A stretch of 64,000 bases of DNA, from contig JAJPIP010000033.1 in the NCBI GenBank assembly GCA_021324655.1, positions 1 to 64,000 on the forward strand, read 5' to 3'. Made by a program: the position numbers and the translations under genes. Shown here one piece after another: positions 1-64,000 of the stretch. Within the stretch, counting starts at the first letter, position 1. Each line of letters begins with the position of its first letter. Source of the stretch: Pseudomonadota bacterium (GTDB lineage: Bacteria; Chloroflexota; UBA5177). Below the pieces are notes generated by a model. It was not told where the DNA came from. It saw only the letters and a program-made list of their open reading frames with translations, and searched no databases.

Positions 1-346
1 CAGAGGCCTGGACCGTCCCGCCCCGGCTGAAGCCGCCCGCATTGACCGCCAGTTGCAGCGAACCATTGCCGAGGCTGTAGCCGGTGGCCACTTCCTGTCC
101 GCGCGCCATGCCATCGGCTGCCGCCTGGCCTGAGTCGTTGGCGAGAGCTGCGGCGCGTGCCGCCTCGCGCGCCACCGCACTCACCCCCATCTGTGCTTGG
201 GTGACCCGCCCCGCTGCAACCACCCCGAAGGCAAGAAGCAGGAGGATGGGAATAACCAGAGCCAGCTCCACCAGTGCCTGGCCACGTTGCCCATAGCCGG
301 CGTCAACCAATTTCTGAATCGCACTCCTAACCTGTCGGGCCCACAC
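1..346 (-). CDS. TadE-like pilus-assembly pseudopilin (partial, cut by window edge)
   Basis: The first 115 or so codons are visible and the 3' end lies outside the window. The N-terminus carries the TadE-type hydrophobic stretch GQALVELALVIPILLLLAFG, preceded by a short basic segment. TadE/TadF/TadG proteins are minor pseudopilins that are processed like Flp pilin and sit at the membrane end of the Tad pilus. It follows the preceding TadE-like gene directly. The GTG at 346 overlaps that gene, while a TTG at 310 is an alternative start just after an AGGAG. The family is clear; which member (TadE, TadF or TadG) is not. Confidence 0.75.
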   Translation of the reverse strand, partial: MWARQVRSAIQKLVDAGYGQRGQALVELALVIPILLLLAFGVVAAGRVTQAQMGVSAVAREAARAAALANDSGQAAADGMARGQEVATGYSLGNGSLQLAVNAGGFSRGGTVQAS

Positions 347-743
347 GGAAGCGCTCCTTACTGATGGTGGATCGTGCCTGCAGGGGCAGACTGGCACCGC
401 CCAGCCAGGGGAGGATGAGCTGAAGACGGCCCTGCGCCGCGATGGTGACGGTCTCGCCGCCATCGCTACCCTCCACGGCGACCTCGCCGGCACTCCGGCC
501 GAGTCCGGCTCGCAGCAGGGACTGCGTACGGATCACCCCATCGCCGACCGTGCTGTCCTCGGCGGCGGCCACCCGGGCTCCATCCTGCACTGCTCCCGTC
601 ACGACGCTTTCTGCCTGATAGAAGAGGGCAAACTGGACGAGGGCGACGGCGACCAGGAGCAGAATTGGGAAGGCGATGGCCGTCTCGACCAGCGCCTGGC
701 CGCGCTCATCACGCCGCCGCGTCGCGGGGAGTCGTCCGGCCAT
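327..743 (-). CDS. TadE-like minor pseudopilin
   Basis: Predicted 138 aa. Residues about 12-40 read RGQALVETAIAFPILLLVAV, the TadE consensus, with a glutamate at about position 5 of the hydrophobic segment. The remainder is a small periplasmic domain. The ATG at 743 lies six bases past the stop of the Flp pilin gene, so I chose it over a longer reading frame that would run through that gene. In Tad systems these proteins help initiate or anchor the pilus. It is part of the minus-strand tad operon. Confidence 0.8.
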   Translation of the reverse strand: MAGRLPATRRRDERGQALVETAIAFPILLLVAVALVQFALFYQAESVVTGAVQDGARVAAAEDSTVGDGVIRTQSLLRAGLGRSAGEVAVEGSDGGETVTIAAQGRLQLILPWLGGASLPLQARSTISKERFRVGPTG

Positions 744-748
744 CCCGT

Positions 749-994
749 TTAGCTCCCGATGCTCTGAATCTTCGAGAGGAGCTGCTGGAATACCTGCTGC
801 ACTCCCTGACCGAAGGCCTGTACACCGGCCATGGCGATGATCGCTACCAACGCCACGACGATGGCGTATTCCACCATTGACTGACCGGCGTCGCCCAAGG
901 CACGCCGACGCGCGTTCTGCAGCCACACCATGAGGCATAGCGACAGCGTCAGCACGCTCTCTTCGATCGTTGCCATTTCCATCCTGAGCCACAT
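749..994 (-). CDS. Flp/Tad type IVb pilin
   Basis: An 81-aa prepilin. The type IVb signature G-x-S-M-V-E-Y-A begins the hydrophobic helix (AIVVALVAIIAMAGVQAF). A prepilin peptidase would cut just before this segment and leave a short pilin. The start is fixed by an AAAGGAG seven bases upstream of the ATG at 994; an ORF start further out lacks this. It lies between tadC and the TadE-like genes, which is the usual tad context. No prepilin peptidase (TadV) gene is inside the window. The leader of about 30 residues is long for this family. Confidence 0.85.
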   Translation of the reverse strand: MWLRMEMATIEESVLTLSLCLMVWLQNARRRALGDAGQSMVEYAIVVALVAIIAMAGVQAFGQGVQQVFQQLLSKIQSIGS

Positions 995-1037
995 TTCTCG
1001 TCTCCTTTCTGCTCCGCCCGGGATCACCGGGCATGTT

Positions 1038-2024
1038 CTACCCACCCAGGTGCAACATCTCGAGACCCGCCGGTAGCAAGAGCACCACGAAGAGCACCGG
1101 CAGGATGAAGAGGGCGACCGGCAGGATCATCCGCACCGTCGCCTTACCACCTTCCTCGACGATCCGCACGCGCTTCCGCTCCCGCAGCGCCTCGGCCTGC
1201 GCCGCCAACGTGTGAGCCAGGGGAATGCCTTGCTCGTGGGAGGCGCGCAGCTGCCCGACAAAGGCAGTGAGCTCCGGGACGGCGTTGCGTCCCGCCATGG
1301 CATCGAGCACCTCGATCACCGAGCCGCGCCCGAGGGCCAGCTCTCGAACCGCATACTGGAGTGCCTGAGCGACCGATCCCTGGCTCTGCAGTGCCACCAA
1401 TCCCAGTGCTTGTTCAAGCGCCAAACCTGCCGAGGTGGCGATGGTCAGCATATCCAGAAGGATGGGAAGCTCCATGACCATGAGGGTCCGGCGCTGCGCC
1501 ATGCGGCGATCGAGGTCCCAATCGGGTAGGAGGAAGCCGGCGGCAGCTCCGCCCAGCCATACCCAGACCGGCCAGACACCGAAGGGGTGAATGCCGAGGC
1601 CGTTCATCAGCGGGAAGAGACCCAAACCCAGGAGGGCTGAGGCCACCTTTTCCCCGAAGAATTGCGGCACCTCGACCCCGGGCCGGATAGTGGCCAGCCG
1701 CCGCTCCAGCTCCCGGCCACCGGCCAGCCCAAAGCGGGCCAAGATCGACCGCGTCAGACGCCCCAGATCATCGAGTACCGGCCGCAGCATCCCCTCGAGT
1801 AGGCGTGAGGCGAAGATGGGCCGGACTTCGCGCCGGCTGAGCTCGGCCCGGATGCGCTCGTCGACGTCGAGCCGGCGGAGTCGCTCCGCCAGGTCTGGTT
1901 TGGGCCGACCGATGGGTTGAGCCGTCAGGAGCAGATAGGCGCCCAGCCCGAACAGCACCGGCCAGAGGAGGACAGGCAGCTGGAAGGCGCCGGGATCGAA
2001 GGGGAAGATCATTAGCGACGTCAT
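1038..2024 (-). CDS. tadC: Tad pilus inner-membrane platform protein TadC
   Basis: A 328-aa type II secretion F-domain protein. It has an N-terminal membrane segment, a soluble helical region, a central transmembrane pair (residues about 140-180), the T2SSF domain (MELPILLDMLTIATSAGLALEQAL) and a C-terminal hydrophobic hairpin (ILPVALFILPVLFVVLLLPA). With TadB it forms the inner-membrane platform driven by the CpaF ATPase. Its ATG overlaps the tadB stop in an ATGA, so the two are translationally coupled. A longer upstream frame exists but would lie entirely within tadB. Confidence 0.88.
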   Translation of the reverse strand: MTSLMIFPFDPGAFQLPVLLWPVLFGLGAYLLLTAQPIGRPKPDLAERLRRLDVDERIRAELSRREVRPIFASRLLEGMLRPVLDDLGRLTRSILARFGLAGGRELERRLATIRPGVEVPQFFGEKVASALLGLGLFPLMNGLGIHPFGVWPVWVWLGGAAAGFLLPDWDLDRRMAQRRTLMVMELPILLDMLTIATSAGLALEQALGLVALQSQGSVAQALQYAVRELALGRGSVIEVLDAMAGRNAVPELTAFVGQLRASHEQGIPLAHTLAAQAEALRERKRVRIVEEGGKATVRMILPVALFILPVLFVVLLLPAGLEMLHLGG

Positions 2025-2878
2025 TGCAGCACTCTCCGTTCGCCTGGAAGTCGGGTGATCCAAAGCATCCCTGCATATCCGACGGCAACACTTGCGACGC
2101 ATCCCGCCAGGAGTAGCTGGCCCGGCAGGCCATCAAAGAGGGCAAGGTAGCCGGGGTTGACCGCTCGGATCGCAAAGAGGACGACCAGCGGCACTGCGGC
2201 GACGATCTGGGCCGAGAGAACGTTCTTCGCCTGGTACGCACGCAATTCCTGCTGCACGCGAAGTTCAGCACGTGTCGCCTGTGCCAGGCGATCTAGCACC
2301 TGGCTGACGTTGCGTCCGCCGAGGCGGTCATTCAGTAGGAGGCTGGCCGCCACCACGTCGAACACCGGATCGGCCAGCCGCTCACGCATGGCCATCATGG
2401 CCGGCTCAAAGCCGAGCAGGCGGATCTCCCGGGTGAGCCGCGCGGATTCCGGTCTCAGCGCCTCCGGCCCGGTATGCGCGAGCCCGAGCAACGCGTTCTG
2501 CACCGACAGGCCAGTCCGGATCGCATCTCGCAGTTGTCCGATCGCCTCGATGAGCGCGTCCTGCGTGGCGCCTCGCCGTCGGTCGCGGCGATGCAGATAG
2601 TAGAGCAGCGGGGCGACGAGTCCCAATCCCGCGACCAGCAGACTGACCACGATCCACCCCAGGAGAAGTTGGGCGAGAACAGCACCGACGACGGCCGTTC
2701 CCAGGGAGAAGACCAGGAAGTCTCGGGGTCGAACCTCGTGTAGACCCGCCTGCGTGAGGAACTCCTCCACGCGGCGGAACCTCCGGCGTTCCCGAGGGGG
2801 AGACGGTTGTCGGGTCAGGCCATCGTAGAGAAGGTAGATCCCTCCGCCGAAGGCGGCGGAGAGGAGCAGCGGGATCAT
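2021..2878 (-). CDS. tadB: Tad pilus inner-membrane platform protein TadB
   Basis: A 285-aa T2SSF-domain protein with a membrane segment at each end and a tandem pair near residues 55-95. The F-domain core includes DALIEAIGQLRDAIRTGLSV. It pairs with TadC as the pilus assembly platform. It is preceded by about 130 bp without a gene after cpaF and overlaps tadC by four bases. Confidence 0.88.
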   Translation of the reverse strand: MIPLLLSAAFGGGIYLLYDGLTRQPSPPRERRRFRRVEEFLTQAGLHEVRPRDFLVFSLGTAVVGAVLAQLLLGWIVVSLLVAGLGLVAPLLYYLHRRDRRRGATQDALIEAIGQLRDAIRTGLSVQNALLGLAHTGPEALRPESARLTREIRLLGFEPAMMAMRERLADPVFDVVAASLLLNDRLGGRNVSQVLDRLAQATRAELRVQQELRAYQAKNVLSAQIVAAVPLVVLFAIRAVNPGYLALFDGLPGQLLLAGCVASVAVGYAGMLWITRLPGERRVLQ

Positions 2879-3011
2879 TCCACGACCCTCCTATGACTCA
2901 CGCTATGGAGCGACCGTGCCGTGGCCGTGTCCTGAGCGTGTCGTGGGCGTGACTTTGGATAAGACCGCCGATCTTCGGGGGCGTGGCTGAGGAACCGGGC
3001 GATCGTGTTGG

Positions 3012-4340
3012 TCATCGCACCGCCTCCACCGCCGGAGGAGCGCTATACGCGATGCCCTTGGCAGTCATCTTCCTCAGGGAGTGTGGCTGGATGCCCGTCC
3101 ACGCCAAACGGTCTCGGTCCGGATCGAGGAGCCACAGTTCCTGACCGGTGATGACGTCCCCTTCCAGGCCCGCCACCTCAAAGATGCTCACCAGGCGCCG
3201 ACGGCCGGTCCGCGGCTCGAAGCGCAGCTGAAGGACCAGCTCGATGGTGTGGGCCACCATCTTCGAGAGGGCTTCGCCGGACAGGCGCTCCTCGGCCATC
3301 ATGGCCAGCGTCGTCAGACGATCGAGCGCGTCGCGCGGTGAGTTGCCATGGATGGTGGCGAGCGAGCCCTCGTGCCCGGTGTTCATTGCGAGCAACATGT
3401 CCAGGGCTTCTGCGCCGCGCACCTCACCCACGACGATGCGGGTAGGCCGCATGCGGAGGGCATTGCGGACCAGGTCGCGAATGCGGATCTCGCCGATCCC
3501 TTCGACGTTGCCGGCGCGAGCCTGCAGGGCCACGCAGTCGGGTAGCTGCCGCTCGAGCTGAAGCTCGGCGACCTCCTCGACCGTCACCAAACGCTCGTCA
3601 AGCGAGGCGATGGATGCGCCCAGACAATTCAGGAAGGTTGTCTTCCCGCTTCCGGTCGGCCCGCTGACGAGGATATTGACGCCCGCCTGGACCGCCGCGT
3701 CGAGGAACTGAGCGGCCGCCTGGGGCAACGTGCCCAGGGCGACGAGTTGGTCGAGCGAATGGGCACGGAGGATGAACTTCCGGATCGTTAGGCTGCACCA
3801 CCGCGTGGTGGCAGGCGGGATGGCGGCATTGAGCCGTGAGCCGTCGGGGAGGCGGGCGTCCACCATGGGAGAAGACTCATCCAACCGGCGGCCGAGCGGA
3901 CCGACGAGACGCTTGACCAGCTGCAGGAGATCCTCGTCATCGTCGAAGTACACGTCCGGCAGGAGGCGTTTCTTGCCGTCCTCGATCACGAAAATACGGC
4001 CCGGTCCGTTGCAGATGATCTCCTCAACGGCCGGGGCGTCCATAAACGGCTGCAGGATGCCGAGACGCAAGAGTTCGTCAAACAGACGGTGTTCCACCCG
4101 AACTGCATCAGTTAGGAGCGGAGCGTTGGTGGTGGCGGCACGACGCTGGTAGGCCAGCACATGCTCGTGGATCAGGGCACGGATGCGATCCTCGTCCTCC
4201 GGTCCGGGCGTGAGGAGCTCGCGCTCGCCAAGCAGCCGGGTTACCGCGGCGCGGACATCCTCCCGTAGCGATCGCTCGGCCTCGCGATCGCTCACCAGAC
4301 GCAACCATTGTTTAGAAGACGGGGGTGACGTAGTCGCCAT
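3012..4340 (-). CDS. cpaF: Tad pilus assembly/secretion ATPase CpaF (TadA)
   Basis: A 442-aa type II/IV secretion ATPase. Walker A GPTGSGKTT is at residues 227-235, a Walker B-like RIVVGEVRG at about 301-309, and the TadA-type TGHEGSLATIHGNS motif at about 321-334. The N-terminal half carries the usual VEEIICNGP segment. It powers pilin polymerisation at the cytoplasmic membrane. The start at 4340 has AAGGAG six bases upstream. It overlaps the end of cpaE by 29 bases, which argues for one transcript. Confidence 0.92.
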   Translation of the reverse strand: MATTSPPSSKQWLRLVSDREAERSLREDVRAAVTRLLGERELLTPGPEDEDRIRALIHEHVLAYQRRAATTNAPLLTDAVRVEHRLFDELLRLGILQPFMDAPAVEEIICNGPGRIFVIEDGKKRLLPDVYFDDDEDLLQLVKRLVGPLGRRLDESSPMVDARLPDGSRLNAAIPPATTRWCSLTIRKFILRAHSLDQLVALGTLPQAAAQFLDAAVQAGVNILVSGPTGSGKTTFLNCLGASIASLDERLVTVEEVAELQLERQLPDCVALQARAGNVEGIGEIRIRDLVRNALRMRPTRIVVGEVRGAEALDMLLAMNTGHEGSLATIHGNSPRDALDRLTTLAMMAEERLSGEALSKMVAHTIELVLQLRFEPRTGRRRLVSIFEVAGLEGDVITGQELWLLDPDRDRLAWTGIQPHSLRKMTAKGIAYSAPPAVEAVR

Positions 4341-5700
4341 CACCAACTCCTTCCTCAAACTTCGGATGGCGGAATCGGCTGGCGCCCGGGAAGCCGGGCA
4401 GCTTCCATCGGCGCCTCTTGGCCGCGACTTCTTGTTGCAGAAGGATGCGACCACCATGGATGCGCTCCGCCAGATCGATCAGGGCCCGACTGGCGCGGCC
4501 GCGCTCGAAGACGACCGGATGCTGTGCAGCCGTGGCACGCTCGACGCTCCGATGGTCGTAGGCCACCACCGCGGCTGCCGGCAGGCCCAGCGCCCACTCG
4601 ATCTCGGAGCGGCCATGGTGATGGCGGTGATCGTGGCGATTGATCACCAGTGCGACGCGTTCCTGGCTTACGGCGAGTTGGGTCTCGAACAGGCTGAGGG
4701 CAGTACGCGCGCGCCAGAGTCCGACCAGATCACCCGACGTCACGAGCAGAACCTGTTGTGCCTGGGTCAGCGCAGCTCGGTGCACCCTCATCTCCGTCCC
4801 GATGAGATCCGCTCCGACATCCAGAATGACGTAGCGATAGCGCTGACGTAGCTCGGCGATCAAGCGCTCAAAGAAGCGAACACTAATCGCCGACCGCATC
4901 TCAGGCTTCGGCACGCCGCAGAGGACGACGCCGTGCGGGCTGCGAGGATGCAGCGGCTGTGTCTCCTGAGCGACGGCACGATCCCAGTCACGAGCCGTCT
5001 CCGGATCCGCGTGGACAACCATCGAGATATTCCGGGTGGGGTCGGCATCCAAGCAGGCGGCAACGGCGGGGCCGGAGAGATCGGCATCAACCAGGATCGT
5101 TGGGGCAACTGCACCGAGGGCCGCAGCAAGGCTAACCGCGACCGTAGTGCGCCCCGGACTTCCATATCCGCTTGCGAGGGCGATGACCGACAGCGACTCC
5201 TCGAGCGTGTCGGGAGTAACGCTGGGTACGATGTCCGGCGCCGCTAATTCATCCCGGCGACGAGAAAGCGCGGCGCGCTCCCCTCGGATGATCGCGACCA
5301 ATGCGGTCTGCACCGTGGCGGCATCCGCATTCGAGGGCAGGACCGCGCCGGGAAGGTCGTGCCAGCGCTCGTCCTCCGGGTCGGGGACAAGCAGCACCAG
5401 TGGCAGGCCCGAGCGGATGAGATCATTAATCCGCTCCTCGCTCAAACGGTGGAGATCGGACGCGACCAAGATAGCGTCGATGGAGCCACGCTGCACGGAT
5501 GCGACGAGCTGATCGGCGGAGAGACAGCGTTCCGCGATGACGATGTCGCCGCTGCCACCAAGGGCTGACAGCATCATCCGCTCACGATCCGGATCGCCGA
5601 GGCCGGCCGCCACCCGGAACGGGGGCAGCGCCCGAGCGCCCGTCCCAGCGCGGGAAGGCACTCGCTGTCCGCCGGTTCGAGCCTGCCTTCGACCCGCCAC
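4312..5700 (-). CDS. cpaE: CpaE/TadZ-like MinD-family ATPase
   Basis: A 462-aa protein. The N-terminal half looks like a response-regulator-type receiver without an obvious phosphorylation motif, and the C-terminal half is a MinD/ParA-like ATPase. The deviant Walker A reads GYGSPGRTT where most family members have KGGxGKTT, so arginine replaces the catalytic lysine. A later DADLSGP and a VILDVGADL segment fit the family. CpaE/TadZ localises the Tad machine at the pole. The start is GTG at 5700 with GGGAG seven bases upstream, 11 bases after the cpaB stop. The basic C-terminal tail is unusual but unassigned. Confidence 0.85.
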   Translation of the reverse strand: MAGRRQARTGGQRVPSRAGTGARALPPFRVAAGLGDPDRERMMLSALGGSGDIVIAERCLSADQLVASVQRGSIDAILVASDLHRLSEERINDLIRSGLPLVLLVPDPEDERWHDLPGAVLPSNADAATVQTALVAIIRGERAALSRRRDELAAPDIVPSVTPDTLEESLSVIALASGYGSPGRTTVAVSLAAALGAVAPTILVDADLSGPAVAACLDADPTRNISMVVHADPETARDWDRAVAQETQPLHPRSPHGVVLCGVPKPEMRSAISVRFFERLIAELRQRYRYVILDVGADLIGTEMRVHRAALTQAQQVLLVTSGDLVGLWRARTALSLFETQLAVSQERVALVINRHDHRHHHGRSEIEWALGLPAAAVVAYDHRSVERATAAQHPVVFERGRASRALIDLAERIHGGRILLQQEVAAKRRRWKLPGFPGASRFRHPKFEEGVGDGDYVTPVF

Positions 5701-5711
5701 CTATGCTCTCC

Positions 5712-6401
5712 CTATCGCCCGGGGCGGAGCGCCACGTCGAGCTGCCCCGCCCACTTCGCCTGGGCCAGTTCCAAGGCCTGTCGCTGCGTCACGATCAGCG
5801 TCAGCCAGCTAATCGCGCCCTGGTCCATCGATCCGTCAGGCGTACTGGAGCCCGTGGTGGTCAGCACGGCCGCATTCGACGCGTGTCCGACATCGAAGAC
5901 GACAACGCGAGGCAGCACGACGCTCGAGCGGGGCGTCCCGGTGTCCTTGCCAGTAGTCACGAGCACCTCGACTACGTCGCCCGGCTGGATTCGGCCGCCG
6001 GCGGCAGTATCGGCGCTGACGGGGATGGTGAGTGCCATCTGGTTGGCGGCCAGAGGCAATCGGGAAGATATCTGGGCCCGAACCAGCAACTGGTGCGCAT
6101 AAAGCGGATCGGCGAGCTGCTTGCCCACCGCGAGATTGAGTTCACTCGCCGGGATGGCCGCCTGGTAGATGGCAGCATCGACACGCACCCGTGCCACCGC
6201 CAGGTCGGAAGGTGTAAGTGTCGCACCGGCTGGCAGATCATGCGTCGCCACCAGAACCGCCGTGGAGGTCGACGACGAAGTCCAGAAGGCGATCGACCCG
6301 AAGACCCCGACCAGGAGGAGGAAAAGTCCGAAGATGGCCCGCAAGTCGAGATGGCGCGGGCTACGGAGAGCACGAGCTGGGGACAGGGTTGCTGTTGCCA
6401 T
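5712..6401 (-). CDS. cpaB: Flp pilus assembly protein CpaB/RcpC
   Basis: A 229-aa protein with one N-terminal transmembrane helix (IFGLFLLLVGVFGSIAFW) and a SAF domain following it (LPAGATLTPSDLAVARV). It then has the RcpC beta domain with the PGDVVEVLVT segment. CpaB/RcpC is a periplasmic component linking the secretin channel and pilus. It is the first gene of the minus-strand tad operon, whose promoter must lie in the 234 bp between it and the divergent XRE gene. Confidence 0.88.
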   Translation of the reverse strand: MATATLSPARALRSPRHLDLRAIFGLFLLLVGVFGSIAFWTSSSTSTAVLVATHDLPAGATLTPSDLAVARVRVDAAIYQAAIPASELNLAVGKQLADPLYAHQLLVRAQISSRLPLAANQMALTIPVSADTAAGGRIQPGDVVEVLVTTGKDTGTPRSSVVLPRVVVFDVGHASNAAVLTTTGSSTPDGSMDQGAISWLTLIVTQRQALELAQAKWAGQLDVALRPGR

Positions 6402-6635
6402 GATGCACTCTCACCTCCGATTAGCTGCCGCGGGAGAATTCCTCTGCCATCTACTTCTTTACGAGAGTTGTTAGTAGCATCTCCAGCATAAGCAGAAATG
6501 AAGGCACGTGCAACTGAGGTGCAGCGGAGCACGGTGTCGGATTTACGTCAGCTAATGTCGGTGGTACACTTGGATAGGCGTGGCCAGCCCGTGTTGTGCC
6601 ATGCCTTGAGATAGGAGCCATTGGGAGGTGCCACT

Positions 6636-7109
6636 ATGGCTGGAGAGAGCCAGCCGGGCGCCCAAACACTCGCGGAGAAGTTGAATCGCTTGTTCCGGAC
6701 CGTCCATCCGGGTGACCGGGGTGAGTACAGTTCCGAAGAGGTCGCCGAGGCCATCGCGGCTAAAGGCGGACCAACTGTCTCGGCAACCTACATCTGGCAA
6801 TTGCGAAAGGGCCTGCGGGATAACCCGACGAAGAAGCACCTGGAGGCGCTCGCCGACTTCTTCGGCGTCTCACCTGCTTACTTCTTCGATGACGAAGCCG
6901 CGGCGCGCATCGAAGCCGAGCTCGATCTCCTGGCTGCTCTGCGTGATGCATCCGTGCGCCGGATAGCACTCCGGGCGTCAGGTTTATCGACCGCCAGCCT
7001 CAGCGCCATCACCGAAATGATCGAGCACGTCCGGCAGCTCGAGAAGCTGCCAGCAGGTGAGGGAACACCGACCATCGAAAAGCAAACCAGGCAGCAGGCA
7101 CCTGGATAG
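6636..7109 (+). CDS. XRE-family transcriptional regulator
   Basis: A 157-aa protein with an N-terminal helix-turn-helix spanning about residues 10-75. The stretch SATYIWQLRKGLRDNPTKKH, followed by LEALADFFGVSPAYFFDD, matches regulators of the EspR/SCO type often found beside ImmA/IrrE proteases. The ATG at 6636 has GGGAGG seven bases upstream, so it is preferred to an in-frame TTG at 6621. It is first in a plus-strand run with the protease and two membrane proteins, and is likely autoregulated or inactivated by the neighbouring protease. Confidence 0.85.
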   Translation: MAGESQPGAQTLAEKLNRLFRTVHPGDRGEYSSEEVAEAIAAKGGPTVSATYIWQLRKGLRDNPTKKHLEALADFFGVSPAYFFDDEAAARIEAELDLLAALRDASVRRIALRASGLSTASLSAITEMIEHVRQLEKLPAGEGTPTIEKQTRQQAPG

Positions 7110-7167
7110 ACGCAAGATGGAATAAAGGACAACGAGGGGAACGGCATCGACGGGAAGGGGAAGGTCC

Positions 7168-7692
7168 ATGGACGACAGAGGATTGCGGAAGCGTTGTGCG
7201 GAACGCGTGCGGGAGCTTGATCTCCCGACGCCGTTCGACATGGAGTCCTTCTTTGCCGTGCTCTCGGAAAGTCGCGGGCGTCCGATCGTGCTGCACCCGG
7301 CAGCGAGCGGCGCGGGGCCATACGGCCTCTGGGCCGCCGGTCCGACCACCGACGTGATCTTCTACGAAGAGGCAACCAGCCCACTGCACCAGGAGCACAT
7401 CATCTTGCACGAGGTGAGCCATCTCCTGTGTGGCCACGAGCCGGCGCCGGTGACGGAGGCTGATGTGGCCGATCTCCTGTTTCCTCATCTGGAGAGGGAG
7501 ACGATCCAGCGTGTGCTGCAACGCGGAGGCTACACCACTGACGAGGAGCGCGAAGCGGAGATAATGGCATCACTGATCGTAGAGCGCGTCTCGGGCGAGG
7601 GCACCCGGCCCGAGCTACGGCGCCCGGGTGAACTGACAGTCATGGAGCGAATCGAAGTCTCGCTCGATGTTGGGAGCGATCGACCGGCGTGA
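7168..7692 (+). CDS. ImmA/IrrE-family metallo-endopeptidase
   Basis: A 174-aa predicted zinc protease. The HExxH motif is HEVSHLLCGH, starting near residue 81, and is typical of the ImmA/IrrE (M78) family. Such enzymes cleave a partner XRE repressor in response to a signal, and the XRE gene lies 58 bases upstream. Its last bases overlap the GTG start of the next gene (GTGA). The pairing and family are clear; the signal and target are inferred. Confidence 0.87.
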   Translation: MDDRGLRKRCAERVRELDLPTPFDMESFFAVLSESRGRPIVLHPAASGAGPYGLWAAGPTTDVIFYEEATSPLHQEHIILHEVSHLLCGHEPAPVTEADVADLLFPHLERETIQRVLQRGGYTTDEEREAEIMASLIVERVSGEGTRPELRRPGELTVMERIEVSLDVGSDRPA

Positions 7693-8942
7693 CTCCGGAT
7701 CTGCTCTCGCTCATCCCGGCGATCGCCACCTGGCTTGCCGCCCTCTACAAGCTTCCGGCTCTCCGGCGCCGGCCGCATGATGCGGCTGTCCGCTCCTTCT
7801 GGCTGTCTCTCCTCTTCCTGGCCCTGGCGCTGACGGTCCTCGTGCCGTCCGTCGTGGTCGGGCTGGACGCGATCAGCCACATCGCGAACATCTCGCGGCT
7901 GCTCGGCAATGGCCTGGTGCTGGTCGCATCCTGGCAGGTGCAGGCGTTCCTTCTCTACCTCAACTATCCCGCACCCGAGGCACGGGCGCGAGGCAAACAG
8001 GTAGGTTGGGCATTGCTGGCCGCCCTCATCCTCATGAGCGTGCTCTTCGGGCTCGCTCCGGTCCATCACGAGTCGATCAACTTCTGGCAGCAGTACGGAC
8101 GAGCGCCCTTCATCCTCGAATATCGGCTCGTGTTCCTCGCGTACCTGGGCCTGGCCCTGTTCAATGTCGTCCGCCTGGCGGGACAATACGGGCGTACGGC
8201 GGTACGTCCCGCTCTCGCTCTGGGACTTCGGTTGGTCGCCGCCGGCGGTGTCCTCGGCCTGCTTTATGTCGCGCACGAGAGTGCCCGTGTGCTCGCGCTC
8301 GCCTTCGGCTGGCAGAATGTCTTCCTCGACTCCGACACCGTCACGCGGATACTTATTGCCAGCAGTATCGTGCTCATGGTCGCGGGCGCCACTATGCCGG
8401 CCTGGGGCGGTCGAGCCGGCATCCCGGATCTCTACAGTTGGGGCACCCGCTATCGCTCCTGTCGAAGGCTCTATCCTCTCTGGCGCGATGTCTGCCGATC
8501 GGCACCCGGCATCGCTCTCCTTCCTCCTTCCTCACCGATTGGCGATATCTTCAGCATTCGTGACATCGAGTTCCGTCTTTACCGCCGTGTCGTCGAGATT
8601 CGGGACGGCCAGCTGGCTCTGCGCCCCTATGTCGAACCGAGGGCCGCGGAGTACGCTAGGGATCTCTGTCAGGAGAAAGAGCTGTCAGCGGAGACGTCCG
8701 AGAGGATCATCGAAGCTTCAACTCTCGCCGCCGCCCTCCACGCGCAGCGCCGTGGTCGACTCGCACGCGCACCGCACGTATCCTCGCCCCTCGCGGGTGG
8801 CGCGAACATCCAAACAGAGGTCAAGGTACTGGAACAGGTGGCGCGCTCCTATCGCCACTCGCGGATTGTGCGCGCTGTCCTCCGACGGATGACGCAGGAA
8901 GAGCGCGTGGCCAGCCCGGGTCGCCTGTTCCCGAGGCAGTGA
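7689..8942 (+). CDS. MAB_1171c-type polytopic membrane protein
   Basis: A 417-aa protein with about seven transmembrane helices in residues 1-240, followed by a cytoplasmic helical domain of about 170 residues. The sequence resembles the MAB_1171c group of putative transporters, which commonly follow XRE and ImmA/IrrE genes in actinobacteria; its transport role is unproven. The start is GTG at 7689, overlapping the protease stop. The stop overlaps the next ATG. This tight coupling suggests that the proteins act together. Confidence 0.75.
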   Translation: MTPDLLSLIPAIATWLAALYKLPALRRRPHDAAVRSFWLSLLFLALALTVLVPSVVVGLDAISHIANISRLLGNGLVLVASWQVQAFLLYLNYPAPEARARGKQVGWALLAALILMSVLFGLAPVHHESINFWQQYGRAPFILEYRLVFLAYLGLALFNVVRLAGQYGRTAVRPALALGLRLVAAGGVLGLLYVAHESARVLALAFGWQNVFLDSDTVTRILIASSIVLMVAGATMPAWGGRAGIPDLYSWGTRYRSCRRLYPLWRDVCRSAPGIALLPPSSPIGDIFSIRDIEFRLYRRVVEIRDGQLALRPYVEPRAAEYARDLCQEKELSAETSERIIEASTLAAALHAQRRGRLARAPHVSSPLAGGANIQTEVKVLEQVARSYRHSRIVRAVLRRMTQEERVASPGRLFPRQ

Positions 8943-9523
8943 TGAACCAGCGGCGCCTAGCTCGCCTCGTGACGGAGGTGCTCGCTCCGGCACCGGTGGC
9001 AGCCACTCTTCTGCTTCTGATCGCCTGGCACAGCACCTCGTCGCTCCTCGAGGCGGCCTGGTGGGGCTTCCTCACCGTCCTCTTCACCGTGCTGATCCCT
9101 TTTCTCTATCTCCTCTACGGCGTGCGGCGTCGCCGTTTCACCGATCACCACGTTCGTCTTCGTCAACAGCGGCCATTACCACTTGGCGTCGCCGTCGTCT
9201 CGGTGGTGGTTGATGTCGTGCTGCTACTGATCTTCGGCGCACCGCGCGAGTTGCTGGCCCTGGTTGTGGCGATGGCGGTAGGTCTCGGTATCTCGACGCT
9301 TGTCACCCTCTTCTGGAAGATCTCGATCCATGTGGCCGTCGTCGCCGGCGCCGTCGTCATCCTGGTCCTTGTCTTTCGGCCTGCTCTCCTCCTGCTGGCG
9401 CCTGTCGTGCTCCTGGTCGCTTGGGCACGAGTGGACTTAGGCGACCACACAGTGAGACAGGTGGCTGCCGGGGCGGTGATCGGAGCGCTGGTGGCGGCTA
9501 CGGTTTTCAGCGTCCTTCGGTAG
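8942..9523 (+). CDS. PAP2-superfamily-like integral membrane protein
   Basis: A 193-aa protein with five or six membrane helices. WKISIHVAVVAG and WARVDLGDHTVRQVAAGA sit where PAP2 phosphatases have PSGH and SRxxxxxHxxxD, so it looks like a distant PAP2 relative. The first PAP2 lysine/arginine motif is unclear, so catalysis is uncertain. The ATG at 8942 shares its A with the previous stop; a GTG at 8939 is possible. A frameshifted paralogue lies at about 20.5-21.0 kb, across the exported-protein cluster. Confidence 0.7.
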   Translation: MNQRRLARLVTEVLAPAPVAATLLLLIAWHSTSSLLEAAWWGFLTVLFTVLIPFLYLLYGVRRRRFTDHHVRLRQQRPLPLGVAVVSVVVDVVLLLIFGAPRELLALVVAMAVGLGISTLVTLFWKISIHVAVVAGAVVILVLVFRPALLLLAPVVLLVAWARVDLGDHTVRQVAAGAVIGALVAATVFSVLR

Positions 9524-9774
9524 AAGGCCTGCGCCAGAGCGCCGGCGGGAAGAGGTGGGGAACTGTACGCGCACGGCGAATCAGAGAATAAGCGGGACCG
9601 AGACGAGGGGCAGGATCACCTATCCAGGTCACGAATTCCCCGTGGCCCTGCCCAACCGAGCGGATCACGCGCGCGACGGCGTGGTGCCCAGCCCTGTCCA
9701 ACTCTGCTCTGTATCGTATCTTCCCATCCGCTCGACCGTTCCGTTCCCCGGTAAAAGGAGCCTCTCCACATACC

Positions 9775-9935
9775 TTAACCCGCACGTTGTCCCACCGGCT
9801 TCCGGCGACACCGTCTGCGTCGCTCGTGCCGTCTGCCGCAAGGGAAACCTCTGCGTGCGCGACGAGTTTGGCGCCATCTACGACCTTTCCTTCTTGCTGC
9901 GCCAGGCGCTCGCTGCGTTCCACAGCAGGTGTGCC
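9775..9935 (+). pseudogene. Probable IS1182-type transposase N-terminal remnant
   Basis: Within the 466-bp gap after the PAP2-like gene, one plus frame reads VARAVCRKGNLCVRDEFGA followed by IYD. This resembles the start of IS1182-family transposases (VARAAFPKGN-type followed by RDE-G-x-I). The frame decays within about 20 residues and there is no catalytic region. I see no terminal inverted repeats. The rest of the gap (9524-9775) shows no supportable gene. This is a pattern match from memory and is tentative. Confidence 0.4.
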
Positions 9936-9989
9936 GACGGCCACGGAGCATGACCGATGTCCTCGAGATTACTCAGGACGGACGACGTC

Positions 9990-11267
9990 TCAGTTGGGAG
10001 GACGCGCCACTGCTATGTAGTGTTTGATTGGCCATACTCCGGGCGGCGGATTGGTCAAGTTATCATTCCATTGCCACACCGCGTAGTTTCCATCGGCGGA
10101 CCCCTCCGGGTACATCGGTCCGGCGTACACCCTTCCTTTGTCCAGAATGTAGACACGGTGGCTGGTCAAGCCATAGGCGTCGATTCGCGAGGAGCTATGC
10201 GCATACCAGACGAGGCTATCCTGCAGCAGGGTTGGCGAATAGTCGCATTGGGTCCAGGGCTGACCCGGCCCGGCCCGGCAGGCGGCGGAGGGATCCTTCG
10301 GGTCGTGCTTCGCCCGCCGACTGACCATGACCGTCGCGCCGGTCTTCAGATCGAGCAGCCAGATGGCACCGGGGGCAAACCGGTCGGGCGCCTCCTTCCA
10401 CGCGATGTACCGCCCGTTCGTCGTGGGAACCGATGAGAGGTGGTTCGTCGTCAGTTGAGTAACCCGACCGGCCGGGAAGTGCTCGATGAGGAGGTCGGTG
10501 CCGTTGACGTTGTAGGTGGGGGGCCCGCCATCGACGCGGGAGGGACAGGTTCCCTCCTGCATCCAGACCGCGAACCGAATGTGTGGCGCAATGGCCGGCC
10601 AGGCCTGATTGCAGGGAGCCTGCGTGGTGTAGAGGGTCGTCGTCCTGCCACCAGGAAGCCGTTTCATGCGTATCGACGAGACCCAGTGCCCGGCGCCGTT
10701 CGGTGAGGTCACGCAGTGCGCCAGGCACGTGGTCACCGCCCACACGACCGTATCGCCCTCGAGCGCCCACGTCGGCGTGGCCCAGTCATAGGGCGGGTGG
10801 CCCGAGGTCTTGCTCGAATCGACCAGGAAGTGCCCCCCGGTCCCGCGGTTCATGGCCCAGAGCTGCCACGTATAGCCGCCCTCCTCCCACACAAGCCAGT
10901 GCCGAGACATCACGACGCCGTTGAACAAGTTGTAGTCAGGCGGGCGATTCACGGCGATAACCCGTGGGTGAAACGGGTGAACGGGCGATGTATAGAGGTC
11001 GACGTCGCAGGGCTTGTGGAAATCGCAATTGGTGGCGCTCCACACGACCGTGTCCCTGTAAACACGGGGCAGATCGACATAGCGTTGGGGCACGAGAAAG
11101 TGCACGACGCGCGGCTGAGCAGGAGCGGCGCCGGACGCCGCTCCTGCTGCTCCTAGGATGAGCATACCCGCGACCGCAGCTGCGGCTATGCCCCAGGTCA
11201 CCCGCCGGACGACCAGTCGTCTGCGTCGGGATAACGGTCCGTCTCGCCGGGGGCTACCAGAGATCAT
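9990..11267 (-). CDS. Exported propeller-like protein of unknown function
   Basis: A 425-aa protein with a basic N-terminus and one long hydrophobic segment (ITWGIAAAAV-type through ILGAAGAASG) that reads as a signal peptide or anchor. The mature part has repeated strand patterns such as DTVVWS, HWLVWEEG, DTVVWAV, RYIAWKE and DSLVWYA spaced about 50-60 residues apart. This suggests a beta-propeller of TolB-like blades. Paired cysteines within blades fit an extracellular location. Its ATG overlaps the end of the C39-like gene by 14 bases, so the two are probably co-translated. I do not recognise a specific family. Confidence 0.7.
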   Translation of the reverse strand: MISGSPRRDGPLSRRRRLVVRRVTWGIAAAAVAGMLILGAAGAASGAAPAQPRVVHFLVPQRYVDLPRVYRDTVVWSATNCDFHKPCDVDLYTSPVHPFHPRVIAVNRPPDYNLFNGVVMSRHWLVWEEGGYTWQLWAMNRGTGGHFLVDSSKTSGHPPYDWATPTWALEGDTVVWAVTTCLAHCVTSPNGAGHWVSSIRMKRLPGGRTTTLYTTQAPCNQAWPAIAPHIRFAVWMQEGTCPSRVDGGPPTYNVNGTDLLIEHFPAGRVTQLTTNHLSSVPTTNGRYIAWKEAPDRFAPGAIWLLDLKTGATVMVSRRAKHDPKDPSAACRAGPGQPWTQCDYSPTLLQDSLVWYAHSSSRIDAYGLTSHRVYILDKGRVYAGPMYPEGSADGNYAVWQWNDNLTNPPPGVWPIKHYIAVARPPN

Positions 11268-12339
11268 CGTGACTGCTATATGACCCCATGATCGCGTCGT
11301 AGATCACGTACGCGGGGTCATTGTAATTGCCGAACGTGTTCCCGCCGTTGTTCTCGAACGATCTCCCCGACTGGTAGGCTGTGTCGACCCAGTTCACGTA
11401 CGAGTTGCTGGTATTCCAGCCGTTTACCGGGACGAAGTGGTCCGCGTTGCTGTTCGTCGACCATTCCGGCATCGAGTCGGTGCTCACCTCGGCGATGATC
11501 GCCCCGCCATACTGCTCCAGATCGAAGCTGGCGTCGCCGTTGAAGTCCGACTGCGTGAGGGTCCCGCCCCCTTCATCGTACGGGTCATCGATGAAGGTGT
11601 TCGCGTTGTTGTCGTTGTTGTTAATGAAACTCTTCAGGCTCTGCCAGGTCGTGCCCCAGCCGTACTGGCTGGAATAGCCCATTTCCCAGTAGGCAGCTTC
11701 GTACAGGTACCCGTACCAACCCCACCCCCAGCCGTAGACCTGGGCGCCCGCCGAGTCCGTGCTGTGCAAGCCTTCCCCATCGCCTGTCGAGTTGGAGTAG
11801 TTGGAGACAGCGGTGGATGCCCACGAGCGGGCTGTGAAGGTTGTGGAGCCCGGACCGCACATGTAGAAGTAGAAACCGTTGTCATTATTGTAGTTGGGAG
11901 GCGGCCAACCGATGCTGCCGCTAGACGTACTGCTGGTGTGGGTGGCGTTGAAATACCAGCCTGCGCTCCAGTTCCACCCCCAATTGTCATCGACGTTGGG
12001 TTCCGGCTTCAGCACGTAGTTGTTCGAGTAGTACCAACTGCCGCTCTGGTAACCGGGCGATGCGCCCCGGTTCCCGCCCTGCGCGTTCGATGCGGATTGC
12101 TGGGCGAGAAAGGCCCGCTGGGCGCTGACCTTCTTCTCCACAACCGCTTGCTCGGCGGGCGTGAGAACCGGAACTGTGCGGTCAGGGATTGCGCCGCCTC
12201 CCGGAGGCGTTGATGGCTGGGCGGCAGGACCGCCTCCATCTCCATAGGCTGAATGGGGACTTCCCGGCCACACCGAGACGCAGAGGGCGAAGACCATGAT
12301 GGCCAATGCCAGAGTAACGCGACATGCTCTGCGAATCAT
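11254..12339 (-). CDS. Secreted C39-like (papain-fold) cysteine peptidase candidate
   Basis: A 361-aa protein with a signal peptide (residues 1-32) and a Pro-rich linker. A helical segment follows, then an Asn/Trp/Tyr/Gly-rich domain. MCGPGST looks like the nucleophile motif of C39-like peptidases, and DHFVPVNGW followed by NWVDT resembles the catalytic His and Asp region. These assignments are by motif and order only. The start is supported by GGAAGGAG seven bases before the ATG at 12339. It heads a two-gene unit with the propeller protein. Two CRP-like palindromes lie about 270 bp upstream. Confidence 0.65.
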   Translation of the reverse strand: MIRRACRVTLALAIMVFALCVSVWPGSPHSAYGDGGGPAAQPSTPPGGGAIPDRTVPVLTPAEQAVVEKKVSAQRAFLAQQSASNAQGGNRGASPGYQSGSWYYSNNYVLKPEPNVDDNWGWNWSAGWYFNATHTSSTSSGSIGWPPPNYNNDNGFYFYMCGPGSTTFTARSWASTAVSNYSNSTGDGEGLHSTDSAGAQVYGWGWGWYGYLYEAAYWEMGYSSQYGWGTTWQSLKSFINNNDNNANTFIDDPYDEGGGTLTQSDFNGDASFDLEQYGGAIIAEVSTDSMPEWSTNSNADHFVPVNGWNTSNSYVNWVDTAYQSGRSFENNGGNTFGNYNDPAYVIYDAIMGSYSSHDDLW

Positions 12340-12607
12340 TATTTGGCTCCTTCCTGATTCCAATCTTGTCAGCCCGAATCTGGCGACCCGCGCCCAACAG
12401 TGACCTCCTGGATCCGCTTCTCGGCTACGATCAGCAGTCCTGGGAGCTTGTCGTTCGCTGTCGGCATTGGCATTCCTACGGGGACGCTCGTCACCGATGG
12501 GGCCTTTGTTCTCAGTTCTCCGCTCCTTTCCCCGCTCCAGCCAGTTCCTCCTTGACCGCGGTGATGGCAGCGTAACGCGAACGGAGTGAGGTGTCACGTG
12601 CAAACCG

Positions 12608-12635
12608 TCACATCGCTGATGTGAGGCTCTTCACA
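12608..12635. promoter_or_regulatory. Overlapping CRP/FNR-type operator palindromes
   Basis: Two palindromes overlap here. TCACATC-GCT-GATGTGA occupies 12608-12624, and TGTGA-GGCTCT-TCACA occupies 12620-12635, the exact E. coli CRP half-site spacing. They sit just after the stop of the Crp-type gene and upstream of the C39-like operon. That position fits regulation of the downstream exported proteins. The first could also act as a short hairpin. The rest of 12340-12607 shows no gene. Confidence 0.55.
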
Positions 12636-13376
12636 TTACCGATCTGACGATCCCCGCAGTAGCCCAGCTGGCCGTCCATCGCAGAGTACCTTGATACCCC
12701 GGCGGTGTCGGCCGTACGCGATGAGGCCTTGCTGTTCTAACTTCGGGAGCAAGCGCGTGACTGCCTCCCGGCTGGCGCCAATCCGCTGAGCAAGCTCCCC
12801 GTGAGTCGCCCAGACCATACGCTCGGGGTCAGACTCGGCCAGCCGCTGCAACTCGTCCCAGAGGCGGGTGAGGGCATCATGGGAGATCTGTTCCCAGAAC
12901 AGGAGGCCAAGCTCCATAAACCGCTGACGTAACTGGTGGTAGAGAGCGGCGGCGGCGCTTGGGGTGGCGAAGATCGCCTCGTGCAGGAGCTGACGGGGGA
13001 AGCGGCAGACAACCGTACCTTCCTCTGCCGCTTCGGCGTAGGCATCCTCCTTCACCGTAGCCGGCACGTCGGCAAAGTCGATCAGGTCACCCGGGCCCAG
13101 GCGAAACACGACCAGTTCGTCTCCCTTGGGACTCCGGCAACCAACGAACCCGGTCCCGCGGACCAGGATGTGCACGACCCCTACATCGCTCTCTGGCCCC
13201 GCAATGGGCTCGCCTCGGCGATAGGACCGCCAGCTTGCACTCTCCGCCAAGGCGAGCAGACGGTTCTCCGACACGCCGGCCAGCAGCGGCACGTGAATCA
13301 GCAATGCAGTGTCTACTCTCCCTGCTCGCCAGGGAAGCCATCCCTCCTCGTGGTCCATCGCCTGCCCCCGTCTCAT
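12636..13376 (-). CDS. Crp/Fnr-family transcriptional regulator
   Basis: A 246-aa protein with an N-terminal cyclic-nucleotide-binding-like beta barrel (residues about 28-140) and a C-terminal winged helix (GELAQRIGASREAVTRLLPK). There is no FNR cysteine cluster. The ATG at 13376 overlaps the phosphoesterase stop (TGATG); an in-frame ATG at 13358 is an alternative. Likely DNA targets are the palindromes immediately downstream. It sits inside the exported-protein cluster and probably controls part of it. Confidence 0.85.
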   Translation of the reverse strand: MRRGQAMDHEEGWLPWRAGRVDTALLIHVPLLAGVSENRLLALAESASWRSYRRGEPIAGPESDVGVVHILVRGTGFVGCRSPKGDELVVFRLGPGDLIDFADVPATVKEDAYAEAAEEGTVVCRFPRQLLHEAIFATPSAAAALYHQLRQRFMELGLLFWEQISHDALTRLWDELQRLAESDPERMVWATHGELAQRIGASREAVTRLLPKLEQQGLIAYGRHRRGIKVLCDGRPAGLLRGSSDR

Positions 13377-15136
13377 CACGGAGAGCTCATAAGGGTGATG
13401 TCCTCGGCCGCTGTGACTGCGCCTAGTCGCGCGTTCTCGATGCCTTCTGCCGTGATCACCCGCCCCGGCACGAACTCCTGCCAGCTTGCCGGCGCCCCGT
13501 TCGAGAGGTGGATACGGGTGTCCGGCCCGACTGTCACAGGCAAAATCCTATCACCGAAGCGGACGCGGATGGTCGTGTTCCCTGTCCAGTTGACGATGAC
13601 GCCGCGACTGCGGAACGGACGCAGATCGAGGTCGTACAGGGTCCCGGCGCCGTAGAGGAGGGCGCGAGTCGGGTCGGGGTGAGCCTTTGCCGCGACGCGG
13701 TCGCCAACCCGGAAGTCGGAGAGCCGGACCGGGATCGTCCCCTGCATCCGGAAGACGGTAGACCACCCGATGATGAGGGTGGCGACGGTGCCGGATGGCA
13801 ACCGCAGCGACAGATTGTATCCACCCGGGCGGGGCGAGAGTCGCAGATAGGTGCCGGCGATCCGGTCGTGGATGTGATAGTCGCTCGTCGGACACCGGCG
13901 CTGGCCGAGGACGACCGGCGCGAGCGGCCGCTGGTGGAGGTTGAGCGACGAGAGAAGGGAGGAGGCATCTCGGTCCCAGCGCGTGAGGGGTGGCAGGCGG
14001 AAGTCCTGCTCGATGAAGCGCAGGATGGAGTCGAAGTCCATGGTGTGGTGGTCGACAGCGTGGGCGCGAGCATAGGGGGAGATGATAATGGCGGGCACGC
14101 GTGGACCGAGCCGGATGGCATCGAGATGGGGCGGGGCGACGTGGTCGTAGAAGCCCCCGAAGTCATCCCAGGTGAGCACGACGAGGGTGGAGGGCCAATC
14201 GGGGCCACGCATCACGGCAGTGATCTGCCGGACTGTCCAGTTCTCGCCGGCGCACATGCTGTACGGCGGGTGCTCGCTGTCCGCCTCGTCCGAGACCAGC
14301 CAACTGACGGCGGGGAGGTGCCCCGCCGCGGCGTCTTCGGCGAAACGGCCGACGGGCACGACGTGGGACGTCCAGAGCGGCGAGTACCGGATGTGCCGGA
14401 TCGCATCGAAGGAGGACCAGATGTAGCCGGAGCGGTACTGGCCAGGGGCGTAGTACCGCCACGAGATGTGGCGGTGATCCAGAGAATCGGCCATAGTGGG
14501 CATGTTGAAGCAGGGTTTGGTCTCGTAGGTGCGACCCGTCGTCGGGTTGATAGCGTTGACCCAACTCGTCGCCCCGCCGTCGCACCCCCAGGCATAGTGA
14601 GTCTGCCCCTGGGGGTTGTCGACCGTATTCGCGGAACTGGCGGCGATGGTCACGAGGTGGTTGGGGAAACTCGCTCCCATAATGGTGGAGAAGAAGCGGT
14701 CGTCGAGGGTGAAGTCGCGTGCGTACTGCCAGTACGCGGGAATATCGGCGGGGCCGTACTGCGAGTCGGCGACATCCTGGCCGTCCTGAATAGCCCCCAG
14801 GAGTCGGTCGAAACGGTCCATCCGCCCCCCGTCCACAGCGAAGCGCGCCGCTACCGAGCTGTGATCGATGTCGAGTAGGGTGTGGTCGGGAGCATGGCCG
14901 AGCGGGACCACACCATCGTCCGACAACCTTGCCCACGTGGCACCGTTCGCGCGAGGGAACCGCCCGAAGAGATTGTCGAAGGAGTGATTCTCCTTGTCGA
15001 TGATGACGACGTGGGCGATGGGGTAGCGGGCGTACGCAACGGGCTGGGCGTCACGCGGCGTCGATGCGGCACGGAACGGCAGTGAAAGGAGGGTGGCGGC
15101 AAGGATGGCAGCGAGAATCGGGAGAAAAACGCGCAT
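13376..15136 (-). CDS. Secreted phosphoesterase (phospholipase C/acid phosphatase family)
   Basis: A 586-aa protein with a signal peptide and an alkaline-phosphatase-superfamily phosphoesterase domain. The metal-site segments are [13 protein letters not shown] near the N-terminus, [13 protein letters not shown], and [15 protein letters not shown] with a following [11 protein letters not shown]. This matches AcpA/PlcC-type enzymes. The last 180 residues form two beta repeats with GDRV, resembling a DUF5666 domain; a similar domain occurs in the Tat protein at 17.4-18.1 kb. The start at 15136 has AGGGG seven bases before it. Confidence 0.85.
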
Positions 15137-15210
15137 TGACGGCCCCTTGAGAGGAAGGCGAGGAGACGCGAAGGGAGAACCGGATCCATCTCGGCTCCCT
15201 GCAGCGGTGT

Positions 15211-16548
15211 CTACCGTGAACTGGCGGGCGGGGAACCGGTCCAGTAGTCGTACGCGGCACCCCACGGGATATGACCGTAGTAGTCGAGGGCGAGGGGGCT
15301 GGGAGTCAGGGCCGCGACGATCTGGCGCAGTCCCGTCTCGTCCGCGTGTACCAGCCAGAGTTCGGCACGCTGGCCGTGGATGCGAGCGAAGACGATGGTG
15401 CTACCGTCCCGTGACCACTGCGGGTGGTCGTCCGCAAAGCTGGGATCGCTGGTGAGCCGTGTGGCCGCGGGGCCGTTCGCGGGAACGATCCAAAGGTGGC
15501 TGCCGGAGACGGCCCGGAGGGTCGAAGCCTGGCCTACCGGGCCAGCGATCTCGATTGCCACGGCCAGAGTGTGCCCTTCCGGGGACCAGGCCGGGGCGAC
15601 CATAGCGGTACGCGGATTGGTAAGCCGGCGCGGCGCGCCGTGAAGAGTCGCCAGCAAAAGCACCTTGTTCGCCCAGGTCTGCCGCCCTCCGCCCGCGACG
15701 ACAGCGAGGGTGCGGCCATCCGGCGACCAGGCCAGGAAGCTGCGGTACGGCAGCATGATCGGGACGATCCGGTGAGGCGAGCCTCCGGAGAGAGAGATGG
15801 CCATGAGCGGTTCCCCATCGGCGGCGAGAGAGGCGGAGAGCTGCATGCCCTGCCAGTAGAGGAGCTCGCTCGCGTCCGGCGACCAGCCGGCCAGATGGTA
15901 CTGGATCTGCGCGGGGGCTGGACTGAGGGAGATCCTCTCGCTGCCCGTCCCATCCGCGCGCACGCGCCACAGCCCTTGCTCCATGGGCGGTTTGCCCGGC
16001 GCCCGCACCTCGGCCTCGTAAGCGAGCCAAGCACCATCCGGTGACCATGCGAGGGCGGCCGCCCCCTCCCCTCCGCCACCCGAGACCACGCGCACCTCGC
16101 GAGACCCATCGGCATCCGTCAGAATGAGGCCTCCGTCACTGATGTACGCCAGCCGGTCGCCTCGTACCGACCATTCCACCTGCCCCTCGCCCGGAGCCAC
16201 GGGACCGAGAGAGTGGGCATCGCCACCATCGGCCCGCATCGTCCAGAGCGCCTGGTCCCTAATGAACGCAAGCCAGGTTCCAGAGGGGGACCAGAGCGGC
16301 CAGGAATCCCCGCCATCCTGCGTGAGCCGGTACGCCTTGCCATCCGGCAACTGCTTCGTCCAGACGTCGCCCCCCTGGATGTATGCGACCTTCCCGAGAG
16401 CAAGGGGCGGCACCGACGTTGGGTGCGCCTGAGCAACCGCGGTCGCCGTGGCGTCCGCCGCCGACTCGAAGCCAGCGTGGGCCTCGACGGCGCACCCAGC
16501 AAGGACAACCGGAGCGAGCAGGGACAAGATGGCAAGGCGGAACCTCAT
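15211..16548 (-). CDS. TolB-like beta-propeller lipoprotein
   Basis: A 445-aa protein with a lipobox (PVVLAGC) ending a short signal peptide, so it should be lipidated and anchored outside the membrane. It contains WD40-like/TolB repeats ([65 protein letters not shown]). Such proteins are binding scaffolds; no enzyme is predicted. It follows the 16.6-kb exported protein after 14 bases. The longer upstream reading frame lacks a signal and is not used. Confidence 0.82.
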
Positions 16549-16562
16549 CGTGACTTCAGGAC

Positions 16563-17045
16563 TTAGTGGTAGACATACCAGACGTGCCACCCACCGAGGG
16601 TGCGTGCGACGTAGACAACGCCTTCCGACATCGACGCGCTGGGTTTGAAGTGGGGGAAGTAGAGGAGCACGACCCAGGAGCGGCCAGCCACGGTCGAACC
16701 GCACCGGTGCATGGCGATTCCGCGATACACCGCCACGAAGGAGTTGATGGCATCCGACTGCGCCCCCGAGGCGAGGGAGGCCATGGCGACGATCTTGTAG
16801 TTCGTGTGGCCCGGGGCATGGTTGTAGAGATTCGGCATGTCGCGTGCTATGGCAGCGGGGACCGCTGCCGCCGCCGTCGTTCCCGGGGAGAGCGTGGACG
16901 GGCAGCTCGGGGTCTGTGCCACGTGGCTGGCGGCTGGAGATCGTGCTGCGACGGCCCCGGGTCCGAGTAGTCCGAGGATCCCGACAACGGCGGCCAACCC
17001 AATGGCCGCGGCCGCATGGCGGGCCTTTCCTTCCATAAGGATCAT
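16563..17045 (-). CDS. Exported protein of unknown function
   Basis: A 160-aa protein with an N-terminal signal (HAAAAIGLAAVVGILGLLG). It has a mature domain of about 120 residues with two cysteines and a Trp/Tyr-rich C-terminus (GGWHVWYVYH). The start at 17045 has AAAGGAGG seven bases upstream. An in-frame ATG at 17093 would overlap the previous gene but lacks a site. It is next to the TolB-like lipoprotein and probably co-transcribed. I recognise no family. Confidence 0.65.
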   Translation of the reverse strand: MILMEGKARHAAAAIGLAAVVGILGLLGPGAVAARSPAASHVAQTPSCPSTLSPGTTAAAAVPAAIARDMPNLYNHAPGHTNYKIVAMASLASGAQSDAINSFVAVYRGIAMHRCGSTVAGRSWVVLLYFPHFKPSASMSEGVVYVARTLGGWHVWYVYH

Positions 17046-17089
17046 ATCTGCGCCTCCTTTGCGCATGCTAAGTCCTATTTCGTGGTATG

Positions 17090-17383
17090 TCATACCGCTG
17101 AGGCAGTGAGGTCAGTCACGGTGATCTGCTCGCCGGCGTCGTCGGGACATAGGCACTTGGCCGTGACCAGATCGCCTCCATGGAGATCAACCACAAAGAC
17201 CACCCAGGCAAGGTGCGGGCCTTGTTCAAGCTCGTACTGGACGAAACCTCGTCTGTCCTCGATCCACACGTCGGTCGGGCACGGTGAGGAGAGTTGAGCG
17301 CGGATGCCGCGGTAGACGGGAGAGCGCTTCGTGCCGCCCACCACCGTTCTCACCACATCCGGCGCCAGGCCCCAGGCCGCCAC
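17090..17383 (-). CDS. Small protein of unknown function
   Basis: 97 aa from GTG 17383. The C-terminal half (VWIEDRRGFVQYELEQGPHL then AWVVFVVDLHGGDLV) reads like a folded alpha/beta protein, and codon use matches the neighbours. A better ribosome site and ATG lie upstream at about 17.43 kb in the same frame, but an in-frame TGA intervenes after ten codons. The gene may therefore start at the weak GTG or may have lost its original start. The stop overlaps an ATG of the next frame. Confidence 0.45.
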   Translation of the reverse strand: MAAWGLAPDVVRTVVGGTKRSPVYRGIRAQLSSPCPTDVWIEDRRGFVQYELEQGPHLAWVVFVVDLHGGDLVTAKCLCPDDAGEQITVTDLTASAV

Positions 17384-17448
17384 CCGGGCGGCTGGATCCC
17401 CACCTCAGCGACGACCTCGTCCCGAGAGGCGTGGCATTACTTCACCCC

Positions 17449-18066
17449 CTAAACGGCCGAGAAGATCTTGACGACATCGATCTCGTTGGTGTCCGGATGC
17501 CACGCGCCGATGATCTGGAGGTGCGAACCGACCTTGAGCTGGGACAGATCGTGCGTCGGAGGCGCCAGGTTCCGTATGACCACCGTCTCCGGGACGATGT
17601 GCCCGATCAGTTGGTCCCCCGTCTGATGCAGATGTGCCTGGTTCAGGATGAGACGATCGCTCGCAACGCTCGCGAGCACCGTATGGATGTTGACGATATT
17701 GACCCAGATCGTCTCCGCGATGAACGTGCCATCGCTCCCAGGAACGCCCCGCGCGTAGAACCGGTCGTTGACCTGGACATTGTCGAGGGTGGTATCACGG
17801 ACCTTCCAGATGCGCGTCGAGTTGGTGATCTGAATGCGCTGGACCAGGAGCTGCGAGCTCTGGGCGGTCAGCACTGAGCCGTTGATGCCGATGATCTTGC
17901 CCTCGGCGAAGTTCGGGTTTCTCCCGCCTTGCTCTGCCTCGCCCGGTACCGGGGACGCCGCGTCGACCGCGGGCGCGACGAGTTGGCCGAGTGAAGCCGC
18001 GCTCACGACCCCGGCTCCGCTCAGGACGGTCCGCGTGAGAAACTCACGCCGATTTACCTGACTCAT
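17449..18066 (-). CDS. Tat-exported protein with DUF5666-like beta domain
   Basis: A 205-aa protein. The N-terminus carries a twin-arginine signal (NRREFLTRTVLSGAGVV) with an AxA-like end near residue 35. The mature part has repeated beta segments (GKIIGINGSVLTAQSS; VGSHLQIIGAWHPDTNEIDV) like the DUF5666 domain. The start at 18066 has GAGGAGG six bases upstream. It follows the Cys-rich double-psi-barrel gene after 14 bases and is likely exported folded. Function unknown. Confidence 0.7.
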   Translation of the reverse strand: MSQVNRREFLTRTVLSGAGVVSAASLGQLVAPAVDAASPVPGEAEQGGRNPNFAEGKIIGINGSVLTAQSSQLLVQRIQITNSTRIWKVRDTTLDNVQVNDRFYARGVPGSDGTFIAETIWVNIVNIHTVLASVASDRLILNQAHLHQTGDQLIGHIVPETVVIRNLAPPTHDLSQLKVGSHLQIIGAWHPDTNEIDVVKIFSAV

Positions 18067-18080
18067 ACCGATCCTCCTCT

Positions 18081-18506
18081 CTAACGATCTGTGCGGAACA
18101 CGGCCAAGCCGTTGTCCAAGTTGTCGACGGCGCTGAAGGCGGCCGCCGTGAGGTCGAGCTGACGGTTGTACTTGGTATACGAGCCGCACGTGAAGGACTG
18201 ATTGCAGACACACGACGTGCAGGGGCCGCAGTCGGCGATCGTGACGTACACGCACTTGCCGGTGCAGCGATCGGTCACGTAGAAGTACTCACCGCAGCCG
18301 TACTGGGGCGGGGTCGAGAGGCCGCACGCGGCAGGATCAGTTTCACTGAGGCAGGCAGACGAGATATTGATCCAGGCGCACTGGTAGTTGCCGGAGTCGC
18401 AGGTGCCGCAGGCGCCGTACCCGGCGGCGCCGCACGGTCCCCAAGCGTTCCCGCAACAGAACCAGCTCATGATGCCGTTCCAGACGTAATTTGTCAGGCA
18501 ACCCAT
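18081..18506 (-). CDS. Cys-rich protein with a double-psi beta-barrel-like C-terminus
   Basis: 141 aa with 17 cysteines and no conventional signal peptide. The C-terminal part has VYVTIADCGP followed later by RQLDLTAAAFSAV, which matches the D-x-GP and D-L-S/T-x-x-A-F signature of RlpA/expansin/barwin double-psi barrels. The N-terminal 60 residues are a Gly/Cys/Trp-rich region I do not recognise. A strong AAAGGAGG precedes the ATG. The 262 bp between it and the histidine kinase gene hold no other gene I can support. Confidence 0.6.
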   Translation of the reverse strand: MGCLTNYVWNGIMSWFCCGNAWGPCGAAGYGACGTCDSGNYQCAWINISSACLSETDPAACGLSTPPQYGCGEYFYVTDRCTGKCVYVTIADCGPCTSCVCNQSFTCGSYTKYNRQLDLTAAAFSAVDNLDNGLAVFRTDR

Positions 18507-18768
18507 TCGGTATCCCTCCTTTCGGGACTCATGTGTCTGCCGATCGTCGTGTTTCGTCCTGGTCCCGGGTAGTCGAGGTCGTTCACGGCTCGGTCCTCAC
18601 CGCCGCCCCCCTTTCGTGTGACTCGAGAGGTTGCGGGGTCGGTGCTATCACACGGCGGTCGCCCCCATCCCCTCTATCCCCGACGCTACAGCCCGGATGT
18701 TTCACGCGTATGCTATGGACGTAACAGATCAGAGATGAGGATGTAACGGCCAGGAAACAGACGGGGCG

Positions 18769-19692
18769 TCAGGAGTTGTGAAGAGGAAGGCGGAGAGTCG
18801 CGACCGTCCCCTTTCCCGAGCGGCTTCGGACGATCAGACTGCCGTCGTGCAACGACGCCACGCGTTCGACCAACGCCAGACCGAGGCCGCTCCCCTCGAC
18901 AGCTTGGGCGCCTCGTCCCCGATACAGTTCCTCGGCTACGTGCGGGATGTCGTACGCCGCGATGCCGGTCCCTGCGTCTGCCACCTCGACCGTCGTCCAC
19001 GTTCCGTCCTCCACCACCCGGATCTCGACTGGCGACTCCGCTGGCGAGAACTTGAGGGCGTTGTCCAGCAGGTTATAGATGGCGAGGAGGAGGAGATCAC
19101 GGTCGCCCCGCACAGGTCCCGGTTCCCAGGGGATCTCCTGAATGTGGAGTTGCGCTGAGCGACAAGACCGCCCGGGCTCTGCACGGACCATCTCCGCGAC
19201 CTCGCGAACAAGCCCGACAACATCAACGGGCTCGCACTCCATCCCATGAGTCTCCAAGTCAGCCAGCTTGCGCAGGTCGTCGACCAATCGGCTAAGCCGG
19301 TCCACCTGCTCACCCACGGTGCCTAATGAACCGTCGGCATCTAGTCCGCCGGCAGCGAGGTTCGCGAGGCCGGCGCGCATCGCGGTAAGGGGATTCTTCA
19401 ATTCGTGATTGAGGCGATGGACAAAGCGCCGGCGCGCCTCGAGCTGAGAGCGTCGCTCCACCGCGATCGCCCCGTCGAGCGCGCGTCGTTGGTGTGCTTG
19501 TATTCCCCATACGAGGGTCCCTACCACACTGGCCGCGATCCCGGCCACGATCGGCAGGATGCCGCTGTTAGCCTGCAGGCTGACGAAGACGAGATTGCTC
19601 GGGATCAAGCCCAGGATCATACCGACACCGAAGATAGTGCCAGCTAGGGCCGGGCTGACCAGGATAGTAGCAATGGCGGCCCCGGACTTCAT
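18769..19692 (-). CDS. Sensor histidine kinase
   Basis: A 307-aa protein with two N-terminal membrane helices and almost no extracytoplasmic loop. It has an H box HRLNHELKNPLTAMRAG near residue 95, an N box (YNLLDNALKFSP) and G boxes (ADAGTGIAAYD; VEGSGLGLALV). There is no HAMP or PAS domain. The signal is therefore probably sensed in the membrane or by a partner. Its ATG overlaps the response-regulator stop (ATGA). Confidence 0.9.
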   Translation of the reverse strand: MKSGAAIATILVSPALAGTIFGVGMILGLIPSNLVFVSLQANSGILPIVAGIAASVVGTLVWGIQAHQRRALDGAIAVERRSQLEARRRFVHRLNHELKNPLTAMRAGLANLAAGGLDADGSLGTVGEQVDRLSRLVDDLRKLADLETHGMECEPVDVVGLVREVAEMVRAEPGRSCRSAQLHIQEIPWEPGPVRGDRDLLLLAIYNLLDNALKFSPAESPVEIRVVEDGTWTTVEVADAGTGIAAYDIPHVAEELYRGRGAQAVEGSGLGLALVERVASLHDGSLIVRSRSGKGTVATLRLPLHNS

Positions 19693-20396
19693 CCTGCGAT
19701 GTCTACCGTCCCAACAAACCGGTAGCCTTCTCCGACGATAGTCTCAAGGTAGCTCGGGTGCTCGACGTCCTCACCGAGGACACGGCGAATCTCGGCGATC
19801 CGGACATCGACGGCACGCGTCGCGGCCGGGTAGTCCCAGCCCCAAATTTCGTCCAGGAGACGTTCGCGCGCTACGACCTCACCGTGGTGGAGCATCAGAT
19901 ACTCCAGGACGGCGAACCCCTTTCCTGTCAACGCGATCTCCCGCTTCCCCCGGAAGGCGCGGCGCGACGGACGGTCGATCGCGAGATCGCCGGAGGAGAG
20001 CCGGTGGGCAGCGGCAATTGATTGCGTGCGGGGCGCGCCGCGACGGAGGACCGCCTTGATACGGGCGACGAGCTCGAACGGGTCGAACGGCTTGTTAAGG
20101 TAATCATCGGCTCCCTCTTCAAGGCTCATTGCTCGTTCCCCGGCGCTGCCGACGTGTGTCAGCATGATGACCGGTGTCCAGTTGCTGCTGGTCCGCAGCC
20201 GTCGGCAGACCTCGCGACCATCAAGGAGAGGCATGACAATGTCCAGGACCAGTACGTCAGGACGAAGTGACTGCACCTTGCGCAGGGTCTCTTCCCCGTC
20301 GTGCGCGACCTGCACCTCGAAACCGCTGCGCCGAAGGAACGGAACGAGTTCGGTTGTGATCGCCTGCTCGTCATCCGCCAGCAAAATCTTCATCAT
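19689..20396 (-). CDS. OmpR/PhoB-family response regulator
   Basis: A 235-aa protein. The receiver has acidic DDE near residues 8-10, the phospho-acceptor aspartate in LVLDIVMPLLDG near residue 54 and the lysine in NKPFDP. The C-terminal winged helix ends with the usual GEGYRFVGTV. It is co-transcribed with its kinase and lies upstream of the exported-protein cluster on the same strand, so it may control that cluster. The binding site was not identified. Confidence 0.92.
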   Translation of the reverse strand: MMKILLADDEQAITTELVPFLRRSGFEVQVAHDGEETLRKVQSLRPDVLVLDIVMPLLDGREVCRRLRTSSNWTPVIMLTHVGSAGERAMSLEEGADDYLNKPFDPFELVARIKAVLRRGAPRTQSIAAAHRLSSGDLAIDRPSRRAFRGKREIALTGKGFAVLEYLMLHHGEVVARERLLDEIWGWDYPAATRAVDVRIAEIRRVLGEDVEHPSYLETIVGEGYRFVGTVDIAG

Positions 20397-20527
20397 CGTC
20401 CGACTTCACGGTCCTTGTCGACATCCGTCTGCTGGTCTTTCTGTACCATTCATACATCAAGCAATCCAGGAGTGCCGTGCACGTCACGGTCCTGGCCCCC
20501 TCTGGTCTCCCTCGCGGCTTGATCCAG

Positions 20528-20994
20528 ATGGGGGATCAAACGACCGTGCGGTTGGCAGAGGAGGCCGTAGCTGGAGTGGCAGGAACGGCCGCTTCCATGT
20601 CCGTCGGTATGGCCTCGCTGTAGGGCGGGCTGGGGTTGGTGGCAGTTCTCGGCGCGCCACGCGAGCCGGCGGCGCTAATTGCTGCGATGGTCGTCGGGCT
20701 AGGAATCTCCACCCTGGTCACGCTCGCCTGGAAGATCTCCATTCACGTGGCCGTCGTCGCGCGGACCGTCGCGATTCTCATCTCTTTGGACCTGCCCTGA
20801 TGCTCTTAGCGCCTGCCGTGATTCTCGTCGGATGGGCACGGGTGGAGGTGGGTGATCACACCCCGGCGCAGGCGGGTGCAGGAGCGGTAGTAGGGATTGC
20901 CATCGCCGGCACGATTTTTTACTGCGCTGAGGTAGAGGGAAAAATCGCAGTGGCGCAACGCCTGAGTTGGATCCTGTCACAGATCGCGAGGTAA
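20528..20994 (+). pseudogene. Broken paralogue of the PAP2-like membrane protein gene
   Basis: The plus strand reads GAPREPAALIAAMVVGLGIS then TLVTLAWKISIHVAVVA from about 20.66 kb. This is nearly identical to the intact protein encoded at 8942-9523. A TAG interrupts it at 20621, the frame is lost near 20800, and the C-terminal part (LLAPAVILVGWARVEVGDHT) resumes in another frame. It is therefore a frameshifted and truncated duplicate. No mobile-element ends are visible. Confidence 0.75.
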
Positions 20995-22018
20995 GGCGCG
21001 CGGGGACCGCAGAAGCGTAGGCTGGTACGAAAAGCCGAAGAGGACATGGATCGAACCCAGCCACGTCGTCCGCATCACACGCGCGTGACGCTCAAAAGTA
21101 TTCCGGCGCTGACAATATTGCGGTCTTCGCAGCAGCTATCCAAAGCGGAGGTCTGCAACTGTTGGCCGCGGTGGCCGGCAGGGCCACATCCGCCTGAGCG
21201 GGCAACGACCCACACTGGCCATCAGCGATGCGATTAGTTGTCCACGTATTGGCATAGCGAGCCGAGGCACGTAAAAGGTCCTGTGAATGATGCCGCTAGG
21301 TGTGAGTGTGAACTTATACACCCGAGGAGACTTCGCAAAGTTTATCCGGCGTTGACGCCATGAATCGTGTTTGGCCGCGTAGCGACGCCGTCCACGGTTT
21401 TCAAGTCCGTCAGTGCTCGTGCGCGCAGCGATCGATGCCGAAGAACTCCTCAAGATCCTCTACGGGACCATACGTGACCTCCTGAATGCCGCTGGTAGCG
21501 GGGGGACGAGTTCCGGGAATCCCAAAGCCGTTCCCGCAGCTTGCCTCCAACGGCAACGTCATCCCAGCCATCGTCACTCCGATTTCCGTGGATGGCTGAA
21601 GATCATCCCAGAGTCACGCTCAAGACACGCGCACGTCACGGACGCTTAGTACGCTGCGGGTGTATCTGCGGTTTGGTCGGCTTTGGCCCGAAAAGCCGAT
21701 GGGGATGATCTCGCCCCGGATCCGAATGGGATTGAGCATGCTCTCCCGTGGGCGGCCCAAACGAGACCGACGGCGAGACTCAGCCGGGCTGTCGCTGGAT
21801 CGGAAGTGACCAAACTCTCCAGCAACGGTGAACGGAGTCACGAGACTTGATCAGCGACGGAGGGTCGATAGGCGATAGGAACCATAAGGAAAACAACGAT
21901 CAGCGGCTGACGCATCATTCCCCCGTTTTCGACCGCCGAGCTGATGATCGGCAGTTGCCGACACGGAGCTGCCCTGCGGCCTGCCCCGCAGATGGCCGGC
22001 TGGGTAAGGAGGTACATC
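20995..22018. other. Gene-poor decayed region
   Basis: No complete gene can be supported here. One frame near 21533-21600 reads NVIPAIVTPISVDG before a stop, like the N-terminus of dihydrodipicolinate-synthase-family proteins. Another near 21.10-21.17 kb reads DNIAVFAAAIQSGGLQLLAA. These look like remnants rather than genes. A TTCGATCC-like string near 21050 does not fold as a tRNA. Confidence 0.4.
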
Positions 22019-22270
22019 GTGCGTGACATCTGGAGCATCGGACCGACGGCAGCCGCTCGTGCTTTGCGAGCCTGCGGATTCTCAGCCCGGCAGGCCGACA
22101 ACTTGGTCGCTCTCAAGCTCCGTTATGAGCGGGGAGCCTTCCGTGAACAGTGTGCTGCCCAGAATCGTCTGCTCTTCGTCCGCTGGCTGGTCGAGCATGG
22201 CCGGCTCGATGATGGGCTACCCGTGCAGCACTTGATCGAAGCGAGGGAAAGAAACGACCAGGCGGCGTGA
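22019..22270 (+). CDS. Small protein of unknown function
   Basis: 83 aa, predicted mostly helical, with RQADNLVALKLRYERGAF and LLFVRWLVEHGRLDD. The GTG start at 22019 has a perfect AAGGAGG six bases upstream, which decides against a longer frame starting at 21944. Codon use agrees with real genes. It is alone, facing the alpha/beta hydrolase. I recognise no family. Confidence 0.6.
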   Translation: MRDIWSIGPTAAARALRACGFSARQADNLVALKLRYERGAFREQCAAQNRLLFVRWLVEHGRLDDGLPVQHLIEARERNDQAA

Positions 22271-22349
22271 GTGGTTTCCCAGCACAGCCGCTCATCGCTC
22301 GCTCACAGCGCCCAATGTCTTTGACAAGCGCTTCTCGGGTCGTGTTCGC

Positions 22350-22979
22350 TTATGTTCTCGCCAGGTAGCGCTTGATCGCGCGCGGTACTCGATCATCCGT
22401 GATGAGTCCCCAGTGATCGAGATCGGGGAACTGCAGCTCCGCTGAGCCGTAAAGTCGGGCCACGTCCCGGCCTCGCTCGTTTGGGAATTCACGTCCATAG
22501 ATGACAAGCGTCGAGTACAGCACCGATGGCACGGAGATCCCCCGCTTGCGCTCGGCGCGGGCACGAGAGGACTCGGCGCGTGCAGGTAGGTCAGGAGGAA
22601 ACTGGCCGTACTGTTCTTCCGGGTTAAAGAGGCCGGAAACAAGCTTGACCTCGGGATGGACGCCCTGAATCTCGGCCGGCGCACTCGGCTCGATGACGAT
22701 CAGGTGGTGGGGTCTCAGCTGCTGACAAGCCAGCATCGCAACGAGCCCTCCCATGCTCCAGCCACATAGGGCAACCGGGCTCGGCAACCGGCGGGTCGCC
22801 TCGACCACGACGGCTGCGTAATCGGCCATCCGGGCTCGTGCGACATCCAGGTTCTCCTGGAGGTCGACGGCGCGAACCTCCATCTCGGGAAACCACCGGT
22901 ACCAGCTCTCGAAGATCCACGGACCGCTGCCGGCGCCGTGGATGAGGAGCAGGGACGCGGAGGCTCGACCTTGCGTCAT
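22350..22979 (-). CDS. Alpha/beta-hydrolase
   Basis: A 209-aa compact hydrolase. An oxyanion-loop motif LLLIHGAGSG lies near residue 12, the nucleophile elbow GWSMGG near residue 79, and a terminal DHWGL supplies a candidate histidine. The start at 22979 has AAGGAG six bases upstream. Substrate unknown; it may be an esterase or thioesterase. It is a single minus-strand gene. Confidence 0.8.
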   Translation of the reverse strand: MTQGRASASLLLIHGAGSGPWIFESWYRWFPEMEVRAVDLQENLDVARARMADYAAVVVEATRRLPSPVALCGWSMGGLVAMLACQQLRPHHLIVIEPSAPAEIQGVHPEVKLVSGLFNPEEQYGQFPPDLPARAESSRARAERKRGISVPSVLYSTLVIYGREFPNERGRDVARLYGSAELQFPDLDHWGLITDDRVPRAIKRYLART

Positions 22980-23097
22980 GTGTCTCTCCTTCGCCGCCAC
23001 TATACCGGGCGACCGATACCCGCCGACGTCATCGCGTTCGGCGGGTTCTGTTCGCCATATTGCTTGTCGCTCACCTGTCCCCGAAAGGAGTCGATTC

Positions 23098-23121
23098 ATG
23101 TCACGCGCCCCACCATATTGA
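23098..23121 (+). CDS. Possible seven-codon leader peptide
   Basis: A strong site GAAAGGAG lies seven bases upstream of an ATG followed by Ser-Arg-Ala-Pro-Pro-Tyr and a stop. The next gene starts 78 bases downstream. The Pro-Pro pair before the stop is compatible with a ribosome-stalling leader. No attenuator hairpin is obvious. The evidence is only the ribosome site and position. Confidence 0.25.
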   Translation: MSRAPPY

Positions 23122-23199
23122 TCCACACGTACTTGACGTTCCGCGTTCCGATGCCGTCGTCGGATCCACCAGACGCCCCTTGCAAGGAGAAACTACCCG

Positions 23200-23745
23200 A
23201 TGCCCAAATGTCTCCTGCCCCAGACGACACAACCACGGCGCCTTCTCGCCCTCGGGCGAACTGGGGTGCTGATAGCGGTCACGTGGCTGGTGTCCCGGCT
23301 GCGCAGCGATTGCCCGGTGCCGATCGAAGTGCTGATCTCCAGCTTCTGGATGCGGTGGTCTGTCGACCGCCGTCTGCGCCATGCCGTTCGGAGGCTTCAG
23401 CGCATCCTTCCCCAGCTTTCACTGAACATGGCGATCGTTGCCCAGCAGACGATTGTCACCGACCACCAACTCCTCGGCTGTTACCAGATCAGTCAGCGAC
23501 CGGATGGGAGCCGCTTCGCGCTCATCCGGCTCTCCCTCGAGGTCGACGGCCGATGCATTTCCACGGACGAGATGCTAGCTGTGCTGGCCGAGCAGTACAT
23601 CACCCTGGCCATGCAGTCCACCGGCCCGGGTCTACTGGTACCGATTGATCTCGATCTATCCCCGCAGCCGGATCCACTGCATCGTGCCCGGCTTCAGCCC
23701 GATCCGCTGGCGGCCATCAACAGGACCGGCAATCACATCGCCTGA
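23200..23745 (+). CDS. Protein of unknown function
   Basis: 181 aa. The basic N-terminus is followed by a weakly hydrophobic segment (VLIAVTWLVSRL) and a core with YQISQRPDGSRFALIRLSLE. AAGGAG lies about ten bases before the ATG. It is first in a plus-strand run that continues into the coiled-coil protein after 49 bases. No family recognised. Confidence 0.55.
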   Translation: MPKCLLPQTTQPRRLLALGRTGVLIAVTWLVSRLRSDCPVPIEVLISSFWMRWSVDRRLRHAVRRLQRILPQLSLNMAIVAQQTIVTDHQLLGCYQISQRPDGSRFALIRLSLEVDGRCISTDEMLAVLAEQYITLAMQSTGPGLLVPIDLDLSPQPDPLHRARLQPDPLAAINRTGNHIA

Positions 23746-23794
23746 TTCGGCCGATCCCACACATACTCCAATCTCCAGTGACAGGAGGTATCCC

Positions 23795-24835
23795 ATGTCC
23801 ATCGTCCTGAAGAGCTTCGCCGAGCTGGCGGAAGCGCTTGAGTTTCACGAGCCAATCGACGAGCGCACTGCCGTCGAAGTCAGTGCCGCGGAAAGCGTGT
23901 CAGACCCTTCTCCTCCCCCATGCGACCTTCCGGAGCTACTGACAGAACTGCAAGCTGCGAGCGCCGCACTCGCTGCCATCGCCCGACGTGACCAGGAGGC
24001 TCGCACTGTCGCCCTGCACGATCTGGAACGGTACGATGCCGTGGTGGCCCGGCAGCGCGAGGCGGAACAGGCGCACGAACAGGCCCGGCAGGTACGCGAA
24101 CAGGCGGAGCGGTTGACCGAGCAAGCCTTCGCCGAGGAAGCGCGGACCGAGGCCCGCCGGGTGGCCGACATCGCCGTGCAGGCCGAGCAGGCAGCGGAGC
24201 GGGCCGTCGCGGAATGGAGCCGTGAGGCAGAGGCCCTGGCAGCAGGGCTGGATCTGGAGCGGCTGCTCGCGGAGCGTCGCCGGCAGGAGGAGGCGGAAAA
24301 AGCAAAAGCCGCCGAGGCCGAGAAGGCCAGGCGACTTGCCGGAGCCCTCGCCCGGGCGCGTGTGGCGCTCAATGCGGGGCGAATCGAGGAAGCGAAAGGT
24401 TTGCTGGGGAACGCTGCTAACGATTACCCCGACAATCCGGAGATCGACTCCCTCAAGACCATCATTGCGCAGCGGGAGCTGGCTGTCAAGGTGGATGCCG
24501 CCGAAGAAGCACTCTGGGAGGCGCGACGTGCGTATCGTCGGGATGCCTCCGCGGCAGTGGCGCGATTAGAGACCGTTGATATCGACGGGTTGCCCGAGCC
24601 GCTTGCCCGGCAGGTGTTCGGCGAGTGGGCGCGCGCCTGCTCCCGCCTCTGCCGCGAACTAGACATCGCCGAGCCGCTCCGCTACGCCCCGGACCCCGGC
24701 TGTGGTGCGGTGATTGCCCGTGAGACCTCGGACGGTCCCTACGTCGTGGTGAGCGCCCTCGGGATGGGCACCGGGTGGCAGGCTGGCAGCACCGTCGGCG
24801 ACCGCCAGATGCGTCGGGCACGGCCGCTGCGGTAG
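23795..24835 (+). CDS. Coiled-coil protein of unknown function
   Basis: A 346-aa protein. Residues about 45-210 are an Ala/Glu/Arg-rich coiled coil, followed by a TPR-like helical region (ALARARVALNAGRIEEAKGL) and a C-terminal globular tail. The start at 23795 has AGGAGG six bases upstream. A strong terminator follows directly. Its build is similar to the second coiled-coil protein at 31.1-32.4 kb, though they are not obviously homologous. Inference: a scaffold for the nearby DNA-metabolism proteins. Confidence 0.65.
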   Translation: MSIVLKSFAELAEALEFHEPIDERTAVEVSAAESVSDPSPPPCDLPELLTELQAASAALAAIARRDQEARTVALHDLERYDAVVARQREAEQAHEQARQVREQAERLTEQAFAEEARTEARRVADIAVQAEQAAERAVAEWSREAEALAAGLDLERLLAERRRQEEAEKAKAAEAEKARRLAGALARARVALNAGRIEEAKGLLGNAANDYPDNPEIDSLKTIIAQRELAVKVDAAEEALWEARRAYRRDASAAVARLETVDIDGLPEPLARQVFGEWARACSRLCRELDIAEPLRYAPDPGCGAVIARETSDGPYVVVSALGMGTGWQAGSTVGDRQMRRARPLR

Positions 24836-24841
24836 CAAAGA

Positions 24842-24878
24842 GAGAGGGTCCTCCGGACGCGCGCTGGAGGACCCTCTC
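24842..24878 (+). terminator. Strong hairpin terminator
   Basis: A perfect 13-bp stem (GAGAGGGTCCTCC with its complement) encloses an 11-base loop, and CCCTTTT follows shortly after. It lies just after the coiled-coil gene stop. Confidence 0.75.
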
Positions 24879-24914
24879 GCTACCCTTTTGAGCTGACCTC
24901 GGTACTGCAAGTTT

Positions 24915-25211
24915 TTGGACGACCTTAGCCCCTACGATCGGGCCACGGTGAATCTGTGGGCCCGGAGCACCGAAGAGTTGTGGCGACACACGGACTCTGG
25001 TCACCTCATCGAGGCGGCGGTCCACGCGGTCCTGGCCGGGTTGCGCCGATATACGCAGCCGCCGGCGCTCTTCCATGCCTACGAGGACCAGGCCGCCGAT
25101 CTCGCATTGATCCGCAGTGTCGTGGAGGCACCGCTCACCGACGAGCTGCTCTGGCGAGTGCGGGACACGGCCTTCCACCTCCGCTGGCTCGAGCTGATCA
25201 GTTCTGGGTAG
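24915..25211 (+). CDS. Small protein of unknown function
   Basis: 98 aa, helical and acidic (TEELWRHTDSGHLIEAAVHA). An in-frame stop at 24894 and no ATG or GTG after it leave TTG 24915 as the only usual start. It ends four bases before the helicase start, so it is probably an accessory to the helicase. Confidence 0.5.
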   Translation: MDDLSPYDRATVNLWARSTEELWRHTDSGHLIEAAVHAVLAGLRRYTQPPALFHAYEDQAADLALIRSVVEAPLTDELLWRVRDTAFHLRWLELISSG

Positions 25212-25215
25212 CTGG

Positions 25216-26706
25216 GTGCTCGATCTCTCTCGGCTCAGCCCCGAGCAACGAGCGGTGGTCCTGGCGCCTTATGGGCCGCTCCTCATTGTGGCCGGGCCTG
25301 GCTCCGGCAAGACGATGGTCCTGGCAGCCAGGATTGCCTACCTTGTCATCGGCCAGCAGATGCCGCCGACCAGCATCCTTGCCCTCACCTTCGCCTCGAA
25401 AGCCGCTGGGGAATTGCGTCACCGCCTGGTGGGGCTCCTTGGCGTGCAGGGAGGAGCGGTGGACGTGAGCACCTTCCATGCGCTCGGCCTCCGCATCGTG
25501 CGTCAGTGGAGCGAGGTGCTGGGCTGGGGACCGGGAGCGCCGACCGTGTACGGACCCGGGGAGGCGCGGACCGTCCTGCGCGAGGTGGCAGAGAGCCTGG
25601 GCGTCGACCTCGAGCACCATCCGCTGGACGAGTGGCGTGCTCGGGTAGATGGCCTGCGGCTACGCGGTAACCACATGTCACAGCAGCCGGAGCCACTGCA
25701 GTTAGTCGCGGAAGCCTACGAGGAGGGCCTGCGTCGCCGCGGGGTGGTCGACTTTCCCGCCATGCTCACCCTCCCGCTGCGGCTCTTTAGCGAGCATCCC
25801 CACGCGCTGCGCCTCTGCCAGGACAGCTACCGCGTCGTCCTGTGCGACGAGTTTCAGGACATCTGCGCCGGCCAGTACAGCCTACTTCGCTCCCTTGTGG
25901 CGCGGCACCATCACCTAATCGCGGTGGGCGATCCCATGCAAACGCTGTACGGCTGGCGCGGCGCCAATGTCCGGTTCCTGACCGCCTTCCAACGTGACTT
26001 TCCCGAAGCCCGGATCGCAAGCCTCCATCAGAACTTCCGCTCGACGCAACGAATCGTCGAGTGTGCCACCATCCTGGGTGCTTCTCTGGCCCTCAACGAG
26101 CCATGCTGGACGACGAATCCCGTCGGTGAAGCAATCCGCCTGCATGTGGCCGCCGACGAGCAAGCCGAGGCCGCATTCGTCGCGGCTGAGATCGAGCGCC
26201 TCCTCGCCCAGCGCATTGTTGACCGCTTGGACGAGGTGGCGATCCTGTACCGGACCAACTGGCAGGCGCTGCCCTTCGCCGTCGTGCTACAGGAGCGAGG
26301 ACTGCCATACCGGCGGCCCCCTCGATCCGGGGTCGAACGAGACGTGGTGGAGCTAACGCCCAGCACTGCAGAGATGCCAACGGGAGGCGACGATGAAGGT
26401 GACGAGCATGAGACTGAGGGCGTGTGGCTCAGCACGATCCATCGTGCCAAGGGGGGTGAATGGCGCGTCGTGTTCGTGGTGGGTCTGGAGGAGGGCCTCC
26501 TGCCCCACGCTCGAGCGATTACGAACCAGTCCGGCGAGAACGCCAGTATCGACGAAGAGCAACGCATCGCGTACGTCGCGGTGACGCGTGCTCGTGAGCG
26601 TCTCTACCTCACCTACTGTCGAACCCGGCGCCGGGGGGACCGGGTTGAGATCCGCGAACCATCGCGCTTTCTCCGCGGGCTGCCGCTCAGAAGGCGAGCA
26701 GCCTGA
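25216..26706 (+). CDS. UvrD/Rep-type SF1A helicase, compact
   Basis: 496 aa, shorter than the usual 650-750 aa of UvrD/PcrA. Motif I is AGPGSGKT near residue 30 and motif II is CDEFQD near residue 212. Motif III reads GDPMQTLYGWRGAN, motif IV YRTNWQA, motif V STIHRAKGGEW and motif VI YVAVTRARERLYL, so all core motifs are present. The accessory 2B domain is largely missing. The start is GTG at 25216, four bases after the small gene. The primase-like gene follows 17 bases later. The protein is probably an active 3'-5' DNA helicase. Confidence 0.88.
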   Translation: MLDLSRLSPEQRAVVLAPYGPLLIVAGPGSGKTMVLAARIAYLVIGQQMPPTSILALTFASKAAGELRHRLVGLLGVQGGAVDVSTFHALGLRIVRQWSEVLGWGPGAPTVYGPGEARTVLREVAESLGVDLEHHPLDEWRARVDGLRLRGNHMSQQPEPLQLVAEAYEEGLRRRGVVDFPAMLTLPLRLFSEHPHALRLCQDSYRVVLCDEFQDICAGQYSLLRSLVARHHHLIAVGDPMQTLYGWRGANVRFLTAFQRDFPEARIASLHQNFRSTQRIVECATILGASLALNEPCWTTNPVGEAIRLHVAADEQAEAAFVAAEIERLLAQRIVDRLDEVAILYRTNWQALPFAVVLQERGLPYRRPPRSGVERDVVELTPSTAEMPTGGDDEGDEHETEGVWLSTIHRAKGGEWRVVFVVGLEEGLLPHARAITNQSGENASIDEEQRIAYVAVTRARERLYLTYCRTRRRGDRVEIREPSRFLRGLPLRRRAA

Positions 26707-26723
26707 CCGATGGGAGGGTCGTG

Positions 26724-27773
26724 ATGGCATGGATCGACACCGACGCACTGAAGCGCGATCACCCGGTGGAGGAGGTTGTCGAACGGTATGGCATCGAGCT
26801 ACGGGACAGTGGATGCGCTCTCATCGGCCGCTGCCCCTTTCATGAGGATGGTGGCCGTCCCAACCTCTACGTCTACCCAATTACGCGCAGTTGGTACTGC
26901 TACCGCTGCGGCATCGGTGGCGACGTCATCAGCTTGGTGGAGCGCATCGAGGGCGTCGGGTTCCGAGAAGCCGTGACACGACTGACTGGCGACGCTCGAG
27001 AGTTGCCTGGGGCAAGCCAGTGTCGGAAAAGGAGGATAAAGCGACCGCCAGGGAGGCAAACACCGTGGGAGCCAGAGGAACGGGAGTGCCTATCGGCTGC
27101 CGCCGAGTTGTACCACAACAGGCTGCTCACCGATGAGGCGGCGCTGGCGTATCTCGCCGGCCGAGGCTTGGGTCGTGACATCATGGAGCGCTGTTGTCTC
27201 GGCTACTCCTCCGGCGACGAGCTCGTGAACTACCTGTGCCGACGGCGGTTGCCTATTCAGGCGGCACGGCGCGTCGGTCTCCTGAGGGCCGGGGGGTGCG
27301 AGCGCTTCACGGGCCGGGTGGTCGTGCCAGAGATCCGGAGTGGCCAGCCGATCTGGCTCATCGGTCGCACCATTGATGAAACCCTTGGTCATCCGAAGTA
27401 CCTTGGTCTCCCGGGCTCCAAACCTCTCCTCGGCTGGGAGACAGCAAAAGAGTCGGCAGGGGTGTTCCTGGTCGAGGGGGTGTTCGATTGGCTCACGTTG
27501 CTGAACTGGGGCTACCCGGCCCTCGCACTCGTTGGGACGCACGCGCGCCCTGAAGTTTTCAGCAAGCTGACTCGGTTCGAGCACGTCTACCTGCTCTTGG
27601 ACAGTGATGAGCCGGGCCGGTGCGCAGCCGAGAACATTGCTCGACGATTGGGTCCACGGGCGGAGACTGTCAGGCTGCCGGGGGCCAAGGACGTGGCAGA
27701 GTTGGCGACGCACGTTGATGGTCACGCGGTTCTGGCCCATGCCATACAGTCGGGACGGAATCTCGCAGCCTAA
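26724..27773 (+). CDS. CHC2 zinc-finger/TOPRIM primase-like protein
   Basis: A 349-aa protein. The N-terminal zinc finger CPFHEDGG...CYRC (CxxH-x17ish-CxxC) is the DnaG type. The C-terminal TOPRIM domain has FLVEGVFDW and LLLDSDEPGR acidic motifs. It has only part of the DnaG polymerase core and no helicase-binding domain, so it resembles the short primases of plasmids and phages. The ATG at 26724 has GGGAGG upstream. It lies 17 bases after the helicase; the two are probably one unit. Confidence 0.85.
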   Translation: MAWIDTDALKRDHPVEEVVERYGIELRDSGCALIGRCPFHEDGGRPNLYVYPITRSWYCYRCGIGGDVISLVERIEGVGFREAVTRLTGDARELPGASQCRKRRIKRPPGRQTPWEPEERECLSAAAELYHNRLLTDEAALAYLAGRGLGRDIMERCCLGYSSGDELVNYLCRRRLPIQAARRVGLLRAGGCERFTGRVVVPEIRSGQPIWLIGRTIDETLGHPKYLGLPGSKPLLGWETAKESAGVFLVEGVFDWLTLLNWGYPALALVGTHARPEVFSKLTRFEHVYLLLDSDEPGRCAAENIARRLGPRAETVRLPGAKDVAELATHVDGHAVLAHAIQSGRNLAA

Positions 27774-27854
27774 CTAACCCACTCAACTCGATGATCTTGC
27801 CGGGCAGTGCCAGCGTCCATGAATCCTCGGCGAGATAGCGGGATTGACCTGCGG

Positions 27855-29270
27855 CTAGGCAGACTTGCCGTCGGCCCCAGCAATGAGTTCGTTGCACCGG
27901 CTGACACACTCATTGCAGATGATGACTCCAGTCTTTCCGGATATCATCCACAGTACCTCCGGGTTTGTCTTGTCGCAGAATGAGCACACATAAACCCTTT
28001 CCCCGGTTGAATGACTGCGGTCTTGCACTGTCTGCTCTCGGAGCACAGCCCTACGTAGGGGACCGTACATCGTCGTAGCAACGGCGACAAGAGCAACCCA
28101 GGCTCCGAAGGCGAGGGCCGTACGCTCAGCGCCAACGACCTGGATCAAGAGTCCGGAGAGGCCCACGCCGATTGGCTCCGAGCTCCAGGCGATCACCCGA
28201 GCCACGCTCGCAACCCTTCCGCGTAGTTCGTCCGGGGTGGCGGCTAGACGATAGCTGACGATGGCAATACCGTGGATCGGGATCGCGAAGGACATCCCGC
28301 CAAGCGCCACGCCGAGAAACAAGGCATTGGGAGCAACGGCGAGAAGCGGCCAGAGGATCGCCATGGCCCAGGTTGCGGCGATGATGACCCCGCCGAAACC
28401 TAAGCGTTTCTGGAGGCGAGGGGCAGCCAGTGAGCCAAGCAATCCCCCAACGCCAGTAGCCGAAAACATCAATCCTATGACGCTGGACGAGGTATGCTCC
28501 CCTTTCGCAAGGACAATCGCGACCAGCGCGACGCTGGCAACTGCGAGACTCAGCCCCCCTGTGGCGACGTACGCGAAACGGAGAACAGGATGGGCCCAGA
28601 GCCAGCGAATCCCTTCCGCAATCTCGCTCCGTAGATTCCTCGTCGAGGGTTCGCGCTGGTCCTGAAACTCCGCTGTGACGAATAGGAGGGCCATGACGGA
28701 GGCGGCATACGAGAGTGCGTCAACGAGGAAGGGGATAGCCTGACCGAGCTGGAAGAGGAAGCCCCCGAGCGGCGGCCCGACGACGCTCGTTGCCGAACTC
28801 ATTGCCTGCTCGGCTGCTGCTGCGGTTGGAACCTGCTCTGCTGGAACGACGTGGGGCAAATATGTCGCCTCGGCGGTGCTGAAGAGGACGTAGAGAACAC
28901 CACCGATCAAGGCATTGACGTACAACTGCGCTGCGGTGAGATGCCCGAGCGAGAAGGCCGCAGGAATGGTGGCCATGTTGACAGCTCTGCCGACGTCACA
29001 CAGGATCATCACCCGCTTACGGTTCCACCGATCGACTAATGCACCGCCCGGCAACCCGAGGAACAGGTACGGCAGAGCACGCAAAGCACCCACTAAGCCT
29101 GCCTGAACCGGAGATCGAGTCAACGCCAGCACAAGGAGGGGATAGGTGATTCGCGAGACGCCGGTACCGAGGACGGAGATCAACTCCCCGCTCCAAAGCA
29201 CCATGAAGTTCCGGTTTCGCCAGAGGGAGATGGGTGCACGCGGGGTCTCAGGACGGCTGCTCACCTCCAC
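27855..29270 (-). CDS. MFS transporter fused to a ClpX-type zinc finger
   Basis: A 471-aa protein. Residues 1-415 are a 12-helix MFS transporter of the MefA/enterobactin-exporter type (WSGELISVLGTGVSRI; ALVDRWNRKRVM). After a polar linker, the last 45 residues read VCSFCDKTNPEV ... IICNECVSRCNEL. This matches the zinc-binding domain at the start of ClpX (CSFCGK, CDECV). There is no frameshift; it is one frame. ClpX zinc fingers bind substrates and adaptors, so this tail may recruit a Clp protease or dimerise the transporter. The substrate is unknown. Confidence 0.8.
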   Translation of the reverse strand: MEVSSRPETPRAPISLWRNRNFMVLWSGELISVLGTGVSRITYPLLVLALTRSPVQAGLVGALRALPYLFLGLPGGALVDRWNRKRVMILCDVGRAVNMATIPAAFSLGHLTAAQLYVNALIGGVLYVLFSTAEATYLPHVVPAEQVPTAAAAEQAMSSATSVVGPPLGGFLFQLGQAIPFLVDALSYAASVMALLFVTAEFQDQREPSTRNLRSEIAEGIRWLWAHPVLRFAYVATGGLSLAVASVALVAIVLAKGEHTSSSVIGLMFSATGVGGLLGSLAAPRLQKRLGFGGVIIAATWAMAILWPLLAVAPNALFLGVALGGMSFAIPIHGIAIVSYRLAATPDELRGRVASVARVIAWSSEPIGVGLSGLLIQVVGAERTALAFGAWVALVAVATTMYGPLRRAVLREQTVQDRSHSTGERVYVCSFCDKTNPEVLWMISGKTGVIICNECVSRCNELIAGADGKSA

Positions 29271-29592
29271 CCTCCGTTCGGAATCACTCCACGCGCTCAG
29301 AGACCCTCGCCCAGAACCCGGCTACCGGGCCGAGACCGATGTCCCACATTCTGGACCATGGCCAGTCTATCGCCTCCCCGAGGGGGAGAGTCGAGTGAAG
29401 CCACTCCGGCGAACCGGTCTCGGTTTGCTGAGACCACACGCTTCAGTGAATGCAACGACCCATCCATAACGGTCGCAGCGCCCTTGAAGTACTCTATCGG
29501 CCGTCACGGCTCCCGGCTCGTATGCAACGAGCGTCTCCGGCTGGTGGATTGACCGTCAGCTTCCCAGATCCGTTCAGCACCAGGAGGTTCAA
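29271..29592. other. Intergenic region upstream of ssb
   Basis: I see no gene in these 322 bases. It separates the divergent MFS gene from ssb and should hold both promoters. The only clear signal is AGGAGG just before the ssb start. Confidence 0.5.
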
Positions 29593-29976
29593 ATGCCTTA
29601 CTCGCTCAACCGCACCGAGCTCATCGGCCGACTCGGGCAGGATCCCGAGACGCGCCACACATCCGACGGTCAGGCCGTGACCAAGTTCAGCATGGCCACC
29701 GACCGGCCGGCAAAGCCCGGCACCCACTCCGAGCCCGACTGGCATTCCATCGTCTGCTGGCAGAAACTCGCCGAGTTCGCTGGTGAGTATCTCACCAAGG
29801 GCCGTCTGGTCTTCGTGGCCGGTCGCATCAGCTACCGGGCCTGGGAAGGCAAGGACGGTCAGAAGCACCGCGCCACGGAGATCGTGGCGGCGGAGCTGAT
29901 CCCGCTCGACCGCAAGCCGAACGGCGAGCTGCGCGTCGTGGGTGGCCAGGACGATGAGGCAAATCTCCCGTTCTAG
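29593..29976 (+). CDS. ssb: Single-stranded DNA-binding protein
   Basis: A 127-aa single-OB-fold SSB. It has LNRTELIGRLGQDPETR at the start, WHSIVCWQKLAEFAGEYLTK in the middle and an acidic tip DDEANLPF like the canonical DDDIPF that binds partner proteins. It is short, with almost no flexible linker. It is unlikely to be the housekeeping copy in view of its position with radC and the primase, but that is inference. Confidence 0.88.
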   Translation: MPYSLNRTELIGRLGQDPETRHTSDGQAVTKFSMATDRPAKPGTHSEPDWHSIVCWQKLAEFAGEYLTKGRLVFVAGRISYRAWEGKDGQKHRATEIVAAELIPLDRKPNGELRVVGGQDDEANLPF

Positions 29977-30169
29977 CCGTCTACCGTGCCTGCGGCTGCA
30001 GCCGTTTCATGGCCGGCTGCTCTGCCGCATCTCCCTGCGGCCCTCCCCGGTCGCGTTGCAGGTGCCGGATCGCGAGCTCGTGATCGTGGCCGCCCGAACC
30101 TCGCCGCGCCTGCGGCACCTGATCGTTCACCGCCAGCCGGTTCCGCACGATCCTCCGCGCGCTGCCTAA
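29954..30169 (+). CDS. Possible small basic protein overlapping ssb
   Basis: 71 aa, Arg/Pro-rich, starting inside the ssb end (ATG 29954). The later part (VPDRELVIVAARTSPRLRHL) reads like protein. There is no clear ribosome site, and high GC content alone could keep this frame open. Confidence 0.28.
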   Translation: MRQISRSSRLPCLRLQPFHGRLLCRISLRPSPVALQVPDRELVIVAARTSPRLRHLIVHRQPVPHDPPRAA

Positions 30170-30189
30170 AGCGCGATCCATCACACCAC

Positions 30190-30220
30190 GAGAGCGGAGT
30201 CCTTCTGGGGCTCCGCTCTC
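30190..30220 (+). terminator. Intergenic hairpin
   Basis: A perfect 10-bp stem (GAGAGCGGAG and complement) with an 11-base loop, just before the next ribosome site. There is no U-tract. It could be a weak terminator or a processing site. Confidence 0.4.
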
Positions 30221-30239
30221 CTGTGTCTGGAGGTTCCTC

Positions 30240-30524
30240 ATGCCACGGATCTACGAGACACTGCCGCCGGTCGGGCGGCTCCAGATGGCGCTCCGCGTGA
30301 TGACGCCCACCCGGCTCGCCCAGACCTTCGCTGACTTCGCCGGGCAGTTCTACGACCGTTCCGACTTCGACAGCCTCGCCCGTCAGGTGAGCGAGCTCTA
30401 CGACCTGGAGAGTGCCGAGCACGCGCACCTCTTCCGCTCGCAGCTCGATCGCCGGCTGTGTGACCGCTTCCAGGACCCCGTGGCCTGGGATGTCGATACC
30501 TATCAGAAAGGCCATGCGGCATGA
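30240..30524 (+). CDS. Small protein of unknown function, upstream of radC
   Basis: 94 aa, helical, with LAQTFADFAGQFYDRSDFDS. GGAGG lies seven bases before the ATG. The stop overlaps the radC start (ATGA), so the two are translationally coupled. I recognise no family. Confidence 0.65.
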   Translation: MPRIYETLPPVGRLQMALRVMTPTRLAQTFADFAGQFYDRSDFDSLARQVSELYDLESAEHAHLFRSQLDRRLCDRFQDPVAWDVDTYQKGHAA

Positions 30525-31123
30525 CGCCTCGCCGGGCATCCAAACAGCAGCCGGCGGCCCGCGACGAGATCGAGACGGTGATCGAGCTGGTCCGGCAGAA
30601 TCTCCGTCTGCTGGGCGAGCTCGTGCAGCGGTATGAAGTGGATCGCACGGGGATCACGGCTGACGGACGGATCGTCCGCAAGCCGGCTGATGTCATCGGG
30701 TACCTGGGACCGGAGATGGCGGACTTGGCGCAGGAGCAGTTGCGTGTGGTGCTGCTGGACACCAAGAATCGGCTCCTGGGCGCGAGTCTCGTCTACCAGG
30801 GCGGGATCAACTCCATCATGGTCCGTCTCGCCGACTGCTTTCGTGAGGCGGTTCGGGTCAACGCCGCGGCGATCCTCCTGGTCCATAACCACCCCTCCGG
30901 TGATCCTGAGCCCTCGAGCGAAGACGTGCGCGTGACGCGCGAGGCGGCCCAGGTGGGCGAGCTCCTCGGCATTGACCTGCTGGACCACGTGATCGTGGGC
31001 GGCCGGGCACATGTGAGTCTTCGCGAGCGCGGGTTCTACCGGCCGGTGATGGAGCAGCAATCTGGTCGGCGGCGGAAGAGTGCGGGTGGTGAGACGCCGT
31101 CCTGGGAGGTTGCGCATGCTTGA
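30521..31123 (+). CDS. radC: RadC-family JAB-domain protein
   Basis: 200 aa. The JAMM metal motif is HNHPSGD at residues 122-128, followed by EPSSEDVRVTR, the RadC signature. The N-terminal helix-hairpin-helix of chromosomal RadC is replaced by an unrelated segment. Mobile-element RadC homologues often look like this. Biochemical role is unsettled for the family; a metallo-isopeptidase or nuclease has been suggested. It overlaps the following coiled-coil gene by eight bases. Confidence 0.87.
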   Translation: MTPRRASKQQPAARDEIETVIELVRQNLRLLGELVQRYEVDRTGITADGRIVRKPADVIGYLGPEMADLAQEQLRVVLLDTKNRLLGASLVYQGGINSIMVRLADCFREAVRVNAAAILLVHNHPSGDPEPSSEDVRVTREAAQVGELLGIDLLDHVIVGGRAHVSLRERGFYRPVMEQQSGRRRKSAGGETPSWEVAHA

Positions 31124-32390
31124 GATGGCGACGACGCGAGAGCAGGCTGATCGAGCTATCGAGGCTCGGACTGAACGGGCAGGGCAGCAGGTTGGGGTCC
31201 AGCCCTCGGAGATCGAGCGCCTGCCGTTCGATCTCTCCGTTCTCCTCGAGGAGGGAGTGTTCCTCAACGTCGATGCCCAGGGGTTCGGGCTCCTCGACCG
31301 GCGCCTTGACTGGAATGCCCTCGGCATTACTCTTCCCCGACAGTCGGATGTGGCCTTCCGACCGCCCCGCTGTGGTCTCCTGCCCGACCGCTACCGGCTT
31401 CCGTTGCTACGCCCTGCCTCCCGGGCGCATGCGGCACTCCACCGCTACTCGTACCACTTCCGCCTGACCGAGACCCTGTTCGAGGGACCCGCCTACCGCT
31501 GGGTGCCGTGGCGCGCCTTCGAGGCGTTCGAGCGTGACTTCGAGACGGCGCGGATGGATTTGGACGTCGCCAAGATCGAGATCGTCTCCCGATACGACAC
31601 GGTCCGGGAGGAAGTCGTCCAAACCTTCCTGCAGTTGGCTAAGGACTCCTCGCGGCGGTTCGAGGCAACGGGCCATGCCGTCTCGGAGGGATTTGAGGAC
31701 GCGGTGGTGCAAGGGGTGCTGGCCGCCATCCCGACCCCAGAAGACCTGCAGGCGAAGCTGAAGCTGCGTTACCGGGTGGGCGTCATCCTGCTGGGTAGTG
31801 AGATGCTGGCCGAGCAGCGACAGGCTCGCGAGGAGCGCCAGAAGATCGAGGAGGCCGAGGCGACGCTCCGGCTGGAGCGGCAGCGACGGGAGGCACAGGA
31901 GCGGGTGGCGCAGCGAGAGCTGTGGGCCGAGGAAGAGCGCATCCGCCAGCAGCTCCGGGCTGAAGAGGACGAGCGGCGGCGTGAGGCCGAGGTGAAGGAG
32001 CGGTTACGCCATCTCAAGCTGGAGGCGGCCCGCGAGCGCCTGCAAGAGGCGATGAGCCCGCTGGAGGAAGGGGCCAAACAGCTGCATGCCGCAATCTACG
32101 AATCCGCCAGTGCCATCCGCGATTCCCTGGAGAAACACCAGTATCTGCCCGGCTCCTCGGCGAAGCGTGCACGTGAGCTCGCGCGTTGGTTCCGTCTGAT
32201 GAACTGGCAATCGGATGAGCAGCTCGAGACGCTGGTCGCCGAACTGGAGAGTCTGGCCGGTCGGTCAACCGGGAAGCGGAAGCGAGATACGGGAGCCATC
32301 GATCAGGTGCTTGGAGACATCATCGAGCTCTGCTACGTCGATGCGAGGGCGCTGACGGAGCCGAATCGCATGGGCGCGCTCGAACTGTAG
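31116..32390 (+). CDS. Coiled-coil protein of unknown function
   Basis: A 424-aa protein. Residues 1-140 form a globular domain with FLNVDAQGFGLLDRRLDW. Residues about 225-330 are a charged Arg/Glu coiled coil (ERQRREAQERVAQREL), followed by a C-terminal helical bundle. The ATG at 31116 has GGGAGG six bases upstream. It lies in the RadC operon and ends at a strong hairpin. I do not recognise the family. Its place before the AAA protein suggests a structural partner. Confidence 0.65.
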   Translation: MLEMATTREQADRAIEARTERAGQQVGVQPSEIERLPFDLSVLLEEGVFLNVDAQGFGLLDRRLDWNALGITLPRQSDVAFRPPRCGLLPDRYRLPLLRPASRAHAALHRYSYHFRLTETLFEGPAYRWVPWRAFEAFERDFETARMDLDVAKIEIVSRYDTVREEVVQTFLQLAKDSSRRFEATGHAVSEGFEDAVVQGVLAAIPTPEDLQAKLKLRYRVGVILLGSEMLAEQRQAREERQKIEEAEATLRLERQRREAQERVAQRELWAEEERIRQQLRAEEDERRREAEVKERLRHLKLEAARERLQEAMSPLEEGAKQLHAAIYESASAIRDSLEKHQYLPGSSAKRARELARWFRLMNWQSDEQLETLVAELESLAGRSTGKRKRDTGAIDQVLGDIIELCYVDARALTEPNRMGALEL

Positions 32391-32394
32391 GCAC

Positions 32395-32430
32395 CGGAGG
32401 CTCGGCGCGCGTCATCGCGCCGAGCCTCCG
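32395..32430 (+). terminator. Strong GC hairpin terminator
   Basis: A perfect 15-bp stem (CGGAGGCTCGGCGCG and complement) with a six-base loop, followed by TTCTCTCC. It separates the RadC unit from the AAA protein operon. Confidence 0.7.
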
Positions 32431-32450
32431 TTCTCTCCCTGGAGAATTGC

Positions 32451-34049
32451 ATGCACCGATCTCTGGATACGACCACCGTAGACGGGCTCGTCCGTGAGCT
32501 CGACATCCTCATTCGCGCCCGCTACCCGCTCATCGCGGTCAACACCTTCGAAGAGGTGCGCTTCCGCCGCCTCATCACGGCCGTCGCCCAGATCGAGCGG
32601 CATCGGCCGAAGGGGCTCTTCCTCTGGAGTCGAACACAGGGACTCCGCCAGGTAGCCGGATCCGGCACCGGCCCCACCGATCGTCCGGTTCCCGACACCG
32701 ACGATCCCCTGTCGGTTCTGGAGCACATTGCCCAGGCCGACCGGGGATTGTACGTCCTCTGTGACTACGTCCCGTACCTCGCACCCTTCGGCCAGGAGGA
32801 GCCCTTGCTGGTGCGGCGCCTGCGGGAGCTTGCCTGGGCCATCAAGACGAAAGCGGTGACGGTGCTCCTGGTCGGAGCCGGTTTCCCGGAGATCCCGACC
32901 ATCGAGAAAGAGGTCAAGGTCGTTGACCTGCCACTCCCCGACGAACGGGAGGTGACGAAACTCCTCGATCTTGAGTTGGACCGACTCGCCGAGAATCCTG
33001 ATGTCCGCCTCACGGTGGATATCCGCGTGCGTGAACAGTTGGTGCAAGCGCTGCTGGGACTGACTGAGAGCGAGATCGAGAATACCCTGGCGAAGGCCGC
33101 TATCACCCACCGCGGAATCGGCCCGGGGGCCGTGCCGCTGATCCTCGACGAGAAGCGCGACGTCATCCGCCAGAGTGGCAGCCTCACCTACAGTCACCCC
33201 GAGCCGGCGGACCATCTGGGCGGCTATGCCAACCTCCGCCGGCTCCTGCAGGAAGCGGCCGTCACCTTCACCCCGGCGGCGAGAGCCTTTGGCGTGGAGC
33301 CCATGAAGGGCATCCTCCTGGTGGGCCTGCCTGGCACCGGCAAGGATCTTACCAAGAAGATCGCCTCCTCGATCCTCGGGCGACCGCTGTTGGACCTGGA
33401 TTTTGGCTCGGTCATGGGTGAAGGCGGTGGCGTGATCGGCTCGGCCGCTATGAGCATCAAGCGGGCACTCGGCATCGCCACGACACTCAAAGGGATACTC
33501 GGTCTGAGTGAGTTCGAGAAAGGGGTAGGCGGTCTCCAGTCCTCGGCCCAGTCCGACGCCGGCGAGACGGCCCGCACCATCGCTCACCTCCTCAACTGGA
33601 TGCAGGAGCAGCAGGATGTCTTCGTCATGGGCACCGCGAACGACGTCCGCCAGCTTGCCCCAGAGCAGATCCGCCAGGGCCGCTTCGGCCAGGTGGTGTT
33701 CGTCGATCTGCCGACGGTCGAGGATCGGGCGGACATCTTCCGCGTGCACCTCCAGAAACGGGATCGAGACCCGGAGGCCTTCGATCTGGAGGAGCTGGCC
33801 GCGGCTTCGGAGGGCTTTGCCGGTGCCGAAATCGAGGCGGCGGTGAAGGGGGCATTGCTCGATGCCTTCATGGATGGGGCGCGCGAGATGACGACGGACG
33901 ACGTCGTGCGGCGGGTCCGAAGCATTCGCCCGACATCAGAGGTCAAGCGCGAGGAGATCGAGGAGTTGCGCCGCTGGGCGCGGGAGCATCTGACGGTCGA
34001 CGCGGTGCATGCCGAGGCTACCTCCGGGCAGCGCCTAATCGAGTTCTAA
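32451..34049 (+). CDS. Ycf46-like AAA+ protein with altered Walker motifs
   Basis: A 532-aa protein. Residues 1-250 match the N-terminal half of Ycf46 (ARYPLIAVNTFEEVRF; an ATPase-like fold without P-loop). Residues 255-480 are the AAA domain. The P-loop reads GLPGTGKD (292-299), with Asp where Ser/Thr binds magnesium. The Walker B region reads ILGLSEFEK, where Ycf46 has ILWIDEIEK, so the aspartate is Ser353 and the Glu is kept. The GRFD motif is GRFG. ATP hydrolysis may be impaired or changed. Ycf46 is a photosynthesis-linked or carbon-dioxide-linked protein in cyanobacteria; it also occurs in other bacteria. The DUF1257 gene follows 12 bases later. Confidence 0.85.
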   Translation: MHRSLDTTTVDGLVRELDILIRARYPLIAVNTFEEVRFRRLITAVAQIERHRPKGLFLWSRTQGLRQVAGSGTGPTDRPVPDTDDPLSVLEHIAQADRGLYVLCDYVPYLAPFGQEEPLLVRRLRELAWAIKTKAVTVLLVGAGFPEIPTIEKEVKVVDLPLPDEREVTKLLDLELDRLAENPDVRLTVDIRVREQLVQALLGLTESEIENTLAKAAITHRGIGPGAVPLILDEKRDVIRQSGSLTYSHPEPADHLGGYANLRRLLQEAAVTFTPAARAFGVEPMKGILLVGLPGTGKDLTKKIASSILGRPLLDLDFGSVMGEGGGVIGSAAMSIKRALGIATTLKGILGLSEFEKGVGGLQSSAQSDAGETARTIAHLLNWMQEQQDVFVMGTANDVRQLAPEQIRQGRFGQVVFVDLPTVEDRADIFRVHLQKRDRDPEAFDLEELAAASEGFAGAEIEAAVKGALLDAFMDGAREMTTDDVVRRVRSIRPTSEVKREEIEELRRWAREHLTVDAVHAEATSGQRLIEF

Positions 34050-34061
34050 AGGAGGCACCTC

Positions 34062-34457
34062 ATGAGCAAGTACCTGAGCTTCAACGACATCGTGTTCAAA
34101 GATCGGCGGCTCCTGCTCTCCGCGCTCGCCGACCTTGGCTATTCGCAGATTGAAGAGGGGGACACGCTCCCCCTCTTCGGCTACCGAGGCGACCGGCGGT
34201 CAGAGACGGCCCAAATCGTCATTCGCCGCCAGCATGTTGGTCCCCTCTCCAACGACATCGGCTTCGCCCACGCCAAGGACGGGTACAGGCCCATCGTCAG
34301 CGAATTCGATCAACGAACCCTCCGCGATGGCCACTTCCTCGTCCAGCTCCGCACGGCCTACAGCGAGCGGGTGGTGGAGGAGGTGAAGCGCCGCCTGCAT
34401 GGCACGGCTCAGCGGCAGGTTGAGGGTGGCGTAGTCAAGATCCGGGTGCGGTTCTAA
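34062..34457 (+). CDS. DUF1257 (Ycf35-like) protein
   Basis: 131 aa. It aligns with the DUF1257 pattern, with the DRRLLLSALADLGY start, a FGYRGDRR segment, IGFAHAKDGYRPIVSEFD and a basic C-terminus. Ycf35 commonly neighbours Ycf46 and DUF2997 in cyanobacterial and other genomes; none has a proven function. AAGGAGG precedes the ATG. It is between the AAA protein and DUF2997 genes. Confidence 0.82.
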   Translation: MSKYLSFNDIVFKDRRLLLSALADLGYSQIEEGDTLPLFGYRGDRRSETAQIVIRRQHVGPLSNDIGFAHAKDGYRPIVSEFDQRTLRDGHFLVQLRTAYSERVVEEVKRRLHGTAQRQVEGGVVKIRVRF

Positions 34458-34459
34458 AG

Positions 34460-34660
34460 ATGCGCGAGATCGAGTTCACGATCGATCCGGCGACGGGAGA
34501 ACTGACCATCCACGTCAAGGGGATCGCGGGTTCCGACTGCGCAGATGTCGCGAAGCTGGCGAGTGAGCTGCTGGGCACGCCAACGCATGATTGGAACACC
34601 CCCGAGTACTACCTGCGGCCCCAAGTACGCCGACGTGTGCAACCGAGGCGCAAGCCATGA
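34460..34660 (+). CDS. DUF2997 small protein
   Basis: 66 aa with IEFTIDPATGELTIHVKGI and a Cys in SDCADVAKLASELLG, the DUF2997 consensus. The C-terminus is Arg-rich. It starts two bases after the DUF1257 stop, and its stop overlaps the ATG of the radical SAM gene. The order Ycf46-DUF1257-DUF2997 is conserved in distant bacteria, which supports a common process. Confidence 0.82.
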   Translation: MREIEFTIDPATGELTIHVKGIAGSDCADVAKLASELLGTPTHDWNTPEYYLRPQVRRRVQPRRKP

Positions 34661-34942
34661 GCGAGATCACCTGGCACATCGATCGAGTGACCGGCGCTCT
34701 GCTGGTCGAGGGGATGGTCATCGAGGAGACGTCGGCGCTTGCCGGCGACCTCCTCTCTCCTCCGCGCGATCTCCACTGTGCCCGGCCCCTGACCATGCAC
34801 CTGCCACCCGCGGCATCAAACGACGAGACTGCCTCCGGTCCCTGTGTTCACATCGCGGGTTATTACCACAACTCTCTGATTGAGGGCCCCGGACGACGTA
34901 GCACAGCCAAGTTCCAGGGCTGTGCCATTCGTTGTCGCGGGT
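34657..34942 (+). pseudogene. Radical SAM activase-like gene, 5' part (interrupted)
   Basis: Residues 1-95 are intact. The first 35 or so resemble DUF2997 (MSEITWHIDRVTGALLVEG), and then come CVHIAGYYHNSLIEGPGRRS and FQGCAIRCRG. The frame breaks at the third cysteine of the CxxxCxxC iron-sulfur motif, exactly at the left end of the Tn554-like element. The rest of the gene resumes at 40375 with GGC TGT (Gly-Cys). It is translationally coupled to DUF2997, so it was the fourth gene of that operon. Confidence 0.8.
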
Positions 34943-34955
34943 TTATCTACAGTGT
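34943..34955 (+). repeat. Left terminal inverted repeat
   Basis: TTATCTACAGTGT, an exact inverted match to 40360-40372. The next bases agree only partly (CACCG versus GGTCG). It marks the point at which the host gene stops. Confidence 0.8.
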
Positions 34956-34990
34956 CACCGTTATCAACGAGTGCTTGGAGGTGAACACGA

Positions 34991-36004
34991 GTGGATACTC
35001 CATCAGCAACCACCATCAACGAGCGGGCCCGGGAGGAGGCCGGGCACTGGGTCCAGCGCTTCCTGGACGATCCCGCGGTCGTCCGTAGCGCCAACACCGT
35101 CCGCGCCTATCGACACGATCTCACGCGCTGGATCGACTTTTGTCGTGCGACCGCGACCAATCCCCTGCGCGTTCGGCCGAGTGATGTCATCGCCTTCATC
35201 CGACACGAGCGCGAGCGCTCCATCGGGGATGACGCCACGGTCAGCGCCCGCACCATTGTCCGCCGCCTCTCGGCGATCCGACAATGGTACGGGTTCCTCA
35301 TGGTGGAACCGGAGCTGACCGGCGTCCACCGGAACCCCGTGCCGGCTGGCAGCGCGGTGAGGACCGCCAGCGGCATCGCCGCTGGCCAGCCAGCGTTGCT
35401 CCGGTACGACTGTCCCCATCCGCAGATCTTGACGCCGGAGGAGATCGACCGGTTCATCAGTCATCTCACGAGTGACCGGGATCGCGCTATCGTGTGGCTG
35501 CTGAAAGACGGAGGTCTGCGCGTCGGTGAGGCCCTTGATCTTCGGCTCGGTGACATCCATTGGGCGGAGCGGCGCATCACGGTACGAGCCACGAAAACCC
35601 ATACCACGCGCACCATTGCCCTCAGCGCAGAGGCGCTGCGCGCCGTGAGCGCGTACGTCCGCGAAGAGCGCCCTCCCGCCTTGGAACACGATCATCTCTT
35701 CGTCTGTCTCGGGCGGCGCAGCTTCGGTCAGCCACTGCGGTACCGCGCCTGGGTGGCTGTGTGTGAACAAGCGCGGCGTCGTGCCGAAACGCCGCGGGTT
35801 CATGCCCATGCCTTTCGCCATACCTGCGCCACCAATCTGGCTGAGGCTGGGATGCCGCTCGATGCCCTCCAACGCCAACTCGGCCATCGTCACCTCGACA
35901 CGACCATGGTCTACAACGAGATCCGGGATGGTCGTCTGCAGCGTGAGTATCGGCAGGCGATGGAGCGGCAGGAAACGGGGCGACAGCGAGGGGGAGAGGT
36001 GTGA
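34991..36004 (+). CDS. Tyrosine recombinase, TnpA-like
   Basis: A 337-aa XerD-type recombinase. An N-terminal SAM-like core-binding domain spans residues about 15-110. Catalytic residues are visible: Arg177 (GGLRVGEAL), Lys202, His273-x-x-Arg276 (HAFRHTCATN), His299 (GHRHLDTT) and Tyr308 (MVYNEI). The start is GTG at 34991 with TTGGAGG upstream. The stop overlaps the second recombinase (TGATG). The set is complete, so the enzyme is probably active. Confidence 0.88.
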   Translation: MDTPSATTINERAREEAGHWVQRFLDDPAVVRSANTVRAYRHDLTRWIDFCRATATNPLRVRPSDVIAFIRHERERSIGDDATVSARTIVRRLSAIRQWYGFLMVEPELTGVHRNPVPAGSAVRTASGIAAGQPALLRYDCPHPQILTPEEIDRFISHLTSDRDRAIVWLLKDGGLRVGEALDLRLGDIHWAERRITVRATKTHTTRTIALSAEALRAVSAYVREERPPALEHDHLFVCLGRRSFGQPLRYRAWVAVCEQARRRAETPRVHAHAFRHTCATNLAEAGMPLDALQRQLGHRHLDTTMVYNEIRDGRLQREYRQAMERQETGRQRGGEV

Positions 36005-38082
36005 TGGATGCGGATGTGACGGTCCCTGTTCGATCGTCGGTGCTCACCGTTGCCGAACGGCGGGCGCTGCGCGAGCGCTCCTATCGTGGTCCGGCGTGGG
36101 AGATCCTGGCCGACCTCTTGAAACCATTCGAGCACGCCTTTGAGCGCTGGACCATGCCACAGTCATCTGATCCATCGCGAACCCATGCACTGCATGGCAG
36201 CTTCCACCTCTGCGGACAGATGATGCTGGATCTCGACTGCACCTATTGGACCTTCACCTGGGAGCGGATTCTGGCATGGAAGGCGTGTGTTCTGGCGCAC
36301 GAGGAGGACCACCCGTCCACCTGGCGCCACGCCTGGGAGACCAAGTGGACGCGGGTGACATCCACGCTCTTCTTTCTGGGCGTCCTCCCGTACAGCGAAG
36401 AGATCCACCGCACATACCACCGTGAACTGGCCGAGAAGTGGCTTGGATCGGAGCGGGCCCGAGAGATCGAGGGAGCGTTCCTGGCGACTGCCCTTGCCAT
36501 GGGGTACAAGCACGAGCGGCAGCTCCGCAAGCAGGGAGCGAGTGTCCTGCTGACGGTGCTCGTGGCGACCGGGAAGACGGACCTCGCGACGCTGACGAAG
36601 GCCGACCTGGAGCAGTGGCAGGCGCAGACCGCGCGATCGAAGCGGGTGGCACGGGCCAGCGTGACCTGCATTCAACATGTTCTGGCAGCAATGGGCTATT
36701 TGGGCGGAGAGGCGCCGCGCACCGTCGACAATCCCGGCTCTCTGAGCTTTACCTGGGGCTTCACTGCTCCCGCGATCGGTCGGACCTTTGAGCGCTTCCT
36801 GGCCGATCTCGCCACAGTTCGTCGTCCCGGCACCGTCGGCTCGTACAAGGTGGCCCTTCGGCGCTTTGGGGACTGGCTTGGCTCATATGATCCGGCCGTC
36901 ACGTCCGTCGCGGAGGTACGCCGCCACCACATCGAGGCCTACAAGCAAGCAGTCACCGGGATGCGGTGCGGCGATCATACCAACGTTGGCGCCGAGTTCC
37001 AGGTGATCAACCTGGGCGAGCCGCTCTCGCAGGCACAGCGGGTGCGCTCCATCTCCTGTGTCAAAGCCTTCTTTGAGCGCATTGATGTCCTCGAGTACCC
37101 GGAACGACCCAACCGGACGCTGTTTGTCCGTGGCGATGTGGCCCGGGTTGACGAGCAGTTCCCTCGCCACATCCCGGATGTCGATTGGCGTCGGCTGGTT
37201 GAGGCCGTACAGCAACTGACTCCCGAGAGCATCGGGACCCATCACTTCCCGCTGCCGATGGAACGAACGCAGGCAATGCTGGCCATTCTCCTGGAGTGCG
37301 GGTTGCGTGCCGGTGAGCTTTGCCGGCTGGACACGGGTTGCCTGATTGCGGCCCGCGAGAGCGAGACCGCGCAGGAGACGCACTGGTTGCGAGTGCCGGT
37401 GGGCAAGCTCCACAACGATCGTCTGATTCCGATTCGTCCTCACCTGGTCGCGGCCATTGATGGCTGGATGCGAATCCGGGGCCGGCAGCCAATGGGGCGG
37501 GACGAGCGGACCGGCAAGCCCCGCGATTACCTGTTCACCTGGCAAGGCCGCCAGCTCAGCACGTACTCCCTCAACCACTGCATCGCCCGACTCTGCACCA
37601 TCGCTGGAACGCCCAAGTACACCAGCCACGCGTTTCGCCATACCCTGGCCGTGCTCTGGCGAGCGCGGGGGATGCGACTGGAGACGATCAGCCGTTTGCT
37701 CGGCCACAAGAGTTTGCAGATGACGCTGCGCTACGCGGCTGTGATGCCTGCCACCCTGCGGCACGAGTTCGAGACCGCGTTTGCTGCCATCGATGAGGAG
37801 CATCGAGCCACGGCGCAGGTACGGGTCGTGCTATCGCCCGAGGCGCACCTCGCCGCCCGGCTGCAGTGGCGGGAGTCGCTCTTCGTCGATCTGGGCATTG
37901 GCTGGTGCGGGCTGACTGCCTACCATCCCTGTGAGACGCGCCTCGCCTGTCATCGCTGCCCCAACTTCATCCCCGACAAAGAGCGCTTGCCACTGCTCGA
38001 GCAGCAGCGTGCCAATCTCATTGAGCTGCGTGGCATCGGCGAGACCCGCGTGCCGCAGGCGCGTCAGCAAGGGTTCACGTGA
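36004..38082 (+). CDS. Large tyrosine recombinase, TnpB-like
   Basis: A 692-aa protein with an N-terminal region of about 280 residues not found in XerD, then a tyrosine recombinase domain. Catalytic residues are Arg at about 435 (LECGLRAGEL), the HAFR box at about 542-545, GHKSLQMT and Tyr at about 577. The C-terminus has a cysteine cluster (ETRLACHRCPNF). The length and build match TnpB of Tn554. The overlapping TGATG with TnpA indicates coupling. Tn554 needs both proteins. Confidence 0.85.
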   Translation: MDADVTVPVRSSVLTVAERRALRERSYRGPAWEILADLLKPFEHAFERWTMPQSSDPSRTHALHGSFHLCGQMMLDLDCTYWTFTWERILAWKACVLAHEEDHPSTWRHAWETKWTRVTSTLFFLGVLPYSEEIHRTYHRELAEKWLGSERAREIEGAFLATALAMGYKHERQLRKQGASVLLTVLVATGKTDLATLTKADLEQWQAQTARSKRVARASVTCIQHVLAAMGYLGGEAPRTVDNPGSLSFTWGFTAPAIGRTFERFLADLATVRRPGTVGSYKVALRRFGDWLGSYDPAVTSVAEVRRHHIEAYKQAVTGMRCGDHTNVGAEFQVINLGEPLSQAQRVRSISCVKAFFERIDVLEYPERPNRTLFVRGDVARVDEQFPRHIPDVDWRRLVEAVQQLTPESIGTHHFPLPMERTQAMLAILLECGLRAGELCRLDTGCLIAARESETAQETHWLRVPVGKLHNDRLIPIRPHLVAAIDGWMRIRGRQPMGRDERTGKPRDYLFTWQGRQLSTYSLNHCIARLCTIAGTPKYTSHAFRHTLAVLWRARGMRLETISRLLGHKSLQMTLRYAAVMPATLRHEFETAFAAIDEEHRATAQVRVVLSPEAHLAARLQWRESLFVDLGIGWCGLTAYHPCETRLACHRCPNFIPDKERLPLLEQQRANLIELRGIGETRVPQARQQGFT

Positions 38083-38215
38083 GAGCTGGACGACGCGGTC
38101 CATGCGCTCGACCAGAACATCGGCGACGTGGGCGGCGGGCAGAGCGGCGCACAACCCGACGGAACTCCTCGTTCCGAGGTGGCGGTGACGCAGGACACCC
38201 TCCCAGGAGGAACTG

Positions 38216-39010
38216 ATGGCTGAGATGACGATTATCGTCGATGAACTGACCAACCAGATTCTGCTTGAAGGTCCCGATCACGTTCCGGGGGAGGTCGTGG
38301 CCCTGTTGACCGCGCTGCTGGGACCAGCCCAAGAGCTTGGCTGTGCCCGTCCGCTCGGTCTCCTATCCCCTCCCGCGGCGACTGCAGAGGAGATCGCCGC
38401 CTCTCCCTGCGTGCGCATCGCGGGCTACTATCACAACTCCCTGGTGGAGGGTCCGGGGCGGCGCAGCTCGGTGCTGTTTCAGTCCTGTCCGCTTGGGTGC
38501 AGCCAGTGCTGGGTCCCGCAGCTCCATTCCTCGGATGCTGGCGCCCTCGTCCCGGTCGACCGCCTCGCCGCGGTCCTGCTGGATCCGGCGTACGAGCGCG
38601 ACGGCGTCTCGATCGCGGGCGGTGAGCCGTTTGTGCAGCCAGAGGGGCTCTGGGCACTGATTCAGGTGCTGCGCGCTCGAGGGTGCGTGCACATCCTGGT
38701 CTATTCCGGGTACACGTACGAGCGGCTGCAGCGGATGGCAGGACAACAACCGGCGATTGGGGCGATCCTCGATGAGGTCAACGTGCTTGTTGATGGCCCG
38801 TATGTTCGGACACTGGCTGATCGTGGTGGTCCCTGGACGGGGTCGGGGAATCAGCGCGTAATTGACCTGGTGGCGACACGGCGAGCCGGCCGGGTGATCC
38901 TGCTTGTCACCCGGCCCCAGGACCGCGATCGTGCTCTCGTCGAGAACGCGGTGGATGAAGCTGGCGTGCCAAACGTAACGATTCGCCGGGACGGCACGTT
39001 TCATTCATAG
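38216..39010 (+). CDS. Radical SAM activase-like protein with DUF2997-like N-terminus (transposon-borne)
   Basis: A 264-aa protein. Residues 1-40 resemble DUF2997. The iron-sulfur motif is CPLGCSQC (Cys91, Cys95, Cys98), of the CxxxCxxC type, and a GGEP SAM-binding motif lies at 135-138. The rest resembles NrdG-type activases (VYSGYTYERL; VDGPYV). It is a full-length homologue of the gene that the transposon interrupts, but with different bases at the insertion point. AGGAGG lies five bases before the ATG. No NrdD-like partner is in the window. Confidence 0.82.
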   Translation: MAEMTIIVDELTNQILLEGPDHVPGEVVALLTALLGPAQELGCARPLGLLSPPAATAEEIAASPCVRIAGYYHNSLVEGPGRRSSVLFQSCPLGCSQCWVPQLHSSDAGALVPVDRLAAVLLDPAYERDGVSIAGGEPFVQPEGLWALIQVLRARGCVHILVYSGYTYERLQRMAGQQPAIGAILDEVNVLVDGPYVRTLADRGGPWTGSGNQRVIDLVATRRAGRVILLVTRPQDRDRALVENAVDEAGVPNVTIRRDGTFHS

Positions 39011-39025
39011 AGGGAGGGACACACG

Positions 39026-40372
39026 GTGAGATTGTCCCGCGTGATGCTTGTTCTCCTGGTGATCATGGCACTCTTCAACGGCGTGGACGCGCACGCCGCA
39101 GGGCGTGCTCTTTCTCCGCAGGCGGCCAACCTCCTCCGTCTCCACATGGAAACGCCCGCTGTCGGCTGGGCGATGAGTACGACCGGCCTGTTGCGGACCA
39201 CCGATGGCAGCCTGCACTGGCGGGTGGTCACGCCGCCGGCCCTCGGTCGTCCCTTGCGGCGGTCTCCCTACGCCCTCGTCACGGACTTCCTCGGAGTACA
39301 GCGGGCGTGGGTTGGCATCGATAACGCGGTGGTGTCAGCGGTGGTCGGGAGGAGCAAAGCGCCGACCACCCTGCGTCTCTTCCGCACCGACGACGGCGGC
39401 CGCTATTGGCAGGCGCTGCCCTTGCTGCGCCTTGGCACCTTCTATTACGCCGACGCACCCCAGTTCGTCAGTCCGGACGTCGGCTGGCTGGAGATCGTCC
39501 GCAATGTGGGGGCGGGTTCAGTGTGGTTCGATCTCTACTGGACCCACGACGGGGGTATCCACTGGCAACGCGTCCTGCACGTAGGATCCCCGCATTCGTC
39601 ACCTGGCTTACTGGGATGCGACCTGTGTAGCGCCGGACTCACCTTCAGTAGCCACATGAGCGGCTGGTTTACCGGCTGCTGGTGCGGCATCGGAACCGGA
39701 AGCAGCTTCCTGTACGTTAGCCGGAATGCTGGGCGGACCTGGCGCCCCCTCTCGTTACCTGCGCCTTCGCATATCCGGCTCGGCACCATCGGTACCCTCC
39801 CGCCAACCCTGTTCGACCGGGATAATGGAATCCTCCCGGCTGTCGTCTACCAGCGCATCACCACACCCGGCAGGGAGAGAGCCTTCTTCGACGCGTACGT
39901 GACGCACGACGGGGGTAGGCACTGGACTCCCACGACGCCGGTTCCCATCAGCTACCCGCGGGCCGGTCCCGAGATCCTGCACTCGTTCCCCAATACTCGC
40001 TTTGGCTTCTTCGTGATCGGCAAGCAGCTCTATCGGACACGCGACGGCGGGAAACATTGGCAGGCGATACCGGAGTCGATTCCGCTGGAGCACAGCGAGA
40101 CGATGCAGTTCCTCGACGGACACCATGGGTTCGCCCTCCAAGCTGGCGACACGCAGGGAACGCGCTCCATTCTCCTTCGGACGGGGGATGGGGGTGCAAC
40201 GTGGAAGATTATCCGTGCGACGGTTGGAACATACAGGGCACGTATCCACAGGAGCAGCCAGGTCAGCTACGCGTCTCGGACATACCGGCCGAGAGCTGTT
40301 GCTCTGCTCTCGTCGCACCTGGCATGCTCATATCCAGGCACCGGACTAGCCGCACGACCACACTGTAGATAA
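39026..40372 (+). CDS. Secreted BNR/Ycf48-type beta-propeller protein (transposon passenger)
   Basis: A 448-aa protein with a signal peptide (VMLVLLVIMALFNGVDAHA). It has repeated LRTTDGSLHWRVVT, FRTDDGGRYWQAL, WTHDGGIHWQRVL, VTHDGGRHWTPTT, YRTRDGGKHWQAI and LRTGDGGATWKII blades. These are Asp-box repeats as in sialidases and Ycf48. No catalytic pocket is predictable. The start is GTG at 39026. The stop codon TAA is supplied by the transposon's right inverted repeat, so the last residues may be recent. Confidence 0.78.
   Translation: MRLSRVMLVLLVIMALFNGVDAHAAGRALSPQAANLLRLHMETPAVGWAMSTTGLLRTTDGSLHWRVVTPPALGRPLRRSPYALVTDFLGVQRAWVGIDNAVVSAVVGRSKAPTTLRLFRTDDGGRYWQALPLLRLGTFYYADAPQFVSPDVGWLEIVRNVGAGSVWFDLYWTHDGGIHWQRVLHVGSPHSSPGLLGCDLCSAGLTFSSHMSGWFTGCWCGIGTGSSFLYVSRNAGRTWRPLSLPAPSHIRLGTIGTLPPTLFDRDNGILPAVVYQRITTPGRERAFFDAYVTHDGGRHWTPTTPVPISYPRAGPEILHSFPNTRFGFFVIGKQLYRTRDGGKHWQAIPESIPLEHSETMQFLDGHHGFALQAGDTQGTRSILLRTGDGGATWKIIRATVGTYRARIHRSSQVSYASRTYRPRAVALLSSHLACSYPGTGLAARPHCR
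40360..40372 (-). repeat. Right terminal inverted repeat
   Basis: ACACTGTAGATAA, the exact complement of the left end at 34943-34955. Host sequence resumes with GGCTGT at 40375. Confidence 0.8.
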
Positions 40373-40374
40373 CT

Positions 40375-40671
40375 GGCTGTATCACGCCGGACAGCTGGAA
40401 TCCGGACGCCGGTCCCCTCGTCCGCGTTGATCGCCTGGCGCGAGCACTGCTTGATCCCAGCTTCGAGCGCAATGGAATCTCCATCGTCGGAGGCGAGCCC
40501 TTCCACCAGCCTCAAGGACTCCGGGCTTTGGTCCAAGAGCTTCGCGTGCGCGGATGCCAGCACATCCTGGTCTACTCGGGCTACACATACGAGCGCCTTC
40601 GACGGATGGCGGGGCGGGAGCCGGCGATTGGTGCTGTCCTCGATGACGTCGATGTACTCATCGATGGGCCG
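40375..40671 (+). pseudogene. Radical SAM activase-like gene, middle part
   Basis: 99 codons begin with Gly-Cys-Ile-Thr-Pro, which supply the third cysteine of the iron-sulfur motif. They continue with ISIVGGEPFHQPQGL (SAM site) and ILVYSGYTYERL to VLIDGP. Frame and sequence match the transposon-borne copy. The part ends at a group II intron 5' boundary. It has no start of its own. Confidence 0.8.
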
Positions 40672-41236
40672 GTGCGCCATGTCGGCGCTTGCTAAGATCC
40701 CCGTCTGAGACGGGAGGAGGTGGAAGGATACGTCTCCTGGGTCAACGGCTTACCTGAGGGGGAAACCCCGAACGGGACTGTAGCATGCCGATAAAGCGGA
40801 GTGGGGCCGAAGGCGTTTAGGTCTCGGCTCTGCAAGACCCGCGCGATATGGTGAAGGCTGGATTGTCTCAAACCCAGTTCCCAGCGGTGCAATCGATCGC
40901 CCCCCGATCACAACGCCTACGAACGCGGGGTCCCCAGAATATGGTGCTGAAAGGACCGGCGCCAAAACCCTTCCTCTGGGGAGCGATGGGCAGCGAGCCT
41001 ATTCAAGGAAACGAACGGGTCACCTACGTCGCGCTAGAACGTCTGGCAAGCGTAAACATGGGATCGCCTACGGGACGCGAGTCCTACGGCGACGGAACCC
41101 CCGTAGTAGTCGGAGGACGGGAAAGCCGTCCACACGGCGAAGGGGCAGCTCACGAAAGTGAGCCAGAGCCAGACCTCTTGGACACAGGTCTGGCAGGGTA
41201 GGTGTCTTCGACTCCACGAAAGCAGAGGTACGCGAG

Positions 41237-43027
41237 ATGCGAGATGCCAACACTGTTCTGGGAGTCATCCGCGATCGTGGCACCAAGGGGTTGCCGCTGG
41301 AGCGCGTGTATCGCCTCCTTTTTAACCCGGACCTGTTCCTCCTGGCCTACGGGCGTATCGCGCGCAATCGCGGTGCACTGACGCCCGGAGCGACGGAGGA
41401 GACTGCGGATGGGATGTCACTGGCCAAGATCGGGACCCTCATCGAGCAGTTGCGCTCGGAGCGGTTCCGCTGGACGCCCGTGCGGCGCGTCTACATCGAA
41501 AAGAAGAACTCGACCAAGAAGCGCGCCCTGGGGCTGCCCACCTGGTCGGACAAGCTGGTTCAAGAAGTCGTTCGGCTCATTCTGGAAGCCTACTTCGAAC
41601 CACAATTCTCCGCCCGATCCCACGGCTTCCGTCCCGGACGGGGCTGCCACACGGCCCTGAAAGGCATCCACCGCAGTTGGAACGGGACCACCTGGTTCAT
41701 CGAGGGCGATATCAGCCAATACTTCGACAAACTCGATCACCAGGTGTTGGTCGGCATTCTCGCCGAGCAGATCCACGACGGCCGCTTCCTGCGGCTGATC
41801 GCGGATCTGCTCAAAGCCGGATACCTGGAGGATTGGACGTTCAACACCACCCTGAGCGGAACCCCGCAGGGAGGAGTGGTGAGCCCGATCCTGGCCAACA
41901 TCTACCTCGATCGCTTCGACAAGTGGGTTGAGACCACGCTGCTCTCTACATACAACCGGAAAGCAAAGCGGGACGACAACCAGGCATACCACCGTCTCCT
42001 CAGCCTGGCGTACCTCCGGGATAAGAAGGGACTCTACCAAGAGGCAGCGGCACTGCGCAAGCAGGCCAAGCAGCTTCCCATTGGAGACCTGACGGACCCG
42101 GAGTATCGCAAGCTGCGGTACCTGCGGTATGCCGATGACTTCCTCCTTGGCTTTACGGGACCACGGGATGAGGCCGAACGGATCAAACAGCACCTCCGGG
42201 ACTTCCTGAGCGCCACGCTCAAGCTGGAACTCTCCGAGGAGAAGACGCTCATCACCCATGCGCGTACAGAAGCTGCCAGGTTCCTCGGCTACGAGATCAG
42301 CACCTTACAGGACGACACCGCGCGCACGTCGACCGGACGGCGCCGCATCAATGGCGTGATCGGTCTGAAGGTGCCCCTCGACGTGGTCAAAGAACGATGC
42401 CGCCGCTACATGAAACACGGCAAACCGGTCCACCGCCCGGAAATCCTGTACGACTCAGTCTTCAGCACCGTGCAGCGCTACCAGGTGGAGTACCGGGGCA
42501 TCGTCGAGTACTACCGGTTGGCCTACAATCTCCACCGCTTCAATGAACTGAAGTGGGTGATGGAGCAGTCGTTGACGAAGACGCTGGCCGCGAAGCTGAA
42601 GATCAGCGTTGCCAAGGTCTACGACCACTTCGGCACCACACTGCAGACGCCTGACGGCCCGTATAAAGGGCTCCAGGTGATCATCGAGCGGACGGATCGG
42701 AAGCCACTGGTAGCTACCTGGGGCGGCATCAATCTCCGGCGCAACCTCACCGTGGTACTGAATGACCAGCCGGCACGCATCTGGAACAACCGAACGGACC
42801 TGGAACAGCGGTTACTGGCGAATACCTGCGAGCTCTGTGGCTCACAGGAAAACGTCCAGGTACACCACATCCGGGCTATGAAGGACCTCCGGAAGCGCGA
42901 CCGGACCGAGAAACCGGCCTGGGTCACGGCGATGGCGGCACGCCACCGCAAGACCCTCGTGGTCTGTCTACAATGCCACACGGATATCCAATACGGACAT
43001 CCGAGACACAACACGAAGACCGGATAG
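41237..43027 (+). CDS. ltrA: Group II intron-encoded protein (reverse transcriptase/maturase/HNH)
   Basis: A 596-aa protein. RT domains include GFRPGRGCHTAL, the catalytic YADD in LRYADDFLLGF and GTPQGGVVSPILANIYLD. The maturase X region follows (VEYRGIVEYYRLAYNLHRFN). The C-terminus has an HNH nuclease motif with CELCGS, VHHIRAM and CLQC. All expected parts are present, so it is probably functional for splicing and target-primed insertion. Confidence 0.93.
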   Translation: MRDANTVLGVIRDRGTKGLPLERVYRLLFNPDLFLLAYGRIARNRGALTPGATEETADGMSLAKIGTLIEQLRSERFRWTPVRRVYIEKKNSTKKRALGLPTWSDKLVQEVVRLILEAYFEPQFSARSHGFRPGRGCHTALKGIHRSWNGTTWFIEGDISQYFDKLDHQVLVGILAEQIHDGRFLRLIADLLKAGYLEDWTFNTTLSGTPQGGVVSPILANIYLDRFDKWVETTLLSTYNRKAKRDDNQAYHRLLSLAYLRDKKGLYQEAAALRKQAKQLPIGDLTDPEYRKLRYLRYADDFLLGFTGPRDEAERIKQHLRDFLSATLKLELSEEKTLITHARTEAARFLGYEISTLQDDTARTSTGRRRINGVIGLKVPLDVVKERCRRYMKHGKPVHRPEILYDSVFSTVQRYQVEYRGIVEYYRLAYNLHRFNELKWVMEQSLTKTLAAKLKISVAKVYDHFGTTLQTPDGPYKGLQVIIERTDRKPLVATWGGINLRRNLTVVLNDQPARIWNNRTDLEQRLLANTCELCGSQENVQVHHIRAMKDLRKRDRTEKPAWVTAMAARHRKTLVVCLQCHTDIQYGHPRHNTKTG

Positions 43028-43039
43028 TAAGACACTGGA

Positions 43040-43074
43040 GAGCCGGATGCTGGGATAACTGGCACGTCCGGTTC
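43040..43074 (+). ncRNA. Group II intron domain V
   Basis: The 35 bases fold with an eight-base outer helix (GAGCCGGA with TCCGGTTC) that includes the catalytic AGC triad, an internal bulge, and an inner helix with a short GATAA loop. This is the most conserved part of group II introns and lies 13 bases after the IEP stop. Confidence 0.85.
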
Positions 43075-43120
43075 GGAGGGGGGCCGTTGGAAAAGTACCT
43101 GAACCGAAAGGAGTCTCACA

Positions 43121-43254
43121 TGCGTCAACCTAACACCGGATTGGAAGTGCTACTCGCTATTGTGATGCTGGTCCTTGCTCCCGTGTGGATCAGCGTCTCA
43201 GTACTGGCGGGAGTTGTCTTCTACCGACGGTACAGGCAGCACAAGGGGCGCTAA
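43121..43254 (+). CDS. Small membrane peptide in intron domain VI loop
   Basis: 44 aa with one hydrophobic helix (LLAIVMLVLAPVWISVSVLA) and a basic tail (YRRYRQHKGR). AAGGAG lies six bases before the ATG. It is inside the 182-base loop of domain VI, between GGCCGTTGG (43082-43090) and CCAGCGGCC (43273-43281). I recognise no family. The ribosome site and membrane helix support it, but it is short. Confidence 0.5.
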
Positions 43255-43289
43255 TCGGGATCAGGCAACTCGCCAGCGGCCTACCCTAC

Positions 43290-43436
43290 TTTGTAGCGGC
43301 TCTGGCCGACAGTGGGGGACCGTGGACAGGGTCGGGCAACCAACGCGTCATCGACCTCGTGGCGACGCGGAGGCTAGGGCGGATCGTCACGTGGGAGAGG
43401 CAGCCCGGGCTCGGCACCCGAACATCCCGCAGGTAG
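43290..43436 (+). pseudogene. Radical SAM activase-like gene, 3' part
   Basis: It begins in frame with FVAALADSGGPWTGSGNQRV then IDLVATRRLGR, as in the intact paralogue. After that the sequence diverges and stops about 20 residues early, probably by a frameshift and deletion. Even with both insertions removed, the C-terminus would be shortened. Confidence 0.75.
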
Positions 43437-43475
43437 ACACGCGGACAGGAAGGTGACCTCTAACTGGTAACGCAC

Positions 43476-43506
43476 GAAGGGGAGTCCCTCGCCGGGGCTC
43501 CCCTTC
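43476..43506 (+). terminator. Hairpin terminator after the split gene
   Basis: A stem of nine perfect pairs (GAAGGGGAG and complement), extended to 13 with one wobble, has a five-base loop followed by TTTG. It closes the plus-strand operon that began at 32.45 kb. Confidence 0.65.
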
Positions 43507-43558
43507 TTTGCCTGTATGAGCCGCTTTTTTATTTTGCCCTGATTACGACGGCTTTCCG

Positions 43559-43753
43559 TTAGAAGAACCGCCACAGCAAGCGGTAGCCCAGGACGTAGCC
43601 CAGCGAGAGGGCAAGGCCCAGGACTACGGCGAAGGGCCAGTCGCGCAGGACGCCAAAGCCGGCACCGATGGCGAGGGCGATGCCTCCGGCGACGACGGCC
43701 GTCTCGACGGCTGTGATGCGCCGCCGGGGCGTCAGATCCGCGTTATCGCTCAT
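43559..43753 (-). CDS. Small two-helix membrane protein
   Basis: 64 aa with two hydrophobic helices (AVVAGGIALAIGAGFGVL; FAVVLGLALSLGYVLGYRLL). AGGAGG lies upstream of two adjacent ATGs (43756, 43753). It follows the Cys-rich precursor gene after 11 bases. By position it could be an immunity or export helper for that product; this is inference. Confidence 0.6.
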   Translation of the reverse strand: MSDNADLTPRRRITAVETAVVAGGIALAIGAGFGVLRDWPFAVVLGLALSLGYVLGYRLLWRFF

Positions 43754-43764
43754 CATCAGCCTCC

Positions 43765-44550
43765 TCAGTAACAGACCCACATTGCGTAGTAGACGCAGAA
43801 GCCGCAGACCGCGTAGACGCACTCGAGCCAGGCGGGTCCCGCCCACAGGCAGCCAATGGCGCCGGGGCCACAGCACCCCACCAGCGCCTTCCAGAAGCAG
43901 CTCCAGTAGTCATCGACCACGACGATCTGCCCGTTCACGACCGAGAGCCCGGTCGTCTTGATGTACTGGGAGGCCGCCTCCAGACTGTCGGTCGGGCCAG
44001 AGTCACGGAGGTAGTGGATGATATCGCCCTGGACGCGCTCCTCACCGGAGACCGTGCGCGACCAGGCGATGAGCGCATGGTCCTTGCTGCCGTCCCGGGC
44101 CGTGAAGACGAGGGCCAGCATCTCCGAGCCGTCCGGCCGGATCGCACCTTGCGAGTGCCGAGTTGAGAGCTGGAAGCCGTGCCGCTCGATGTAGGAGCGG
44201 ATCAGCCGAGCATCCGGGTTGCGCATGGCCGCGCCAACAAAGGGGTGGAGCTGAGCGCCGCGCAGCGGGGTGATGCCTGTTGTATTCTTGGCATCCGCTC
44301 GAGCGGTCGCGGGCAAGAAGCTCCCGGCGACGAGGGCGGAGGAGAGAGCCGCGGCTTTCGCGAGGAGTTCCCGGCGCGAGAACTCTCCGCTCTGTGAGAG
44401 CACCTGCTCGACCTCGCCGTCGGTCGCACCGTGCTGGCGGGCGAGCACGAGATAGCCGGCGGCACAGCCCTCACATCCCTCCTGCAGCTTGGTCCGGGCC
44501 ATGCGGAGTGCGTCCCGGCGGATCTTCCTCGAATCGCGTGCGCGTGTCAT
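43765..44550 (-). CDS. Tat-type Cys-rich precursor, possible halocin C8-like bacteriocin
   Basis: A 261-aa protein. A short N-terminal domain has a GCEGC pair. Then comes a twin-arginine-type signal (FSRRELLAKAAALSSALVAG) ending near ATARA. A soluble domain of about 120 residues follows. The last 45 residues hold eight cysteines in a hydrophobic Gly/Trp/Tyr-rich tail (CFWKALVGCCGPGAIGC). Halocin C8 precursors have the same order: Tat signal, immunity domain, Cys-rich toxin at the C-terminus. The match is one of layout, not of clear sequence similarity. Confidence 0.55.
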   Translation of the reverse strand: MTRARDSRKIRRDALRMARTKLQEGCEGCAAGYLVLARQHGATDGEVEQVLSQSGEFSRRELLAKAAALSSALVAGSFLPATARADAKNTTGITPLRGAQLHPFVGAAMRNPDARLIRSYIERHGFQLSTRHSQGAIRPDGSEMLALVFTARDGSKDHALIAWSRTVSGEERVQGDIIHYLRDSGPTDSLEAASQYIKTTGLSVVNGQIVVVDDYWSCFWKALVGCCGPGAIGCLWAGPAWLECVYAVCGFCVYYAMWVCY

Positions 44551-44723
44551 GACATCCTTCTTTCGGGTCAGTCGCGTCTTTGGTCGCGTGGATCAGTACA
44601 GCGGCGTGCTCGGGTGACTATGGAATCGCTGTCGCCCTCCTTTCCGTGGGATAGTTGGGGCTGAAGTCATCCCATGCGCGAGGAGTCCGGTGATTCGACG
44701 ATGGACGACGATCTCCCCTTAGT

Positions 44724-44742
44724 GTTGTATTCAGAATACAAC
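44724..44742. promoter_or_regulatory. Palindromic operator for the XRE regulator
   Basis: GTTGTATTC-A-GAATACAAC is a perfect 9-1-9 palindrome in the gap between the Cys-rich precursor and the XRE gene. A half-site AAATACAAC recurs at about 44754-44762. A low-GC island around it fits a shared promoter. Confidence 0.6.
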
Positions 44743-44796
44743 AACACCGCCACAAATACAACACCCACGCCCCGGTCGTGTGGAAACTAATCCCGC

Positions 44797-45156
44797 ATGG
44801 ACTTCGGGGAGCGCTTGCGGGAGCTGCGGGAAGAGAGAGGCCTGAGCATGCGGCAATTGGCGGAGCGATCCGGCGTCGACGTGGGCGTCATCAGCCGGGT
44901 GGAGCGCGGACAGTACAAGCCGCCGAAGATCACCACGGTCGAGAAGCTGGCGCGAGCGCTGGAGCTCAGTGAGGCCGAAGAGGAGGAATTGCTCCAGTTG
45001 TCGGGGCGAACAGGATCTCAGCCGTCAGAAGCCGAACAGCATGTAGCGCGCGGGGAGACAGGGCAAGAAGTTCGTGAGCGTCTGGCCGCTCTGGAGGAGC
45101 GGGTACGGCGGCTTGAAGAGCGGCTCGGAGAGATGGCTGACAACTCCTCGGGTTAG
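44797..45156 (+). CDS. XRE-family regulator with coiled-coil tail
   Basis: A 119-aa protein. The HTH covers residues 5-62 (RLRELREERGLSMRQLAERS, then VISRVERGQYKPPK). A C-terminal coiled coil (RERLAALEERVRRLEERLG) should drive oligomerisation. It is divergent from the Cys-rich precursor gene, and the palindrome between them suggests control of both. Confidence 0.85.
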   Translation: MDFGERLRELREERGLSMRQLAERSGVDVGVISRVERGQYKPPKITTVEKLARALELSEAEEEELLQLSGRTGSQPSEAEQHVARGETGQEVRERLAALEERVRRLEERLGEMADNSSG

Positions 45157-45228
45157 AGAGAGAACGCATCTTCGGAGGTACCTACACGGGCCCTCATCTG
45201 GGTGGAGATGTCCGTCAAGGATGAGGGT

Positions 45229-45420
45229 TCATGGGTGCCAGAGAACCAGGATGACTCCGAATATCGAGCCGACAATGCCGAGGAAACCCAGCACCTTGAA
45301 CAGCCAATGGTCTGTCACTACTTCCACGAAACCGTGAACGGTTGCTCCGTACTGCTCGCGAAAGCTGGTGTTTGTCTTCAGGGAATCCTCTTCGGCAAGA
45401 ACCGCGAGGCTGTGAAGGAG
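45229..45420 (-). CDS. Possible small membrane protein or remnant
   Basis: On the minus strand a frame reads FREQYGATVHGFVEVV and then DHWLFKVLGFLGIVGSIFGV to a stop at 45229. It looks like the C-terminus of a small membrane protein. I find no convincing start upstream, so it may be a fragment. The plus-strand frame over the same bases looks like its shadow. Confidence 0.3.
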   Translation of the reverse strand, partial: LLHSLAVLAEEDSLKTNTSFREQYGATVHGFVEVVTDHWLFKVLGFLGIVGSIFGVILVLWHP

Positions 45421-45431
45421 AATTAACTTCG

Positions 45432-45701
45432 GTGGACCTCTTGACGATCTTCGGCGCCTTGGCGGTGACCGCGATGCTCGTGTTCTATGCCCTGGAGAGC
45501 CGCTCCGCCGCCTTCGTGCTGGCCTTCGCCGCCGCCTGTCTTGCGTCCTCCGTCTACGGCTTCCTGCAAGGCGCCTGGCCCTTCGGCGTGGTTGAGTTCA
45601 TCTGGTCGGGCGTTGGTCTCCGTCGCTGGTGGATGCGTACGCACTACCTTCCAGGCCACGTGGGTGTTCCCGACGGTACCGGGCCGGACAACCGGCCTTG
45701 A
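45432..45701 (+). CDS. Small membrane protein, paralogue A
   Basis: 89 aa with two or three membrane helices. The core LESRSAAFVLAFAAACLASS, followed by VYGFLQGAWPFGVVE, is nearly identical to the protein at 55.6-55.9 kb. The start is GTG at 45432 with AAGGAG 11 bases upstream. It borders the mercury block, and the second copy ends the arsenic block. Function unknown. Confidence 0.65.
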   Translation: MDLLTIFGALAVTAMLVFYALESRSAAFVLAFAAACLASSVYGFLQGAWPFGVVEFIWSGVGLRRWWMRTHYLPGHVGVPDGTGPDNRP

Positions 45702-45715
45702 CGTCTCTTCGTGTC

Positions 45716-47059
45716 TCAGAGCTGCTTCCGCAATTGCTGAATCGGGGAGAGGTAGAGGCGAGTAAAGGTCGGGAAGGCCAGGATGGTATCGTCGAGAACG
45801 TCGATGGGAACCCGAGCACGGATGGCGAGCGTCGCCCATTGGATCCACTCGCCCGCGAGCGGACCCGCTGCCCAGGCACCCACCAGCACCTGGTCGTGTC
45901 GGTCCGCCAGCAGGTGTAACGCTCCCTCGTATCCCTTCCCGTAGGTATCGGTACGAGCCGCTTCCTCCAGCTCTGCGTGCGCCTGCACGATCTCCACACC
46001 CTCCGGCGCTGTGGCGGGGTCGGTCACACCCACGGAGGCGATCTCGGGATCGGTGAAGGTCACCGCCGGGATGTCGCTGTAGTTGGCGGAACGGGGCTTA
46101 CCGAGGATATCGGCAGTGGCGATCTGGGCCTGATAGGCGGCGACGTGCGTGAACATGGCGACACCCGTCACATCCCCGACCGCCCAGACGTTCTCCGCCG
46201 CCCGGCAGTGCTCGTCGATGTGGATGCCCTGCTCGGTCGTTTTCACGCCCACCCGATCCAGGCCCAGGCCATCGACCAGCGCGTGCCGGCCGGTCGCGAC
46301 CATGACCACCTCTGCGGTGAGTCGCGTCCCATCGTCCAGCGTGACGGTTCGGCCGGTCTCACCGCACTCGACTTTGGTAGCCTTCTTGCAGAGGTGGAGC
46401 GTGATCCCGTCCCTCTCGAAACGCCGCTGCAGGTATGTCGCCGCATCGGGACTCTCGTGTCCCAGGAGTTGGTTCGCCTCTTCCACGATCGTCACCGTAG
46501 CGCCGAAACTCCGAAACACCTGTCCCAGCTCGCTGCCGACCGCCCCTCCGCCCAGGATTATCACGCTCTTCGGTACCTCCTGGAAGGAAGTGCCTTTGCG
46601 GTTGGTCCAGTATCCGGCCTCCTTGAGCCCCTCGATCGGCGGGATGCTGTTTTCCGAGCCGGTCGAGACGATGATGCGCCTGGTCTGGAGCGTGTGACCG
46701 TTGACCTGCACCTGACCCGGTCCAGCGATACGGGCCTCACCTCGGAGGAAGGCGATCCCGGCCTTCTGGAAGCCCTCAACCTGCTTCGCGTCATCCCAGT
46801 CCCGCACCATCCAGTTGCGGTAGGGGGCGACCTGGGAGAAGTCGAGCTGAGGCGTGCTCGTGCCCGGTTCGTGCTCCGCATCCTGTGTGATGGTTCCGGG
46901 CCGCAGGAGCGTCTTGCTCGGCATGCAGCCCCAGTAGGCGCAGAGGCCGCCAACCAGTTCCTTCTCGACCACAGCCACCGTCATGCCTGCATCGTTGAGC
47001 GCCCAGGCGACGCCTTCGCCACCGGTTCCCGCGCCGATCACCACCGCGTCGTACTCCAC
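45716..47059 (-). CDS. Flavin-dependent disulfide oxidoreductase (mercuric reductase-like)
   Basis: A 447-aa protein. FAD-binding IGAGTGGEGVA is at the start, the redox-active pair in GGLCAYWGCMPSK, an NAD(P) motif in ILGGGAVGSELG and a second FAD segment in WAVGDVTG. There is no N-terminal metal-binding domain and no C-terminal Cys pair. The usual HPT of the dimer-interface histidine reads FPT, so the reaction may differ from lipoamide or mercuric reduction. The start is GTG at 47059, ten bases after the selenocysteine glutaredoxin-like gene. It is likely to work with it. Confidence 0.8.
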   Translation of the reverse strand: MEYDAVVIGAGTGGEGVAWALNDAGMTVAVVEKELVGGLCAYWGCMPSKTLLRPGTITQDAEHEPGTSTPQLDFSQVAPYRNWMVRDWDDAKQVEGFQKAGIAFLRGEARIAGPGQVQVNGHTLQTRRIIVSTGSENSIPPIEGLKEAGYWTNRKGTSFQEVPKSVIILGGGAVGSELGQVFRSFGATVTIVEEANQLLGHESPDAATYLQRRFERDGITLHLCKKATKVECGETGRTVTLDDGTRLTAEVVMVATGRHALVDGLGLDRVGVKTTEQGIHIDEHCRAAENVWAVGDVTGVAMFTHVAAYQAQIATADILGKPRSANYSDIPAVTFTDPEIASVGVTDPATAPEGVEIVQAHAELEEAARTDTYGKGYEGALHLLADRHDQVLVGAWAAGPLAGEWIQWATLAIRARVPIDVLDDTILAFPTFTRLYLSPIQQLRKQL

Positions 47060-47069
47060 GTCGTCCCCT

Positions 47070-47306
47070 TTATCCCGCCAGCAAGGCGTCTAGCTTTGTC
47101 CGATCGAATCCCACCACGACCTCACCGTCGATGACGGTGACCGGCGTGGTCATGTAGCCGAGCTTTTCCAGGTCGCCCATCGCGTCCTCATCGGCCGCTA
47201 CATCTCGTGTCGTGTACGAGACGCCTCTCTGTGAAAGAAACTCTTCCACTTTGGTACAGAAGAGTCAGCCGCCACTCTGGATGTAGACGACGATCTGCTT
47301 GCCCAT
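47070..47306 (-). CDS. Glutaredoxin-like protein with probable selenocysteine (UxxC)
   Basis: A 78-aa thioredoxin-fold protein if the TGA at 47267-47265 is read through. The motif is GG-U-LFC, with Sec14 and Cys17 in place of CxxC. Flanking sequence on both sides reads as one glutaredoxin: IVVYIQSGG before, and TKVEEFLSQRGVSYTT, MTTPVTVIDGEVVVGF after. A cis-Pro (TTP) is present. A hairpin beginning 16 bases after the TGA fits a bacterial SECIS. It is followed by the flavin reductase and lies in the mercury block. SelA, SelB and tRNA-Sec genes are not in the window. Confidence 0.75.
47231..47249 (-). promoter_or_regulatory. SECIS-like hairpin
   Basis: GTGGAAGA pairs with TCTTTCAC to give eight pairs (one G-U) around a GTT loop. 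The loop starts 23 bases after the TGA and has G first. Known bacterial SECIS rules ask for a G among the first two loop bases and a spacing of roughly 16-37 bases, and both hold. Confidence 0.6.
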
Positions 47307-47316
47307 CCCCTGCCTC

Positions 47317-47601
47317 TCACCCACGTCGGACCCCTTCAACCACCTCCGATGCCGCTGGGTACTCGATCGCCTCCAGCGCCTCGCGGATCGTTGCCAGGCC
47401 GATACGCTCCGGATCGTAAAAGACGATGAGCTTCCCGATGGCCTGCTCGATCACCACGGCATCGATACCGGGCCAGGATGTTAGTTCCTGGGTAATAATG
47501 TCCTCGGCCAGGGTGGCACAGCAGCCGGATGCCACCACCGGGTCCTCGATGAGGCGGGGGACGGCGAGAGTGATGCTGGCCGACCTGTTAGGGGCGAGCA
47601 T
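47317..47601 (-). CDS. HMA-like heavy-metal-binding protein
   Basis: 94 aa. The fold pattern (ITLAVPRLIED, IDAVVIEQAIGKLIVFYDP, IREALEAIEYPA) is that of a heavy-metal-associated ferredoxin-like domain. The expected CxxC is replaced by an adjacent GCC. It probably carries metal in the cytoplasm to the reductases. Its start overlaps the membrane protein gene upstream by 14 bases. Confidence 0.65.
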   Translation of the reverse strand: MLAPNRSASITLAVPRLIEDPVVASGCCATLAEDIITQELTSWPGIDAVVIEQAIGKLIVFYDPERIGLATIREALEAIEYPAASEVVEGVRRG

Positions 47602-48103
47602 CTTGCCGTCCCAACCAGAGCAGGATCGAGGCGGCCAGTGCCGCTGTCACGCCGAAGACGAGATGGCCGACGAAGGCGCGGAGGTGGGTAACCAGCGGGT
47701 AGGCGCTGTCCGGCGCGCTGAAGCCAAAGGCTGGCGTCATCCCTTCATCCACTACGACCCACATTACGGTGCCGCTGATGGCACCGGCGAAGAGCGGGGT
47801 GAGTTTGGTGCGCCGTTGGAAGACGGCCGTCAGGGCGCCCCAGCCCATGCCCAGGCCATAGTGGAAGAAGATCGTGCCCACGGTCTTGAGCTGCTGCTCG
47901 TCCAGGTGCAGGCCGAGCACCTCCGTGGTCCTATGCGCCGCGATGTCGTAGGGAGGACCGGGCCGCACCCGGTCCTCCTGCTGTCGGGCCTCCGCCGATT
48001 CCATCGCGTACAGCTTCATCTCCACCGGCTCCATCACTTTGGTGCCCACGTAGCCGCCGATCAGGCCGGCAGCGATCTCGGCTACGAGCTGTTTCATCCT
48101 CAT
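47588..48103 (-). CDS. DUF1440/YagU-like membrane protein
   Basis: 171 aa with about four membrane helices (IAAGLIGGYVGTKVMEPVEM; FAGAISGTVMWVVVDE; LVFGVTAALAASILLWLG). The build resembles DUF1440/YagU proteins. The start at 48103 has AAGGAG eight bases upstream. It heads the minus-strand half of the mercury block and is divergent from the MerT-like gene. Confidence 0.55.
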   Translation of the reverse strand: MRMKQLVAEIAAGLIGGYVGTKVMEPVEMKLYAMESAEARQQEDRVRPGPPYDIAAHRTTEVLGLHLDEQQLKTVGTIFFHYGLGMGWGALTAVFQRRTKLTPLFAGAISGTVMWVVVDEGMTPAFGFSAPDSAYPLVTHLRAFVGHLVFGVTAALAASILLWLGRQDARP

Positions 48104-48278
48104 GACCGCATCTCCTTGTTGCGTGTACGAGGACACCGCAAGATGCATACCTGTATCAGAATTGCCTGATGTCCGTCAGCGCGCCACACCGGTGCGGCGC
48201 CTATTCGGAGAGGAGAGCGATGGGGCCTCGGACTCCTCAGCTTGTCTCCATCACATATTCATGATATTCTCGGTCAGC

Positions 48279-48298
48279 ACATCACAGATTTCTGATGT
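48279..48298. promoter_or_regulatory. Candidate ArsR-type operator in the mer divergent region
   Basis: ACATCA and TGATGT form an inverted repeat with an eight-base spacer, directly before the MerT-like gene. Another TGATGT lies near 48169. ArsR-family repressors bind such sites; the ArsR gene at 52.8 kb is the likely regulator. Confidence 0.4.
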
Positions 48299-48311
48299 AG
48301 GGGTGAGACGC

Positions 48312-48563
48312 ATGGCGAGAGATGGGGATCGAGCAGGGCTGGGTGCCGGCGTTCTGGCGGTCGTCGCCATGACGCTGTGCTGCGCGGGCCCGCTCCTCAT
48401 CGTCGCCCTCGGGGCGTTGATCGCGGCTGCTGGCTGGGCGGTCCTCGGGCTTAGCGCCGGAGCCATCCTCCTCATCCTCGCGATGGCCCTTGCCGTGTAC
48501 CGCCGGATTTCCCGACCGCCAGCCGCATCACCACCCTCCCCATCGTCACAGCACACGGACTAA
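48312..48563 (+). CDS. MerT/MerF-like small mercury transporter
   Basis: 83 aa with two membrane helices. The first contains a vicinal cysteine pair, MTLCCAGPLLIVALGAL, as in MerT/MerF/MerC. It would bring mercuric ion into the cell for MerA. GGGGTGAG lies upstream of the ATG. merA follows after 11 bases. Confidence 0.75.
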   Translation: MARDGDRAGLGAGVLAVVAMTLCCAGPLLIVALGALIAAAGWAVLGLSAGAILLILAMALAVYRRISRPPAASPPSPSSQHTD

Positions 48564-48574
48564 GGAGGATGCCC

Positions 48575-50224
48575 GTGACCGATACCATACAGATGAAGAT
48601 TGCGGGTATGACCTGCAGTCACTGCGAGCAGACGGTCGAGCAGGCCCTCTCGACGGCAGGGGCGACGGATGCATCTGCCGACTTCCGACGCGGTCAGGCC
48701 ACATTCCAGTGGTCCGACGACAAGGATCTCGGGAGCGCCAAGGATGCGGTCGCCCAGGCCGGCTACCAACCGGAGGGCGTCCAGGTGCTGAAGGGGAGCA
48801 GCGAGCGAGCGAGAGCACGATCTGACGGTGGAGGTTGGAACCTCGCTATCCTCGGCTCCGGCTCCGCGGCCTTTGCGGCGGCTATCCGGGCCCGAGATGC
48901 GGGGGCACGCGTCGTCATGATCGAGCAGAGCACCCTAGGCGGGACCTGCGTCAACGTCGGCTGCGTTCCCTCCAAGGCCACGGTGGCCGCCGCCGATCTC
49001 TACTATCGGGCCGGACATAACCCGTTCGGCGGCACGAGCACTCAAGCTGCCGGCGTTGATCTGAAGGCGCTCGTCGCGCAGAAGGGCGACCTGGTGAGCC
49101 AGATGCGCCGCGAGAAGTACGCCGACCTGGTGGAGGAATATGGCTGGACAGTGCTCCACGGCCGCGCCGCCTTCGCCGATGACACCACCCTGATGGTTGA
49201 CGGCGAGCCCCTCTCCGCTGACCACTACCTCATCGCGACCGGCGCCTCTCCTGCGATCCCGCCCATTCCAGGCCTTCGCGACGTAGGCTATCTGACCAGC
49301 ACCACCGCCCTGGAGCTCACTGAGCTGCCGGAGTCCCTGGTCGTGATCGGCGCCAATGCCATCGGCCTGGAGATGGGCCAGCTCTTCCTCCACCTGGGCT
49401 CGAGAGTGACCTTTCTGGAGGTGGTGGACCGCATTGCACCGTTTGAGGAGCCGGAGATCAGCGCGGCGCTGACCAAGGTGCTGACCGACCAGGGGGCGGA
49501 GGTGCTGGCCAGCGCCCACATCCTCCAAGTCGAGAGACACGGCGAACAGCGCCGAGTACAGGTCGAGATGGGACCTAAGACGCGCGTCATCGAAGCAGCC
49601 CAGGTGCTCGTCGCGACGGGGCGGCGTCCGAATACGGCGCATCTCCAACTCGATCACGCCGGGATCAAGACCGATGGGCGCGGCAGCGTCACCGTGGACG
49701 AGCACCTGCAAACCAGCAATCGCCGGGTCTGGGCCGCTGGCGACGTGACCGGGGCGCCCCAGTTTGTCTACGTCTCCGCCTACCAGGGCACGGTTGCCGC
49801 CGACAATATGCTCAACAGCAACAGCCGCATCGTCGATCTCTCGGCCCTGCCCCGCGTCACCTTCACCACACCGCAGATCGCGAGCGTCGGAATGACCGAG
49901 CAGGACGCGGCGCGCGAAGGCTACGCGCCCAAGACCTCGCTCCTCCCCCTCAGCGCCGTCCCCCGCGCGCTGGTCAATCAGGAGACGCGCGGTCTCTTCA
50001 AGCTGGTGGCCGACGAGGTCACCGACAAACTGCTGGGCGTCCACATCCTGGCGGACAACGCCGGTGACGTCATCTATTCCGGCGTGCTGGCGATCAAGTT
50101 CAACCTGACTGTCACCGACATTACCACCACCTTCGATCCGTATCTAACCATGGCCGAGGGCTTCAAGCTGGCGGCGCAGACCTTCGGCAAGGACGTCAGT
50201 AAGCTGTCCTGCTGCGCGGCGTAA
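48575..50224 (+). CDS. merA: Mercury(II) reductase MerA
   Basis: A 549-aa protein from GTG 48575. An N-terminal HMA domain has GMTCSHC. The FAD motif is ILGSGSAAFAAAI, the active-site pair GGTCVNVGCVPSK, and the NADPH motif VIGANAIGLEMG. The C-terminal vicinal Cys pair (SKLSCCAA) hands mercury to the active site. It reduces Hg(II) to volatile Hg(0). The ribosome site AAGGAGG touches ATG 48569 directly but is six bases before GTG 48575, so the GTG is preferred. Confidence 0.95.
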   Translation: MTDTIQMKIAGMTCSHCEQTVEQALSTAGATDASADFRRGQATFQWSDDKDLGSAKDAVAQAGYQPEGVQVLKGSSERARARSDGGGWNLAILGSGSAAFAAAIRARDAGARVVMIEQSTLGGTCVNVGCVPSKATVAAADLYYRAGHNPFGGTSTQAAGVDLKALVAQKGDLVSQMRREKYADLVEEYGWTVLHGRAAFADDTTLMVDGEPLSADHYLIATGASPAIPPIPGLRDVGYLTSTTALELTELPESLVVIGANAIGLEMGQLFLHLGSRVTFLEVVDRIAPFEEPEISAALTKVLTDQGAEVLASAHILQVERHGEQRRVQVEMGPKTRVIEAAQVLVATGRRPNTAHLQLDHAGIKTDGRGSVTVDEHLQTSNRRVWAAGDVTGAPQFVYVSAYQGTVAADNMLNSNSRIVDLSALPRVTFTTPQIASVGMTEQDAAREGYAPKTSLLPLSAVPRALVNQETRGLFKLVADEVTDKLLGVHILADNAGDVIYSGVLAIKFNLTVTDITTTFDPYLTMAEGFKLAAQTFGKDVSKLSCCAA

Positions 50225-50237
50225 TCAGGAGGAAACC

Positions 50238-50882
50238 ATGCTGAACGATGCCGATGTAGCCGCGACCTGGCTCGACCGGTCCACGCTGCCGCCCCTGGAG
50301 GAATGCGTGCTGTCCGAGGCCTTCTGGCGGCTCCTTGCCGGGAACCCTGTCCTCCCGACCGATATCTGCGGTGCCACAAACCTCTTGCCGCAAGATGTGG
50401 AGAACATCCTGACGACCCTGCAAGCCGAGCGCTGTCTGCGGCGCGATGCGTCAGGAGCCGTGGTGGCAGCTCGGGGTCTGATGACCGCTCCCTCCACGCA
50501 TCTCCTGGTCACCAATCGGGGCAGCGTCTACACGCAATGCACGGTCGATGCCGTCGGCATTCCGGCGGCGCTCGGTCTGGCGGCGGGGGTCGAGGACCAC
50601 TGCGCCTCCTGCGGCAACCGCGTGGACGCGACGATCAGCCAGGCGCGCGACGTGACGACTGATCCGGCCTCGGCCGTCATCGTGATGGCGCGCTGCGACT
50701 CGTGGGCGGAAGACGGCATCCCGACCGTCTGCCGCGAGACGAACTTTTTCTGCTCGCGCGATCATGCCGACGCGTGGCAGCGGGAGCGGGCGACCCTGCC
50801 TGGGACGATTCTTTCTCCCTCGGAGGCGGCTGCGATCGGGCGGAGGATCTGGGGCCCGTTCGCGCGGGAGGAGCAGCCATGA
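50238..50882 (+). CDS. merB: Organomercurial lyase MerB
   Basis: A 214-aa protein. The N-terminal winged-helix-like region precedes the catalytic domain. The first active Cys and Asp are in YTQCTVDAVGIP and the second Cys is in NFFCSRDHADAW, matching Cys96/Asp99/Cys159 of MerB. It cleaves carbon-mercury bonds and passes Hg(II) to MerA. AGGAGG precedes the ATG. An extra CASC pair lies at about residue 117. Confidence 0.9.
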   Translation: MLNDADVAATWLDRSTLPPLEECVLSEAFWRLLAGNPVLPTDICGATNLLPQDVENILTTLQAERCLRRDASGAVVAARGLMTAPSTHLLVTNRGSVYTQCTVDAVGIPAALGLAAGVEDHCASCGNRVDATISQARDVTTDPASAVIVMARCDSWAEDGIPTVCRETNFFCSRDHADAWQRERATLPGTILSPSEAAAIGRRIWGPFAREEQP

Positions 50883-51490
50883 AACTGACGCCGGTCTCCG
50901 TCACGGTCCTTCTCATCTGCCTCGCCCTCAGCACGGCCGCGTCGGTGTCGGGAACAACGCCGGCATCGGCCCGTGCCGCGATCCACCGAACGGCTGAGAT
51001 ACAGTCGCTTGCCGGCTACTTTCCTGCTGCCCGGCAGTACCCGGCCGGGTACAAAGCCATGGCGGTTCAGCAGTATTCGAATCCGGGTCAGCTGTTCACG
51101 AATGGGAACGTCTCGCTGGCGCGGCGCGATCGCCTCATGATGGGTGCCATGCAAACCGCGATCAACCGGCATGATGTCGTGGCGACGATCATGATCGCGC
51201 GTTTTCGCACCCCGACGCCGGCTCGCCGGTTCAGTTCCTCAGTCCAGTCCGATGTCACTCCAGACGACAAGGAGAAGAGCGGGACAATCCGCAGTCTCGG
51301 TTCGACCCGAGCGCGGTACGTGACTGGGGACTGTGCCGGGTGCGGCCCCACCGCGCCGCCGCTCTATCAAGTGTTCTTCGCGCGTGGTCCCATCTTTGTC
51401 GAGATAAGCACACAGCCCCGCGATCAGACCGCGACCCAGTATCTCGCGAGGCTAATCGACGGCAAGCTGAAGAGCCGAGGATTCCGGTAG
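50879..51490 (+). CDS. Exported protein of unknown function in the mer operon
   Basis: A 203-aa protein with a signal peptide (VTVLLICLALSTAASVSG). The mature domain has a CAGCG pair at about residue 152. Its ATG overlaps the merB stop (ATGA), so it is part of the mer operon. A metal-binding or stress-sensing role is possible but unproven. Confidence 0.65.
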   Translation: MKLTPVSVTVLLICLALSTAASVSGTTPASARAAIHRTAEIQSLAGYFPAARQYPAGYKAMAVQQYSNPGQLFTNGNVSLARRDRLMMGAMQTAINRHDVVATIMIARFRTPTPARRFSSSVQSDVTPDDKEKSGTIRSLGSTRARYVTGDCAGCGPTAPPLYQVFFARGPIFVEISTQPRDQTATQYLARLIDGKLKSRGFR

Positions 51491-51503
51491 GAGGCAGACA
51501 CCA

Positions 51504-52034
51504 TTGGAGCATTCGCTGTCCCGCCTGCCGGCGCCTGTTGCCGAGGTTGCCGGCATACTCCGCTACCGCCTGCTCTTTCTGCTGGTGGCCGCATTCGTGA
51601 CCGGCGCCTACACCGTCCTTCTTCCCTTCTCCTTCACCCAGCGCCTCTCGTTGGAGAACTGGCACTATCTCACTCCCGAGCTCGCCGCGTTCAGCATCGC
51701 CTTCGGTCTGCTGATTGCCCTCACCCTCACCGTCCAGGTCTATGCCATGAGCCGGGTGATGCAGGTGAACGGGCAAGCCCTCACGGTTGGCGCCGTGATT
51801 GCCAGCCTCCTCCCGAACATGTTGTGCTGCACCCCCATCGTGCCAACCTTGCTCGCTGTCTTCGGCTTCTCCACGGTCAGCATCTACGGCCTGAGCGGGC
51901 GGATCCAGAGCTTCTTTGCGCTCAACGATACCTACATCCTCCTGGCCAGTCTGATCCTGCTAGCCGGCTCAGCCATCTGGAGTGTGCGCCGGGTGAGCAC
52001 GGCAGCGTGTCTGAGACATGAGGAGTGCTGCTAG
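51504..52034 (+). CDS. Polytopic membrane protein with vicinal cysteines
   Basis: 176 aa with four membrane helices. PNMLCCTPIVPTLLAVFGFS carries a CC pair followed by proline, like the mercury-binding helix of MerT. The C-terminus ends HEECC. It is probably a second mercury or thiol-metal transporter. The start is TTG at 51504 with AGGAGG nine bases upstream, which is weaker than usual. The next ATG follows its stop directly. Confidence 0.65.
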   Translation: MEHSLSRLPAPVAEVAGILRYRLLFLLVAAFVTGAYTVLLPFSFTQRLSLENWHYLTPELAAFSIAFGLLIALTLTVQVYAMSRVMQVNGQALTVGAVIASLLPNMLCCTPIVPTLLAVFGFSTVSIYGLSGRIQSFFALNDTYILLASLILLAGSAIWSVRRVSTAACLRHEECC

Positions 52035-52682
52035 ATGACGGCCAATCGTGCACAGCAAGGCAGCCGGAAGGCGCGGCGGCAGGAGGCACGCCAGGCGGCG
52101 AAGCAGGTCCACTATCGCCGGACTCCCGCTTGGCGCATCTCGCTCACTCGCTATAAGTGGCTGGTCGGCGGGGCGTTGGTCGTCGTGGCTGTGGTCGCCC
52201 TGCTCGTCCTGAGTCAGCGCCAGAAGGCCTCCCAGCTGGCGATCGGTTCTCCGGCCCCATCCGGCACGTTCACGACGGTCAACGGGCAGACTGCGAGCAC
52301 GGCATCGCTGCGCGGCAAGCCGACCCTGCTCTGGTTCGTGACGACTTGGTGCCCCAGCTGTCAGAGCGGGACACAGGTCATGGCTCAGAACATTCGCAAG
52401 CTGCATGCAGATGGCGTGCGGGTAGAAGAGCTTGAGCTCTACAACAACCTGGGCGGCCAGGGGCCAGACGTTCCGAGCTTCCAACGGAGCTACGCGGGGA
52501 GAGCCGCATACAATCCCAGCTGGGGCTGGGGGATAGCCTCGCAGCAGCTCAGCTCCACCTACGATCCGAAAGGCTACCTCGACATCTACTACCTGCTCGA
52601 CGCGAATGGGAATATCAGCTACATCAATGGCTCCCCTGGTGCCACCATGCCGTCCCTGCTGCGCGCAGCCTCGCAGGTATGA
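52035..52682 (+). CDS. Membrane-anchored TlpA-like thioredoxin
   Basis: A 215-aa protein. A basic N-terminal tail and one membrane helix (WLVGGALVVVAVVALLVL) precede a TlpA/AhpC-TSA fold with WCPSC at about residues 109-113. It ends with a YLLDANGNISYINGSPG segment. It faces outside the membrane and may keep transporter cysteines reduced. It is the last gene of the mer run. Confidence 0.78.
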   Translation: MTANRAQQGSRKARRQEARQAAKQVHYRRTPAWRISLTRYKWLVGGALVVVAVVALLVLSQRQKASQLAIGSPAPSGTFTTVNGQTASTASLRGKPTLLWFVTTWCPSCQSGTQVMAQNIRKLHADGVRVEELELYNNLGGQGPDVPSFQRSYAGRAAYNPSWGWGIASQQLSSTYDPKGYLDIYYLLDANGNISYINGSPGATMPSLLRAASQV

Positions 52683-52785
52683 GATCCCGCTCATCTATCC
52701 CTGGCGGAATGGTGAGGGCGTCAGCTCGTCGAACGTCGCTCGCCGCCCTGGATTGACGGACCATGGGTAGGAAGGTAGGTATAGT

Positions 52786-53151
52786 GTGACTGTGACAGAC
52801 ACCTTTCCCGCGTCGCGCTCCGAAACGACCGAACTCCCTGAGAACCCTGCGGCCGAGCTCTTCCAGGTCCTCGCCTCGCCCATCCGTCTGGCCGCGGTTC
52901 AGCTGCTGCTGGAGGGGGAGCGAACGGTGAGCGAGTTGATGTCTGAGCTGAACGTCGCCCAGAGCCGGCTCTCGAACCACCTGGCCTGTCTCCGGAACTG
53001 CGGCGTGGTCCAGACCCGCCGCCACGGTAACTTCATCTATTACGCAGTGGCGGACCGACGCGTTGCCGACTTGGTGCGGATCGGGGAGGAGCTCGCCGCC
53101 GCTAATGCCGACGAGCTGGCGCACTGCGACGTGCTGCAGCAGGAGCGGTGA
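52786..53151 (+). CDS. ArsR/SmtB-family metal-responsive repressor
   Basis: A 121-aa winged helix with LNVAQSRLSNHLACLRNCGVV. The recognition helix carries two Cys (CLRNC), as in CmtR/CadC-type sensors. In actinobacteria, mer operons are controlled by ArsR rather than MerR proteins, and no MerR is seen here. The start is GTG at 52786 (GTG 52792 is an alternative). Confidence 0.85.
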   Translation: MTVTDTFPASRSETTELPENPAAELFQVLASPIRLAAVQLLLEGERTVSELMSELNVAQSRLSNHLACLRNCGVVQTRRHGNFIYYAVADRRVADLVRIGEELAAANADELAHCDVLQQER

Positions 53152-53669
53152 CGAGTCGGCGACCGAGAGGCGACACCCGACCGGGTCCGGGTCTTGGAGC
53201 AGGCCGCGAAAGCTCGACGATCGCCGCTAGCATCGTATTGGGCACGCTGCGAATGCACACTCGTACGTGGTGCGCTTTGACCACAATTTGACAAGGATTC
53301 CGACGGAAGACTGCTCGTCAGAACGCGACAATCCGGTACGGGCGCTCCGTGAAGGCGTGTTCCGATGCCGCCCGAAATCCCCTCCATTCGCCTTGTCTAA
53401 TGTCGGGACGAGATACGGTTGGAGCACGTCGCTGAACAGTGACCAACGCTGGGCATCCAGCGCTTCGGACCGGTAGTCGTCTCGACCGGGATGAACCGGC
53501 ACTCGCCGCCCACCGCGTTGTTCTCGGCCCGAGTAAAATCGCGCGGGTAGCTACTGGGAGATCATACGCTTGCCATGTTTTTCCTCCCCACGGAGGGGCC
53601 TGATCACCACACCCGTGTCGTACGCCATATAGTAATGATGGTTGATGTATGGGAAGAGGTGGTTACACG
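53152..53669. other. Gap between mer and ars blocks
   Basis: 518 bases with no gene I can support. A minus-strand frame of 91 codons is open but has no ribosome site and no recognisable motif. The end of the gap should hold the ars promoter; TTGATGTATGGG lies at about 53641. Confidence 0.45.
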
Positions 53670-54022
53670 GTGACACTCGACGTTGCGCCTCGCCTGCCGA
53701 TGTCACTGCCGGACGGGCTACCCCCTTTCTTGCAGTTGATCGCAGAGCCGAACCGCCTGCCATTCTGGCGCTCCTGGCCCACGGCGAGCGCTGTGTTTGC
53801 GACATCGAGGCGGCCCTGGCCCTCCCGCAGAATCTCGTGTCGCACCATCTCGCCGCGTTGCGGCGCGGAGGTCTCCTCTCCGACCGACGGGCTGGCCGCT
53901 GGGTGTACTACCGCCTGGCGCCGGACATTGTGCAGGACGGCGTCAGAGAGTTGACGATCCTGCTGGGCGCGGAAGGGGCGGCGACACCAGCGCTTCCCTG
54001 CGCACCGAACGAGAGAGGGTGA
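53670..54022 (+). pseudogene. arsR: arsR-type repressor gene with a frameshift
   Basis: The first frame (GTG 53670) reads LPPFLQLIAEPNRL. The continuation AILALLAHGERCVCDIEAAL and the recognition helix LVSHHLAALRRGGLL are in the next frame. One base is missing at about 53757-53762. The ERCVCD motif is the arsenic-binding site of ArsR. It precedes acr3. Either the gene is recently broken, or it is a sequencing error. Confidence 0.75.
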
Positions 54023-54084
54023 CGGGGACGCTCTCTTTTTTGTCTAATACATCAACGCTCATCGATATATAAGGAGTCGCGCGT

Positions 54085-55206
54085 GTGGCCCGATCAGTAG
54101 CGATAGATCACCCCGAGGCAACAGTCCGGGAGGTGGTGGGCAATCTCTCGTTGCTGGACCGCTTCCTCCCGATCTGGATCTTCCTGGCCATGGGGATTGG
54201 ACTTACCCTCGGCGCCCTCCTCCCCGGCTTGCCGTCTGCCCTCAACTCCCTCCAGGTCGCCTCCGTCTCGCTGCCCATCGCCATTGGGTTGATCCTCATG
54301 ATGTATCCCGTACTGGCGCGCGTCCGCTATCAGGAACTCGGGCACCTGCGCCGCGCCGGCCGACTCTTTGGCGTCTCCCTCCTCCTCAACTGGGTTGTGG
54401 GGCCGCTGCTGATGTTCGCGCTGGCCTGGATATTTCTGCCCGACCTGCCGCAGTACCGCACCGGCCTCATCCTGGTCGGGCTGGCGCGCTGCATCGCCAT
54501 GGTCCTAGTCTGGAATCATATTGCCGGCGGGGACCGCGAGGCGGCGGCGGTTCTGGTGGCGCTGAACAGCGTCTTCCAGATCATCGCCTATTCCTTCTAT
54601 GCGTATTTCTTTCTGGCCGTGCTGCCGGTGTGGCTCCATCTGGGCGCGGGGCAGCAGGTGCACATTGCCTTCTGGGCGATCGGGCGCAGCGTGCTGATCT
54701 TCCTCGGCATCCCGCTCGCCGCCGGTGCTCTGACCCGCTCTATCGGCGTGCGTCTCAAGGGCCGTGATTGGTACGACATCGTCGCTATGCCGCGGATCGC
54801 GCCGCTGGCGCTGCTGGCTCTGCTCTACACCATCGTCGTGATGTTCAGCCTCAAGGGGGGCGTCATCCTCACCTTGCCGGGCGATGTCCTACGCATCGCG
54901 CTCCCCCTTCTCGTCTACTTCGCCCTGATGTTCGGCGTTTCCTTCTGGTGGGGGCGGCGCTCCGCGTTCTCCTACCCGCGCACGGCGACGCTCTCCTTCA
55001 CAGCGGCCGGCAACAACTTCGAGCTGGCGATTGCCGTCGCTATCGGAACGTTTGGTATCGCCAGCGGCGAGGCGCTGGCGGCGGTTGTTGGCCCCTTCAT
55101 CGAGGTGCCCGCCCTGGTTGGCCTCGTCTATGTCTCACTCTGGCTGGCCGGTCGACTGCAGTTTCGCTCCGACGGGCGAGCGGTGCCCTCCGAGGGGGAC
55201 GCATGA
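54085..55206 (+). CDS. acr3: Arsenite efflux permease Acr3
   Basis: A 373-aa protein with ten membrane helices. The ACR3 signature VGLARCIAMVLVWNHIAGGD contains the essential cysteine, and SFTAAGNNFELAIAVAIG is the second conserved helix. It exports As(III). The start is GTG at 54085 with AAGGAG upstream. Its stop overlaps arsC (ATGA). Confidence 0.93.
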   Translation: MARSVAIDHPEATVREVVGNLSLLDRFLPIWIFLAMGIGLTLGALLPGLPSALNSLQVASVSLPIAIGLILMMYPVLARVRYQELGHLRRAGRLFGVSLLLNWVVGPLLMFALAWIFLPDLPQYRTGLILVGLARCIAMVLVWNHIAGGDREAAAVLVALNSVFQIIAYSFYAYFFLAVLPVWLHLGAGQQVHIAFWAIGRSVLIFLGIPLAAGALTRSIGVRLKGRDWYDIVAMPRIAPLALLALLYTIVVMFSLKGGVILTLPGDVLRIALPLLVYFALMFGVSFWWGRRSAFSYPRTATLSFTAAGNNFELAIAVAIGTFGIASGEALAAVVGPFIEVPALVGLVYVSLWLAGRLQFRSDGRAVPSEGDA

Positions 55207-55622
55207 GGCGAGAGCGTGCCCTTTTCTTATGCACCCATAACTCGGCCCGCAGCCAGATGGCGGAAGGTCTCCTCCGTCACCTTGCCAGCGACCGTTACGA
55301 GGTCTTCTCGGCCGGCACAGAGGCGACCCAGGTCCGGCCCCTCGCGGTCGAGGTGATGCGCGAGCTGGGGATTGACATCTCGCAGCAGGAGAGCAAAACG
55401 CTCGATCGTTATCTCCATCAACCCTTCGACGACGTTATTACCGTCTGTGATCAGGCCAACGAGGCCTGCCCCGTCTTCCTCGGCGCCAAACGCCGCTTGC
55501 ACTGGAGCTTTCCCGACCCCTCGAAGGCCACCGGGACGAAGGAGGAGCAGTTGGCAGTTTACCGTCTCGTCCGGGACGCCATCCAGGAGCGCATCCAGGA
55601 CGAGCTACTGGCGACGAAGTAA
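55203..55622 (+). CDS. arsC: Arsenate reductase ArsC, low-molecular-weight phosphatase type
   Basis: A 139-aa protein. The P-loop is CTHNSARSQMAEG, and ITVCDQANEACPVF carries the second and third redox cysteines of the thioredoxin-linked family. WSFPDPSKATG gives the catalytic Asp. It reduces arsenate to arsenite for Acr3. Confidence 0.93.
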   Translation: MRRERALFLCTHNSARSQMAEGLLRHLASDRYEVFSAGTEATQVRPLAVEVMRELGIDISQQESKTLDRYLHQPFDDVITVCDQANEACPVFLGAKRRLHWSFPDPSKATGTKEEQLAVYRLVRDAIQERIQDELLATK

Positions 55623-55627
55623 TTCGC

Positions 55628-55897
55628 ATGAATCTCTTGACGGCGTACGGTGCCCTTGCCGTGACGGCCATGCTCGTGTTCTATACGCTGGAGAGCCGCT
55701 CCGCAGTCTTCGTGCTGGCCTTTGCTGCAGCCTGTCTGGCGTCGTCAGCCTACGGCTTTCTCCAGGGCGCCTGGCCCTTCGGCGTGGTTGAGCTTATCTG
55801 GTCGGGCGTTGCCCTGCGTCGGTGGTGGCTCCGGCGCACATCAACTCGGCACAGCGCGGAGGAGCGGGACGACGACCACGCTGTAGGCCTCAAATAG
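55628..55897 (+). CDS. Small membrane protein, paralogue B
   Basis: 89 aa with LESRSAVFVLAFAAACLASS then AYGFLQGAWPFGVVE, nearly the same as the protein at 45.4-45.7 kb. It starts five bases after the arsC stop. Its duplication beside both metal blocks suggests that it travels with them or was copied from one to the other. Confidence 0.7.
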   Translation: MNLLTAYGALAVTAMLVFYTLESRSAVFVLAFAAACLASSAYGFLQGAWPFGVVELIWSGVALRRWWLRRTSTRHSAEERDDDHAVGLK

Positions 55898-55925
55898 GCC
55901 ACGATGGCACGCCAGACGACTTACC

Positions 55926-57353
55926 CTAGCCCTCGATGATCTTACCCCTCGAAGCGGGAGAAACTAGCGCCAGGTAGCGATCCTCGTGTGAGACATCCTC
56001 GAGGCTACGGCCGGCGGGCTCGGGCAGCAGCAGCGTCATCAGGAAACCAAGGGCGGCGAAGCCGGCTGTGATGGTCAGGGTACCGCCAACTCCGAGCGCC
56101 TTTTCCAGAATGGGGAAGAGGAACACCCCAATGAACGCTCCAACCTTGGCGATACCGGCAGACAGGCCGTGGCCGGTCGTCCGGAGGTTGACCGGGTACA
56201 GCTCGGCCGAGAGGACGAATGTCGTGGTGTTGGGGCCGAACTCGGAGAAGAAGTAGCTGATGCCATACACCAGCAGGAAGGGCACAATCATGGCCGTCAG
56301 CCCGGGGACGATCCCGATGGCGAGAAAGGCCAGGCCCATGATGGCGAAGCCTATGAGCTGCAGCCTCCGGTGGCCGATGAGATCAATCGTGCTGAAGGCC
56401 AGGATGTAGCCCGGTACCGCGGCCACGGCGAAGATGATCAGCGTCCAGGCAATGCTGGCGGTGAGCGACGCAGTGGGCACGATGGACTTCAGGATTAGCG
56501 GCGTCGAGATGCTGTTCCCGTAGTAGGCATAGTCGAAGACGAACCAGGTGCCGGCCGTACCGACGAGGGTCAGAGTGTACTGGCGTAGCGGAGCACGCAC
56601 CCGTCCTTCGCCGCCCCCACTAACCCGTACCGTATCGAGTGCGTACTTCTGCAACTGGGTCGCCGCGGTCTCGGTCTGCCCCTTCACGCGCGACAGATAC
56701 CGTGGCGATTCGGGCATGGTACGACGGAAGTAGATCACCGCGGCCGCGGGAATGGCTCCCAGCCCAAGCATCAGCCGCCAGGCGAGATCGGGATGGACGC
56801 CGGCACTGAGCAGTGTGAGCGCCACGATGGGACCGGCGATCAGTCCCAAAGCCTGCATCGAGAACACCATACTGACGAGTTTGCCGCGATCCTTGGTATT
56901 GGCATATTCGCTCATCAATACGGCTGAGACCGGATAGTCGCCACCAATGCCCAGCCCGAGGATGAAACGGAAGGCAATCAGCCAGATGATGTTTGGAGAG
57001 AAGGCGGAGGCCACGGCGGCGAGCGCCATAATCGTTGCCTCCAGACCGTAGACCTTCTTGCGTCCGAAGACGTCGGCCAGACGGCCGAAGATGAAGGCAC
57101 CCAGGAATGCCGCGATCAGCGAGGTCGATCCGACCAGGCCCAGCAGATAGGCGCTGGGATGCCACTGGTCTTTGATCAGGACCAGGGCCACGCCGATGAT
57201 GAAGAGGTCGTAGGCATCGGTGAAGAACCCGGACCCCGCCGTGAGCACGGCCCGTAGGTGGAAGAGACCCAGCGGTGCGTCATTGAGGGCATCGCTCAGA
57301 TGAGCGTTGGCGGACTCGGCCGGTCGTGTAGGCGTCGTAATCATGCTTGGCAT
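55926..57353 (-). CDS. MFS transporter, phosphate/sugar porter-like
   Basis: 475 aa, 12 membrane helices. Signatures FGRLADVFGRKKVYG, RFILGLGIGGDYPVSAVLMS and PESPRYLSRVKG resemble the PHS/metabolite:H+ symporter group. Phosphate is a reasonable substrate given the GGDYP motif and the pit and pho genes nearby, but organic acids are possible. The start at 57353 is close to its AAAGGGG; ATG 57344 is an alternative. Confidence 0.78.
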   Translation of the reverse strand: MPSMITTPTRPAESANAHLSDALNDAPLGLFHLRAVLTAGSGFFTDAYDLFIIGVALVLIKDQWHPSAYLLGLVGSTSLIAAFLGAFIFGRLADVFGRKKVYGLEATIMALAAVASAFSPNIIWLIAFRFILGLGIGGDYPVSAVLMSEYANTKDRGKLVSMVFSMQALGLIAGPIVALTLLSAGVHPDLAWRLMLGLGAIPAAAVIYFRRTMPESPRYLSRVKGQTETAATQLQKYALDTVRVSGGGEGRVRAPLRQYTLTLVGTAGTWFVFDYAYYGNSISTPLILKSIVPTASLTASIAWTLIIFAVAAVPGYILAFSTIDLIGHRRLQLIGFAIMGLAFLAIGIVPGLTAMIVPFLLVYGISYFFSEFGPNTTTFVLSAELYPVNLRTTGHGLSAGIAKVGAFIGVFLFPILEKALGVGGTLTITAGFAALGFLMTLLLPEPAGRSLEDVSHEDRYLALVSPASRGKIIEG

Positions 57354-57591
57354 CGCCCCTTTCCCGGAAGCACTTGGCGGTATTTCTAGGCTCACAATTC
57401 AGACTAGGCACGCAGGATTACCGCACTGTTTCCCGGTTGTTAGGGAAATGTTACGAGTGCTGCGTAAAGTCCGTTGTGGTGTGAGGGCGCTTGAGTCCTG
57501 CTGCCTATTCGTGGTGGCGCAGCGTGCCCGATGGCCTAAGGGCGGCTGGTAGACTGGGCAGGCTCGCTTTCGGAGCAGCCGCCACTCCCTC

Positions 57592-58467
57592 ATGCACCTG
57601 CTTGATCTACCTCTCGCCGTCATCCCGATCGATATCAACCCCGTCCTCATCCATTTCGGGGCGATTGCCGTGCACTGGTACGGCCTGATGTACGTCGTCG
57701 GTATCGTGTCCGGCCTCGCCGTGGCCCTTCCGTTCGCCGCGTCCCGCGATATCGACCGCGAGACGGCCTACCGGCTCTTCTGGCCGATCCTGGTGGCTGC
57801 CCTCATCGGCGGGAGACTGTACTACGTGGTGCAATCCAACTTCGGCTGGTACCTTCGCCATCCCACCCAGATGTTCGCCACCTGGGACGGCGGCATGGCC
57901 TTCTACGGCGCGATCTTCCTCGGGGGTCTCGCCGCGCTCGCCGTCTGCCGGCGACAGGGCGTCTCCTTCCCGCTGGTGCTGGACGTCGCCGCGCTCATGG
58001 CTCCCCTCGCCCAGGCCTTCGGCCGTGTCGGGAACCTCATCAACGGGGACATCATTGGCTACCCGAGTACGCTCCCCTGGGCCACGCGGTACACCAATGC
58101 GGCCAACACCTTCGTCCCCAGTCACGTGGTCGCCTACCAGCCAGCTGCCGGTTACGAGCTGCTCTTCTGCCTGGCGCTCTTCGCGGTGCTCTGGACACTG
58201 CGTCGGCGCCTCCAGGTCCCGGGCACGCTCTTCGCGCTCTGGCTGATCCTGTACTCGGTGGGCCAGTTCGTGCTCTTCTTCGAGCGAGCGAATGTCGTCG
58301 TGCTATGGGGACTCAAACAGGCGCAGCTCACGGCGTTGGCGGTCATCGTGCTCGCCATTCCGCTCTACCTGATCTGGCGGTATCTGTACAGTTCGCGGAG
58401 TGAGCGGGCCGGGGACGCCGAGTCGGCACCTGGCCACGGTGATGTCGCGCCGATGGTCGTGGGCTAA
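57592..58467 (+). CDS. lgt: Prolipoprotein diacylglyceryl transferase
   Basis: A 291-aa protein with seven membrane helices. The Lgt signature is GRVGNLINGDIIG, and IHWYGLMYVVG-type residues (VHWYGLMYVV) lie at the N-terminus. It transfers diacylglycerol to the lipobox cysteine. The TolB-like lipoprotein at 15.2-16.5 kb is a likely substrate. The gene is alone. Confidence 0.92.
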   Translation: MHLLDLPLAVIPIDINPVLIHFGAIAVHWYGLMYVVGIVSGLAVALPFAASRDIDRETAYRLFWPILVAALIGGRLYYVVQSNFGWYLRHPTQMFATWDGGMAFYGAIFLGGLAALAVCRRQGVSFPLVLDVAALMAPLAQAFGRVGNLINGDIIGYPSTLPWATRYTNAANTFVPSHVVAYQPAAGYELLFCLALFAVLWTLRRRLQVPGTLFALWLILYSVGQFVLFFERANVVVLWGLKQAQLTALAVIVLAIPLYLIWRYLYSSRSERAGDAESAPGHGDVAPMVVG

Positions 58468-58477
58468 CCTGGGCAGG

Positions 58478-59950
58478 CTAGAGGGCGGCGCGGCGGGAAG
58501 AGCCACGTAGCGCAGCGAGGAGCGCCCCGACCAGGGCAGCGGCCGCCAGGAAGGCGATGGCGCTGGCAAAGCCGCGAGTGAGCGCGAGATTCTCGCCGAG
58601 ATGCTGCCCCGTTGCCCCCAGTCCACTGACGATCGTGAACACCAAACCGGTCAGAGCGACACCGAGCGACGTCCCGAGACCCCTCGTCATGTTGAGAATG
58701 CCGCCAGCCAGACCAGCGTGTATTCGTGGCGCGCTGGCCATGATGGCGGCGTTGTTGGCCGGCGTGTAGGCGCCGAGCCCGGCGCCGATGACCGCGAGCT
58801 CGATCAGGAGAACGGCCTCGGGATGCCGGGCGAGTGCCAGGCCGATGAGCCCAGCGGCGGCTACGAGCAGCCCGCCAACGGTCACGGGGCGGGGTCCGAG
58901 ACGATCGGCGATCCGGCCGGCTAGGGGCGCGACCAGCCCGAGGGCGACGGGTAGAACGGTCAGCTCCAGGCCGGCGGTCGCCGTGCTGAGGCCGTGTCTC
59001 GCTTCGAGGTAGAAGGGCACGATGAAGAGGACACCGAACATGACGAGGTACGACAGCAGGCCGCTGGCGATGCCGGCGCTGAAGGGTACGCTCCGAAAGA
59101 GCCCCAGGTGAACCAGCGGGAAGGATGTCCGCCGCTCGCGATGCAGAAACAAACCCAGGCAGAGACCACCGATCACAAGGAGCCCCACAATCACCGGGGA
59201 GGTCCAGCCAGCATCGGCGCCAAAGGAGATGGCCGCCAGCGGTGCCGCCACGGCCGGGATGAAGAGTCCGAGGCCCAGCCAATCGAAGGGTTCCCGCGGG
59301 TGCAGGTGGCGGCTGCGCGGCAAGAGGAACCAGCCGAGGAGCATGCCGAGGACGCCGGCGGGCACGCTGACGAAGAAGATCAGGCGCCAGCCGCCCAGGG
59401 TGATGAGCAGCCCCCCAACCGCCGGACCGACGGCCAGGCCCACTGCCTGTGCGGCTCCCTGCACGCCGATGCCCCGACCCAGCATGCCTTCCGGCATGGC
59501 CTGCACGATGAGGGCGACGCTGTTCGCCTGCAGCATGGCGGCGCCGAGTGCCTGGAGGATGCGGGCCGCAATGAGGAAGGAGAGGGTGGGAGCGAGTCCA
59601 CAGAGCGCCGACCCAAAGATGAAGACCCCAAAGCCGTAGGTATAGAGAAGTTTGCGGCCGGCCATGTCGGCGAAGCGACCCATGGCCACCACCGCCGAGA
59701 CGAGCGTGAGCAGGTACGCCAACGCGACCCACTCGACGGCACCGATGCTGACGTGGAAGTGGAGGCGCAACGTCGGCAGGGCAAGACTCACAATGCTGGC
59801 GTCGAGCTGGCCCATGAAGGCACCGATCGACACGGTGGCGACGACCAGCCAGTGAGCATGGGGAAGAGAGGCGATCCAGGTCGGTCGCCGGGGCTCGACG
59901 AGGAAGCGCGCCGCGCCGCGTGACGGCGGTTCAGGAAGGGGAGACGTCAT
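58478..59950 (-). CDS. DHA2-type MFS drug transporter
   Basis: A 490-aa protein with 14 membrane helices. MGQLDASIVSLALPTL is the DHA2 motif of helix 1, GRFADMAGRKLLYTYG is motif A, and PAVGGLLITLGGWRLIFFV is motif C. It probably exports drugs or dyes by proton antiport. No regulator is adjacent. Confidence 0.87.
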   Translation of the reverse strand: MTSPLPEPPSRGAARFLVEPRRPTWIASLPHAHWLVVATVSIGAFMGQLDASIVSLALPTLRLHFHVSIGAVEWVALAYLLTLVSAVVAMGRFADMAGRKLLYTYGFGVFIFGSALCGLAPTLSFLIAARILQALGAAMLQANSVALIVQAMPEGMLGRGIGVQGAAQAVGLAVGPAVGGLLITLGGWRLIFFVSVPAGVLGMLLGWFLLPRSRHLHPREPFDWLGLGLFIPAVAAPLAAISFGADAGWTSPVIVGLLVIGGLCLGLFLHRERRTSFPLVHLGLFRSVPFSAGIASGLLSYLVMFGVLFIVPFYLEARHGLSTATAGLELTVLPVALGLVAPLAGRIADRLGPRPVTVGGLLVAAAGLIGLALARHPEAVLLIELAVIGAGLGAYTPANNAAIMASAPRIHAGLAGGILNMTRGLGTSLGVALTGLVFTIVSGLGATGQHLGENLALTRGFASAIAFLAAAALVGALLAALRGSSRRAAL

Positions 59951-60113
59951 CGCGTGCTACCTGGAAGGTGATCGGTGAAGGTCGCGTCTCCATCGTGCCA
60001 GACCGCCGGATACGGGCATCGGCACTGGTACGTGGAGAGCGGACGGCAGTCTTGCGACTCCTACGGTCTGTGTTTCACAGCCGGGGTTCCTCAGGATTCT
60101 AGCGAGACCAGTA

Positions 60114-60440
60114 TTAGGCTACCGTCTCCCGCTCGTGCCAACGCGCCTCTCGGATCACCTCGGACAGGGGGCGGCCACGAATCTCATCGGGCGGGACATG
60201 ACGCCCCAGCGATTCCACATCGTCGAGAAAGAGCCGCCCCTGGCACGCGGCGCAGCATAATCCCCCATCACGGTACCCAGGCTCCAGGCCATTCTCCTGG
60301 GATACGAAGACGGCTCGCTCCAAGGCGTGGTCAGCGTAGCCGATAACGTCGCCGACGGCGCGACCGCAGTGCCGGCAGCGGAGGGTCGCCGCGAGCAGTC
60401 GGTGTCCCTTATATGGCTGCTTCGTCCAGGTCAATCGCAC
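60114..60440 (-). CDS. Small zinc-ribbon-like protein
   Basis: 108 aa from GTG 60440. A CRHC pair and a CCAAC pair about 40 residues apart make a probable zinc ribbon, and the tail is charged. The GTG has AGGA eight bases upstream. An ATG at 60491 would add 17 residues but lacks a site. I recognise no family. Confidence 0.5.
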   Translation of the reverse strand: MRLTWTKQPYKGHRLLAATLRCRHCGRAVGDVIGYADHALERAVFVSQENGLEPGYRDGGLCCAACQGRLFLDDVESLGRHVPPDEIRGRPLSEVIREARWHERETVA

Positions 60441-60536
60441 GAGTCTTTTCCTGCGACACACTCCGGCCGCGTCCATACTCTGTCTGCCCATGATACGGCA
60501 GGGACGTTGGAAGGTGATGAGAAGCGAGGGGACACG

Positions 60537-61524
<988 letters not shown>

Positions 61525-61532
<8 letters not shown>

Positions 61533-62142
61533 TCTTGATGGCCACACTCTCGAGGATGTTGGCGACATCCTCGGTGCGATCGACCGTCTTCTCGAGCAGC
61601 GCGAAGATGTCCTTCCACTTGATGAGGGTGATGGCGTCGCACCCCTCCTGGAACAGGGCGCCGATCGCTTGCCGTGTGAGCGCGTCTCCCCGGTTCTCCA
61701 GCTCATGGAGGCGGATCCAGTGCTCGCGCATATCCTGGCGCGTATCGAGGTGATCGATGGCCGCCACCAGTTCCTCCCCGATTTGGATGAGGATCTCCCC
61801 CATCTCCCGGGCTTCCGGCCGGATGGTCTCGACCCGATCGATGACGATGGTATCGGCGGTCTCCTCGGCCAGGTCGAGAATGTCATCGAGCGTGGCAGCC
61901 AGGGCGTAGATGTCGTCCCGATCGAAGGGCGTGATGAAGGTGCGGTTGAGTTCGCCGATGATGTGGTGGGTGATCTCATCCCCGCGGTGCTCGAGGTCGC
62001 GCAATGCCCGAGCGCTCGCCTCGAAATCGCCCGGACTCTGGAGCAGCTGGAGGAGGGTGCGCAGGCCCTGCATGAGATTGGCGGCGTCGTCCCGGAAGAG
62101 GGTGAAGAACTGACGCTCGCGGGGGACGAGGCTAAATGCCAT
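61525..62142 (-). CDS. DUF47/PhoU-like PiT accessory protein
   Basis: A 205-aa all-helical protein with LRDLEHRGDEITHHIIGELN and ELENRGDALTRQA, the two E-x-x-x-D metal motifs of PhoU-like proteins. DUF47 proteins are regularly paired with PiT transporters. The ATG at 62142 has AGGAG six bases upstream. Confidence 0.9.
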
Positions 62143-62299
62143 GGATCGCTCCTTGTGGCTGGTCGGATCGAGAAGGCGTTTGTTCCATCTCTCACTCTAC
62201 GGAGGAGATGTTGCCGCGTTGTTACGGGATCGTGATGGGTTCGTTACTGCAGGTCCGCAAGCGGCATGGGGGACAATGGCGGGAGGTGGAGACCGAGAG

Positions 62300-63013
62300 A
62301 TGAGCACGATCCTGGTGGTTGAGGACGACCGCAGTCTGCGTGAGGCGCTCGCCTACAACCTGCAACGGGAGGGATTCCGGGCGGTGGTCGCGGAGGACGC
62401 GGATACCGCGGTAATCCTGGCCCGCCGCGAGCAACCGTCCCTCATCCTCCTGGATCTGATGCTCCCGGGAGGCAGCGGCTTCGAGGTCTGCCGCGCCGTC
62501 CGCACCTTCACCGCGGCTCCCATCATCATGCTGACGGCCCGCGGCGAGGAAGTCGATCGCGTCCGCGGGCTAGAGACCGGTGCCGACGACTATGTCCTCA
62601 AGCCGTTCAGTCTGCCGGAATTGCTGGCTCGCATCCGGGCCAATTTGCGCCGCGTCGAGATCGATCACGGCGCGGAGCAGGACGGGATTCTCGCGTACCA
62701 AGGTCTGGTCGCCGACGTTCCCCGGCACCAGGTGGAGGTTGGTGGCATCCTGGTTCCGCTGCAGCCACGGGAGTTCAACCTCCTCGTCTACTTCCTCCGC
62801 CATCCTGGTACGGTGCTGACACGGGAGCGCCTGCTGGCGGAGGTATGGCGGGATGGCTTCGTAGGAGCGCGCACGGTGGACGTGCATGTACGTCGGCTCC
62901 GGGCCAAACTGGGGGCGGCCGGGATGCCCAACCTGATCCGCACCGTGCACCATGTCGGCTACGCGCTCGATGGCTCGGGGACAGACGAGGGAGCCGGGGA
63001 GAATGGGTCTTGA
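62300..63013 (+). CDS. PhoB-type response regulator
   Basis: A 237-aa protein. The receiver has the acidic pair EDD at 8-10, the phospho-acceptor Asp in LILLDLMLPGG near residue 53, and Lys in LKPFSL. The C-terminal winged helix has FVGARTVDVHVRRLRAKL. It overlaps the kinase gene start by four bases. The pit and DUF47 genes diverge from it, so they are likely targets. Confidence 0.9.
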   Translation: MSTILVVEDDRSLREALAYNLQREGFRAVVAEDADTAVILARREQPSLILLDLMLPGGSGFEVCRAVRTFTAAPIIMLTARGEEVDRVRGLETGADDYVLKPFSLPELLARIRANLRRVEIDHGAEQDGILAYQGLVADVPRHQVEVGGILVPLQPREFNLLVYFLRHPGTVLTRERLLAEVWRDGFVGARTVDVHVRRLRAKLGAAGMPNLIRTVHHVGYALDGSGTDEGAGENGS

Positions 63014-64000
63014 AGTGGAAAGATCGACCGGACAACGATGACGAGTCCGAAGACCGACAGCGGGGACTTGGCGGCGTGGCGGAGGCGATGCGACGCGCGG
63101 TGGAGAGCGGAGAGCAGCCGGAGGCACCCTGGGAAACGCTCTTCGCGCAGTACGCCGACAGTGACCACCGCGGTTTGCTGGTCATCGGGCAGGGGCGCAT
63201 GGTCGTCGCCCTGAACCCGGTGGCACGCTCCCTGCTCCTCTATGACGGCCCGACGCCGAGCCCGGTGTCTGAGATCGTGCACGACATCAGCTTTGGCTTT
63301 GCCGTCGGCGATGTCTTCCACGACGCGCGGGAAGCGACGTACGAAGCCTATATACCGTCTCCCGACCGGCTCCTCCGCTTCGACCTCCTCCCCATCATCG
63401 AGCGCCGGGTCACGGTCGCAGCTGTGGTGTGTGTCGAGGATGTGACCCGGCTGCGCCAGCTGGAGACGGTGCGGCGCGACTTCGTGGCCAATGTCTCCCA
63501 CGAGCTCCGCACGCCGATCGCATCCATCACCCTGCTCACCGAGACCTTGCAGAATGGGGCGTTGGATGATCCCGAGGCCGCCCATCACTTCCTCGACCGG
63601 ATCCAGGTGGAAACCAAGGCAATGGCGCGCCTGGTAGAAGAGCTGCTGGAGTTGTCCCGGCTAGAATCCGCGACTCTGCATCTGGAGGCGGAACGGCTGT
63701 CGGTGTCGGGGGCGCTTCGAGGGCTGATGCATCGCATGGCCCCGCTCGCGCAGGAAAAGGCGATCGAGTTACAACTCGACGTTCAGGCGGACTTGCCCCC
63801 GGTCACGGCTGATCCGAAGCGAATCGAGCAGGTCCTAATGAATCTTGTCCACAACGCCGTCAAGTTCACACCCGCGCACGGCGAGGTCATCTTGAGGGCC
63901 AGACGGCAGGGGCGGGGCATCGAGATCGAAGTGGTCGACACGGGAGTCGGCATGGAGAGGGGGGAGGCAATTCGGGTGTTCGAGCGCTTCTACAAGACGG
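63010..64000 (+). CDS. PhoR-type sensor histidine kinase (3' end outside window)
   Basis: 330 residues are visible from TTG 63010 (GGGGAG eight bases upstream; ATG 63088 is an alternative). There is no membrane helix in the visible part. It has a PAS-like domain at residues about 45-140, an H box NVSHELRTPIASITLL, an N box NLVHNAVKFTP and the first G box VDTGVGM. The sequence stops inside the ATP lid. Lacking N-terminal helices, it may be cytoplasmic. Confidence 0.88.
   Translation, partial: MKWKDRPDNDDESEDRQRGLGGVAEAMRRAVESGEQPEAPWETLFAQYADSDHRGLLVIGQGRMVVALNPVARSLLLYDGPTPSPVSEIVHDISFGFAVGDVFHDAREATYEAYIPSPDRLLRFDLLPIIERRVTVAAVVCVEDVTRLRQLETVRRDFVANVSHELRTPIASITLLTETLQNGALDDPEAAHHFLDRIQVETKAMARLVEELLELSRLESATLHLEAERLSVSGALRGLMHRMAPLAQEKAIELQLDVQADLPPVTADPKRIEQVLMNLVHNAVKFTPAHGEVILRARRQGRGIEIEVVDTGVGMERGEAIRVFERFYKT

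Follow-up and report, generated by a model that had tools for sequence, protein, structure and literature searches.

A glutaredoxin gene in a mercury island

The window (the whole 64,000-nucleotide stretch that was analysed) carries what looks like a four-gene operon, running on the minus strand from 48148 to 45716, in which genes for a DUF1440-like membrane protein, a small HMA-like protein and a glutaredoxin interrupted by one in-frame TGA are followed by one for a flavin disulfide reductase (Table 1). The genes are closely packed: the first overlaps the second by 14 bp, the HMA-like gene ends 10 nt ahead of the glutaredoxin gene, and the flavoprotein gene starts (with GTG) 10 nt beyond the glutaredoxin stop, gaps that fit a frame read through the TGA. 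Divergent from this operon are merT/merF-like, merA and merB genes (48312-50882). The preliminary description had placed a flavin reductase and merA/merB beside the glutaredoxin, and all three are there; as regards membership of a mer operon, a MerA scoring over its curated cut-off lies close by, on the divergent side.

Table 1. Positions of the features discussed (in the window unless another locus is named)
Feature	Position	Strand	Remarks
Predicted Sec-containing glutaredoxin, 78 aa	47070..47306	-	GGU(14)LFC, UxxC; TGA taken as Sec
In-frame TGA, probably read as selenocysteine	47265..47267	-	Common to >40 homologues, Cys in 24 others
Bacterial SECIS-like hairpin	47231..47249	-	8 bp, loop GUU
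Flavin disulfide reductase, MerA/lipoamide dehydrogenase superfamily	45716..47059	-	CAYWGC redox pair; Pfam Pyr_redox_2 180 bits
Small HMA-like protein (MerP-type fold)	47317..47601	-	GCC motif; Pfam HMA E 0.0033, below cut-off
DUF1440-like membrane protein, first gene of the operon	47588..48148	-	28 bits, below cut-off
MerT/MerF-like small membrane protein	48312..48563	+	Pfam MerT 27 bits, below cut-off 32.9
MerA, mercuric reductase, with N-terminal HMA domain	48569..50224	+	TIGR02053 576 bits, cut-off 454
MerB, organomercurial lyase	50238..50882	+	Cys (TGC) at Cys159 position; Pfam MerB 83.3 bits
TGA-bearing merB, beside merF and Sec-glutaredoxin gene	L061:3134-3754; L065:3134-3754; L135:about 10443-11060		

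The window MerB does not reach the cut-offs set for the MerB equivalogs of NCBIfam, and its QCTVD and VCRETNFFC segments align to solved MerB, providing the Cys-x-x-Asp and Cys159-type residues. The HMA-like protein is modelled with modest confidence (pLDDT 65) as a beta-alpha-beta structure, and in another Chloroflexota genome (L117) the gene for a homologue follows that for MerA directly. The flavoprotein reaches 313.7 bits against the MerA model, below the cut-off of 454, and is thus without a mercury-specific score. A paralogous gene with a 64% identical product lies at another place in the chromosome (C52:128936-130273), and the flavoprotein's closest homologues in the phylum have no Sec-glutaredoxin within 1.5 kb; for these two reasons we rejected the idea that flavoprotein and glutaredoxin form a conserved unit.

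Some other features of the surroundings may be mentioned. Two direct copies of 218 nt (82% identical, from a small membrane-protein gene; 45420-45637 and 55616-55833) stand 10.2 kb apart, one on either side of the mercury/arsenic island, possibly marking a duplication or insertion, and a group II intron with a reverse transcriptase/maturase and HNH domain lies beside the island (41237-43289). A search for plasmid relatives gave distant matches only (<50% identity). The minus strand at 43765-44550 encodes a protein of 261 residues, which may have a Tat-type signal and whose C-terminus is very rich in Cys and aromatic residues; it resembles a processed Cys-rich secreted peptide, and matches no Pfam family over cut-off.

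The in-frame TGA and its homologues

The glutaredoxin translation is MGKQIVVYIQSGG-U-LFCTKVEEFLSQRGVSYTTRDVAADEDAMGDLEKLGYMTTPVTVIDGEVVVGFDRTKLDALLAG (minus strand, 47306-47070). Its sole internal stop is the TGA, at the first residue of the UxxC site, and its terminator is TAA. In the preliminary description this TGA was seen as replacing the first Cys of a CxxC motif (GG-TGA-LFC), with good protein sequence on either side, and as a probable selenocysteine codon; the evidence that follows upholds each of these points, and all the computational tests that it suggested gave favourable results. The match to Pfam Glutaredoxin (PF00462) spans the TGA and, at 50.2 bits against a gathering cut-off of 22.9, makes the protein a member of that family. 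Between the window and nine homologues, the frame 3' of the TGA gives dN of 0.21-0.40 and dS of 0.9-3.7 (dN/dS about 0.07-0.28), and is under purifying selection. With the TGA as a stop, there would be left a 13-residue peptide and some 200 nt of conserved, untranslated frame within an operon.

We searched 400 Chloroflexota genomes and 84,980 named species. Homologues in which the corresponding codon is also TGA (about 45-69% identity) came from Chloroflexota, Methylomirabilota (NC10), Acidobacteriota, Nitrospirota, Armatimonadota, Desulfobacteraceae and others, and the searches also gave the Cys homologues for which the preliminary description had called: the site holds either TGA or Cys. In some other Chloroflexota (L024, L028, L031-L033, L038, L040-L042), the Sec-glutaredoxin has about 170 residues and ends in a PDZ-like domain. 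In methanogens, Cys homologues form fusions of about 390 residues with a flavoprotein that resembles thioredoxin reductase (L086, L087, L088, L089, L091, L092), which shows that a flavoprotein is a natural partner for this glutaredoxin family.

A covarying hairpin beyond the TGA

A stem-loop at a suitable distance, with G first in its loop, had also been claimed, and it is present: GTGGAAGA-GTT-TCTTTCAC begins 15 nt past the TGA. As RNA it reads GUGGAAGA-GUU-UCUUUCAC, with one G-U pair; the form general to the family, aligned on the TGA, is GUGAAAGA-GUU-UCUUUCAC, at nt 16-34 after it. The published model of the bacterial SECIS (PMC13188914) has a G in the first two loop positions, a loop 16-37 nt after the UGA and a stem of 4-16 bp. 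The window hairpin conforms, its GUU loop beginning at nt 24 and its stem having 8 bp. In the isolated 45-nt RNA, a rival hairpin that takes up the nucleotides directly after the TGA is slightly favoured (-10.2 versus -8.1 kcal/mol), but when the first 12 nt are left out, to mimic a ribosome covering them, the hairpin described here is the minimum-energy fold.

For the window alone, 5.6% of synonymous-codon shuffles yield all eight pairs, and it is at the level of the family that the hairpin evidence is strong. At least seven of the eight pairs are present in 40 of 47 distinct TGA genes, where synonymous shuffling leads one to expect 10.1, and in none of the 24 Cys homologues. Among 38 sequences, 94.1% of cells are paired and five of the eight pairs show changes on both sides, the second pair being A-U in 14, U-A in 13 and C-G in seven; in controls in which the position was slid, pairing drops to 40-74%. 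Covariation is 0.264 compared with 0.107 in shuffles, and none of 500 shuffles was as high (a count that is no probability, the sequences being related). The three alternative pair types, together with the loss of the hairpin from Cys genes, are hard to explain unless the hairpin is genuine.

How is the TGA decoded?

The window's own genome has all four components of the Sec machinery that the preliminary description had named: tRNA-Sec (75.4 bits, with ARAGORN in agreement), selA (488 bits), selD (378 bits) and selB (283.5 bits), the last broken by a contig end, with its C-terminal piece possibly on another contig. The selD gene has an in-frame TGA of its own (RCAG-TGA-ASKVG). tRNA-Sec was found in four of the five family genomes searched, this one counted.

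Might the TGA be decoded as Trp or some other residue under a changed code? The open frame is the sole point in favour of this. TGA terminates seven of the 12 neighbouring genes checked (including those for the FAD reductase, the HMA-like protein and MerB), and the homologues show Cys at the site, not Trp. As TGA is an ordinary stop in the neighbourhood, recoding is local, and we reject a changed genetic code as vanishingly improbable. It is also very improbable that the gene encodes no selenoprotein, its TGA being either a true stop or the result of a sequencing error or of a pseudogene mutation. The genome is admittedly a draft, and the case for Sec is built on sequence, but TGA recurs at the homologous codon in distinct genomes from several phyla, and it is followed by a covarying hairpin and a frame under purifying selection, in a genome with Sec machinery; on these grounds we reject sequencing error.

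We infer, then, that this is almost certainly a true selenoprotein gene, with Sec inserted at the UGA. Insertion would be by SelB and Sec-tRNA-Sec, guided by the hairpin just 3' of the UGA, and the product would be a protein of glutaredoxin fold with a Sec-x-x-Cys active site. Automatic annotation that takes TGA as a stop would miss the glutaredoxin gene, and would shorten the TGA-bearing MerB proteins described below.

Relationship to known selenoprotein systems

Sec-containing glutaredoxins are an established family of prokaryotic selenoproteins (PMC13188914). Like the protein considered here, the known examples (PF00462, UxxC; clostridial ones, for instance) have the glutaredoxin fold with Sec for the first Cys, but they typically have QPGUxFC, whereas the present protein belongs to a different subfamily, found in Chloroflexota, Methylomirabilota and others, and its genes lie in mercury operons. 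The best curated matches are the Uxx-star/YruB-type models of NCBIfam (NF041212, NF041211, NF041114, TIGR02196), which share the fold and the position of Sec; the subfamily falls below their cut-offs, the window protein exceeding none (65.5 versus 88.55; 46.4 versus 66).

A MerB-type lyase is also paired with a Sec protein of thioredoxin fold in the SAO (Sec-assisted organometallic) system, which comprises the MerB-like SaoL, known in a Sec-containing form, and the thioredoxin-like SaoT (PMC13188914). The present genes differ in having canonical mer partners instead. SaoT is absent from the model matches of the window glutaredoxin, and the window MerB scores 22 bits against a cut-off of 140 for SaoL; by these measures the genes do not qualify as an SAO system.

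Linkage to merB in a Methylomirabilota-type clade

At 12 of 12 loci of one clade of Sec-glutaredoxins (L055, L059, L061-L069 and L073, nearly all labelled Methylomirabilota), tblastn and Pfam revealed MerB, MerF and/or MerT-like genes nearby, commonly in the order arsR, merB, (merF), Sec-glutaredoxin, (merF or merT). Whole-genome searches extended this: each of the 11 merB genes that they found in the genomes of these loci adjoins a Sec-glutaredoxin gene, one of the 11 pairs spanning the two ends of a single 11,080-base contig. On that contig (L135:1-11080), one end holds merB and the opposite end merF with the Sec-glutaredoxin gene, in keeping with the order at the other loci; the contig is probably a circular element carrying the whole set, and a terminal overlap was looked for and not found. 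In an Armatimonadota genome (L056), two merB genes are on a different contig from the Sec-glutaredoxin gene, which counts against any general rule linking the two.

No MerA over the curated cut-off was found in the 11 clade genomes searched (best score 400 bits against 454), which are drafts whose completeness is unknown. Of 13 draft genomes holding such glutaredoxin genes, ten yielded tRNA-Sec and three did not.

Three of the merB genes (those of L061, L065 and L135) have an in-frame TGA aligned to the catalytic Cys159 of solved MerB. Each frame is open beyond the TGA, and a hairpin of 8 bp with G first in its loop, CUUCUUCU-GUAC-GGAAGAAG, lies about 20 nt downstream. The L135 gene is strongly divergent from the other two after the TGA (dN 0.40-0.44, dS 0.70-1.12), so that purifying selection there is shown weakly. 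Against SaoL, the TGA-form MerB proteins score 72-87 bits, below the cut-off of 140.

Did these mercury associations arise once? On a tree of 80 columns, poorly resolved, the most parsimonious reading is of two separate associations, that of the window and that of the clade; the Methylomirabilota linkage could be a single ancestral event. That a gene of this type also adjoins mercury genes in bacteria of an unrelated group suggests that selenium is used to handle mercury, and this independent, conserved linkage to merB in another phylum strengthens the mercury idea of the preliminary description.

A possible role in mercury detoxification

MerB cuts the carbon-mercury bond and retains Hg(II) on its active-site cysteines; its removal requires a dithiol. 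Selenium has a very high affinity for mercury, and, to our knowledge, selenoproteins linked to a defined mercury operon are few. For MerB to release Hg(II), two thiols are required, or else the N-terminal dithiol of MerA (NmerA), which strips the metal better than monothiols do (PMC4525700); about half of the genomes with MerB have no MerA, and how MerB then sheds its Hg(II) is an open question (PMC8261052). In Synechocystis, glutaredoxin 1 binds and reactivates a MerA-like enzyme (PMC4307280), and so is a glutaredoxin that works with a MerA-like flavoprotein, although it is of the Cys type, contains no selenium and acts on glutathionylated MerA. Given the need of MerB for thiols or a dithiol, and the ability of a glutaredoxin to reactivate a MerA-like enzyme, a Sec-x-x-Cys glutaredoxin encoded beside merB is a plausible acceptor of Hg(II).

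Taken whole, the explanation that we consider likely, from the comparison of genes, is that of a Sec-glutaredoxin gene whose product would be a selenol/thiol carrier of mercury; that it serves in this way within the mercury-detoxification operon is, considered separately, an inference that we rate as somewhat better than even. The Sec/Cys pair would capture Hg(II) from MerB, from transporters or from damaged proteins, and pass it to MerA or the neighbouring MerA-like flavoprotein, whose CAYWGC pair would re-reduce the selenenyl-sulfide form of the glutaredoxin. Alternatively, the Sec-glutaredoxin might reactivate or repair enzymes blocked by mercury. In the Methylomirabilota operons in which MerA was not found, it would replace the N-terminal dithiol domain of MerA, doing the job of NmerA, which takes Hg(II) from MerB, though NmerA is of a different (HMA) fold and has no selenium.

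Against this must be set the possibility, to which we give distinctly less than even weight, that the protein is a real Sec-glutaredoxin but a general thiol/peroxide redoxin, repairing oxidized or metal-blocked proteins, and that it lies in a mercury island because such islands gather stress genes. No mercury genes occur in the stretches seen around the homologues most similar to the window protein (66-69% identity), so this protein may be a general redoxin that has been carried along; the closest Sec homologues adjoin unrelated genes, such as NifS/IscU or arsenic genes. Moreover, the MerA of the window already has an HMA dithiol domain, so that a glutaredoxin is not obviously needed there, and elsewhere Sec-glutaredoxins are general reductants, for example for methionine sulfoxide reductase, according to the title of a paper cited in PMC9312934. 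A general redoxin accords poorly, however, with the repeated merB/merF/merT linkage across a whole clade, and with the tight operon in the window with HMA-like and MerA-like genes.

What is new here is the recurring tie to merB, in genomes from which MerA is apparently absent and in which MerB is sometimes itself recoded. Returning to the mercury-carrier reading, we may tentatively, with somewhat less than even confidence, envisage a branch of mercury detoxification that works with selenium: in such mer operons a Sec-glutaredoxin would relieve MerB of its Hg(II), in place of, or beside, the dithiol domain of MerA, and some Methylomirabilota would have MerB with Sec at the catalytic Cys159 position. 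If true, this would explain how MerB turns over in genomes without MerA, and the conserved merB/Sec-glutaredoxin pair provides a concrete, testable candidate for the means by which MerB is freed of Hg(II).
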